Assembly (NCBI GenBank): GCA_029204225.1
Contig: CM055097.1
Coordinates: 7,399,676-7,463,675, forward strand
Source: Diphasiastrum complanatum
Lineage: Eukaryota > Streptophyta > Lycopodiopsida > Lycopodiales > Lycopodiaceae
Direction of reading: 5' to 3'
Length of the DNA: 64,000 nt
This document shows, one piece after another, positions 1 through 64,000 of this stretch. The notes beneath the pieces are model-generated. The model searched no databases. It worked only from the letters and a program-made list of their open reading frames with translations, and was not told the origin of the DNA. Positions within the stretch are counted from its first letter, which is position 1. Each line of letters begins with the position of its first letter. The translations under genes were made by a program, and so were the position numbers.

Positions 1-379
1 ACATGCTAGTAGGACTATTATAGATATTGTGAGGGGCATTTTATTTGATCTCTTGAACATTTAGTTGGACACATAGGCCCCACTTTTATTTAGTAAGTAG
101 CAAGATTATTCTAATCGGGTCCAAGGGCCGAGTGGCATGTTATTAATAAAATGTTAATCAAGCATCTTACATTATCAAACTTTACGATCCACAATTGGTC
201 CTTGTAACCACGTGTTTAGAGGCTTCAAAAGCGATTGATATTTTCACTATTTGGAAGAATATGTTGTGAAGCCCATGACCCTTCTAAGCATGATAGAGTT
301 CATTGGAGTTGAGAAACTATACAACAACATATAAAAGCATTGAAGCACACAGCATGATTAAAGACATAGAAAAAATTAC

Positions 380-4120
<3,741 letters not shown>

Positions 4121-5007
4121 ATTTATACGCTGATCACAATTCACTCACTTATCACAACGGAAAGATTAGGTCCGCCCTCTGATCAAAGTCCAAGTATGTA
4201 GGCACATAGCAAACGCAATATGCAAAAAAGAAAGAAAGACGTCCTAAGGAGTCTCTGTGCAGCAGCAAATAGCGACAATGCCCATGATCTGGAAGCGTCC
4301 TATTAACCTGCACGCTGTAACCAGCAGACGTTTTGAAATCCCACAAGAGCCTGCAGACTGCAACAAAAACCAGGTTGAAAAGGATAGAAAGACTGATGTT
4401 CTGCGCAATGCAACGGTGCACAGAAATTAAAGTTTCAGTCCTCGAATAGGTGGCATTTTGATAAAGGCGTTCTTTCCTCTCCGTGAGGTCACGAGTTTGG
4501 CTCCAATAAGCGGACATACAAGAGAAGTAAGAAAGTCACACTTTCAGTGGAAGAATTAAGTTCTCACGAAATTGAGTTGGAAACACAAAAAACACTTCAC
4601 AAGGATCACAAACTCATACCTGTGAAAAGCTCGATATGCTAACAAATGTAAACACAATTCACTTAAAATATGACTCTACTCCTCTACTGCTTTGCAGGAA
4701 GAACAAGAAAAGACTCAACAAACAGGAATAGGCTATTTATATTGGTTGGTTATCAGAGTAAATGGGATCATGCAATGGCGCTTAAAGGCACTCCTCGACT
4801 TAAAGCAGAAGCTCGACTGCAATCAGCAGCACAAACGAGGACACAAAATTACACAGTTAATAAGGCAGAACTGTAAAAGTCTTAAGATAAATACAACAAG
4901 GACAAAGAAAATTTGACTACCTTTAGCAAGAGGCCAAGAAGTACGGGAAGGATCGGATACTCGTACAAAGAACGATTAAGCCGAAAATATCAGAAACAGT
5001 ATATTAT
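4121..5007 (-). other. 5' leader / upstream region of the bZIP gene
   Basis: No protein homology was seen here. It lies directly upstream of the bZIP start and may hold 5' UTR exons and introns. Reading frames on either strand look incidental. Confidence 0.4.
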
Positions 5008-5390
5008 GAGAAACATTAACCAGATCCAGGTTTTTACCGTGATAACATCACCGAGTTCAAGATAACAAGATCGAATCAAGCACGTCAATACTCATACAAG
5101 ATAGGAATAAGCTGAGAAAATCAGAAGAAGAATATAATGAGAAATATTGACCAGATCCAGGTTGCTACTACGATACTTTCACTTCAGTTCAAGATAATAA
5201 GACTGAATCAAGCAAGTAAATATGCATACAAGAAACGAATAAGCTCAGAATAATATTGGAAAAAGAGCACATGAGAAATATTAAGCAGATCCAGATGTTT
5301 ACTACGATAATGTCACTGAGTTCACAGTAATAAGGATGAATCAAACACGAAAAGTATCAAAATAGAGTCGGAATCAATAGATATTAAGGA
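5008..5390. repeat. ~131-134 bp tandem repeat, three units
   Basis: Units start at 5008, 5139 and 5273, each with GAGAAA(C/T)ATT followed by CAGATCCAG and a TACGATA or GTGATAA block, then a GAATCAA(G/A)CA block. The tail of a partial further unit precedes 5008 (ATCAGAAACAGTATATTAT). The copies are diverged. It lies between the bZIP coding start and its G-box cluster. Confidence 0.75.
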
Positions 5391-5725
5391 ACTGAACTTG
5401 AAAACCGCAACAGAAACCATAAGCAAGCATAGACTCACCTACTTAAATGTTCAGAACGAATAAAGATGCAAACTCGACTGCATTATCGACATAATGAACT
5501 TGAATGAGGGAAAATGAGATGAAAGATACTGCCATTGAGAAGCATTTTTGAGATATCGCCGCTGTCCAGCCATGTAATCCAGCCACAACAATCCATAAAC
5601 AAGAATAGCGATCCGCTGCAAGGGTTTAGAGACGCAACAGCAACAAGCGAGAATGACGAGCAAATCTGAAGCAGTGAGGTCCTCGATCCATGGAGCTTAA
5701 TAGCACGAAGAGTTTCAGGCCCGAC

Positions 5726-6660
5726 CGCTTGGATTCTTGCCACGTGGCAGACATGCCACTCGATCTCTTCTCAATGCTAGTCGCAAACACGTGGCAAGAT
5801 CTGAAGGCTCTTCTGAAGATCCAACAGTGAGGCTTCCCAGCACGGGAGATCCTACTGCCCACCACTTGGATGCTTGCCACGTGGCAAACTGCCACCTGGT
5901 ATCCTTTCAATGCTCTTCATAGAAGAACTTGGCAAAATCTTGACGTCAGTAATATAATCCAACGGCGGATGCTTGCTATCATCTTGTGCCCTTTAGATAG
6001 GAGAGAGAGCAATGGCTCTTCATGGCACGTCACTTGGATGCGAGCCACGCGTAAGATCTGCCATTTAAGAGATTTCTTTGAGATGACGTGGCATAATCTG
6101 AGTGGTAATCTAAATATCCAACGGTGACGATACTACACTCTTCAGTGCCCCTAAGAAAAGGGCAGAGAGCAGGAAGAGTGAGGTAGAGTAATGAAGAAAA
6201 TGACGGGGACAGAACTTCGTGCCACTTGATATCTTACGGCCGCCCACTTAGATGCTAGCCACGTAAATCTGTCTAGTCGCAGGCTGCCACGTGGTAAGAT
6301 CGTCATGGTTTTCAGAATATCCGATGGTGGGGGCGCAATGGTACACCAGCATTGAAGGAAGGTAAGAAGAGAACTGACAAAAACGGCAGCAAGATTAAAT
6401 GCAGACTATCTTGATGTTGATTGTTCCACGTCACCTCGTAGGGCTACCGTTTAGGGTTTCTAGAAGCTGTTTGATATCGGTTCACTCAAGTACCATATTT
6501 TGACACGTGGACTTTTATTCCTGAGTAGATTAGGGCTTCTCGGCTGAGAAATTGCAGAACAGCCCTAAAAGCTATTAAAATCGACGGAAAACGCTAGATC
6601 TTGCGGACAGTCAGATATTCTTCAGCCCGCCCACTTGGATGTAAGCCATTTAAGGGTCAA
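5726..6660 (-). promoter_or_regulatory. G-box (CACGTG) cluster in a degenerate repeat upstream of the bZIP gene
   Basis: Five CACGTG cores occur at 5741, 5788, 5878, 6288 and 6504, several inside the palindrome TGCCACGTGGCA, with further ACGT cores near 6027, 6085, 6259 and 6428. Many sit in a repeated module, CACTTGGATGCTTGCCACGT followed by CTGCCA, seen near 5726, 5862, 6030, 6245 and 6630. G-boxes bind bZIP and bHLH factors in plants. A promoter role for the adjacent minus-strand gene is inferred from position only. Confidence 0.5.
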
Positions 6661-8020
6661 CTATCCTACGGCCAGCTGTAACCCCTCGGAAAATCTTAGT
6701 GCTGCAAGAAAAAATCTAAGAAGCCAAAATTACAAGTTAAAAAAGGACTTTTAGCTTAATTAATTAGCACTAATCAGATTAATTAGCTTAATAATATATA
6801 TATAAACCAATTAGGTAATGACATGAGGAAGAAGGTCCATCCTTTTCTAAGGGTCAACATCTACAAAGAAAAGTTATATCTCATGATGCATGTACATCAT
6901 TTTATAAGCTCTACCCTTGTCAATTAGGGTGTCTCTTTTCTTGTGACCCGCTCACGTGATTACGACATGGGGACACTATTTCTATGAAAAAGGCGACAAT
7001 CCGAAAAGCTTGTGACTTGCAACTCATTATCTTTGAGATGGGATACGCCAACTTATTGGATTGCATGTACAGTCGAAGTTCATCTTCATATGATTGGGTT
7101 GGAGAAGGACTCGAACCCATGGAGCCCAAGAGCTTGTATGGAGCTTTGTCGCAAACTCTCCATCCAAGGAAGAGTTGAGAGGGACGGATGTTCATCCCGA
7201 CACATGTCACATCGCAAGTTTCCTTTCCTATTTTGGGATATGTGACATCATTCTCGAAGGTTAGGGGGTGAATGCATAATCGGTCTCCATCGAATCTAAG
7301 GGCAAATTTAGCCTAGCAACAAGTTTGGTTGCATGGGCCCTTTCACTTACCACCCATTAATGCACCTGGGCCAATCCACACAACCACCCCTCTTTCGAAT
7401 TGAGGATGGTAAGCGTTAATGGACCACACAATATTTATTCATGCCACGTTATTGACCCTTTTTTTAGTTGTCCTAGACAACTCGCCTTGTCTTGCAATGA
7501 ACTCGATCCCAAAATTTGGACTATAGTTGCTCTTTTGATTGCAAATTCAACAGTTCTCGTGAAATTGGCATTCGATGAAAATAAAACCAATATTTTCTCC
7601 AAAAGGGATTATAGAAAAAGTTTGAACGATGTTGAATTCCAATGAACCACACTTATTCTCACTTATAGGCAGCTCTATGTCCAAAACAATAGTTGTAGTA
7701 TTTAAACTAAGTTTTGAAGCGTGTGTGCGTGTGTAGGTAAGGTTCATCCATGTTAATAACAATATCTATTACATCATACAAAGTTTTGATATTATTCATG
7801 AACTAATCTTAGACATATTATATAAAGCCATATTTTGCATGGTGGCATGATATGAAATATATATCATTAAAGGGGGGCCAATGGAGGGGATGGAGCAACA
7901 AACCCATGACCTCGTTTATGAAAGTTGCAAGCCAAATTCCTTGCCCTAGTAACCCACTAGCTATATGTAAACAATGCCTATTAAATACAAGTTTTTGAAA
8001 CAGAGGCTAATTTGAAAAGC
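6661..8020. other. Intergenic stretch, no gene recognised
   Basis: No coding region was recognised. Two weak tRNA/SINE-like signals are present on the minus strand: a GGTTCGAGTCC B-box near 7105-7116, flanked by near-complementary ends, and a tRNA-like block at about 7880-7965. Confidence 0.4.
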
Positions 8021-8336
8021 ATTCAAGCAAGATTGGAAGGACTTACACAACTTCAAGAAGATTGAATGCGAGCTTTGCAAGAAACATATCGAATTCAAGA
8101 TAAAAGGAAACATGTCTATGATACAAAATTGAAATTTTACACATTAAAGGAAGGAGATTTGGCATTATTATACAACAATCGACCTATACATATTAGACTT
8201 CAAGTCAAATTGCATACACGTTGGATGGGGGCCATATAAAATACTACAAAAAATTTCAAATGGATCTATTCAATTAGCAGATTTGCAAAATAATTTGTTG
8301 GAAACTCGAGTCCATGGCTCGAGAATAAACAAAAAT
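8021..8336 (+). pseudogene. Ty3/gypsy integrase C-terminal relic
   Basis: The translation gives the end of a gypsy integrase. A region RKHVYDTKLKF precedes the typical EGDLALLYNNR block, then HTRWMGPYKIL (the GPY-type module) and ETRVHGSRI. The frame is broken by an in-frame TGA near 8067, where related proteins have Arg, and by an extra G in the G-run near 8230. No LTRs or other domains lie nearby, so this is an old fragment. Confidence 0.65.
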
Positions 8337-9065
8337 ATTATCTTTAATACTCTACCTTCTCTTTTGTACATTGTATATAAACTCTTTTTGTACATACTTG
8401 TTATTCACGAGGGCGTTGAAAATTTGAGGGGGCCTTGAGTGTTTCGATATTTGTAGTCTAACTAGTAGATGTATAAATCATAAAAAAAATATTGTCATTA
8501 TTTTTTGCAAATATGCAACACTATTGATACTATCAGAGACCTATTGGCTTGCTATCGGTGTCAACTCTATCAACTGTCTATCGATTTAAGCATGAATCTA
8601 CTTTTACCTACGGATTTAAAAAATTGGTATAGGGACTTTGAAATTTTGGTGATAAGGGCCAAAAAGTACACCCTAGGCTACATCACGTGTACAAAGGGAT
8701 ATTTATTGCTAAGATTTCAATTTAATACATACATCTCATATTAATGGACAAGAACAATTGGCTTACATGTCATCTTTAATGGTGTCATCATCGTTAGAAA
8801 GGAAATGATAAAAGGTCTTTTTTGGAGGAAATGATTTTCATAATTGTTTGATTGTGTTTCTCTAAAGTTTTCTCTGTGCTACTAAAACATGGCTCTAAGC
8901 AACAACTTTTAGGGGTCAATTTGGCCCAAGAACGGCAAAAAAAAAATGCCATGTAGCTTTAGTTAGACCCTTAGCCTCCTTGTACCGCCCAGTTTCACCA
9001 GCCAAAAATGGCTTTCATTTTGGCCCCACGACACTAAAATGACAAGTATAGCACATCACTAGGTC
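8337..9065. other. Intergenic stretch, no gene recognised
   Basis: AT-rich sequence without recognisable coding potential. It ends at the target duplication of the gypsy element. Confidence 0.4.
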
Positions 9066-9070
9066 ACTTG

Positions 9071-10147
9071 TTTTACAAGTAGAGGTTAGGAAGTCCTCCA
9101 AATCCAAGGTAGAGCCTCCAAATGTCCTCCAAGCAACCTACAAGCTTCAAGATGCTTCCCAACTCCAAGCTAGGATGCCTCCACCTGCAAGTAAGGATCT
9201 GCAAGCCTCCAAGGATCTCTCCTCCACCTGTGTCCCTACTCTTTAAACATAAAGATAGATAACAAGCTGGCCTCAGGTATTCACCACCCAACCCTAGCTA
9301 GATCCAAGCTCCAAGCAAGACCTATCTAGCACCCCCTTGCAAACCATAAACAAATCACAAGCATACCACAACACTCCATAGCATACTCAAGATCCAAACC
9401 CTACTTATGTCCCATACCATAAGCAAGATCCAAACCTCAAGCATACTACCACAAGAAAGCACTCTACACACTAGTAGCAACACTAGAGCATAAGCCAAGC
9501 AAACAAGAGAGATCTCTCCTCCACAATGGGCGCCCTACTACCCTCATATAGATGGCCCATGGATCCCCCAATGCACTATGGAGTTCCATGCTCATCCAAT
9601 GAGAGAGAGAGAAGCCTAGGGGAGTTAAAGAATCTCCAAGAGCCTCCATAGGCTTATGGAATGTCAAGAGACTCCTTCCATAACCTATGACTCTTTGAAT
9701 GCCTTTCTTGTGGGACTCAATGGACACTTTAGAAGGGTGCCCTCCTACTAGGTCCGATTGCCCAAGTTGTGCAAGTATACTTTGGTCCTAGACCAATAAA
9801 GTGATATGGTTCAAGATTGAGGCCCAAGGTTTAGAAAAATAGTCATCCAATGACTTTCTAACACCTCACTACGTTCCATACCTCCATCCAAGGCATAGAC
9901 ACCTACCTGCCCTTAATCAAGGACACTAGTACCTTAATCTAAGGCACCTACTCTTAATAGTAAGGGTACCCCTTATCCAAGGGTCACGTGACCCCATACC
10001 TCCAACTAAGGTATAGTCACTTGTTTGTCCTTATCCAAGGGCACATACCCTTAATCCTAAGGGTACCTTGCCATATAGCCCTCCGCCCCCAATACTAAAT
10101 GGACTATTAGGGGTCTGAAGTACTGCTAGTTACATAAGTATGGAACA
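9071..10147 (-). repeat. 3' LTR of the gypsy element
   Basis: Pairs with 15096-16175. On the minus strand it starts TGTTCCATAC directly after the polypurine tract and ends TTGTAAAA. It contains repeated CCTTAATC/AAGGGTACC blocks. Confidence 0.9.
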
Positions 10148-10160
10148 TTCCTTCCCCCTA
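10148..10160 (-). other. Polypurine tract of the gypsy element
   Basis: The minus strand reads TAGGGGGAAGGAA immediately before the TG of the 3' LTR, the usual plus-strand priming site. Confidence 0.8.
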
Positions 10161-10163
10161 AAC

Positions 10164-13100
10164 TTAAATTTTTCCTTGTAGGAAAAAATTTGGAAAATTC
10201 TTTTGGAGATCAGCCTCCTTTTCCCATGTATTCTCCTCTTCTGATTTGCTCCTCCACCTGACTAAAAATTTCCGAAGCACTCTACTCCGTAGAGTTCTCT
10301 ACCGGCTATTAACAATCGCCTCGGGTTCAGGTGGTCCACTCATGGACTCATCACGAAGAAGTTCCACTAGATCTTCCACAGGGACTAGGGTCTCCCCAAC
10401 CCCCAACGAGGGCTTCAACTTACTAACGTGGAAAACGGGATGAATTCCAACGTTAGCTGGAAGTTCTAGTTTGTATGTGACCTTGTTTATCACTTGGATA
10501 ACCTTAAAAGGACCGCAATACCTAGGTGTCAACTTTGCACACTTAATAGTTTCAAGCCCCTAGAGTGACTAGGGACTCTCAAAAACACCCAGTCATTGAC
10601 CATGAATACCTTGTGCTTCCGAGATAGATCAGCATAGTGCCTTGCCCTGTCCTGGGCACTTCTTATGCTATCTTTAGCCACTGTAACATTTCTTGCATAT
10701 CCGCAAGGAAATCAGCTGCGGCTTGCACCCGTAGGTTTTTCATGCCAACACTAATTGGTGATCGAGGTTGAAAACCATACATAAGCATGAAAGGGCTGAA
10801 TCCGGTCGCTGAATGTTTTGCACTGTTATATGCAAATTCCACCAGTGGAAGGTACTGTTCCCAATCAGACTGCTGATGGCCCACATATGCTCGAAGCATA
10901 TCCTCCATCGTCTGATTGGTCCTTTCTGTTTGACCGTCTGATTCCGGATGATCTGTAGAACTTAAACTTAAAGTTGTTTCCAACTTTTCAAATACTGCTT
11001 GCCAAAAATTGCCAATGAATTTTGGGTCACGGTCACTGACAATATTGCAAGGCAGCCCGTACAGTCGAAAAAGCTTCTCAACAAACAGTTGAGCTAGTTC
11101 TGAAGCTTTAACAGTAGTTTTCGTTGGGATAAATTGAGCAAACTTCGTAAGTCTGTCAACAATGACCCAAACCGAATCGTGGCCCTTCCCTGTACGTGGA
11201 AGCCCGACCACAAAATCCATAGATATACTTTCTCACTTTCCGGTAGGAATATCTAAAGGATGTAATAGGCCACTAGCTACGCATGGACTATCATGACACT
11301 CATGCAAGATTTGGGCCCTTACAGTGTCATTCTCCGGTACACACACCTTTCCTTTACGAAACAAAATCTTGTTTCGAATTAGGAAATCCATTTCAGTCTT
11401 TCCCTGATTCAAGGAATCTTGCAACCTTGAATCTACCCCCGAAAGTACTTGTTGCCAATACTTTTCAAAAAAAGGATCGGACTCATATAGTTCTTGAAGA
11501 GACTGAAACAACTCCGGTTCTATAGCAGTAAAACACAACTAATTAATAACCGGTAACCGACTCAAAGCATCCGCTAGAGTATTTTGACTTCCTTTACAAT
11601 AACGTATAGAAAAGTCAAAGATTTGCATCAGCTCAACCCATCTAGCTTGCCTCCCCTTTAAATCTGTAGCATCACAGAAATATCGAAGAGTCTGATGATC
11701 CGTCAAAACTTCAAATCTGGCTCCATACAAATAATGTTGCCAAATTTTCAAGGAATGAACAATTGCAAACAGTTCCTTCTCATAGGTACAATACCTAGAC
11801 TGAGCAGGATTGAGTTTCTTGCTTTCATAAGCCACAGGATGTCCATCCTGCATCAAAACAGCTCCAATAGCATAATCACTGACATCGGTCCTAACCACAA
11901 AAGTCTTATTAGGATCGCCAATGATTAGTATTGGTGCCGAAGTGACACTTTTCTTAAGCAACTCAAAACAATTATTCATATCCTCCGTCCACACCACTAG
12001 TGGACTCTTAGCCCTCCGGCTTAGCTTCTTATAGCCTTTCAAGGCCTAGGTAAGGGAAAATGCCAATCGAGCAAATTGGGGAATATGCCGACGAAAAAAT
12101 CCCACAAACTCCAAAAAAGACTTGATTTTCCGAACTGTGGTGAGAATAGGCCAATCAATAACCCTCTGGATACGATCAGCCTCAATCTCCACCCCCCGTT
12201 CGGAAATCTTATGCCCCAAGTAGGACAATTCCTTAGCAAAAAAGTCACACTTAGACTCCTTGGCAAAGAGCTTTTCCCTTCTTAGAATGTCCAAGACAAT
12301 CCTAAGATGCTCTTTATGTTCTGCCAAAGTCTTACTGAACACTAGGATATCATCTAAGAATACCACTACGAATCTTCCCAAATATGGCCTGAACAAATCG
12401 TTCATCATTTGTTGGAAAGTTGCCGGTGCATTGGTCAAACCAAAAGGCAACACCGAAAATTCGTAGTGACCAAAGCGAGTTCGAAACCCGGTTTTTGGTA
12501 TATCTTCTGCCTTAATGCGTACCTGATGGTAGCCCGATCTTAAATCTATCTTGGTAAAGTACCCAGCACCACCAAGATAGTCTATTAGATCATCCATCCG
12601 CGGCAGTGGATATCTATTCTTAATGGTTACCTTGTTTAATTTCTTATAGTCGATGCAAAACCTTATAGTCCTATCCTTCTTGGCCACCAGAACCACTAGT
12701 GATGCCCAAGGAGACTTACTAGGTTGTACCCACCCCTTTTTCAGGTAATCATGTAATTGCCTATTTACCTCAGCCTCTTTCGATGCACTCATCCTATAAG
12801 GACGCTGTGCAATTGGAATTGCTCCAGGTATTAGGTCAATTTTATGATCAACTGTCCTTTCTGGTGGTAAACCTACAAGAAGGTCTAAAAAAACATCATT
12901 GAATTCCTGCCTAAGTTCATTATAGGCTTCAAATTTTGTAGTGTTTTCACTGGGTATATTCATGGCATTTATGTTAAGTTCTTCATCATTGGAGCAAATG
13001 ATATCATTATGAAAACATAAATAAACTTTAAAATCAGAATTCTTCATAATAGAATTAAGTTCCTGTTTAGAATAAGGGTTAACATTTTTAGTGTCAACAC

Positions 13101-13560
13101 TTAAACTAGCCTTGATCTTAATTAAAGAATTCTCATGCATAAAAGATAAAGATTTTTCAACAAAATCAATTCTCAATGATTTGTTCTTATCAAAATGCCA
13201 TTGTTGCCCAAGAACAATATCTACATTAGCTAATTGAACAACATGGAATTCTAGTTTTTCAGAGTAATCCTGAACGTGCAATTCTACATCGAGAACAATA
13301 AAATTCATCAAATCGGAATTACTTGCCGATGCCATTGTCACACGGTATTTTTTCTCACTTTTTTTGGTAGGAAGGTTTAGCGTCTGCACCAAATTTACAT
13401 TAATAAAGTTATGAGTGGATCCCGTGTCAAAAAGAACATTAACAACTTGATCATTAACTTTACTTTTAATGCAAATAAGGTCATTAGGACCAAAAACTAA
13501 AGAACTAAGAAAACAAACATTCATCTCATTACTTCGAGATAGATCACCTGAGGTTGAAGC
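10164..13560 (-). pseudogene. Gypsy pol: protease, reverse transcriptase, RNase H, integrase (decayed)
   Basis: Domains run in gypsy order. Protease: LFDTGSTHNFI near 13430. RT: IDYKKLNKVTIKNRYPLPR, then FTKIDLRSGYHQVRI and the catalytic VVFLDDILVFS. RNase H: RTDVSDYAIGAVLMQDG and LTDHQTLRYF. Integrase core: MDFVVGLPRTGKG, a DRDPKFIGNFW block and SDGQTERTNQTMEDMLR, then a C-terminal [10 protein letters not shown] block. The reading is interrupted by TAG at 12046-12048, TAG at 11539-11541, TGA at 11233-11235 (Trp in relatives), a one-base frameshift near 10680 and TAG near 10299. It cannot encode an active polyprotein as it stands. The zinc-finger part of integrase (near 11290) is also partly lost. 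Confidence 0.88.
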
Positions 13561-14056
13561 TTGTTTTTTGACGCAATCACGTGCAAGGTGACCCTCGCCA
13601 TTGCACTTGAAGCACAGGTTCTTCTTACGAGCTTCAGCTTTATCATTGCCACCATGATGTTTTTTAAAGTTCATCCCATGTACAAGGTTGATTGCCCTTT
13701 GCAACTAAGTCATCCCACCAAACTAAGGCTCTTCCTTCAAGGAACATAGTGACAGTGGATAACTTCTCAGATTCAGGGAATTGGTTCATGGCAAAGTATT
13801 TGTTCCAAACATTCAGCCAAGAACTTACCACTTGTAAATTCCTATCCTTCTTCTCCCCCTTAAGCACTTTTACAGGAGGTGGAACTACATGTTTCTTCTG
13901 ATTGGCTAACCTAGACTCTAAGTCTTGGTTTCTTTGATTAGTTTCAAGAAGCTACTTATTAGTGGCTTGAATTTGTTGGTATAATAGTTCAAGAGCTTGT
14001 GCCACATTGGATGGGTTTGATAGATCAAATGTTGGGTTTTCATTGGTTTGATCCAT
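13561..14056 (-). pseudogene. Gypsy gag, internally deleted
   Basis: Starts at ATG 14056. It contains the gag stretch SSWLNVWNKYFAMNQFPESE and the WWDDLVAKG block near 13720, then breaks frame at about 13664-13704. It resumes in another frame with the nucleocapsid zinc knuckle CFKCNGEGHLARDC near 13575-13616. The protein would be much shorter than a usual gag of several hundred residues, so I infer an internal deletion at about 13690. A TAG also lies near 13954, where Gln is expected. Confidence 0.8.
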
Positions 14057-14455
14057 TGGGATTGCTTGTGTGTTTTCCTATTATGCAAATACAACAACAA
14101 GTGCTCAAATTAGAATGATAGAAATGCTTCAATTGTTACATCCAATGCAAATAAAAAGCATTTACTTCTAATCATTCAATCTTATTGTTTGTAAGCTCAA
14201 TCCAAGCCTACTATTTGCAAGATTAATCCAAGCTTAAGAGGAAAACAACAACAAGCTACATTTGTCTTAATCAAAAAATGAAAACCAAATCTTTATGTAA
14301 ACTTCAATCAACTAATCCAAGCTAATGTTTACATAAAGTTCTCATTCCAATTCTATTTGTCATTTCAAAAGCAACCAAAGTTTTCACATTTCTCACTATT
14401 CTAGATTTCCAAAACCAAGAAACTAGTGTCTAGATATGGATAAAGAGTGAAGCTC

Positions 14456-14716
14456 TATGAAAACTTCAATTTTTAGATCTGATTTTCAGATTTACAGGTC
14501 TGAAAATCAGAACTTCAAAATGACAAAAAACATAATTTCAAAACTTGTTTTATGCACAAAGTTACACTACCATTCCCTTCCTACATTGTCATCTTCATGA
14601 AACTAGGAGATAGAAAGGTGTAACTAATGAAGTTTGAATGAAAACTTCACTTTTCAGATCTGATTTTCAGATTTACAGGTCTAAAAACAGAACTTCAAAA
14701 TGAAAATCAAAACTTC
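14456..14716 (-). repeat. Duplicated hairpin motif in the gypsy leader
   Basis: Two ~80-bp copies lie 180 bp apart (14456-14535 and 14637-14716). The first holds a perfect 11-bp stem, CTGATTTTCAG at 14479-14489 and CTGAAAATCAG at 14500-14510, with a 10-nt loop. The second copy has a damaged right arm. Confidence 0.7.
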
Positions 14717-15082
14717 AAACACTTCATTTATGCAAAAAAAAACACTAGTTTTGATCAAAACACATAGCTAGAATCAATCTTTTTGCCAAAAAAAAGTTTG
14801 TGTATGTAGAGGAAGACTTCCTCTACCTATCCCACAAATCTTTTTTCAGAACTTTTAAAAACCCAAAGCCCACTTTAAAACTTCTCTAACATTATAAAAA
14901 ATCATCCCCTAAACAATTCTATAAGCATCACTACTCTCTTCCAAAGAGAACTAGATTCATTGGGTACTTCAACTACAAGCTTCCTACAACTAGAAAAGCC
15001 TATAATCTTCCTCAAAAAAAAAATTAGTTGGTGATCTTAATAGAACTTGAAGAAGGTTAGAAAGGTTATCATCCTTTGTCTA

Positions 15083-15094
15083 GCTCTGATACCA
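15083..15094 (-). other. Primer binding site (initiator Met tRNA type)
   Basis: The minus strand reads TGGTATCAGAGC one base after the 5' LTR. It is complementary to the 3' end of plant initiator tRNA-Met. Confidence 0.88.
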
Positions 15095-15095
15095 C

Positions 15096-16175
15096 TTTTA
15101 CAATTAGAGGTTAGGAAGTCCTCCAAATCCAAGGTAGAGCCTCCAAATGTCCTCCAAGCAACCTGCAAGCTTCAAGATGCTTCCCAACTCCAAGCTAGGA
15201 TGCCTCCACCTGCAAGTAAGGACCTGCAAGCCTCCAAAGATCTCTCCTCCACCTGTGTCCCTACTCTTTAAACACAAAGATAGATAACAAGCTGGCCTCA
15301 AGTATTCACCACCCAACCATAGCTAGATCCAAGCTCCAAGCAAGACCTATCTAGCACCCCCTTGCTAACCATAAACAAATCACAAGCATACCACAAAACT
15401 CCATAGCATACTCAAGATCCAAACCCTACTTATGTCCCATACCATAAACAAGATCCAAACCTCAAGCATACTACCACAAGAAAGCACTTTACACACTAGT
15501 AGCAACACTAGAGCATAAGCCAAGCAAACAAGAGAGATCTCTCCTCCACAATGGGCGCCCTACTACCCTCATATAGATGGCCCATGGACCCCCCAATGCA
15601 CTATGGAGTTCCATGCTCATCCAATGAGAGAGAGAGAGAAGCCTAGGGGAGTTAAAGAATCTCCAAGAGCCTCCATAGGCTTATGGAATGTCAAGAGACT
15701 CCTTCCATAACCTATGACTCTTTGAATGCCTTTCTTGTGGGAGTTGGCGACTCAATGGACACTTTAGAAGGGCGCCTTCCTACTAGGTCCCATTGCCCAA
15801 GTTGTGCAAGTATACTTTGGTCCTAGACCAATAAAGTGATATGGTTCAAGGTTGAGGCCCAAGGTTTAGAAAAATAGTCATCCAATGACTTTCTAAAACC
15901 TCACTAGGTTCCATACCTCCATCCAAGGCATAGACACCTACCTGCCCTTAATCAAGGACACTAGTACCTTAATCTAAGACACCTACCCTTAATAGTAAGG
16001 GTACCCCTTATCCAAGGGTCACGTGACCCCATACCTCCAACTAAGGTATGGTCACTTGCCTGTCCTTATCCAAGGGCACATACCCTTAATCCTAAGGGTA
16101 CCTTGCCATATAGCCCCCAACACTAAATGGACTATTAGGGGTCTGAAGTACTACTAGTTACATAGGTATCTAACA
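15096..16175 (-). repeat. 5' LTR of the gypsy element
   Basis: Pairs with 9071-10147. On the minus strand it starts TGTTAGATAC and ends TTGTAAAA, so its 3' end is not the canonical CA. Confidence 0.9.
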
Positions 16176-16180
16176 ACTTG

Positions 16181-16812
16181 TGTTAGATTTCTTATGCTCA
16201 GTCTTGAATAAATCGTTCAAGTAATGAGCATCCTGAAAACCGAAGGCTCGACTACATGTTTTCGAACCTTCACATTTTTCCCTTTAAATTTTTTTTTGTC
16301 TTAACCATTCTTAAGGCACCTTTGCTTTTCGCCTCCTTCGCCTTTTCGCACTCACGAAAAATGCGACACAATGGCCAAGTGGCCAGAATGCCTTAGAAAT
16401 CATTTTTTAAGGCACCTTTGGCTTTTTTGGTTATTCGTTGTCTTTAATCTAAGGCACCTTCACCTTCTTCACTGTCTTTAATCTAAGGCACCTTCGTCTT
16501 CTTCGCTAAAACTTCAGTGTAAGACACCTTCGACTTTTTCGCCTTTTTGGCTTCTTCGCTGCGTTCAGTGTAAGGCTGGCCAGAATGCCTTAGAAACCAT
16601 TCTTAAGGCACCTTCATCTTCTTCGCTGCCTTCAGTCTACAGGCGCCTTAGGGATTTACACACCTTAAGTCTAAGGGCACCTTCAGGAGTTGCATACCTT
16701 CAGTCTAATGGGCACCTTCGGGTTTTTTTTGGGTTTTTCACGTTTTTGTTCGACGTCGCCAACTTATCATCAACCCTAAAACAGCTGAAGAAAATCTATG
16801 AGGGCGGTATGG
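16181..16812 (+). repeat. 5' LTR of the chimeric copia element, truncated
   Basis: Matches 18749 onward, starting TGTTAGATTTCTTATGCTCA. Most of it (about 16310-16740) is an imperfect array of TCTAAGGCACCTTCG and CTTCTTCGCT motifs. Homology to the 3' LTR stops near 16812. Confidence 0.8.
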
Positions 16813-16830
16813 TTTGTCAATATTATAGGA

Positions 16831-17060
16831 TTATGTTGATTTAGATTGGGCAAGTTATGTTGATGATAAGAGATCCACCACATGCTATGTCTTTCACTTG
16901 GTAATGGTGCATTTCTTGGTCAAATAAAAATCATGAATTGTCTTATCTACAACATAAGCTGAATACAAAACACTATCCACAGCCACACAAGAGGCAATAT
17001 GGTTGAGAAAAATCTTAGGAGATATTGGCATTCTACAATGTAAGCCCACTACAATCAGGT
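16831..17060 (+). pseudogene. Foreign copia RNase H fragment inside the chimeric element
   Basis: Reads YVDLDWAS, then DDKRSTTCYVFH, and after frame breaks EAIWLRK-like and GDIGILQ blocks. These are RNase H and post-RNase H motifs of a copia lineage different from the RNase H at 18250-18420 in the same element. Several frameshifts. Confidence 0.65.
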
Positions 17061-17117
17061 GTGACGTTTTTGGCCTCTCTTTCCACCCCTATCAAGGCTA
17101 ATGTAGTGGGAAAGGTT

Positions 17118-18741
17118 ATGGATGATCCGACTTCCGGCTTGCTACTTTGTGCAAGAACCAACCACCGTTTCTGAGGCAATGTCTATTGCTGATGCTGACC
17201 AGTGGAAAGCAGCGATGGACACCGAATTCGATTCTCTTATGGAGAATCAAACATGGACACTCATTAAGCTGCCAAAGGACTGAAAACCAATTCCATGCAA
17301 ATGGATATTCAAGACAAAGTATGACGCTAAAGGAAGACTGGATCGTTACAAGGCCAGGTTAGTCGCCAAAGGCTTTTTTCAGATTCCATATCTGGATTAC
17401 TCATAAACCTTCAGTCCAATTGTCAAATATGCTTCGATTCGCCTACTTCTCTCCTTTGCAGGTGCAGCAGATCTTGAAGTCCACCATATGGATGTCTAGA
17501 CCGCTTTCCTCAATGGAACCATCGAAGAGAAAATCTACATGATGTAGCAAGAGGGATACGAACTCAACGGCAAGCAACAGCACCTTGTATGCAAAATCCA
17601 CAAGACACTCTATGGGCTGAAACAGTCACCCAGAGCCTAGTTCTAGAAGATCAACACATTTCTGATAGAGAATGGTTTTATTCCAAACTCAGCAGACTTG
17701 AATGTCTACTTCAAGTCTGTATCATATTACTTCATCATCATCACTCTCTATGTAGATGATACACTATTATTCATTAACAATCTGAATCTGATGAAGGATA
17801 CAAAATGCATGCTGGCCCAGGAATACAAGATGACTGACATGGGTCTAGCCCACTATTGTCTCGGAATTAAAATTCAATGAGATCGACCCAGCAGACTGAT
17901 CTTTGTCAGTCAGCAACGATATCTCAACAACGTGCAAGAGAAGTATGGAATGGCCAATTGCAAACCAAGTCTCTTTCCACTCGACCTTGGACTAAAGCTA
18001 TCAAAGGAACAGTCTCCTCAAACTGAGATAGAAAAGGAGGAGATAAAGCACTACCCGTTTGAATCCGTCATCGGCTCACTGATGTATGCAATGATCTGCA
18101 CACGACCAGACCTTGCATATTCAATCAATACACTTAGCCAGTTCCTGTCAAATCCAGGCTTAACTCATTGGAAGGCACTAACAAAGGTCATGAAGTACAT
18201 CCAAGCAACGAAAACTCTTAGCATCTACTACGGAGGTAGCCACACTGCCAACATCCTTAAAGCTTACACAAATGCGAATTGGTCAGGAGATGTCGACACC
18301 AGAAAATCAACTTCTGGATTTGTATTTTTATATAACCAAGGCCCAATCTCATGGAACAGTCAGAAGCAGACCTCAGTTGCATTATCATCAATGGAATCTG
18401 AATACATAGCTGCCACCAATGCAACCAAAGAGGCGATCTGGCTAAGACAACTACTTGCAGACCTGAACCTTGCACAACCACTTCCTACAATAATCTATTA
18501 TGACAATCAAAGCACAATAGCGCTATCTCTCAATCTGAGATTTCACTCTCGAAGCAAACATGTAGAAATCAGATATCATTACCTTAGAGAGAAAGTGCAC
18601 AACAAGGAAGTAGAACTGGTTTTCTGTAGAACAAACTACATGGCAGCAAATTACTTCACAAAGGCTCTATTAAAGGAGCAACATCTCAGATTTAACGATA
18701 TGTTAAATCTGAAGATCAAAGTTTTCCAGGATCTACAATAA
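17118..18741 (+). pseudogene. Copia reverse transcriptase-RNase H, decayed
   Basis: RT begins with the EPTTVSEAMS and NQTWTLIKLPKD blocks and continues through [19 protein letters not shown] and the catalytic LYVDDTLLF at about 17745. RNase H follows with NANWSGDVDTRKSTSGF, ALSSMESEYIAATNA and YYDNQSTIAL, ending before TAA 18739-18741. Stops occur at the positions of Arg, Gln or Trp in relatives (near 17281, 17404, 17498, 17545, 17638, 17644 and 17878). From 17932 to 18741 the frame is open for 269 codons. The PPT and 3' LTR follow directly. Confidence 0.85.
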
Positions 18742-18748
18742 GGGGAAG

Positions 18749-19839
18749 TGTTGGATTTCTTATGCTCAGTCTTAAACAAATCGTTCAAGTAATGAGCATC
18801 CTGAAAACCGAAGGCCGACTACATGTTTTCGGGCCTTCACATTTTTTCCTTTAAGATTTTTTTTGTCTTAACCATTCTTAAGGCATCTTTGCTTTTCGCC
18901 ACTTCGTCTTTTCGCACTCGCAAAAAATGCGACACAGTGGCCAAGTGGCCAGAATGCCTTAGAGACCATTTTTTAAGACACCTTCGTCTTTTTCGATTTT
19001 TCGTTGCCTTTAATCTAAGGCACATTTGCCTTTTTCATTGTCTTGATCTAAGGCACCTTCACCTTCTTCGCTAAAACTTCAGTGTAAGACACCTTCGGCT
19101 TTTTCGCCTTTTTGGCTTCTTCGCTGCCTTCAAGTGTAAGGTTGGCCAGAATGTCTTCGAAACCATTGTTAAGGCATCTTCGTCTTTTTCGCCTTCTTCA
19201 TTGCCTTCAGTCTACAGGCACCTTAGGGATTTACACACTTAAGTCTAAGGGCACCTTCAGGAGTTGCATACCTTCAGTCTAAAGGGCACCTTCGGGTTTT
19301 TTTTGGGTTTTTCGCATTTTTGCTACATTGGCAGACCGACGTACTTATCATCAATCCTAAAATAGCTAGAGAAACAAATATCCTAAGGGCAGTTACCAAC
19401 TTTGTATAGATGCAAAACTGGAATACATGGCAGTTAAGGCATAAGATATTTTTCTCTCGACACTTGTAAATATATATACTAACTGAATCAAGCTATGTAA
19501 GTGTTAATAAAATTTCTCTTTCAATCAGAGTTTTCCTGTAGCCAGCGTTATCATGCTCAGCAAGCTGAAGTTATTACTTCAAGCTATTGTACTCATTGTT
19601 GATAATAATCAGAGTGCAATTTTTGTCTCACTACTATGTCGTTCATTTGCGCATTCTGTATGAATTCTTCTACTTGAATATTTCTGCTGCTAACTGTTGT
19701 GTTTCCGTTCCTACACGCCGTGCTCAATCCTTGAGCTTCCGCTGCTGCTCATGCCCCACGGTTTTACGACAACTCACACTCCATTTACTAGAATGTTGAT
19801 GAAAGCTCCTCGAAATGCATTGCCTACTCGGTGAGGATG
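18749..19839 (+). repeat. 3' LTR of the chimeric copia element
   Basis: Starts TGTTGGATTTCTTATGCTCA right after the PPT. The minisatellite-like AAGGCACCTTCG array covers about 18880-19310. A TATATATA element with downstream AATAAAA near 19470-19512 fits a promoter and polyA region. The far end is uncertain because another element is inserted at 19840. Confidence 0.7.
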
Positions 19840-19840
19840 T

Positions 19841-19900
<60 letters not shown>

Positions 19901-20966
19901 AATAAATGACGAACACGAATGAGTAACAAACTTGAACAAGAAGCGAACGAGAAACGAACTCGAACAGAAAATGTTCGTGCGCAGCGGAATGAGTTAAACG
20001 ACTCTCTCCGTAAGCATGACTACGCCTATCAGAATGAAGAGAACTTTAGTGATAGAAATCACAGTCATTCTAGATTACGTAGCCAAACATTTAATGGATG
20101 AAGCGCTAGATGAATAATTTGTCATGAATGACAAGACAAATTATCTGTCGCGAATGATTCGCGAAGAGCTAGACTGTGCTCGACTGATAATTAGTTGCAA
20201 ATTATTCACGAAAGACAAGACTAAAAGTTGATCGTCTATTACTAGAAAGAGCAACTAGAAAGATCAGACAAAAAGAAGAACAAGCATAGCAATATTAACA
20301 CAGATTTGAATGCAGAACAAAGAGATGTATCATATTAAGTATATCATGTATACAAGTTAATAATGCGGTAGAGCACGATACAATAGCGGACAAAATTGCA
20401 TGCCCTACGAAGCTTATTTTGTCTGTAATGAGGAATGAAACCTCTTCTCTTAGTCTCTTCTTCTCTCACTTGATCATCTGATTATCATCATCTCATGAAT
20501 GTTGTCCAGAATATGTATATATACATAATATTACAGGTGTGCATATGTGAAAGTACAGAGTGGATGTGTTGTTTGTAGGAGATCGTGGGTGGCTACAATT
20601 GTTGTCCAATATGTTAGTGCAACTGCATGGAGTGAGCGTAAAAAGGGTGCGACGTCAGCCAGTGCTGAAGTGAACGTTGGTGATGATGCGAAAAAGTGGG
20701 TCACTCTTACGAATGGCCTTAGGATAAGATTTACAGGGTGCCTTAGCTTTTAGGGCACACTGGGCATTCTATAGGATAGTGTCTCCTTTTTGCATGTCAC
20801 CATAACATGTGTAAAAACACAGTGTTCACGATTATTTCGTCTTTTATTCGTCTGTGCGAATTTGCGTGTTAATATGCAGGCTGCGTGACAACGTTAGTAA
20901 ATATGCAACAAGAATGGAGGCAGATTAAAAATGGGATTTAGGAGAGTAGAAGGAGTAAATCCAACA
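19840..20966 (-). repeat. 3' LTR of the complete copia element
   Basis: Nearly identical to 25152-26239, except that it contains a (GA)n tract of about 53 bp at 19845-19897 where the partner LTR has only about 9 bp. Confidence 0.92.
19845..19897. repeat. (GA)n microsatellite inside an LTR
   Basis: An uninterrupted GA run of about 53 bp close to the LTR end. It is absent at this length from the partner LTR. Confidence 0.97.
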
Positions 20967-20975
20967 CCCCCTCTT
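20967..20975 (-). other. Polypurine tract of the complete copia element
   Basis: The minus strand reads AAGAGGGGG directly before the TG of the 3' LTR. Confidence 0.8.
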
Positions 20976-23900
20976 AATCTGGATCCGTGAATGCTTGATC
21001 TTCAGACTGAGCATTGCACAAAATTTGTTGTGTGCATTAACACTGAGTGCTTTTGTGAAAATGTTTGCAACCATGTCCTACGTTCTGCAGTACGTTAAGC
21101 TTACCTCTCTGTCGAGAACCTTGCCCCTGATGTAGTGATATCTGATCTCAATGTGCTTACTCCTAGAATGAAATCTAGGTTTGGCCGATAAGGCAATAGC
21201 ACTTTGGTTATCACAGAACAAAATTGTGGGGCTGTACTGATACAGACTGATGTCTGACAGCAAATTTCTCAACCAAAATGATTTCTTAATAGATTGAGAA
21301 GCAGCAATGTGTTCTGCTTCAGTAGAAGAAAGTGTGATAGAGGTTTGCTTATGACTGTTCCACGAAATAGGACTGCCGTTGAAGAAGAATGTAAATCCAG
21401 ATGTGGATTTACGATTGTCTGCATCTCCTCCCCAGCTTGCATCAGAATAGCCACTGAGCTGATGAAAATTGTCATTGCTTACATCTCCATAGCAGATGCA
21501 CTGGTCCATCGTAGCTCGAATATATCTCATGACTCGAATAAGAGCCTTCCAATGGGTAATGCTAGGATTAGCCATATATTGGCTGAGTGAGATTACAACA
21601 AAAGAGATAGTTGGTCTTGTACAGACCATTGCGTACATGAGAGATCCAAGTATCGATTGATACGAATATTCTCTCATCTGCTTCTCTTCCTGCTTGGTCT
21701 AGGGACATTGGTTCTTCGACAAATGCAGGCCTGGATCCATTGGTGAGTGAGCTAACTTACAATTCATCAAATTGTATATGTTAAGAACATTGTGAAGATA
21801 CTTTTGTTGAGTGATGTAAATCAGTCGATTTGCTCTATCTCTATGGATTTGAATTCCAAGACAAAAGTGAGCTTCGTCTGGATCAGTCATGTCGAATTCT
21901 GAGAACAGCATCTGTTTTGTATCCTTGACCATTTTGGTATTGTTGCTGAAGAGCAACGTATCATCAACGTACAAGGTGATGATAATGAAGGATTGCTGCA
22001 CTGACCTTGAATAAACGTTGCAATTATCAGTGCTTGGTTTGAATCCTTGTTCAATGAGAAATGTGTTGATCCTCTGAAACCAAGCTATGGCAGACTGTTT
22101 CAAGCCGTACAGTGCTTGTGGAGTTTACAGACATGATTCTTCATGCCTTCCAGAATGTATTCTTCGGGCTGGATCATGTAGATATCTTCTTGTATGACTC
22201 CGTTCAGATAGGCTGTTTGTACATCAAGTTGATGTACTTTGAGGTCGGCAACTGTAGCATAAGACAAGAGCATTCGAATCGACGAATGTTTGATGACTGG
22301 ACTAAAAATCTCACTGTAGTCTACATTCGGGATCTAGGTGAATCCTCGTGCTACTAGTCTAGCCTTCCTTCAATCAATTGCTCCGTTGGCATTATATTTG
22401 ATCTTAAAGATCCATTTGCAATCAATAATATTGCAGCCAAGAGGAGCTTCAACTAATGACCATGTCTGATTCTTGATCAGAGAAGAATACTCTCTGTCCA
22501 TGGCTTCTCTCCAGAGATCAGAGTCTAGTTGGCTGAGTGCCTCTTCGACTGTCGTCGGTTCCTGCATTAAGAGACAGGCAAACTCAGGAGTATACCTTGT
22601 GGGCTGTGTGCGCACTCGGCTTGATCTTTTGGGATGATTCGACTGATGAACCGCTCCTGGGCCTTGTTGCTGGGTAGCAGCAACATCTTCGTCTGATTCG
22701 TTGTCTCGAAGTGGGTCGACAATAGAAATGCCTGAGCCAGAAGATCGGACTGTCGTATCAATGGCAGGAGATGTAGGTTCTTCTTGAGCAATATCCTTGC
22801 CTTTGAGGTCGATGAATTGATCCTCGATAAAGACTGTATCCCGACTATACAAGATTTGCTGGGTATCAGGATCGTGCAGCTTGTAGGTGTTATTAGACGA
22901 AGTATATCCGATCAGGATGGTCTTGAGACCTTGGAGGTCCAATTTCTTCCTTGTGTCTTTTGGGATCTACACGTAGGCAATGCACCCGAACACTCTTAGG
23001 TTCTTCAAAGAAGGCTTAGAGCCTATCCACACCTCGTGGGGTGTCTTGTCTGAGAGGGCCGGCCTTGGTCGAACATCTGTTCTGGAGGTAAGCTGCAGTG
23101 GAGACAGCTTCAGCCCAGAATCTCTTGGGCAACAATGCATGTGATAGCATACACTTAGCATATTCAACCAAAGTACGGTTCTTCCTCTCAGCTAAGCCAT
23201 TAGACTGAGGACTGTAAGGAGTGATGAATTGTTGCTCAATGCCTTGGCTTTGACAGTACTCCTTAAACTCGACAGAGATGTATTCTCCACCGTTGTCTGA
23301 CCTTAGGGCCCTGATCGTCCTTCCAGTATCCTTTTCTACATGCTCCTTGAAGATTCTGAAGTAGTTGAAAGCTTCTGATTTCTTCTTTATGAAATACACC
23401 ATCGTCCTTCTGGAGAATTCGTCAATAAAGGTTATAAAATACTTGGCATCCTTCAGCGAAGGATTTTTCATTGGGCCACAAATATCTGAATGTACAACAT
23501 CTAGCAATCCTCTAGCAATATGCTGATGGCTTGACTTAAATGGTTTCCTAGTCTGTTTACCAACTAGATAGTCTTGACAGACAAGTAACTCGACTTTTTC
23601 GCGAGGATAGTCAAGATTAAGAACAATAGATTGTCTAGACATTCGTTGTATAGCAGCATGATTTAAATGACCAAGTCTATAATGCTAAAGTAAACAGTTA
23701 TTTGTATGAATTGAAGTACTGAGAGCTTGACTAGAGGCAGAAAAGCAATGACTTAATTTATATAAGTATCCATGCCTCTTTTCGAGTGCTAGGATCTTGC
23801 CAGTCCTATCAACTACTTTACACTGATCACATTCAAACTCTACTCTATGTCCTAAATCTGTGATTTTGCTTATAGAGAGCATATTCATAGATATATTTGG

Positions 23901-24200
23901 TACATACAAGACTTTAGAGAGTAGCTTAGATTGATCATTTGCAAAGCTTAATCTTACAGTGCCTTCACCTTTGATAGCTTGTGTGCTATTGTCACCAAGG
24001 TGAACGAACTTCTGGGTACTGTAAGGTGTATAGGACTCGAAACAGCCAATGAGGCTAGTCATGTGCTGAGTGGCTTCAAAATCTAGGAACCAAGAACTGT
24101 CCCCAGATGTTTCTTGATGGTTGGTCATGAAGGCATCATGATCTGCTTCTTGAATAGCCTGTGGAGCTTCTGCAGCTGCATTTGCCACTTGATTCGACTG
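20976..24200 (-). pseudogene. Copia pol: protease, integrase, RT, RNase H (decayed)
   Basis: Protease region: WFLDFEATQHMT at about 24060-24090, where the family active site is DSGA, so both Ser and Gly are changed. Integrase: zinc-finger remnant HYRLGHLN, with one Cys of the later C-x2-C replaced by Tyr, then a core with HSDICGP, RSDNGGEY and [10 protein letters not shown], so the D,D,E residues are present. RT: CKWIFKIKY and the catalytic LYVDDTLLFS near 21975. RNase H: DASWGGDADNRKSTSGF and CDNQSAIAL. Stops near 23685, 22968, 22370, 22337, 21699 and 21078, plus frameshifts near 23075 and 22100, break the frame. It cannot make a polyprotein. Confidence 0.88.
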
Positions 24201-25000
24201 TCCGTTGTTATTGTTCTTTGCTTGAAGTATTTGACAGTCTTGAATTTCGTGGTTGTTTCGTTTGCAGTATCTGCAAAACAGCTTCTTCTTTGTCTGCGAA
24301 TTTGACTGTTCCTTGTGCTGAGCTGGTTTCTGGTCTGCCTTTGATTGCTTTGGGCCTTTCTTCTTCTTCTACTTTGTCGTGCTCTTGTTGGTGTACAAGG
24401 CGTGAGAATCAGCTGAGGAACTCAAGGCTTCATTCCTTCGCGTGTCTTCTTGCAACAACATAGTAATGACTCTTGAAAGAGTCAAATCTGAATGAGTCGT
24501 GATGATTATCACCCAACTATCGTAAGAACTTGGCAAGCTTGTAAGCAGTTGCATCACTGCATCTTGATCGTCTATGACAGATCTGACAGTGGCCATTTGT
24601 CTTAGCAGGTTCTTGAATTGATTAATGTGATTCTGCAGAGAATCACCATTCGTCATCTTGAGGGAGTAGAATTTCTTCCTGAGATGTAGCTTAGAAGCTA
24701 TATCTCGCATTTCGTATAGTGTGCTCAAGATGTCCCAGACTTCTTTTGATGTCTAAGCCTCAGATACATGGCTGATCTGGGTATCCGTGATATTGAGGAT
24801 GATCAACGCTAAAGCCTTTCCATCCTTCAGCTTCCATTTGGCGATTGCCGCGTCGTCCGCTTCGGGTTTCCCTTCTGCACCTATAACAACGTCGAACAAT
24901 TTTTTTGCCATTAGTAAAATTTTCATCTTAAATTTTCACAGATGGTAATTGGCTCATCAAACTTGTCCATGATAGGACTGGCTTTCCCTTGGAAATCCAT
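24201..25000 (-). pseudogene. Copia gag, decayed
   Basis: Starts at ATG 25000 (MDFQGKASP), shifts frame near 24920, then gives KWKLKDGKALALIILNI, a [17 protein letters not shown] block and the nucleocapsid zinc knuckle CRYCKRNNHEIQDC near 24225-24265. A TAG near 24755 replaces an expected Gln. The PBS lies 140 bp upstream. Confidence 0.82.
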
Positions 25001-25137
25001 GTGGAAAAATTAGTCTAAGTGATAGGAGAAACTATCAGTGACTTAAGTATGAAAATTTGATATTTACAGAACAAGAAAACAATTACTCTATCGGCTAGTA
25101 GAGTCTTGTACTGTGGAAGCTTATCAAGCTATGAAAA

Positions 25138-25151
25138 TGGCTCTGATACCA
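25138..25151 (-). other. Primer binding site (initiator Met tRNA type)
   Basis: The minus strand reads TGGTATCAGAGCCA immediately after the LTR end AACA. Confidence 0.93.
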
Positions 25152-26239
25152 TGTTGGAGAGAGAGAGGCGGGGAATAAATGACGAACACGGACGAGAAAC
25201 GAACTCGAACAAGAAGTGAACGAGAAACGAACTCGAACAAAAAATGTTCGTGCGCAGCGGAATGAGTTAAACAACTCTCTCCGTAGGCATGACTACGCCT
25301 ATCAGAATGAAGAGAACTTTAGTGATAGAAATCACAGTCATTCTAGATTACGTAGCCAAACATTTAATGGATGAAGCGCTAGATGAATAATTTGTCGCAA
25401 ATTGCAAGACAAATTATTTGTCGTGAATGATTCGCGAAGAGCTAGACTGTGCTCGACTGATAATTAGTCACGAATTATTCGCGAAAAACAAGACTAAGAG
25501 TTGATTGTCTATTACTAGAAAGAGCAACTGGAAAGATCAGACAAAAAGAAGAACAAACATAGCAATATTAACATAGATCTGAATGCAGAACAAAGAGTTG
25601 TATCAGATTAAGTATATCATGTATACAAGTTGATAATGTTGCAGAGCACAATACAATAGCAGACGAAACCGTGTGCCCTACGAAGCTTATTTTGTCTGTA
25701 ATGAGGAATGAAACCTCTTCTCTTAGTCTCTTCTTCTCTCACTTGATCATCTGATCATCATCATCTTATGAATGGTGTCCAGAATATTTATATATACATA
25801 ATATTACAGGTGTGCAAATGTGAAAGTACAGAGTGGATGTGTTGTTTGTAGGAGATCGTGGGTGGCTGCAATCGTTGTCCAATCTATTAGAGCAACTGCA
25901 TGGAGTGAGCATAAAAAGGGTGCGACGTCAACCAGTGCTGAAGTGAACGTTGGTGATGATGCAAAAAAGTGGATCACCCTTACGAATGGCCTTAGGATAA
26001 GATTTATAGGGTGCCTTAGCTTTTAGGACACCTTCGGCATTCTATAGGATAGTGTCCCCTTTTCGTCTATCACCATAACCTGTGTAGAAAGACAGTGTTC
26101 GCGATTCTTTCGCCTTTTATTTGTCTATGCGAATTTGCGTGTAAATATGCAGGCTGCGTGACAACGTTAGTAAATATGCAGCAAGAATGGAGGCAGATTA
26201 AAAATGGGATTTAGGAGAGTAGAAAGAGTAAATCCAACA
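25152..26239 (-). repeat. 5' LTR of the complete copia element
   Basis: Partner of 19840-20966, with TG...CA termini on the minus strand. Confidence 0.92.
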
Positions 26240-26346
26240 GGATGATCTATCCATGGTCACCTCCACGCTTGGGGAGAAATAGAAAAAAATGACAATTCAT
26301 ATGTGGTCCCCACTATTTTAGAGAGATAAAGGGTCATATGTGATTT

Positions 26347-27218
26347 CTATAGGATTTATCTCCTCTACTCTCCTAAATCCTATGTTAATCTATTTCCATT
26401 CATGTTGCTGCATTTTTACTTGCATTGTCGCATAGTTTACAAAAAGACACACAAAGTCGACATAGTCTTCCTTTAACTTGCCCGACATTTCCTTGTCCGA
26501 AGTCTTTGAAGATCATCAACATCGAAGTCTTCTCAAGGTAAACGTCTCAAGGTAAACCTTCGGCTTTCTCGGCCTTCGGCATTTTGTGACACCTTCGCAT
26601 TTTTCGCAAAATGACTGAAGCCACTCCTTGATAGTCAAATATCGGATTTCACGCTTGTTCCCGTACTGTGCAAACTAACTTGACAATGACATCAGCACAA
26701 CATCTCCTCCAGACTGCACAACATCTTACCCCATCTCTTGTACCGGCCATCTACACAAATGTAAACTATGTATAGTTGATCATTGTAATCAATTACATGT
26801 GTCGATGAATCTTGAAATTCATTCAACGACACAGACATTGTAGATGCTTTTTTATGCATCAATTCTCTCTTCAGACGGATTGTCAGAAATAAGTTCATAA
26901 CTTTTACATATCGTAATTAGCTTTGTGAGCACACGGTTCTACCCACTACTGTCTTGTGCTCACCTGTATTATCTTACTTGTATTTTTCATTACATTTAAT
27001 CTAAATAAACTATTGTCTGGTTCTGTGTTCAGATTCTTGTTAGTATTGCAATGCTTTCTATGTCCTGTCTGCTATCTGATTGACTTGTCTGATTGTCTGC
27101 TCATTGCTTCCGCTACCACCGTGCATCAAACTCTAAATTTATCTTGTGTTCGCCTACTTAGTTATCAGTAGTGCACGCACCGAGGGAAATTCTCCATTAT
27201 ACTATCTTTTGCCCAACA
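26347..27218 (+). repeat. Solo-like 5' LTR of a related copia element (plus strand)
   Basis: Its start (AGGATTTATCTCCTCTACTC) matches the start of the neighbouring copia LTR read on the other strand, and it ends CCCAACA directly before a PBS. The first bases are degenerate. It contains CTTCGGCATTTTG and CGCATTTTTCGC blocks near 26570-26610. Confidence 0.7.
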
Positions 27219-27424
27219 TGGTATCAAAGCTTATCTGATTTCTTAAGTGGCTTTATGTCAAAACTATTTCTATAGTTTGATAAGCTTCCCACAGAACCCG
27301 ATCCTACTAGCCGATAGGATAACTATTTTCTTGTTCTGCAAATTTGCATTAGACTTTCATACTTAAGTCACTGATGAAGACCTTGCTAATTTCCAACGAG
27401 TTAAGTATGATTGTCAAAATTAGG
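27219..27424 (+). other. PBS and leader of the truncated copia relic
   Basis: PBS TGGTATCAAAGC at 27219-27230 has one mismatch to the usual type. The leader is clearly homologous to that of the complete copia element (TTTGATAAGCTTCC, ACTAGCCGATAG, CTTGTTCTG, CATACTTAAGTCACTGAT). It stops near 27424. Confidence 0.7.
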
Positions 27425-28548
<1,124 letters not shown>

Positions 28549-29336
28549 TGCATACTGAATTTGTGTATAAAATTTATGATCTAATTTGTTCTTTTGACTT
28601 GAACTATAATAATGTTCATCTCATCAACATTTTGTATTGCATTTTGATGAGTGTATTGAGAGCCACGAGCTAATGCACTAGACTCTAGCATGAAGAAACA
28701 ATAGTAATATGTACTATTTAATAGGAGGCTCCAATTTGTTGGCACCAACTTAAAAAAACTAATATCGTTTTCCAAAATTAACTTTGGTGTTTTCTAGTAT
28801 TGTGCAAAATGTCTCATCGTGCATACACCAACATAAAAAAAAAATAGAAATATGTACCATCATGTATCTATTCATTGACTTGATCTCTATATACCTTTTA
28901 CAAATGTCAAATTTGAATCAAATTTCAAATGTAACGCTAATAAATGTCAATTTTAAATCTATCATTGTCAGACTCATATTCAAAACCTTCTACAATGAAA
29001 ATACCAATTTCAAATCTTATTAATCATCATGCTTGTTGACATTTGGCATGTCGCATGTGCAAAAGTCACTAAGAAATATATTCACTACCATTAATGAGGT
29101 TAAGCACATCCACCACATATTTTTGACATTTGTGATTTTTTGAATTAAAAATTGATAGCTTAGAGGAAAACATGGATAAAGGAAATAGGACATTGACTAT
29201 ACATTTGCTCTTTGAACATTCTCATTGCTCTTCACTTTTGAGTCAATTGCACTCATTGTGGGATTTTCTTTTGAGAAAATAATTTTACTTGCATATTTTA
29301 CCTTTTTCTCTCTCTTATATGTCCTCATTTGCTGGG

Positions 29337-29412
29337 CGAATTGGAATCAAACCCTTAGCTAACCTCATGGAGAGGAGCAGGAGTCCTAACCAACCCACTA
29401 GTTATTGGAGGA
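29337..29412 (-). repeat. tRNA-derived SINE-like fragment
   Basis: On the minus strand an A-box-like GTGGGTTGGTTAGG is followed about 40 bp later by a B-box-like GGTTTGATTCC. It shares CTAGTGGGTT with the weak signal near 7940. No tail or target duplication was confirmed. Confidence 0.35.
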
Positions 29413-30223
29413 TATGCATGCATATTTAACTTTGCAAAAAAGGTTGTTTCTTTTTAAAATCTCTTTTTATTAAAGGAGCTGAATTTCTTAGTACTTACAA
29501 TGCATGTAACACTATAATACAAAAGGTATGGATAAACTAACATCCCGAGACTAGCTACTACAAAACACATATTACAGCTCAAATTGTTCTAACTATTTGA
29601 AAACCTGTCAAGTTAATCAATCAAACAAAAGGCATGTAACCTTATTGTGAAGTGAAATTGATTGGACTCAAAGCACAGTGAGAATCACATGCACATTTTT
29701 AAGAAATGAAATGAACTTTGGCTTAAACTTAATAATGTACTTGGACATCATGTTCCACCTTAGATTTTCTTTTGAATAAAAGCTATAGATAGAATAAAGT
29801 GCTATCCAAGTTCAAACTCTATCATGTAACACTCAAAAAAAAGTATTCACAAATAAGAAATAGTTGCTAGACTTTTTGCAATGGAGAGTAGACTCTTATG
29901 CGCCTTGATTGCATATAATCTTGTGATGTGATTGATAAGGAATATAATATAGCTATTATAGTACATGGCTAGACCTGTCTATGCATCTCAATTTGGTTGG
30001 GACATGCAAACTTTATTCAAATCTTTGTTGCTAGCTTGATAATTATAGTAATCATAAAACTTTCATACCACCATATTGGCATAGAAATTATATTCACAAA
30101 AAGATTGATGTGATGTGGCCATTATAACTTCATTCCAAAATCATAAAGAATTTGAAACATGTGAAACAAACTATTGAATTTATTGGGCTTTACTCTAAAT
30201 ATCTATGTTCAATGATGTATCTA

Positions 30224-30264
30224 CGTGTGTGTGTGTGTGCGCGCGCGCGGGGGGGGGGGGGGGG
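30224..30264. repeat. Compound (GT)n(GC)n(G)n microsatellite
   Basis: GT repeats pass into GC repeats and then into a run of about 16 G. Confidence 0.97.
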
Positions 30265-31599
30265 AGGGATATATGTACATACCCATATCTCATATATGTA
30301 GTCTTTCATTCTCTTTCTAATATAAATGGTCAAGCTTTTTCTTGTTAGATATTTTGTCTTTCTAGTAACAACAACTAACATATCAACTAGAAAGGGGAAA
30401 AAAAATACAATCATCGATGATTCCTAGCTCATATCTAATATTATGTCGAACAAAAGTTTTTGACAATGAAATGCATTTCAATACCCATTATTTAAGGGGC
30501 CAATGCCTACTATTTTTATGTTGTAGTTTTCTCATGGTGACAAATGAATTCCATAATTTTCTATCTATCAAGTGTTTATCAACATTTTCATTTTGTGTAC
30601 ATTTAAAAGTTAATTAATATGCTACTATATAGCACCAAATTTGTCACTCATATATATTGTAACATAAAATATTATTTGTTTAACCCAGGTTACGTTCACA
30701 GTGTCTTAAAAACATACAATCTTTTCGACGTAGCTAAAATTATCTTTTTTTGTCTAACTAGAAATTTTTGATTTTGAGGAGTTGAAAATGGTTGAAGTAT
30801 CATATAGTGATAGAACAAAGTTGGATTATGCTTAATGTAAGAAATGTATTAACAAGCTGGTCCATGCCTTAAAATTTTAAAAATGTTATTTAGTGGATCC
30901 AAGTAGATTTTTGAGAATATCAAATTTTTACATACTTTTCAGATGCTATGAAAGGTGACGGGCAGAGAACCGACACCTTTCAATTGCGTAATGGGTACCT
31001 TTGACTTTTTTCAGATGTATTTTATGAAACGTAATGAGCACTTTGACTTTGACCAACCGCTCTGGAAGTGCTACGTGATATAGTCGTACGCCTGACGCGA
31101 TGGGTGAAAAGCACAGCACAAGCATCTGGAAAAAAATACGTGATTTTTTTGCTTTTCAAACTATCCACAAAATGGGCAAAATAGGCAAGAGGTATCCATT
31201 ACTTAAGAGGACATGGAGCCAGATGATCTAAATGAATGCAAGAGATATGATTTTGAAATCAAATAATGAAAATGCAAGTGTACCAAATTGATGATGCATC
31301 AAGTAAAATTTGAGAGTTTGGAAAGCTATGCTTTACCCAGATCTAGTCCTATGATTTAATATATTGTTCTCTAAGGAGTATGTAAAATTAGTAGTTATTT
31401 CTATCATATATGGCATGAACCCAAGCAAAAAATTCCAGAAATGATGATGATCTTGGAATGCAAGATTCCTTAATGGATTCTCAAGAGAGTAAGATAATAA
31501 ATCACTATTTCACACAAGAAATATAAAAAAGGGCCATTGCCATTTGGGTAGTGGTTGATAGGCTAACCAAGATGACATGATTTTTTCCTTCGATAGATA

Positions 31600-32025
31600 G
31601 CAAAACAAATGGCGAAATGCACTTGAGTCAGTCAGAATACACTAGAAAAGTTCTGAAGCAGTACCACATGATGGACTGCAAAGAAAAAGCCACACCAATG
31701 ATAGCTGGAGCCAAGCTCACGAAATAGGATTGCCAAAAACAGAAGAAGAAGAACAGAAGATGGCAGGTATACCCTACCAGAACTTAATCGGGAGTCTGAT
31801 GTACTTGACAATTTGTACCAGACCGAATCTGGCCTTTTTTGTTTACGCATTGAGCCAATCTGTTCCAATCCTGGTCTAGCACATTGGCAAATGGCCAAAC
31901 GAGTCCTACAGTATCTGAAAGGTACTCAAAATATTGGATTAACCTACAGAGCTAGAAACGAGAAAAAAGGATTTGAGTTGCATCACTATAGTGATGCGAG
32001 CTGGGCGAGCTGCAAGGATCCCACT
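31600..32025 (+). pseudogene. Ty1/copia RT-RNase H fragment
   Basis: Reads LSQSEYTRKVLKQYHM, then MAGIPYQNLIGSLMYLT, CTRPNLAF and, in shifted frames, WQMAKRVLQYLKGTQNIGL and HYSDASWAS. These are the end of RT and the start of copia RNase H. Several frameshifts and a stop near 31726 are present. No LTRs were found. Confidence 0.75.
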
Positions 32026-32029
32026 TATG

Positions 32030-32255
32030 AAAGGCTTCGCCTTCTATAATGGGAGTCAGTGGCGTGAAGTCTGCTTTGGTGTTTTTCCTGGCTCGTTGAC
32101 AGACATCACACGCTTTAATGACAACAAACGTGTCCTTAAACAAAGATGGCCACCACAGTCCTGCTTGAAGGATAATCTTCGCGGTGGCTTCAGCATAAAA
32201 GTGGTCGCCGCCAATGCCTTCATGAGCCTGAGATATGATAGGTCGTATCTATAGT
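32030..32255 (-). pseudogene. Ty3/gypsy integrase zinc-finger fragment
   Basis: The minus strand gives AHEGIGGDHFYAEATAKII, LQAGLWWPSLFKD and ACDVCQRARKNT, which form the H-H-C-C zinc-binding module of gypsy integrase. It lies downstream of the core fragment on the same strand, the reverse of the natural order. Confidence 0.75.
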
Positions 32256-32349
32256 TTGGATCCCTAGAAGCAGATTACCATTGCAAAAATATTTTTAAAA
32301 CTAAATGATGGACCACCAAAAATGATCATTGTCTATCAATAGAATCATA

Positions 32350-32600
32350 GATAAACTTCTTGTATTTACAAACATTGGAGAGGACTGACCGCGATCACTA
32401 ACTAGCTCAATGGGACAGCCAAAATGTGTAGTAATGTTTTCGTAAAGAAAACGCGCGACTGTTTTTGCGTTGGGGTCCTTCGTTGCACGAGCCTCCACCC
32501 ACTTAGTGGCGTAATCTGTGGCTATGAGGATGTAACGAGCTTGGGTATGTTTTGCTGCTGGACTGATTGGTCCAACAAAGTCAAACTTTTGGTTAAAGAT
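32350..32600 (-). pseudogene. Ty3/gypsy integrase core fragment
   Basis: The minus strand gives FVGPISPAAKHTQARYI, ATDYATKWVEARATKDP and FGCPIELVSDRGQ, so the first two Asp of the D,D-35-E core are present. The part with the Glu is missing. Confidence 0.75.
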
Positions 32601-32884
32601 TTCTTTTTCTCGTATATACGAAATGACAAATGATATTAGAAGTGATCATGATTCAAAATTCATTGGGCAATTTTGATAGTCAATTTTTGAAAATTGAGAA
32701 TGACCTACTATTTAGCTCATTTTATTATCCAAAATTCAACATATGTTGCTAAAACTGACAACATTTCCAAGAGCTGGATTGATTAAAAAAAATATATCTT
32801 TCAATGATTGAATTCACATACGATAGTGTGCAAAACTTTTTGCCACTAGAATTAGTCATTTTATGTTATGAAAAACCAATTGGT

Positions 32885-33070
32885 TGGCTCAATAAGTTAG
32901 CTTGACATCCCAAGTGTTTCTTCGGTCTCAAGTTCGAGCCTTCTTTGAAAACCAAGAAGCATTTTATGTTTACGAACTAAGGGGGTTGGCTCACTTGGTT
33001 AGCTTGGCAATAGAAGTTTTTTCGGATCCAAGTTCAAGTCCCCCTTGGAACCAAGATGCATTTTATGTTT
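32885..33070 (+). repeat. Two tandem tRNA-derived SINE-like heads
   Basis: Two diverged copies (about 32881-32965 and 32985-33067). Each has an A-box-like TGGCTCA(C/A)TTGGTTAGC and a B-box-like AAGTTC(A/G)AG(T)CC about 35 bp further on, followed by ATTTTATGTTT. Confidence 0.5.
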
Positions 33071-33483
33071 GTCTGGATTCTAGTCATGTTCACCAACAAA
33101 TGCCAGACAAATTTCTTCCAAGATATGCATGAAAGGCTAGAAGTGGCACAGGAGAGTACAAAAAGTGAATGAGCGCACCTAGTATAGACTAGCAAAACTT
33201 TCAAGGCATTAGAGAAACTCGTAAACTCGAGAGTTGGCTCTACAAGGAAAGCCATACAAGAAATGTTCGTTGCATAAGTTTATGTTCGCATCATGGGAGT
33301 TTGTGCCCAAGCTGCCATTTTGACTATGTTCAATTTCAAAAGGCAATAGCATGCCTTTGAAACCTAGGGTACTAATGTCTATGTTTACATTATGAGAGTT
33401 TTGTGTCCATTACGTCAAGTTCTACTTGGAAGATTTTATTGGCCCATGTGGACATAGAAATGGAAAAAGAAGAAAAACGGATC

Positions 33484-33655
33484 ATATGAAACGGCCCTTC
33501 TAGAGATGAGAGTTTCCATGATGGTGCCAATATAGAATATATTTTTTCTATTAATCTTACTTGCTCAATCTTATGAAATGGCCCTTCTAGAGATGGGAGT
33601 CTCCGTGCCGGTGCCAATAAATGATTTTTTTTCCTATTAATCCTAACTCACTTGT
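33484..33655. repeat. ~93-bp tandem duplication
   Basis: Two copies start ATATGAAACGGCCCTTCTAG and TATGAAATGGCCCTTCTAG and end in CTATTAATC plus a T-rich block. No coding sense. Confidence 0.75.
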
Positions 33656-34501
33656 AAGCAAGTGATCTAGTATGTTGATGTTCCCATTTACCATCTTCAA
33701 AGAGGCGAATTGTTCCCAAGGAAATGATGTAATATAAATTGCAATATCTCATCAACTATTATTCAATCGACAAGCTATAGGCGGTGTATTGCTACAGGAA
33801 AGGCAAAGGAAGCAGACCATGAAAAAGGAAGTGATGATATATAAAACAGGGATATTACATAAAATTAGACTTCTATAGATCCAAATCACTATGCAATAGT
33901 GGGATAGTCGTAGGAAGTACAAAGAAAGTTTCCCAAAGTATATGAAAGAGAGTTTCAAAGACTTCAAAACTTGGGTCTTCTCGTATCCTACTTTTTGAAA
34001 CCTGATTCTGAAAAACTTTTACATGATCTTCAGGAAGATGAGTAACCCAAAAATCTGATCAAATCGAAAAATTGGAAGCAAATCTAGAAACTTACAGGTT
34101 CTCCCAAAGACAATGAACTAGAAAACTCTTTAGACCAAAAGTCCTGTAATACCAAGTTAGGAGGAGATCACTGAAAATAGCAAAGATGGAGAAAAGAATA
34201 GAAAAGGTACAACTCACTTTCACGTATTCGAGATTGGTACAAATTTTAATTTATGGCTCCGTACAAGTCCCAAAATTTGCATTGAACATGACCATGTTTG
34301 CATGGAGTGATAATCAATTGAGTGTTAACCAAGAAGAAAGCTTTTGCTTTTTCCTAAAGAAGCAGACAATTACCAAGATTTTTGAAAGTTAGTAAACCAT
34401 CTGTCTCTATAAGCTTGCAAGGATCTGCCAAGCATGCCTAGATCTTTTATACGATATGCAAGCTATAAAAAGTAAAAAAGTGCATGTCAAATAACAGAGT
34501 A

Positions 34502-34504
<3 letters not shown>

Positions 34505-34552
<48 letters not shown>
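34505..34552. repeat. (AG)n microsatellite
   Basis: About 48 bp of AG repeats in intergenic DNA just 3' of the GET3B gene. Confidence 0.97.
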
Positions 34553-34554
<2 letters not shown>

Positions 34555-35106
34555 CTGTGCGCACAGAGGCTTATTTTTAGGAAATCAGATCAAGAAACCA
34601 TCTACAGATGGCATCATATATGCCAGACAGCATCTCTCATTTTCTTTGGGCTTAATATGCTTCTTCTGACCACTATAAAAGTGAAGCAGCAAACCATATA
34701 CATAGATTGTTCACGTATTTTTCATGTCCTAAAGTCATATGATTTACTAAATGTAGCATCCATAGGGTGATATTTGCTTCTTAATTTTGGGCTTCCCAAG
34801 ATCAGTTGTAGTAACCAGTAAATGCACATTCAAGCATGAATGTGTGTACAAATTTACAAGTGAATATTTTCTTGCCAAATAGTCTCTGATATTCTGAACT
34901 GCAGTATAATTTCACTATTGGCACAGCTGCAAATTAAAGTGCATAATGGATTCTGCAGTGACCGATCTGTTTGTTTCTTTAAGTTTATTGACTATAGCCG
35001 AGCTGATTGCAACAACCACCAGGATTCACCTATTGAAGAAGCTCTGCGTCATACCAATTTCTGCAATTCACCTTTAGCAGAGCTTTGCTCACCAGATGGT
35101 TATGCA

Positions 35107-38017
35107 CTATTGCCAGACGATATCTCCCATAAATTTGAGCGCTGGCACCCCTCGAATCTCCACATCAAACAGAGGTGACTCCACCAATTGAAGCTCTTTG
35201 AGATTAGGATCCTTCCTTATAAGGTCAAGTGCTCTACTTTGATCCTGCATACAAAAGAAACCTTCATAACCATGAACAGACTTGATCGGTTTGCTTAATA
35301 GCACTGGTAGTAATCTACTTCACCTAAAGTGGGCTTGAAAGACAAGAAAGGGTAGATCAAATATATGTCTGCCCTCCCCATGCAAAGGACTTCCTTGACT
35401 TTTGTGACATGGCAGAATGCATAATAATGGAAATCACAAGTTGAAGCTACTACTAATAACTAATATGCAATAACCTTATACACAGTAGGGGGTGTTTAAT
35501 TCAAAATGTTGTAGTAGTAGCACAAATAAAAATTATGAACAAAAGCATGTACAACACTGCTATAACCAAGGAGAAATGTCACTTAGTTGATCAGCTGAGT
35601 AGAAGCTGACAAATGATCATGTACACCAAGTGAATGTGATGCTGAACTCAATCAGGTCTATGCTAAACTGTTACTGAGCTAAATATATGCTAGCCTCAAA
35701 TCTCAAAAAACTACGTATCAATAAAGAGGCCTGTAGGCCTTTTACACAATTATCAGGACTTAATGAATATCTTTTATGACCTCAAATAGTAAATGAAGGG
35801 CCTAAAGCCCAGACCGCATGGTCTAATTTCATATAGGAAAGTCGGGATTCACGGGTCCAGTGACCGCCAGTAAGATGCATGGAAATCTAGCACCTTAAAA
35901 AATGTGTCCCATTGTTGGTATAGTAACCGAGAGAGGGAGGTTAAGGTATGGGTTGATGAAGTCCGAGATGCCAATATAGCATCACCCATAGTAGACTGTC
36001 GCCCATAAAATAACTGCTCCAAGACAGATAGGCGTGATCGAGCAGCAAGACTTCTTTGGTTCCCAGTTACAGTCATCGTCCCTGCCATTGCACAAGGAAC
36101 TTTAACAGAAGATCTACAGTATTGCATGCAAATATGTGGCTGGATAAGAGGCACTGCAATACAAGGGTAGAATAGCCATCATCTATGGAAAAAGATGCTC
36201 AACTGTAGCTTGGAGAAGACTGAGATTAAAGATACGAGAAGCAAGCATAGCAGTGTTGTGTCCCTGACTAACTAGGGTTAGTTAATATCTGACGTAGGCT
36301 AGTAGAAGATGACCACTGGAATTTGAGACTCGAGATCAGTTTTAGTTAGAATGTGATTGGAGTTAGAAGAAACAAGCTGATGGACAACTAGAGAGGACAT
36401 GCACGTGGGAGTCAGCTACACTGAAGTACTCAAGGTAGGCATCCTGGCATATATAAAAGAGTGCTTGGGATCACGCAAAAAGAGCTAATCAGTGAGGCCT
36501 GAACTAGTGTATAGGCCCTTGAGGATCATCCAAGGTAGGTAAGGCATCTCTGTAGTCTGATGGAAAGGTTGGTATCCTTGAGATAGCAGCAGAGTAGTCA
36601 ATACTAGTATTAACGGAACTATTATAATTGACTTAGGAGATTATAAAACAGGTTCCAATCAGTACCTCTAACTGTTATGAAGAATCATTGAGATGTAGTC
36701 AAGGACTTCAGATTGAGGCCTGCACCCAGCTCGGTAGGAAGATGTTTTATCCTGGAAATAAAGTTTTCAAACATTGATGGCAGATTCACGAATTAAACAG
36801 AATGCGTGATGACGTTGGGTGTGGGATATTAAAACAATGATGAAGTGAAAATATTTAACCACTTTTGAGATGGTATGTACTGTGGGCCATTTGATTTGCC
36901 TGTGGGAGCAAAAATAATTAATTTTATTGTGGAAAAATTGTACAGGAAGCAATATAAGTTTAAAGTTTGGCCAAGGAGTGATCAATGAACATGGAATGTG
37001 TGCTAAAGAGTGTTCTGGAAATTGTGGTGGACATTGATGAGAGAGGGATGCGATTCAGCAATAACCTTGAAAATGGAGTGTGTGCTAGAGAGTGTTCTGG
37101 AAATTGTGGTGGACATTGATGAGAGAGGAATGCGATTTAGCAATAACCTTGGCACAATACTTTGATTTGTTATCTGGGATACATACGCAATGATGCTGAT
37201 AAAGCAGATTATCCCATAGAGAAAAAAAAGCGACCCACTTGTCATACTGAAGAAGCCGATAGTAAAAGAGCTGAAACCTTGGGATAAAGCATCAGAACAT
37301 CAGTTGGCTACTTGGTAGAAGATTCAAAACTGTAATGGCTGAAAGTGAATAGAATTGTGAGATACAATAGAGAGGAGGGAATAAGAGGAAGGAGGAGGAA
37401 AGCAAAGAAGAAGAGCGTCTTGTAGTCTGGACTCTGTAGTCTAGCACATAGCAGATTGCTGCTTTCGTACATTAAATGCAAAAACTGTCTTTCTTTCCTT
37501 CGTGCTGGTTCAGAATTGTATCTGATGGTGTACCCTGTCCATCCAAACAAATGTTTGATCCAATGATTGAAAAAAATCCACCAGTTCCTTGTAAGAGTTT
37601 TATATATTGACATTACATTTCACACTCCAGCTGTTTTGAACGTTAGATTCATAAGGAACCTACTGATTCTTTGAAACACCAAGAACCTGGGAGCAGCTTA
37701 CCTTTATGCCCTTTCCACTGGCATGTTCATTACCTCATGCTGACTTTTATGGATCATGGTTTAAACTTTGAAATAGATGGGATGCTTGCTGCACCTTCAA
37801 CACTTCAAGAGAATACTTGTAGCCAGATGAAAAAATAATGTGTACCTTCCTCTTTATTGTACAAAATCTGCAATCGGAGCTTGAAGGAGGAAGCAACTGG
37901 TTAACGATCAAGCGTTTCACTGGAACACCTTCCTTATGGAGCGACTCACGCAACCTTGAACTTTCGCTAACTGCCATGACCTGTCATATGTATACATGTA
38001 TGGATCAGCTAGATCGC

Positions 38018-38065
<48 letters not shown>

Positions 38066-38270
38066 GGATTCTATATTATGGACTTGCCGTAATACTTTTT
38101 TACGAGATAAGTCTCAAGACGGTTTTTTCAATAAAGGGACCATGTAAGCACTATTCTTTATACGTTCTTTTACCTCATTACTTAAAAAACATTTTTTACA
38201 TGAAGGGCACATAAACCTCAAAAAGCTATAAAGGGGAGGCTGGTGCATCGCACTTCCTCCCCTCATTTCT

Positions 38271-38323
<53 letters not shown>

Positions 38324-38826
38324 TCGACTCTCTCACGCCCCCCTGGGCAACCATCTTTCTTGGAACACCAGCGCTGGAGCAATAGGCATTCTTGCCTTCA
38401 TTGGACAGGCTTTCTTTGCTTCGTACAAGTATTATTTTCCTGGTTGGACAGCGATCTACCACCATAGTATGCTCTCTGACTATGCTCTTACGGGATATTC
38501 AAGCTGTCATGTAGTGAGTCTTGTTTCAAACATGGATAACAACTGATGCTCAGCTACGACACCTATCTTCCCCACATGCTAACTCGTGCGGTTTTGTGTT
38601 GGTGGATGGTGACAGGTAACAACTGGGCATCCTAACTTGCTTCACTTTATGGTACTCTGTATTGTACGATTTCATGTAGCTTTACTGTAACCAGTTATGC
38701 TATAAAACAAGGGTTAAAAAGGTTTGGTCATGACTTGTCAAGAGGGACTATGTGAAATGTTTTACTCTCTCTCAGACAGACCCATCACAAACAGGCAACC
38801 AGAAAGCAACTGATCATAGATAGCGA

Positions 38827-38892
<66 letters not shown>

Positions 38893-41800
38893 CGTGGGGA
38901 TGGTAACAATGATAAACTCTGTAGAATCTTTATTTCGAAAAATCTCTCGAACCATAACCATCCTTTGTTTGAGGAGCTCCAACTTATCTGTCTGGAATGG
39001 CAGAAAGCACACGTTGGATTGCACCCCAGGCTGAGTGTTTTATGCAAAGCAATGTATCTCCATTTGAATGAAGTAAGAAATTCAGTAATAACTAACAAAA
39101 CTAAGCAAAGGTCAGAATTTCCTAGTAAGAACATACGGCGGTATCTTTTCCATCCCCTTGTCCAAAAACAGACTTGATTGCGGAAGTTGCTGATGCCAAC
39201 TTTTGCTTTAACTGGAAAAACAAGAAGGTAGTTCAGTTCCTTTATCGGTTTTAACAAAGAAAAGACAAACCAATATGAGGACTTTATTACCTTCAAAATT
39301 TTGCCAATGGAGGCATCCAAGAAGTCGGGAAGAGATAAAAGGCGAAGCGTATGTCCCTGAACTTTTAAAACACATGAACCAACCAAAGGCCACAAAGGAA
39401 TCAGAAAATTAGTCACATGATGTCTTTCCCTTGTTAGGTCCCGTCAGTCACGAATAACAATCATAATCTAGAGAGGAAGAACTTAGAAGAACATAAAACC
39501 AGTATGATTCTCAACGACATACAGTGGGAGCAGTATCAAAGATAATTCGGGTAAATTTTTCATACTCTGGTGCTTGCATAAACTGGACAACCTGCCAAAA
39601 TAAGAGAATGTGGAATGTGGACATATTAGAATAATGCCATGATTCAAAGCATGGTTTCAAACAAATGTTGAAAAACGAAGACGCAAAGGTTTTTCAAACT
39701 TCTGAAAAAAAATTGAAAGTCTGCCATTTCAATAAAAGGTGAACCATAAGAAAAATATATAGATATTATGCCTGAAGTTTTTAACAACCCTGAAAAAGTC
39801 AAATTACACCTCCATTCAGGTTTCAGAATGCTTGAAAGATATCAATGTTAAACCAGTTTTGCTTATAAGTTTGTAACCATGAATCTATGAGTAACTCAAG
39901 TTTCAACTGTATTCCTGAACAAAAAGCAATCTAAGAAGATGAGATGTTGACAGTCGAGGCAGGTCACAGGTCACAAATTACTGGCATGACTATGTTGAAA
40001 TGACATGATTCAAATATCATTTTACATATATGCGGGATTTTGATTCATGGCAGATGAAAATTGAGCTCGAAGCCCAAATAGAATTGCAAGAGAAACAATA
40101 GACCCCAGCCACTTTCAAAACAAGAATTAAAAAAAAGACATGTTTTCAAGCATGTCCTTAAAAGAACGTTTTTTAATGTTGTCCAAAGAGTAATTACGAG
40201 CATATCAGCTATCAGAGCTTAGTACGTGATCCAAACCTTGGAAATTTCCTCTAGAAAAATGACACACCAACCTGTAAGATTTATGTCTTTGGGACAGACT
40301 CTTAGAAAGTCCAACAATCATAACCAACCAACATAGGCTTAGGTAAGCCCTGCCTTGTTAGAGGTTTCATAGATAAAGAAATGATGAAGTACATCATATC
40401 ATGGCAAACTTTACCATGCATGCCTTGAAATCATGTGCATGTTTGGTTATCCTTTGACAATTCAGTATATGAAAAGCAATGACCTATGGCATGCATTAAA
40501 ATTCAAAAGTTCCTGTCAAAATTTAGTGCCTTAAATTCTGCATGCTGCACACTGCAACCCTTCAGAACTCAAGGCAGCAAAGAATAATTCATTCATCCAT
40601 AGCTTAGTTGTGAAGCACCAACGTCGTCAATGTCTTTGGATTTATGTAGGTTTAATCGATTGATGGCCTCTTCTACGGGGTGCAAAGAAGGCCACTAGAG
40701 AGCGAGAGAGATATGAATGGTCAGATAGGGTGGTGCGGTGAACCAAGAAAGATGAAATGGAGGAAGAAGAGACAACAATCCCATGAAATAGTCAACAACA
40801 CTACGTCCTCCGCTGTGCGAAAAACAAGTATAGTCACTTGAATCAGGCCACTACAGTAGGCCATTATAAATGGCCAATCCATGAGCCTCACCCAACTGAA
40901 GCATCTGCTTTCCATATGTAGAGCGCAATTTTGTGAGGCGTAGATATTTTAGAGCTTCCGTCATGATTAGGATTGCTGACCTTTCTTTTATAGATAACTA
41001 ACCAAAAAGATATTATTTACAAGTTATTTTCAAGTCTTTCAGGTCAGTGCTTTCTACCTACTTAATTGATTACAACCGCCTTGGTAGTGATAAAGACTAT
41101 GTACAAGTAGGTGAACTGCCATAAAGTCTTTTGACAGTACTTGGATTGATTTTTCCCTGATGAGGGAGTCAATGACATTTCGAAGTCGATGAAGTCAATG
41201 TCTTTGATGACTTCGAAGTAAGTTGAGGGTTGATGACAAGTCGACGAAGTTGGATTGTCAATGGAGTCGAAGTGATGGTGTAAGTTGGGCACTTCGATGT
41301 CGAGTACCTCGATGGAGGTTAACGTTGATTATATACATGGAGAAGTCAAAGTCGATAAAGTCGGACTTCGGACTTCGGTGACTTCGATGTCGATGGATTC
41401 GGACTTCGATAGGAATTTTTTAGGATGCTCATTACTGAATTGATTTGGTCCTGAGCATAGAAATCCAACACTTCCCCTTAATGTGGATCCTGAAAAACTT
41501 TGATCTTCAAATTTAGCATGTCGTTAAATCTGAGATGATGCTCTTTTGATAGAGCTTTTGTGAAGTAATTTGCTGCCATAAAATTTGTCCTGCAGTACAC
41601 CAATGACACTTCCTTGCTTTGCACTTCTTCTTAAGGTAGTGATACCTGATTTCGATATGTTTGCTTCGAGAATGAAATCTCGAATTTAGAGATAGTGCTA
41701 TTGTGTTGTGATTGTCACAATAGATTGTCGTTGGATGTGGCTGAACAAGGTCGATATCTGCAAGCAGGTTCCTTGGCCAAATTGCCTCCTTGGTAGCATT

Positions 41801-44800
41801 TGTGACAGCTACGTATTCTGATTTGGTCGATGATAATGCTACTGAGGTCTATTTTCGGCTGTTACATGAGATTGGGCCTTGATTGAATAAGAATACAAGT
41901 CCAGAAGTTGATCTTCTGGTGTCGATATCTCCTGCCCAATCTGCATCTGTGTAACCTTTGAGAATATTGGCAGATTGGCTGCCTCCATAACAGATGCTGA
42001 GATGTTTAGTAGTTTGAACATACTTCATGACCTTTATGAGAGCGTTCCAATGAGTAGGACCTGGATTGGATAGGAAGTGAACTGATCGAGTATGCAAGGT
42101 CTGGTCGAGTATGCAAGGTCTGATCGAGTATGCAAGGTCTGGTCGAGTGCAGAGCATTGCATAAATCAGTGAGCCGATAATGGAGTGAAATGGATATTGC
42201 TTCATTTCCTCCTTTTCTTCCTCGGTTTGAGGACATTGTTCCTTCGACAATTTAAGACCAGGGTCAAGTGGAAAGTAGCTCAATTTGCAGTTGGTCATTC
42301 CATATTTGTTCAGCACATTGATAAGATATCGTTGTTGACTGATGAAAATCTGCCTCCTGGGTCGATCTCGATAGATCTGGATTCCGAGACAGTAATGGGC
42401 TGGGCCCATATCAGTCATCTTGTACTCTTGTGCTAGCATGCATTTTGTATCCTTCATTAAGTTCGAATTGTTACTAAACAATAACATATCATCGACATAA
42501 AGAGTGATGATAATGAAGGAACTAGAAACAGACTTGAAGCAAACATTCGAGTCTGCCGAGTTTGGAATAAAACCATTCTCGATTAGAAATGCATTGATTT
42601 TCTGAAACCATGCTCTTGGTGATTTTTTAAATCATAGAGAGCCTTGTGAATTTTACACACTAGGTGCTCCTTACCCTTCAGCTCATATCCCTCTGGCTGC
42701 GACATATAGATTTCCTCTTTGATAGTTCCGTTGAGGAAAGCAGTCTGGACATCCATTTGATGAACTTCGAGATCGGCTACAGCTGAATAGGAGAGTAGTA
42801 GTCGAATCGAAGCATGCTTAATGACAGGGCTGAAGGTCTCTGAATAATCCAAATCTGGAATCTGGGAGAAGCCTTTGGCGACAAGCCTGGCCTTGTATCG
42901 ATTTAGTCTTCCTTCAGCATCATACTTCGCTTTGAATATCCATTTGCATGGAATTGGATTTCGATCCTTTGGCAGCTGAGTTACAGTCTATGTTTGATTC
43001 TCGATAAGAGAATCGAATTCGGTGTCCATTGCCTAAGATACAGTGCATGGTTCCTGCACAAAGTAGCAGGCTGGATCATCCATAAATCAGGATGGAGGTT
43101 GTCTGGATCGGTTCGATCTTCTGGGTTGAACTTCGATCCTCTAATGTGATTCGACTCGCTGAGGTTCAGACTCATTGTCGGAGTCGGTGTCGATCTTCTG
43201 ATCAGTCTTGAGTTCATAGCTGGTGTCGACTCTAGGATCTGAATTCGAAGTAGCTTTCCCCTTGTGGTCGATAAACTGGTCTTCCACAAAAACGACATCT
43301 CTACTTGTGAATGCTTTCTGGGTGTCTAGATTGTAGAGCTTGTATGCCTTGTGATCTGGGGAATAGCCGATGAAAATCGACTTTCTGTTGGTGTCGCCCA
43401 GCTTCTTTCTTAGATCAACAGGGATTTGAGAGTAGGCTATGCATCCAAACACTCAAATATGTGTGAGTGATGGTTTCGATCTTGTCCATACCTCATAAGG
43501 TGTTTTGCCATTCAGGGCCTTTGTGATGGATCGATTTTGTAGATAGGCAGCTGTAGTAACAGCTTCTGCTCAAAAATTCTTTGGAAAAGAGGCATGGGCC
43601 AGCATGCTCTTGGCACTTTCGATGAGTGTCCGATTCTTCCTTTCAGCTACACCATTGGACTGAGGTGAGTAGCTTGTTGTATACTGTTGGTGTATTCCAT
43701 TTGCCTTGCAGAACTCCTTGAATTCGGTGCAGATAAATTCTCCCCCTCCATCAATGCGTAGAGCTTTGATCTTCCTCTGGGTTTGATTTTCTGCAGATGC
43801 CTTGAACTATTTGAAGAACTTGAATGCTTCTGATTTGTTCTTCAGAAAATAAGTGGCAATTCTTCGAGAGAAGTCATCAATGACTGTCAAAAAACAGAGG
43901 GCTCCACCTGTGGAAGCAGTCTGCATTGGGCCACAAATGTCGCGATGTACAAGATCTAGCAAACCTTTAGAAGAATGAACTGAATCTGAAATAAATGGAC
44001 TTCTTGCATGCTTGCTGATAATACAACTTTCACAAGGAGATGTCAGTTTGCTAATGGAAGGAAGATCTTGTACTAAATTTTGATTTGACATTTGTTGAAT
44101 ACTATTGAAATTTAGATGGCCTAATCTGAAATGCCAAAGCATATCAGTTGTTTCATAAGTCGAAGTATGAAGAGCTTGACTATTAGTAGAATAGGAGTGA
44201 CTGAGTTTGTAAAGGTAGCCACATCTTCTACCAAAAGCTAAAACTTTCCTTGATTTGTCAAGAATGGTACAGCCCTATGTTTCGAATTCGACCCTACGAC
44301 CAGAATCAGTGATTCTACTTATTGAAAGCAGATTTTTGGTCAAATTTGAAACGTGAAGAACATTGGACAGCAACTTTACTTTACCTTTCTGAAATTCGAC
44401 CTTGACTGTCGATAAAATGAGATGAATTGTCTCTAAGTTGCACAATTCTAGAGTGGATGAATAATTTGTAGTCTTGGAAATAGTCTCAGTGGTGAGTCAT
44501 GTGTTGAGTTGCTCCTGAGTCCAGATACCAGGAATCGATATCCTGCTGTTCTCCGACCTTGGTCATAAAGGCTGCTTCATCTTCCTCTTGTTGTTGGATC
44601 AAGTGACTGGTAGTTGTAGCATTTGTTTGTTGTTGGAACTGCTTCTTCTTTTCATTGTTGTATTTCAAAGTTCGGCAGTCCTTGATGAGATGGCCAGTCC
44701 TTTTACAGTATTTGCAGAATAGTTTCTGCATTGGCTGGAATAATGAAGTCCCTGAAGTTGATGGTGTGTTTGATACAGGCTGTTGCATGCTGCTCCTCTT

Positions 44801-47800
44801 GTCAAAATAATCTGACTGTGTAGATCTCTTGGATCTGAACTTCTGATTTTTCTTTGAATATAGAGCTTGAGGATCCGATCCTGAGCAGGAGGAGGATGCA
44901 TTTCTTCTGATCTCCTCTTGTAGAAGCATCGAAATTACTCTTGATAGAGTGAGATGCTCCTGGGTTGAAATTGCCATGACCCAATTTTCATAGGCATTAG
45001 GTAGACTCGATAATAGAGTCATAACAACATCGAAATCTTCAATGGCAGAGCCAGTTACAGTCATCTGCTCCATAACGTTTTGAAAGTGTTGAGATGACTC
45101 GAAACACTATCTGCATCAGACATTCTCAAAGTGAAGAACTTCTTCCTCAAATGAAGTTTGGAAGTTACATCCCTGATTTCATAGAGAGTTGCTAGGATGT
45201 CCTAGGTATCCTTAGCAGTCTGAGCAGTTCGTATATGGCTAATTTGAGTCTTTGATATTGAGAGTGATCATGGCAAATGCCTTGCCATCTCTCAATCTCC
45301 ATTTGGTGATGATAGTTGCATCACAATTGTAGGATAGCAGCGGAAGTAGAACAACGGACGGTTGTGGATCGGAAGTGCAACAATCACCAGCAATAATAAA
45401 GATGAATAAACGGTAGTAATGCTCAATAGAACAAACCAGTAGTGTGGATAAAAATGTACTCTTGATAAAAATCAGAAAGTGAGTACATGGGCATGAAGCT
45501 GAGCGCAATTCTGTGAGGCGCAGATATTTTAGAGCTTCCTTCATGATCAGGATTCCTGACCTTTCTTTTATAGATAACTAACCAAAAAGATATTATTTAC
45601 AAGATATTTTCAAGTCTTTCAGGTCAGTGCTTTCTACCTACTTAATTGATTACAACCGTCTTGGTAGTGATAAAGACTATGTACAAGTAGGTGAACTGCC
45701 ATAAAGTCTTCTGACAGTACTTGGATTGATTTTTCCCTGATGAGGGAGTCGATGAGATGTCGAAGTCGACGAAGTCAATGTCTTCAATGACTTCGAAGTT
45801 AGTTGAGGGTTGATGACAAGTCGACAAAGTTGGATTGTCAATGGAGTCGAAGTGATGGTGTAAGTCGGGCACTTCGATGTCAAGTACCTCGATGGAGGTT
45901 AATGTTAATTATATACATGGAGAAGTCGAAGTCGATAAAGTCGGACTTCGGACTTCGGTGACTTCGAAGTCGATGGATTCGGACTTCGATAGGAATTTTG
46001 CAGGATGCTCATTCTGAATTGATTTGGTCCTGAGCATAGAAATCCAACACCGGAGGCCAAGATCATCCCAGTCTAAAGCATGTATCTGCTGTGGATCATC
46101 CTCTGCTCTATGGAACTCCATCTGCCTGGACCCAGTTCTGGCATTAAAGTCACCAGCTAAAAGACTATAACCCCGCTCCTCGTATCTGATAATTTTTGAA
46201 GAGATATCCATGTAAGGTGACTCCTCATCTGATGTGAAAACTGATGTATCCGAAAATCCCCTGATGTAGCTGAAGAGTGAATGACATTGCAGTTCCGGAA
46301 CCTCAACCGAAAGAGCCCCCGAACTACCCTCTTCCCCAAAGCTTTTGCCTCACTAGATGCTTTACCTGCATGGAAGTGAGATCATCATCCATAAATATAA
46401 GTGTACCTCTAAGCTTGGCCCGCAATTTGAGGGTTGCCCGCATCGTTCTTCCAAATCGTGAAGCGAGCAATGAGTGTAGAAGGGTCTCTCTTGGTTCTCC
46501 AAGCTCTATCCAATCCTTCGGAGTCGTGGGAGAGTGTACTTCAAAGAAAGCTGGATGCTTCAGTCATTGGATCACCACCCCTCAGACCCTAATATTCAGG
46601 GAACTGTGCTCCCGCATTCGCTCTTCAGATATTGTGGCTGAAATGACTCGATTGAAGGAGGGTGTACCTTCCTTAACGTCCTTCATGAAAAGAGAAGCCC
46701 ACGTTTTTGTCTCAACCTTGTGTTGCTCTATCTTCTCTTTCAGCTCTTAAATCTTTGTAGGTTCTCCTTGTTTGCTTATTGCTGCCTCCAAAGAAATAAT
46801 CCGGGTTAGCATGATTTATCATTCGGCGGACATAGATTGAATGGTTGCTTGAAGCTGTCCCATTTCTTTTCGTAGAGAGCTGGATTCTTGTTTGATCTGC
46901 TCGATGTAGGAGAGAATGTACTGCTCAAATGATTTGGCAGGTGTATAGATTTCGGGAAGCAAGAAAGAGGAGCGAGCAGAGGGAGGACAGGGAATCCGAT
47001 GCATTAAGTCATGTGCAATTTCTTTCATTTGCATACAAAGACCTACGTGTGCCCATCATATCGAAAAACTGTCACTGACTCCTCACATCACATATATGGC
47101 ATTTGAAGCAAGACCTCTTGATGTTGACTAAGAATTCCCTAAACACTAATAGCAGCCTGGTTCATGCCAAAAGAATAGTCCACTAAAGACCACCTCTAGG
47201 TATTTACATGAAGAGACCACCTTCAATGAATAGCTAGCCAATGTCAAACTCTGTTCTGTCAAGAAAGGTTGTGATGTGTTAAAGACCATTAACTTGGTCT
47301 TCTTTATACTAACGTCCAAACCCCTCTCCAAGTAGCAACTCTATAATGTATCGATATGTTGATGTAACCCCACGCTAGAAAAAAAATCAAAACCCATCAT
47401 CTGCACATAACATTATGTATAGTACATCCTAGTCTATTACTAGTACCACCACCATGGTGAATGGCTATTCCCTCCAATTCGTCAATATATAATCCAAACA
47501 GAGCAGGAGAGATGATCTCCAATGGTGCTCAAGATCATCTCTGAACTACCCTCATTTGAAGCATTCCAACACCCTCTCATATAGTGCCACAACTGCAAGG
47601 ACAACAAAGTCTGGCAAGAGTCTAGCATCCCTCAATCTCTGGATAAGCATGTCCAAACGCACAAAGTTGAAACCATGGCAAAAGTTTACAAAATAATAGT
47701 GGTCCTTGATGTGAAGATATGATCCATAGTAAGCAGCGTGCACCCAAAGATCAGCCTGTATAATGTGCAATTGTCATGTCTCAGCTTTCCCATTCAATGT

Positions 47801-50800
47801 TGTCTCAAGGATAGTCCAATACAACTTGGTGATAAGATAGTCAATCATAAGGGTACACTGTAGTAGTTTTCTGAATTCATGGGATCATTGTTTTTATGAA
47901 TCAGATGGATAATATTGATACTCCTGGAAAGGGACCAAAAATTACTATATAGTTGAGAAGGTTAGAAAGACTGGGGGTAACAACATTAGTAGCATGGATG
48001 ACGAGTTCGAATTCAAGATCTTCCACGCCTCTAGCATGATTTTGCTTGAGTTTCTCAATGGCTTCTAAAACCATATGGGTTGTGAAGAACAAGAACTTTG
48101 ATGGGAGTGGAGAAATGGTCATGGGCGTGCATGATCTGAGAAATACATTAGCACCTAAGTGAGAGTCAAGTGGTTCTTAATGATTTATCCTTGAATATTA
48201 GAACTGTATTCAATCTTAATGAAGAAGATTCCTCCCAACATGTTACACGAAGTATTAGCCCATCAACTTCATCATGCACATCGCATAGCACCCACTCACG
48301 TCATAAGGGGTCGAGAATAAACTCGGTGCACAAAAATACAGATATGTCCACATTAGCTTTTGTACCTTTATACAAGGACCAACATGCTACATCAAGTCTA
48401 GGGATCGTATCTGAACATACCAAAAGAGAGGCATGCAATATTTTATGGAGTCCAAACAAAAAGTATTAGACGATCAACTCCATCATGCAATCGCACATAC
48501 TGCTCATGTCACATGCAAAAATATAAATCCATTAAGTTCTATACGGTGAGTTTCTATCACTTCTCCGCAGATGAAAGGCTAGCATTGAAGGGCAAAGCCA
48601 ATCAAATGAGTCTTTACTTCTTTATGAAACATAATAAAGATATCTTCAGCCTGCTAAAAGAAAACTAGGCAAAGTCTATAACTCGAGATAAAAACTATTA
48701 GCACAAACTAGCTCATTGCAACCTGGACAGAGATCTCAAACAAGCACTGCATGTCCTCTAATACAACCAGAAAATGTATCGATGTTAAGTCTATGATAAA
48801 ACGCAACCAAAAATAAATCAGCTTATGTACATCAAAAAGGACATATTAAGCAATTAGTGCTTCTCTTGTTGACATAAGGCCAGACTCATCCATGATAAAG
48901 CCTAGCACTAAAGAGCTCCAAAAAACTATCAAATTTATTGAAATTAATTTTTTGTCATCGAGACTTCCCGAGTGACGATTAAGAAGGCTCTAGACTGGAA
49001 GATTTCAGTTCCTTAGTTCCAAGCAAAAGAATCTCAATACCTGAGTAAGAGTTCCCACAAGTTTTCAAGCTTCTAAAAGAAATGGTAATGCTCTAATTCC
49101 AGCTATTTAAGAGCTACTGCAAGTGAAGACTACAGATGTATACATATATGTCATAGTTGCCCAGAATCACGATTCTGGGAAAAAGCATTCCCAGAATCGC
49201 ATTTCTCAGAATCGTGATTCTGGGTACAGAATCGTTGAACAAAAAAAAGTCAGATATCATCAAAATTATGGCAAACTTTTTAATTAATGCCCACAAATAT
49301 CTGTAAAACAACATTCGTACTATAGTTTAGCTAACTATTCTTACTGCCCTTAATTAGAGTTTTAATATGATACCCATATTGCCCACAAAAAAAAACATTT
49401 CTGAGAAACACTGGCCAAAATTTGAAACGCGGTTCAGAAGCGCATTTCTGAACGTGTTTCTGACTGTGTTTCTAGAAATCCTAAGCAACTATGATATATG
49501 TATATATGTATATATGTGTATATATATCACAAATTTGTCATGATAGCCCCAATGCAGGCCATCTTGGTCCTCAAAAGACCAATAAATTGATGCTAGGCAG
49601 TTAATGATGCCATAGACTTGATATATATGTACATCATTCTGTAATATATTTTTTACATGTCAAGTGGATGAAACTGAGAGGCTCGAGACCACCCCTAGGT
49701 CATCTACAATAAATCTCTGAAGCTAAAGTAGATGGACATGTATGTGTTGATTTCTTTATTCAGCATGTCTATCGTGCACCGAAAAGACAAGTGATCTACA
49801 CTATGAAAACCTTAAATAACCGCACGTCAAAATACAGGTTATTTGCCATCAAAATGTGCATAAACTTTTTGAACTCCCTTGGACTGCCTTGGAAGGGCCT
49901 ATTTCATCCTGGAAAAAATCCTGCAAAAAGACTTCATCACTGAACACATTTTTCTGTTATGCTAAAAAATTTCTCAGGCACTCAATCTTAGCCCAAGACA
50001 GCAATCAAATTGTAAACATGCTTGAAGAGGACTGAATTGCAACCTAACTGATGAGCTCATAAAGGGTTGTACTTCTGATCAGCCTACTGCAAAGATCAGA
50101 CTGCAAAGGAATCTGACACTGGCATTATTCAACGGAGTCCGACCTGGAGTGGATCATCATAAGCATTGGGCTGTGACACATTCTAACCAAGTAGCTCCAA
50201 TAAAATCACAAAACCTAAAAGTCATTCATTTAGAAAATTCTTCCTTGGTGTTTATCAACTTAGAAGCATAGGCAATGCGCTCAGAAAAAAATTTGTGTCT
50301 TACTTTTGAGATGGCAATAGCTTCATCCAAACCCGGAGGAGGAGTATCCAGCAGCTCTCCAAGCTTCAACTCACTCAACTTAAAACAAACCATATCACAA
50401 AGAACCAATGTTTAGAAGAGCAACCAAAAATTCTGTGTGTAACATTGAATGCAGGCAAAGATAGCAAGTTCATCTGCAATGCACTAAAAAACCATATACA
50501 TACACCACAAACGTGCATGGTGTGCTGGTCTGCAGCATCCTGCATGCATGTTTCCCATCTGAATTGGCTCATAAGAATAACATCTTTTCAGGTTGAGATC
50601 TTACTTGTTCCACCCATCCACCAAGCCCAACACTGTCCATGAAGTCTTTCACTCCACTGCCTCCCTCCTTTTGGCTAGAAGCCCGAAATTCTGCCCTTGC
50701 TTGTTCAGGATTTATCTGCAACAAAGTGTGTGGTTAGCTTTAAAAGTATCAAAACAACCGTGTTAGGCACAACCCTAGAAATTACTTATATACATTTATT

Positions 50801-51898
50801 TAATATAAACCTAAGTACAGCTACCAATGATAAAGAAAGGTGTGAATCATGAAATATCTATATGTGATGGTAAAAAAGCATCAAATCATGTCCTAGAAAT
50901 GGTGATGAGACTGCTTCTGCTGCCACTGAAAAATGATGTAATATGAGCTGCGACAGGAGGTAAAGTTGAGAGATGCTCCCGACGTCGAATGTGAGAGGGA
51001 CCTGGACATCTCCTCACAATAGGACGAGTAGGTCAATGGGCGGTGCGCTAGGAGGTGCATTGTCTCTGAACTCTGTGGGAAGTTGTGTCATCATCACTCC
51101 ATCCTCTGAATACATATTTGGTCATGGGCACCGTCTGGAGAAGGAGATCGTGATATGAACGTGGGTGTCTGGAGTACTCTAGTGTCTGGACTACTCTGAT
51201 GCGAAGGATGGAGATCTCATCGTAGTAGAAGCATCTCTCGTACCATGAGTGCAACACAGCCTGGATCCTCAAAGGTAACAAGCGCTCATAGAGTAACTGG
51301 TGTATTTCGTAACAAACAATGATATCTCCCACGAATCTCATAATAGGCTGGACAAATAAAGGTAAAGTGCTCCTCAGTCTCCACCTGTGACCTCGGCTAG
51401 GGAACATAACTGACAGATCCTATCCCTCTCGCGGGGTACCCTCAAACCATCCAATCTCAACCTCAAGCTGGTGTGAAGAGACCCGAAACTGACCCAATAT
51501 GAATCTGAGACCATGTAATAAGCCTAACTATAGGCACTATGGTAAAAGCAAAATCCCAAATACATCAATCTCCAAGAAGTGAAGCTGATAATAGTCGGGT
51601 TTGACACCCAAATGACCATGCCAGGCTCGTCAAGATAAGATCTATAATTGAACCATCTAATGTTATCGTGGGTACCAGAGGGAAGGGCAATGATAGAGAT
51701 GCCAAGTGTGTCGAGGAGGCGGGAGGCCTAAGAAAACCAAGCCAACTGATAACCTTCACTATATAGGCGCTGAGCTGAGATGAGAGCAACATGTGTGTAT
51801 CTCTGCTCGGAAGCCTGAAACTCATTGACTCGCTGGATATATGTGATGTGCTGGAGTATGGCATCAAGGTACATGGGCAAGACCACAAAGTCTGCACA

Positions 51899-51955
<57 letters not shown>

Positions 51956-54900
51956 TCTATTAATGTCTTCTCCATGCCAAAAGGCATATAAGACGAAATA
52001 TATATATCAAGTGTGCGGTAACCATAAGAGCATATAAAACAACTCCAAAATAATAATGAAGGAAAAATACATGTGCATCTACCTATAATCTAACTGCAAC
52101 TAGCTAAAATGACTACAATACTAGTATATTTGGCTTCAATATGATGATATGAGTGATGTCATCATCTCCCACTGCTACTGAAGAAGGATGTAATGGGGGC
52201 AACTGCTGGGTGTATGTCCAACTTGCGATGTTGATGTTGTCGAGGAGATCATCGACGAAAAATGTGAGTTCTCATGGCAGCAGGAAACTGAGTGATGCAC
52301 CATCTCTGGCATCTATGTTGAGTGTCATCCTCGACATTATCATGTCTCTAGGTCAATCTGTGGTTTTCTACGAGAGAAGAAGGATGTAATTTGGAGTTGT
52401 GTGTCAAAGTGACTCGGCTGAACCTGGCTGGCAGAGATCATGTCATAGTAGAAACATCTCTCATAGCATGAGTGCAACACACCGAGGATCCTCGTAGGCT
52501 ATTATGGACCGTAAATGTAATCATGCTTTCAAATTGGCACTGTATAATGTACTCACATTTTGTTGAGCATCGATTCACATTTTTGTAACAGGCTTTTAAG
52601 ACAAGTGCATGTGCTTCATTATTGTTGTCAACGGTCATTTTGTTGTCGTTCAATATGGTTCCATATGATTTCATTTCATACAATACATAAATAGAGATGT
52701 TCAATTGAGAATAGCTTAAAGGCTCCAAACTGGACCGCACCATTCTTGGAACTCCTGGCAGGTTGGATAAGTAAAGCGCTCTTGAAAAAACCTTTAATAT
52801 GATAGTCGTATCGAAAAAAAATTGAAATTTGGGAAACTCTAATGGGAATTCCTGAATCGCGATCCCAATCATGATGTGACAAGTGTTGAGAGAAATACCT
52901 TTGATTGATCTTAAACTAGTTGCAAATATTTAATATAATTTCATGTAACTACATCTTCAAAAGCTTATGAACATGAACAATCAATAAAAATTGTTTGCAT
53001 GATGGATTGTTGATGAAGAGGCAATATAACATGTAGATTAGATACTCCATTTTATCATTCACAACACTAATTATGCTAGTGTGGATGATGGAAATGTTTG
53101 TGGCCCATAGCGCCACAATAGTCACAAAGATTGACAACATTTTGTTGCTACTGAATCCACATTTGTTGTTGAAGGTGGATATATGCATACTACATGGTTG
53201 CAAAGCTCTATGTAGTGAGCTCACATTAAGTGCTAACTAGAAACTATCATAGATCTTCAGAAAGTTGCACATTGAAGCCCTTGATCCGAGGAGGAACCAA
53301 AAAATTGAAACCCATGTGAGTGTGTTTTGAACTTTAACATGGTATGACAATGATTCATGAAAATGAAATACATGGGAGAGCCCAAGAACCATCGATGAGT
53401 AATAACACCAAATTCTTTAAAAAGGCAAGAATGAATTACCTTACGTCGTGAGAACTGACGCAATTGATACTGCAATTGGAGCAGTTTTATTACAAAATGA
53501 TCGGCCACTAGCGTTTGAGAGCAAAAATTTCACTAGCCCTTAGTTGCATTATACTACGCACGAAAAGGAATTATTTGCAATTATCCATGCACTTAAGACC
53601 TGGAGACACTACTTGTATGGTAGTAACTTTATAGTGTATTGTATACGGATCACCAGCCTCTTAAGTACTTTTGCAATCAGCATGATCTTCGGGGTAGGAA
53701 AGTCCGATGGGACCGAATTGATGCAAGAATTCAATCATGAAATCCGTAATATGAGAGGCAGCTCGAATCAAGTTGCGGATGGTCTTAGTCGGATTGGTAA
53801 ACTAAACAAATTGTCTTTCACCCAGATTTGTACGGATCATCAATAGCAAGATGAAAGTTTTGGTGTTTCATTGCCTTTCTCTCTCACTCTACTCTTGCTT
53901 CCTAATCCTTGGCTTGGGGGTGAAGTTGTTGGAGATTGATTGGTTGCTTCTACTTGGTTGGGTGGTTTTGCTCCACAGTGTGTTCTCTTGTGTTTGGACT
54001 TCTAAGTAGGATCTTGAGGAGCTTTCCCTTACATCTAGCAGGTGCATATGTTGTGAGAGCTCGGGGGCCTTTTCGAGGTCGAAGTGCCACAGAGAGAGGT
54101 GGTAGAGAATTCTTTACCAAATCATGGCAGCAATCACACGAGCGACCATCGCTATTAGGCCAAGACCCCCTCTTGGAGGGATATGATTCAGGCTGTTTCT
54201 TGTATTGCTGCGACTAGCAAGCGCCTACTACAGAGATGCTCATGACCAAGCACTTGACCTCAAAAATGGAGAGCGTCCAGAGAGAGCTGCAGCTCATTCA
54301 AGATTCATGGGCTAGGTATGGATGCAGCATTTTCCAGATGGATGCAGTGATATCAAGACGTGCCACCTCATCAATATGTTGGTGTCTTCCTGCAAAGGCA
54401 CCATATTTCTGAGGTCCATCGATACTTCTACGCCAGGCACTACTATGACAGGCGAGTATATTTTTGATGAAATCAAGGCGGCCATTGAGGAAGTGGGGCC
54501 AGAAAAAGTTGTGCAGGTAAACATTTAAAGTTCAAACTAATGTTTTCAACTTTACATTTGGTTCAAGTTTGAAGTTTGAGCTTTGAAGTTTTAATTGAAT
54601 GTTTTGCACCTTGAACTATGAAGGTGATCACAGATAATGCCACCAACTATGTTTCTATGGGGTGCATGGTGGAGGAACATTATCCACACATTTTCTGGAC
54701 CTTGTGTGCAACTCATTGTTTAGACCTCTTGACTGAGGACATTGCAAAATTGCCATGGGTTAAGAAGATAGTGGACATCACTCGATTCTTGGTGAGGTTT
54801 TGTTAGAAAGTGTCAAGGCTATAGCCCTTGCACAACACTCTAGGAACACAAATGGACGGGTAGCTCAGTGGTAGAGCACTCCACCATAATGGGGGAGGTC

Positions 54901-57900
54901 CTAGGTTCAATCCCTAGCCCGACCACACACACCAAGTGTAAAAACTTTTCACATGGTACCAGAGCCATGGTTGAAAGTGTCGTCTAGGCGGGCTATGCCT
55001 TGAGGGGGAGTGTTAGAAAGTGTCAAGGCTATAGCCCTTGCACAACACTCTAGGAACACAAATGGACGGGTAGCTCAATGGTGGAGCACCCCACCGGAAT
55101 GGGGGAGGTCCTAGGTTCAATCCCTAGCCCGACCACACACACCAAGTGTAAAAACTTTGTAATGATGCTATCGTTAAGAGAAACGAGACCTTCTTTCGAT
55201 GAGCTAAATGCCATCTTACTACAGGAAGAAATGAGATGACAAAATATTGTCAACATGGACGATTTCAAGGAACGGGCAAATCTGGCAAAGAAGCAAGAGC
55301 AAAGTTCCAAGAAGGGTGGCAAAGGGAAGAAGAAGAAGAAGCAGCAAGATATGGAGGAGAATCAATAAAATCGATCAGAAGATGGAAAGAAAGTGGTTCA
55401 AAAGGAAACTGCTTTATTTGCAAAAAATCAGGACATTATGCAAAGGAGTGCTGGCACAACAAGTTCAAGAAAAAGCCAGATGGAAATTTTGCTGAAGAAG
55501 AAGAAACTTCAAATGCAAAATTGAGTGCTTTGGATCTTCAAGACTATGAGTTGTTTTCGGCATCAACACCTTCTGGTAGTGCCTTCTCGAAGGACAAAGA
55601 CTATTGGTTTATTGATTCAGGAGCTTCTAAGCACATGACACCTAGGCGAGACTGGCTATTTAATTAGATGATGGGTCAAATGTGAAGTTGGGAGACAACT
55701 ACACATATGATATAAAAGGAGTTGGAAAAATACAAGTTCAACTACCTTCAGGGAAGATTGGAAACATAAAAATTGTGCTTTATGTACCAGGAAAATGTTA
55801 GAAATCCATAAATCATAATATGGATGGACAGACTAGGATTCGAACCCAGGACCTCCCTCATACCGGATGGGATGCTCTACCACTGAGCTATCCGCCCTGT
55901 TTGATAGTTCTCTCTAGAGTGTGGATTGATATTCCAACACCCCCCCTCAAGCCACACTTGGTTGGGGTCCTGCTGTCACCTGCCCCACAACTTGGGCCAC
56001 CTAACCATGGCTTTGACACCATGAACTGTTAGGTCTAACTTGGCTCTGATACCATGTTAGAAATCCATAAATCACTGAGTTATCCGCCCTGTTTGATAGT
56101 TCTCTCAAAGTTCAAGCTCAGGTGGTGAATCATCATGCAAGTGTCGCGGATATTGGATCATTGAGTAAGTTATGGCACGAGAGGTTTGGACATCTAAATT
56201 ACAAAAGTTTAAAAGTCTTGAGAAAATTTAACATGGTTACAGGTTTACCTCAAGTCGTTTTTTATCACAAGGTTTGTGAAGGCTGTGTCTTAGGCAAGCA
56301 TCATATGAAGAAATTTTTGCCTAGTACATTCAAGGCGAAAAATGTGGATGATTTTTCTAGGAACACATGGATTTATCTTCATTGGCAGCTCAGTTTGGAT
56401 AGGATATTCAACAAATGGATGTAAAGAGTGCATTCCTGAATGGATTTCTAGAGGAAGAAGTCTACATGGAGCAGCCAGAGGGATACATAGTAGTAGGACA
56501 TGAAGACAAGGTTTGCAGGTTGGACAAAGCACTATATGGACTTAAGCAGGCACCCAGGGCGTGGTACACGAGGATTGACACATACTTTGAGGAGCTTGGC
56601 TTTCAGAGAAGTAGTTCGGAGCATACACTTTATGTTTTGATCAGGGATAATCATATTGTAATTGTAGTCATGTATGTGGATGATCTTGTTATTACAGGGT
56701 CAGATCATAGTATGATTCAGGGAATCAAGAAATATCTCTCATCAAAGTTTGACATGAAAGATCTTGGTTCACAACAATTTTTCTTGGGATTGAGGTATGG
56801 AGAGTAGCACAGGGGCTGTTTATTTCTCAATCTAAGTATGCTCATGAACTTCTTGAAAAGTTCAATATGTTAGAGTGCAAGCCTATTTCTACACCATATG
56901 ATAGTGGATGTAAGCTTACTAAAGCTGAGGAAGATCAGGATGTAGATGAGACATCATATAGAAAGCTTGTTGGAAGCTTAATCTATCTAACTACTACAAG
57001 ACCAGATATTGCTTATGCTATGAGTATGGTTAGTCAGTTTATGGCTAAGCCTAAGCAAATTCATTGGAAAGCTGCTAAGCGGATACTCAGATATATCTAA
57101 GGCACTTTGAGATTTGGTATTCTCTATGGTAGACAGGATGATTTGAAGTTACAGGGATATGTGGATGTTGATTGGGCTGGAGATGTGGAAGACTGAAGAT
57201 CTACTACAGGTTATGTTTTTAGTCGTGGTTCTGGTGCTATCTCTTGGAGTTCAAAAAAGCAGCACACTATTGCTTTATCATCTACAGAGGCAGAACATCG
57301 AGCTACGAGTGCAACATGTGAAGCAATATGGTTACGAAGGATTCTACATGATCTACATATGGTACAAGATTCACCTACGGTACTTCAATGCGACAATTAG
57401 AGTTGTATTAAATTAGCGAAAAATCCAGTTTTTCACAGGAGGACAAAGCACATTGAAGTACATCCACTCTTCATCAAAGAAAAAATTCAAAGTGATGAAG
57501 TGGAGCTTATCTATTGCCCTACGAAAGAACAAGTTGCAAATATCTTTACCAAAGGACTTGGCAAAGAAAAATTTCAGAAGTTTAGAGAACTTCTAGGAGT
57601 AACAGATAACAAGGTAAACATAAAGGGGGAGTGTTAGGAATTAATGTTTATTTGATACCCCTTAATGATAGTTTGGTCATGCCTGCATGCTATTATAGGG
57701 GCCATCTATTTATAGTAAAATCGTTTTTTATTGCTTATGCATGTAGGTGGGTGCACTAATTATAGATTAAGATCTATTTAGTACTTAGAAGTTCAATTCT
57801 GGTCTTTATCAAATATAGGTAGTATTATTAGCAATTAGCTTTTGCTATTTTGCTATTTGCTTTAGGCGTGATCAATGCATTATGCAACTATGTTTTTGAC

Positions 57901-59470
57901 TTTTCTGAATATTTGAGTTTTGAAACCCTAAAACTGATTCGTCAATTCAAAAATCCTAGAACCGATTCGAATGGGTCAAATAAGCTGATTCGGCCGATTC
58001 CGAATAGGAAGGGAACTTTGATTTGAATGTAGGTTCCTCAGCTCCGTACGTTAACAAGGCCAATTGTCAATCAAATTTGAACTTCTTCCAGATCTTGTGC
58101 ACCAAAACTGGAAAAAGTCGAAAGTTCCGTCTGACTAGATTTCTTATATCTTACTTTTTGGAGTCCATAACTGCAATAAAATGATAAAATTTTCATACAA
58201 TTGCTTCCATGACTAATTGTTGTTAGACTAAAAAGATGTGATGCTTCTGCAATTTACACTCAACAGAGTCAGATTTAGGTTTCTTCTCCACTCTTCTGAT
58301 CAGGATCTCCCAGGAACTGGAACTCCTGATGTTTGTAGAATCTATGAGTTCATGCTAGAGATAGCAGTGCACTCTTTCTCCCTCCTCCCTTTATTTTTCA
58401 CAAAAAAACTTTACAACACTTTAAAAAGTGGTCCGGTACCAAGTTAGCAACATATCCACAGACAATCATGCATAAACATTATCAATAAAACAGCTGACTC
58501 TCAAATGGTTATCTAACTCCAACTAAGATCTCAAGAACAATCAACAATGAGCTCTTTGCTGGCCCTCCCTAAAAAGTTTGATTTCTCCCTCTAAGAAGCT
58601 CACTGTCTCATTAGTCATCAAGTGAGAAATGAGGACCAATACAGGTGTATATATAGTCTAGTTTAAGGTTGGAAGCCACCTCTATGGCTTCTTCCGAGAA
58701 GCTGCCTTGGGCACAATAATCATAAATGTACTTTAGGAGTCCAATTGTGATCCCTGAAGCCTGCTTAATAATCCGGATTTACAAGTTCATGATTCCAACA
58801 CATAAAACTCCAAAAACATTCTAAACTACTTACCACAGATAAAGCTGTACATTTTGAAAAATCAAATTTGAGGTAACAGAGATTTCCGAACTTCAAAGAA
58901 ACTAGGAGACAAGCACAAACCTCCAAAGCAAAAAGAGGAGCATCTGGACCTACTACAGGCACAAGTTGTCCACCACTGAAATCCTGCAATGCAACCATAG
59001 TCAAAATGTAGACAGAAACAACTTTTTTGAAAATTTATTACAACTTTGTTGGCAACTCACATCTGCCTCAACTTTATTGAGATAACCTATAAGAAGCAAC
59101 ACGACAAACATTTAGCATGCTTCTTCTTGGGATTTGTCACTTCCACTGGCCTCTATATTCAATTACTATGGAGTATCTGTTACCAGTGCTGTTGTTTAAT
59201 TCTTGTTAGTCCATTCCCCTAACTTGTATCAAGAATTGACAAGCAAAGGATCTACTACCTGTGCAAAGGAATCGCTAAGTGAATGGGCAGGATCTGTGGA
59301 AACAACAAGTGTAGAGTGCCCATTGTTTGCAAATTTGACTGCTAAAGATGCAGCCAAACTAGTTTTACCAACACCGCCCTTTCCACCAAGCATGTAATAC
59401 TTACGCTTTGTATCAGCAATCATCTGCTGAAAGCCAGTTTCAAGCTCAACTGGACTTGCTACAGCCCTAA
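35107..59470 (-). CDS. GET3B: Plastid-type GET3 (ArsA/TRC40) ATPase, ten exons, 5' end outside
   Basis: A P-loop ATPase of the GET3/ArsA family, which handles tail-anchored membrane proteins; this paralogue type is organellar. Exons: 59470-59259, 58983-58921, 50715-50605, 50378-50304, 39591-39523, 39356-39291, 39211-39137, 38991-38893, 37980-37846, 35244-35107 (stop TAG). All introns are GT/AG. Every exon after the first is a whole number of codons, giving 346 residues without a break. Motifs: P-loop [10 protein letters not shown], then [32 protein letters not shown], the switch region [28 protein letters not shown] with a CxxC where the family dimer interface lies, and a C-terminal [14 protein letters not shown]. 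The first exon seen opens mid-codon before RAVASPVE, so a transit-peptide exon lies to the right. Introns of 8.2 and 10.7 kb are packed with transposons. Confidence 0.92.
36254..36773 (+). repeat. Possible solo LTR
   Basis: Begins TGTTGTGTCCCTGACTAA, has a TATATAAAAG box near 36453 and ends GAAATAAAGTTTTCAAACA. These features suit a retroelement LTR. No target duplication or second copy was found, so this is tentative. Confidence 0.25.
36987..37151. repeat. 82-bp tandem duplication
   Basis: Two copies (36987-37069 and 37070-37151) share GAGTGTTCTGGAAATTGTGG and CATTGATGAGAGAGG. They differ at only a few positions. Confidence 0.88.
38029..38063. repeat. (CT)n microsatellite in GET3B intron 8
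   Basis: CT repeats on the plus strand, hence GA in the transcript, about 50-80 nt before the 3' splice site at 37981. Confidence 0.97.
38273..38321. repeat. (CT)n microsatellite in GET3B intron 8
   Basis: About 48 bp of CT repeats on the plus strand, GA in the transcript. Confidence 0.97.
38825..38890. repeat. (GA)n microsatellite abutting a GET3B splice donor
   Basis: About 66 bp of GA (one CA interruption) on the plus strand. In the transcript it is CU, starting two bases after the GU of the donor at 38892. Confidence 0.97.
40720..40920 (-). pseudogene. LINE endonuclease fragment (continuation across the copia insertion)
   Basis: The minus strand gives [20 protein letters not shown], a stop, then [15 protein letters not shown] and RSVVDYFM, typical of the second half of a LINE APE-type endonuclease (the VVDY motif). 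It appears to continue the LINE frame ending in DWDDLGL at about 46056, from which it is separated by the copia element. Confidence 0.6.
40921..41470 (-). repeat. 3' LTR of the intron copia element, truncated
   Basis: Matches 45501-46049. It is rich in GTCGAAGTC and GACTTCGATG motifs at about 41160-41410. Confidence 0.82.
41485..45340 (-). pseudogene. Copia gag-pol, decayed
   Basis: gag: [17 protein letters not shown] near 45300 and zinc knuckle [14 protein letters not shown] near 44690. Protease: [14 protein letters not shown] near 44500, with an intact DSGA. Integrase: [24 protein letters not shown] and LVHRDICGP; most of the core follows in broken frames. [20 protein letters not shown] near 42750, with a catalytic DD block near 42490. 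RNase [18 protein letters not shown] near 41920. Stops near 45205, 43807, 43570, 43453, 43141, 43083, 43033 and 42988 each replace Trp, Gln or Arg of relatives. A 19-bp triplication at 42084-42140 adds a frame change. Confidence 0.85.
42084..42140. repeat. Three tandem copies of a 19-bp unit in copia RNase H
   Basis: Unit G(A/G)TCGAGTATGCAAGGTCT repeated at 42084, 42103 and 42122, alternating at one base, with a partial fourth copy. Relatives have a single copy, so two were gained. Confidence 0.93.
45501..46049 (-). repeat. 5' LTR of the intron copia element
   Basis: Minus strand starts TGTTGGATTTCTATGCTCAG. It may extend left to about 45340, where it runs straight into gag. Confidence 0.82.
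46056..47034 (-). pseudogene. LINE 5' region: ORF1 remnant and start of ORF2 endonuclease
   Basis: From the right: a frame with an [16 protein letters not shown] block and a coiled segment ([17 protein letters not shown]), then [18 protein letters not shown] and [11 protein letters not shown], then endonuclease blocks [20 protein letters not shown] and the catalytic [14 protein letters not shown] near 46150. Frames are broken. The endonuclease frame is interrupted at 46049 by the copia element and seems to resume at 40920. Assignment of the first part to ORF1 is inferred from position. Confidence 0.6.
47140..48125 (-). pseudogene. LINE reverse transcriptase relic
   Basis: The minus strand gives [20 protein letters not shown], then [20 protein letters not shown] and [12 protein letters not shown], then MLCADDGF at about 47400 in place of the usual YADD, and [14 protein letters not shown] of the thumb region. 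Many frame breaks. It lies 5' (on this strand) of the LINE 5' region, so the two belong to different copies. Confidence 0.7.
49151..49494. mobile_element. MITE-like element rich in AGAATCG palindromes
   Basis: The ends TCATAGTTGC (49151) and GCAACTATGA (49485-49494) are inverted repeats, flanked on both sides by TATATG. The AT-rich flanks weaken the target-duplication claim. Inside, the near-palindrome CCCAGAATCACGATTCTGGG lies at 49161, with further CAGAATCG repeats to 49235. GTTTCTGA-type repeats lie near the right end. No coding capacity. Confidence 0.45.
51150..52000 (-). pseudogene. LINE 3' tail fragment with zinc-binding-like motif
   Basis: The minus strand gives blocks such as [20 protein letters not shown], then [11 protein letters not shown], a C-x2-C start as in the C-terminal zinc-binding region of many LINE proteins. 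EHF-like, [11 protein letters not shown] and [14 protein letters not shown] blocks follow in shifting frames. Several stops. A (GA)n tract interrupts its upstream end. Confidence 0.4.
51902..51952. repeat. (AG)n microsatellite in GET3B intron 2
   Basis: About 50 bp of AG repeats. Confidence 0.97.
52150..52505 (-). repeat. Second, shorter copy of the LINE tail repeat
   Basis: Shares with 50908-51270 the blocks GTAGAA(G/A)CATCTCTC and CATGAGTGCAACACA near 52445-52485, and similar GATGTAATATGAG-type blocks upstream. Diverged. Confidence 0.4.
53435..53845 (+). pseudogene. Ty3/gypsy RNase H fragment
   Basis: Reads [32 protein letters not shown], a stop, then [20 protein letters not shown] and [11 protein letters not shown], and in other frames HQPLKYF-like and [10 protein letters not shown] blocks. 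Typical gypsy RNase H on the opposite strand to GET3B. Confidence 0.75.
54322..54800 (+). pseudogene. hAT-type transposase (DUF659-like) fragment with an intron
   Basis: A first block to 54516 gives [36 protein letters not shown] and [13 protein letters not shown] intron at 54517-54623 restores the frame into [40 protein letters not shown] and [10 protein letters not shown]. These are DUF659/hAT domestication-type motifs. The fragment is cut at 54800 by the TRIM. Upstream, the expected DGW motif reads DGC. Confidence 0.75.
54854..54925 (+). tRNA. tRNA-like sequence in LTR1 of TRIM A (probable non-canonical)
   Basis: 72 nt. Acceptor GGACGGG/CCCGACC (6 of 7 pairs), D arm GCTC/GAGC, T arm CTAGG-TTCAATC-CCTAG (5 of 5). 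A-box TAGCTCAGTGG and B-box GGTTCAATCCC. The anticodon stem is imperfect and the position before the presumed anticodon is C instead of T. A TTTT follows at about 54945. Confidence 0.65.
55064..55135 (+). tRNA. tRNA-like sequence in LTR2 of TRIM A (probable non-canonical)
   Basis: 72 nt, the same fold as in LTR1, but with anticodon arm CCCCA-CCGGAAT-GGGGG and a changed D loop (GCTCAATGGTGGAGC). Differences between the two copies cluster in the anticodon arm and D loop. Confidence 0.65.
55796..56106 (-). mobile_element. TRIM B: miniature LTR retrotransposon carrying a tRNA-like cassette
   Basis: Minus strand: 3' LTR 55939-55796 (144 bp, TGTTGGAATA...TTCTAACA), PPT CTTGAGGGGGGG beside it at 55940-55951, a 115-bp internal region (55940-56054), PBS TGGTATCAGAGCCA at 56041-56054, and a damaged 5' LTR from 56055 to about 56106 that has lost most of the tRNA-like part and its outer end. 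It shares AGCCATGGTT and CTTGAGGGGG with the internal region of TRIM A. It interrupts the copia protease-integrase region. Confidence 0.85.
55825..55897 (-). tRNA. tRNA-like sequence in the intact LTR of TRIM B (probable non-canonical)
   Basis: 73 nt. Acceptor GGGCGGA/TCTGTCC pairs throughout, counting two G-U. D arm GCTC/GAGC, T arm CTGGG-TTCGAAT-CCTAG. The A-box TAGCTCAGTGG and the B-box GGTTCGAATCC match Pol III consensus exactly. The anticodon hairpin (TCCC/GGGA) has an enlarged loop, so a normal aminoacyl tRNA is unlikely. Confidence 0.68.
57632..57880 (+). repeat. 3' LTR of the intron 2 copia element
   Basis: Starts TGTTAGGAATTAATG after the PPT AAAGGGGGAG. It shares ATAGGGGCCAT and TATGCATGTAGG(T/A)GGGTGC with the LTR at 62158-62530 on the other strand. 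The right end is uncertain. Confidence 0.65.
57881..58920. other. Remaining part of GET3B intron 2
   Basis: No gene recognised. A GATTCG-rich stretch lies at 57935-58015 (several AACCGATTCG-like repeats). The rest looks like unique intron sequence up to the donor at 58920. Confidence 0.45.
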
Positions 59471-60412
59471 CTGCAGAGAACCATACAAAAGAGCACAAAG
59501 GACTTATTGGCATATAGAAGTTCACAGCTCTAAGTGCAATCTGTCAAAGCACCATGCATCATAAATGTTAATTACGTTCAGCACAGATAATTGGATTGTG
59601 AAAACAGCAGTCGAAGTCCATTTCCAATTGCTGATTAGTATGTTAGCAAGTCACCCAAATAAAGAATAACTAGCTCTCTTAGAGGATGTCACATCATCTT
59701 CTTCAAAAATCTTAATTTTCCCAATACATTCTTTAATATAGTGACTTATCTATTTGATGTCAAATGTGGAAAAACGCACAGCTATCTACAAGATTCCATT
59801 ATCCAATACACAAAGGTGCTCTACCATGCAAATCTTTAATCTCCATTACATCAAGTGAAAAAGCAACTCTCTCTTTTGAAGTGCCATTGTGGAAAAACTT
59901 GCAGTATCTAGAAGTCATAGAAGAACTAATCATGCCTTTAAGTGATAGAAGAACTACAACCTCAAAAATTAGGTCTAAAAATCACAGAGTTTATTTCGAT
60001 TTGGCAGCTGGAAAATCTTGATCAGGTCTATAGGTTACTTACAAGAGTAGGCATTCGCTGCATCATCTCTAAATGTCATAGTCCTACAAGGCCTTTCTTG
60101 AACGACCCTTTATGCAATGAAGGTGCTCCATGATATTGTGACGTATTGAACTATCTTACAAAATGAAGGTGGCTTCTAAGGCTCTACATATCAACAACTC
60201 TAGAAGATGGGACCTTCAACAAGACAAAAGAGTAGATTAGTCAATCATGCTCAGTTTTAGTAAGCTTACATCCACTATAATACGGAAACTAATCCAATAT
60301 CCGCAATACTTGCATGATGACCCACCACTTGAGCCTGAAGTTTGTACAACCTTTCTACAAGAATGCCCTCAGCTACTACTTCATTGTCCTTCCTTTTGAT
60401 GAGACACCGCTT

Positions 60413-60655
60413 GTCACGGCCCTAGTGGGGGTTTGGACTATTAGAGGGTGCCTTGGACGTAAGGACCGTGCCTAATCTGGATAATACTCAAGTAGGACCA
60501 TGGGGTCACACCCGCATGCGGTATTAGCATGTGTGTTGCATCCTAGTATGGGATAGGGTGTACATGCACTGTGCTTTGGCATGGGTCTTGGGGAGACGTT
60601 TTACCGCTCTTCTTGATTCCTGGTAGATAGAGTACATCTTTTATGTCTCCAATAT
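60413..60655 (+). repeat. Possible Ty3/gypsy LTR scrap
   Basis: Begins TGTCACGGCCCTAGTGGG, a start typical of plant gypsy LTRs, and is cut at about 60655 by the copia fragment. Only one copy was seen. Confidence 0.3.
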
Positions 60656-61721
60656 TTTTAAAGGTAGTTGAATTGTACTTTTCCAACTCTCTTTATATCA
60701 TATGTGTAGTTATCTCCCAACTTCACATTTGATCCATCATCTAGTTCCTGAAAACTAGATAGCCAATCTCGCCTAGGTGTCATATGCTTCAATACACCTG
60801 AATCAATAAACCCCTCTTCCTTTGAGAAGTCACCAAAAGATAGTAATGTCGAAAACAACTCACAATCTTCACGATCCAAAGCTTAATTTTGTATTAAGTC
60901 GTTCTTCAGCAAAATTACCATCCTGCTTTTTCTTGAACTTGTTGTGCCAAAATTCCTTTGCGTAATGCCCTGACTTTTGGGATATAAAACAATTTCCTTT
61001 TCAAACTGCTTTCTTTCCATCTTTTGGTTGATTTGACTGATTTTTTTCCTGATCTTGCTGCTTCGTCTTCTTCTTGTTCTTACTCCCTTTGCCACTTTGC
61101 TCTTGCTTCTTTGCTAAGAATGCCTACTCCTTGAAATCGTCCTTGTTGACAAGATGTTGTCGTCTCATTTCCTCCTATAGCAATATCGCATTCAACTCAT
61201 TGAAAGAGCGCCTCATCTCCCGTAAAGACAACATCATCAGAAAGTTCTAAAGGTAGACTATTAAGCATGATAGGTACCAATAATGAATCCATAACACTTT
61301 CTCCAACTGCAACAAGTTGCCCTCTTAGGTCTTTCACCGGATTAAAGTAGTTCGTTACTAATTCACCTGTACCCATCTTCAAAGTATGTAGCTTATTAGT
61401 TGAGAACAAAATTTGAGATTGATATACAGTCTCATATAAATTCTTCAGAATATCCCAAGCCTTCTTGGGTCCAACAACATCCCTAATGTGAGGTATGATC
61501 ATATCTTTAACAGACCAGTTAATGATACGATGAGCTTTTGTCCTCCGCTTCTGATACTCTTGCAACTCCCTGTCTGTAGTAGGAGGTATCTCCACGCCTA
61601 TGACAATGTCCCAATATTCTTGATCCTAGAGAATATTCTGCATCTGGAACTTCCATATGTTGAAGTTTGTACCATCTAGCTTGCTAGACTCCGGTAACAC
61701 AACATCATTCAATCCTGTCAT
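60655..61721 (-). pseudogene. Ty1/copia gag-protease fragment
   Basis: gag starts at ATG 61721 (MTGLNDVVLPESSKLDGTNF). TAG at 61626-61628, then ELQEYQKRRTKAHRIINWSV, KKAWDILKNLYE and TGELVTNYFNPVKDLRGQL to 61197. A degenerate zinc-knuckle region follows near 60960, and the protease block [16 protein letters not shown] near 60800. It ends at about 60655; integrase, RT and the 3' LTR are missing. Same family as the copia element at 55159-57880, in opposite orientation. Confidence 0.8.
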
Positions 61722-62144
61722 TGTCAAACAACAGTGCTGATCTATAGCAACTTTCAATAACCTGATTTTCAGCAAACAACTGCAGTACAACCAGCAAACA
61801 AGTTCACTCCAACTCACTCAAACGAATAGGTTCAGTAGAAAGTCTGTAGCTCAGTGACAGTTCAATAGGCAACGAACTATTCTACAGCTCAGCAATCAAT
61901 CAGTCGGCTAACAAATCTGCAAGCAGCGATCAACAGACAGTAAACAGGTCTGCAGGCAACAATCAGGTCTAGTAGACAACAATCTAGCTAGAGATTAGGT
62001 CAACATATAGGTAAAGCAGACAACGAAGAGGCGCAATAGACAGCCAGCAATCAGGTCTGGTAGATAGCCAGTGATCAGTCCGATCCTGCAAAACAATCTC
62101 TCTCCCTTACGTAGGATCTTGATAGCTTCCAAGATCAAGAAGCC

Positions 62145-62530
62145 GACTTTGACACCATGTCAAAATTTGATGCTCATATTCTAGATAGGAGTTAACTAAG
62201 CACTCACATTCACAAATCAAGATCAACATAAGAGACCGAGGAGAACCTAGATGAATAGAAGAACGAGCATAGCTCTCTACAATGGAATGGTTGGAGGTGG
62301 GGCGCCAGCTCTTCTTATATAATCTCTCTAGTCCTTGGTAACAACTAAAGCATAAAGCAAAAAGCTGATTGCTATTGTTCCACTCTATTTTGGGTAAAGA
62401 CCCTTATTGACTTTCTAAGCGTAAAAACATGTTCTAATCTAGTGCACCCTCCTACATGCATAACTAATTAACTTGTCTTTAGGATTACTAAAAATAGAAA
62501 TGGCCCCTATAGATCATAGAAACCCGAAAA
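62145..62530 (-). repeat. PBS and 5' LTR of the truncated copia element
   Basis: The minus strand LTR ends TTTTGACA at 62158, followed by a variant PBS, TGGTGTCAAAG (62147-62157). LTR homology with 57632-57880 runs over ATAGGGGCCAT and TATGCATGTAGG blocks. The outer end is diverged. Confidence 0.65.
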
Positions 62531-62599
62531 CCTTTTGGAAAAGATACACCTCGCATGTCTCAATAGACCCCAAATCAGGGGTCAAAATGAAGGTCCACC

Positions 62600-62976
62600 T
62601 TACTCCATGCTGCGCTCTTTTGTGCGAGAATCTTCGATGAGTGTGAAAGCAGATGCACTAAACGTTTTGGTGGCAAGGAGGCAGCATGCACAAGACACTA
62701 ACATAAGGAGGTGCGGGGAGAGCGAAAGCAGCAGAGAGCAAGGGCATTCATCATTAGAAGAGGAATCTGAATTAGAAAGCAGCAACAGTAGCCAGGAAGA
62801 TGAAGAAAAGGAGAATGACATGGAGCTGAATAAAGCGGTGGTACGGAGAAGTGATGGGGAGCAAACTATTGCAATAATAGTAAACTATGCACATACCCCC
62901 CCAGATGCCTTAGCAAGACTGCTAGCAAGACACAGTACGAGAGTGTGGAGCTTGATTTCCAGAGAGTGCCTAGGGT
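62600..62976 (+). CDS. Unassigned acidic reading frame, possible gene fragment
   Basis: An open frame with an acidic, Ser-rich middle (HSSLEEESELESSNSSQEDE) followed by GEQTIAIIVNYAHTPPDALA. The latter resembles the VDYAHTPDAL motif of Mur ligases (MurE) over about 20 residues, with one extra Pro. The rest does not match. It could be a captured or chance fragment; no promoter or splice evidence was seen. Confidence 0.2.
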
Positions 62977-64000
62977 AACCAAGACAATCGACAGGTTGTT
63001 GTTTAGCCTCATGAAAAACAATAGGGTTCATTTCTATGACTCGACAAGTTATTGTTCAGCCTTAGAAAATCAATATGAAGTCTTCTTAAGCTGAGGAAGT
63101 ATCGAGTTTTATATTGCTACACGTTAATCATCATCAATGATTTTGGTATATGGATGCGTTGATGTTTTTGGTGTGGTTGTAATGGAGATGTTTTTAAATC
63201 AGGAGGAAGATGGACATACATATACATCAGTTAGGAAGTTTGCATAGGACATAGTGTCAGGATAAATAGATGTCATTTTGAGATGCTTTCTAGGTTGGAA
63301 AGTTGTTTGGGGCAAGTGACTCTATGTGTGAGATAGAGGCAGGAGATTCCATGGAACAGATAGTGTCAAGTACTTTGTGTGAGAAAGTATTTGAGGGGGA
63401 ATATCAATTACTTTGTGTGAAGAAGTATTGCATACGTACAAAATGAAATTCAGAATAAGCCCAATATGTACGCCATGAAACTATGATCAAACTTCATTTT
63501 TAGGCCCAAGAGTGCAAAAGTCAAAGTATAGGTTCATAGGCACAAACTCAAGGTGCTAGTTCATTAGACTAGGATGATGGAGGTGTAGTTACTATGGCGA
63601 GCGACTATAGGCCATAGGTCAACGGAGACATATAGGGTGAAGTGATATGTGGCACATGGAAGTGATAGTCCTGTAAGTAACAATGAGACACATAGTCTAC
63701 CTGAAAGGTATTAAAGACTTCTACTTTGTGACAGAGACTAAATCCATGGTGTTGTGAGAGTTCAACAACTGTGGTACGTGATTGAGAAGCGTGTCATCTA
63801 CAGAATGTGTTTTCTTTGAATTGCATGTGGCAATCAATGAAGTTTGACGTTTGTGAATCATGTGTAACGAACAAGAGAGACGTATTGTCTTATCTTTAGG
63901 ATCTCTTCCTCCTCCTCTCTTGCTTCCTTCTCTCTTGTATGGATGGGCCAAATTTCCAACACTTGTAGCAAATTGGCATTGAAGAAGCAATATTCAAAGC
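62977..64000. other. Right end of window, no gene recognised
   Basis: No exon of GET3B or other coding homology was recognised. Repeated TACTTTGTGTGA(G/A)(A)AAGTAT blocks occur at 63370-63430. Confidence 0.4.

Follow-up and report, generated by a model that had tools for sequence, protein, structure and literature searches.

Probable Helenus-type miniature LTR retrotransposons with a tRNA-like cassette in their LTRs in the clubmoss Diphasiastrum complanatum, and a proposed RNA polymerase III cycle

Here, we present an analysis of two miniature LTR retrotransposons (TRIMs A and B) in a window of 64,000 nucleotides of Diphasiastrum complanatum DNA (contig CM055097.1), the whole stretch of DNA that was analysed, together with their relatives across the genome. 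TRIM A lies on the forward strand. Its 5' LTR (54801..54953; 153 nt, TG...CA) contains a tRNA-like cassette (54854..54925) with an A box at 54861-54871 and a B box at 54904-54914, and ends close to a TTTT that is a possible Pol III terminator (54946..54949). The LTR is followed by the primer-binding site (PBS) TGGTACCAGAGCC (54954..54966), which we take to be of the initiator-Met type and which takes the form TGGTATCAGAGCC in eight of ten internal parts compared. A polypurine tract (55002..55010) precedes the 3' LTR (55011..55158), which has 97% identity to 54801-54948, lacks its last bases (about 5 nt) and contains a second cassette (55064..55135).

TRIM B lies on the reverse strand and has a cassette in its 3' LTR only. 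This LTR (55796..55939) has the family length of 144 nt, with the cassette at 55825..55897, and adjoins the polypurine tract TTGAGGGGGGG (55940..55950). On the far side of the internal part are the PBS TGGTATCAGAGCCA (56041..56054) and a 5' LTR remnant (56055..56106), which has lost the beginning of its U3 and the greater part of its cassette. The PBS TGGTAYCAGAGCC and the purine tract are recognisable in the window elements. The reading of both elements in the preliminary description as TRIMs with recognisable LTR ends, PBS and polypurine tract stands for the overall anatomy; it has to be amended for the 3' LTR of A, which is short by about 5 nt, and for the 5' LTR of B, which is a remnant. 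An exact target-site duplication was found at neither of the two window copies. The window also contains Copia elements, which have an initiator-Met-type PBS in common with A and B and, in one case, TGTTGG...AACA ends as well; the likeness of A and B to these elements is limited to the PBS and the end signals.

The three cassettes (72-73 nt) score 51.9 (A 5' LTR), 53.0 (A 3' LTR) and 49.8 bits (B) with the Rfam tRNA model RF00005, for which the cut-off is 29 bits, and ARAGORN predicts three tRNA-like genes at these sites and no others across the 64 kb. Thus, the cassettes at 54854-54925, 55064-55135 and 55825-55897 (reverse strand) that had been proposed by eye were recovered by both programs. 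Both boxes match their motifs exactly, as had been claimed (A box TAGCTCARTGG, B box GGTTCRANYCC); they also have the form described for Helenus elements (A box TRGCY plus YGG, B box GGTTC) and are often lost in decayed copies. The cloverleaf, which had been described as mostly formed, is the minimum-energy shape for all three window cassettes, although their fold energy, uninformative when taken by itself, is not better than that of shuffled sequences (z of -1.2, -0.1 and -0.6). Covariation among eight cassettes gave a mixed picture: one base pair changed on both sides, a value reached by 396 of 500 shuffles, while the percentage of paired positions and the covariation score were each reached by 12 of 500; among such closely related sequences these values carry little weight.

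A genome search with the U3 ends of the LTRs, as the preliminary description had suggested, found 689 places for A and 1840 for B, with none for the reversed controls; the exact cassette core occurs at 1280 places (control, 0). Intact relatives of A elsewhere have LTRs of 153 nt and an internal part of 72 nt (378 nt in total), and those of B have the structure 144 + 116 + 144 (404 nt). Two-LTR copies are about 378 or 404 nt long and without coding capacity, and the longer ones that we read are tandem arrays. In the samples read, the U3 is followed by a whole or partial cassette at 29 of 30 A places and 18 of 21 B places, and all four places without one continue into foreign sequence. Conversely, of 46 cassettes read outside the window, 44 are joined to the U3 of A or B, and not one was seen as a free tRNA gene or SINE. 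LTR copies without the cassette, the case that would have spoken against an ancestral cassette, were sought in these samples and not found; the claim that the cassette is an ancestral part of the element is borne out by these counts, and the notion of a tRNA counterpart of Cassandra by the presence of the cassette in the LTRs of copies genome-wide.

Among non-redundant best-match copies, 9 of 17 for A and 16 of 23 for B lie between exact 5-bp target duplications, and TG..CA ends are present in 15 of 17 (A) and 22 of 23 (B). To obtain these sets, 11 loci were dropped from 28 for A and 7 from 30 for B: duplicate flanks accounted for eight and two of them, respectively, and the remaining three and five had no two-LTR span in range. 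Units of tandem arrays were retained and scored as lacking a duplication. The median LTR identity of the best-match copies is 0.967 for A (n = 17) and 0.979 for B (n = 23), and some copies have identical LTRs. In best-match LTRs, which come from copies selected with a cassette-bearing query, the A box is present in 45/50 (A) and 41/42 (B) and the B box in 44/50 and 39/42, with one of 43 B LTRs excluded for a short cassette. Many copies are decayed. Among places selected by U3, only 5 of 30 for A and 5 of 21 for B (the latter mostly hard cases) retain both boxes, and therefore most sampled copies could not now be transcribed by Pol III.

The cassettes of A and B are identical in 60 of 73 aligned columns. 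Compared with shuffled sequences, the two families are alike in the cassette (z = 14.6) and in the internal part with the PBS and purine tract (z = 6.4), more weakly in U3 (z = 3.3) and not in U5 (z = 1.8), and the motifs CACTCTAG and AGCCATGGTT are common to both. None of the 13 differences between the cassettes falls on a fixed box position, a weak signal (P = 0.06) in letters that are conserved in tRNAs anyway. Copies across the genome support a single group with A and B as its two subfamilies and the cassette as an old part of the LTR, in line with the earlier placement in one superfamily based on the cassette, a U3 motif and an internal motif. In a set of 26 distinct host tRNA sequences (two tRNA-Cys(GCA) genes plus 33 further loci), 41-53 letters match A or B. 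The Cys and Thr types are at the top by score (up to 52-53 letters), with Arg, Ile and Gly within 1-2 letters, so that no single type stands out as the parent. The two tRNA-Cys(GCA) genes were found with a looser pattern; a tRNA-Cys 40-mer had no match in the genome.

We consider it very probable that A and B are two non-autonomous TRIM families of the Helenus kind, for which we propose a Pol III cycle. Nothing that we found supports the idea that a tRNA gene or SINE recently inserted into these two LTRs or that the tRNA likeness arose by chance. The near-constant succession of U3 and cassette, the foreign sequence at the four misses, and the rarity of cassettes joined to neither U3 all speak against this idea, as do RF00005 scores of 50-53 bits, and we regard this explanation as exceedingly improbable. 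Separate acquisition of a tRNA-like sequence by each family, for instance by SINE insertion and with no common tRNA-LTR ancestor, would fit the dissimilar U5 and weakly similar U3 and the argument by Kojima, in the part of that paper available to us, for repeated origins of Helenus (PMC10886601). However, the cassettes of A and B resemble each other more than either resembles any of the 26 host tRNAs, and the families have U3 and internal motifs in common; hence, we find independent capture quite improbable.

In the proposed cycle, TFIIIC would recognise both boxes of the 5' LTR cassette; transcription by Pol III would begin at a CAA just upstream of this cassette and continue through the internal part into the 3' LTR. 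A CAA lies at most 10 nt upstream of the cassette in 37/50 A and 40/42 B best-match LTRs; in the available portion of one report, a CAA of this sort is given for 36-45% of angiosperm tRNA genes (PMC11700998). In family A, the TTTT that lies about 20 nt past the cassette of the 3' LTR could terminate the RNA, so that the repeat (R) would measure about 100 nt. Reverse transcription would occur in trans by an autonomous element, most likely Copia, with initiator-Met tRNA on the PBS; the purine tract would then serve for the second strand, and integration would generate the 5-bp target duplication. We infer where transcription starts and ends, that the partner is a Copia element and which tRNA acts as primer, and judge Pol III transcription of A and B to be likely on sequence grounds. 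Of the distinct best-match LTRs of A, 43 of 50 have a T4 past the cassette, compared with 0 of 42 best-match LTRs of B, and single decayed B copies have one; family B would thus have no canonical Pol III stop. We rejected the missing T4 of B as evidence for Pol III, because 78% of shuffles also lack a T4. Because the TTTT of A sits in both LTRs, Pol III could also stop in the 5' LTR and leave only a short RNA. The presence of TTTT in the A LTR and its absence from most B LTRs make termination testable.

Alternatively, A and B could be TRIMs of this same kind that are transcribed by Pol II from U3, with the tRNA-like part serving in RNA structure, packaging or protection or being a passenger. 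Two features favor this possibility: none of the 42 best-match B LTRs has a canonical Pol III terminator past the cassette, and A carries a CTATAG some 30 nt upstream of its own, although a TATA-like site fits either polymerase. Against it stand the shortness of U3 (42-53 nt), the far closer likeness of A and B in the cassette than in U5 or U3, and the CAA that adjoins the cassette in both families. We regard transcription by Pol II as unlikely, yet as an explanation with real substance, and favor the Pol III cycle.

The preliminary description had implied that this type of element was novel; this no longer holds because a tRNA-LTR TRIM was published in 2024 as Helenus, according to the text of that paper available to us (PMC10886601). 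A and B are a new and abundant lycophyte example of the Helenus kind and not a new kind of element, and extend the range of tRNA-LTR TRIMs in plants from one spikemoss to clubmosses. Their high copy number, together with the copies with identical LTRs, makes the central proposal for this class, a retrotransposition template made by Pol III, testable in a plant. Moreover, tRNA predictions in the D. complanatum genome can be inflated by LTR cassettes: all three window cassettes exceed the Rfam tRNA cut-off, and our genome tRNA search, in which 63 of 84948 first-look candidates were scored, has two LTR cassettes among its 63 places. More speculatively, and with considerable doubt, Helenus-type elements may pre-date the split between Selaginella and clubmosses and may have multiplied in Diphasiastrum until they accounted for thousands of LTRs. 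Pol III transcripts would then end in either of two ways, at TTTT in the LTR in A and without T4 in B, where initiation by Pol III might lead to run-on or to 3' ends of the Pol II type.

Three known systems invite comparison. tRNA-derived SINEs lack LTRs and consist of a head and tail moved by target-primed reverse transcription; the head is tRNA-like, and its A and B boxes form a Pol III promoter. A and B resemble them in the tRNA-like part and its boxes; however, the two LTRs, PBS, polypurine tract and 5-bp target duplications rule out that A and B are such SINEs. Cassandra, according to the available text of two reports, is likewise a TRIM with a promoter derived from a Pol III gene in its LTR and also forms tandem arrays (PMC7215508, PMC10853983), and its PBS is TGGTATCAGAGC (PMC7215508), which is also found in A. 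Its promoter derives from 5S rRNA (PMC7215508, PMC10853983), whereas that of A and B is tRNA-like; with no 5S rRNA match at E up to 1 within 54301-56700, A and B as Cassandra elements are ruled out. The closest system is Helenus, named by Kojima in 2024 and, in the part of the paper available, recorded from fungi, animals and, as the only plant, Selaginella (PMC10886601). A and B differ from it in their host, which belongs to the Lycopodiales, and in dimensions, with LTR and internal parts of 153/72 nt (A) and 144/116 nt (B) versus 120/85 nt in Helenus-1_SMo, to which they are likened by description; their PBS resembles the 3'-end type of initiator-Met tRNA, while most fungal Helenus families use the anticodon loop (PMC10886601). 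As described there, Helenus shares with A and B a length below 1000 bp with two LTRs and no coding capacity, LTRs that contain a sequence derived from a tRNA, including its A and B boxes, a PBS and polypurine tract at either end of the internal part, 5-bp target duplications (in plant and fungal members), tandem arrays (in a zebrafish family) and a probable dependence on an autonomous element acting in trans, and its transcription by Pol III is its author's expectation (PMC10886601).

The window contains two miniature LTR retrotransposons, TRIM A (54801-55158, plus strand) and TRIM B (55796-56106, minus strand), after which we name the genome-wide families A and B. In three of their LTRs, we found a 72-73 nt match to the Rfam tRNA family (51.9, 53.0, and 49.8 bits; cut-off, 29 bits) with exact A and B boxes; across the whole 64 kb, ARAGORN called tRNA-like genes at these three places only. 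These matches confirm the tRNA-like cassette reported in the preliminary description. Its account of LTR ends, a primer-binding site (TGGTAYCAGAGCC), and a purine tract likewise holds for both elements; however, not all of the LTRs are intact, as the start and most of the cassette are gone from the 5' LTR of TRIM B (56055-56106) and the 3' LTR of TRIM A is short.

The cassette had been proposed to be an old LTR component rather than a chance insertion, and our data bear this out. Searching with the first 26 nt of U3, the LTR part preceding the cassette (≤3 mismatches), gave 689 (331 + 358) genome places for A and 1840 (918 + 922) for B, while the reversed control sequences gave 0 for either family. 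Among 30 A places for which U3 was the sole selection criterion (the first ones in the list of 689, all on contig C1), the cassette was present, whole or in part, in 29, starting at LTR position 54 in 27, at 29 in one, and at 43 in one; in the thirtieth, foreign sequence follows U3. For B, we read 20 regions with 21 U3 places, mostly picked where the exact cassette core had not been listed, and found a whole or partial cassette in 18, the other three having foreign sequence directly after U3. LTR copies without the cassette would suggest a recent insertion, but U3 joined to U5, the LTR part after the cassette, was not seen at any of these 30 A and 21 B places. Conversely, the exact core TAGCTCAGTGGTAGAGCA-N12-24-GAGGTC occurs at 1280 (626 + 654) genome places (control, 0); in 40 regions among the matches listed, 44 of 46 cassettes were accompanied by the U3 of either family; of the other two, L123 had a B U5 and a partial U3 and L115 was rearranged, and none of the 46 was a free tRNA gene or SINE.

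Between representative A and B sequences, the cassette is identical in 60 of 73 aligned columns. Compared with shuffles, its alignment score (z 14.6) exceeds those of the internal part (6.4), U3 (3.3), and U5 (1.8). All 13 differences fall outside the 13 fixed box letters, which is weak evidence (P = 0.06). In best-match copies, which were retrieved by a query containing the cassette, the A box is intact in 45/50 (A) and 41/42 (B) distinct LTRs, the B box in 44/50 and 39/42, and both in 39/50 and 38/42; but in the U3-selected samples, both are intact in only 5 of 30 A and 5 of 21 B places, and in the exact-core regions, 26 of 46 cassettes have an intact B box. Many copies are decayed. These counts do not alter our assessment, since old copies of any TRIM family are expected to decay.

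Both families are abundant. Genome searches gave 1089 first-look candidates for A and 1224 for B, of which 40 each were scored. Two-LTR copies are mostly 378 nt (153 + 72 + 153) in A and 404 nt (144 + 116 + 144) in B. Among non-redundant copies, 9/17 A and 16/23 B have exact 5-bp target duplications, and 15/17 and 22/23 have TG..CA ends. LTR divergence is low, with median identities of 0.967 (0.908-0.993) in A and 0.979 (0.958-1.0) in B, values that lean high because copies were chosen as best matches to the window. Both families also form tandem arrays, in which LTRs alternate with internal parts. One array (C11:41183139-41184314) comprises five LTRs and four internal parts, and its outer flanks still share a single 5-bp duplication; others lie on C6 (L077) and C18 (L082). 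Separately, a 2.5-Mb stretch close to one end of C1 (94.6-97.1 Mb) contains six A-type LTRs, all followed by ATTCTGCTAACTGA; this common sequence and the clustering suggest segmental duplication or satellite-like spread of one LTR.

In the window, TRIM A lies at a junction between a DUF659 fragment, which we take to be hAT-like, on the left and, by eye, a Copia gag-like stretch on the right (54301-55160). Its 3' LTR lacks about 5 nt and no target duplication was found in its flanks; the two sides appear joined as if by recombination or later rearrangement. The Copia element to which this stretch belongs is broken (55203-57637) and has TRIM B inside it, between a Pol_BBD-like part (a weak match, 26.4 bits, just below the cut-off of 27) and gag_pre-integrs, with RVT_2 further on. 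A Copia element at 20975-25151 (minus strand) has the end signals of TRIM B, i.e. TGTTGG...AACA-type LTR ends and the primer-binding site TGGTATCAGAGCCA, and is of a possible helper type. Elsewhere, an ORF at 3062-4144 is a bZIP-family relative, 89% of which aligns with the Diphasiastrum complanatum protein O6H91_06G016400 at 95% identity.

Several tRNA types are candidate parents of the cassette. The comparison covered 26 distinct sequences, from 33 of the genome's tRNA loci plus two tRNA-Cys genes, which together are a part of its tRNA complement. By score, Cys(GCA) and Thr types came nearest (up to 52-53 of about 73 letters identical), with Arg, Ile, and Gly types 1-2 letters behind; judged by eye, the cassette's anticodon arm does not resemble that of any tRNA in the set. 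Three tRNA-Cys(GCA) loci on three chromosomes have a near-identical gene with differing letters just outside it, and are perhaps of organelle origin.

Structure, target duplications, copies, and low LTR divergence are observed, and from there the polymerase, start, stop, partner, and primer are inferred. The anatomy fits a model in which Pol III would initiate at the 5' LTR cassette and read through into the 3' LTR, and a Copia-type enzyme set would carry out reverse transcription and integration. A CAA, which is one of the start motifs in plant tRNA genes, is present ≤10 nt upstream of the cassette in 37/50 A and 40/42 B best-match LTRs; according to passages of PMC11700998, 36-45% of angiosperm tRNA genes have such a CAA. 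TTTT, a possible Pol III terminator, follows the cassette in 43/50 A and 0/42 B best-match LTRs, all 42 of the latter having TTTCT. A few decayed B copies have TTTT at this position, and its absence from a single B element (L030) is by itself not unusual. Because the TTTT of A is also present in the 5' LTR, much transcription may yield a short tRNA-like RNA; in B, the transcript end must come by other means. According to PMC10886601, the 5S portions of the two LTRs contain both the start and the end of Cassandra transcripts, and Cassandra arrays are presumably read through (passages of PMC7215508).

The preliminary description was right in substance, but its novelty had been taken in 2024, when TRIMs whose LTRs are tRNA-derived were published by Kojima (PMC10886601) under the name Helenus. 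In the open-licence literature, we recognised no second paper on such TRIMs by title or abstract start, and none of the three works listed for the Diphasiastrum complanatum genome and LTR retrotransposons has a title on them. Gao 2016 (PMC4717578) reports TRIMs in Selaginella; words beginning with tRNA were not found in its main text. PMC10886601 places Helenus in fungi, animals, and one plant, Selaginella moellendorffii, where the LTR is 120 nt, the internal part 85 nt, and the target duplications 5 bp; the corresponding LTR/internal sizes are 153/72 in A and 144/116 in B. Because A and B have all of the defining features of Helenus that we tested, we conclude that they are new, abundant clubmoss members of this known kind.
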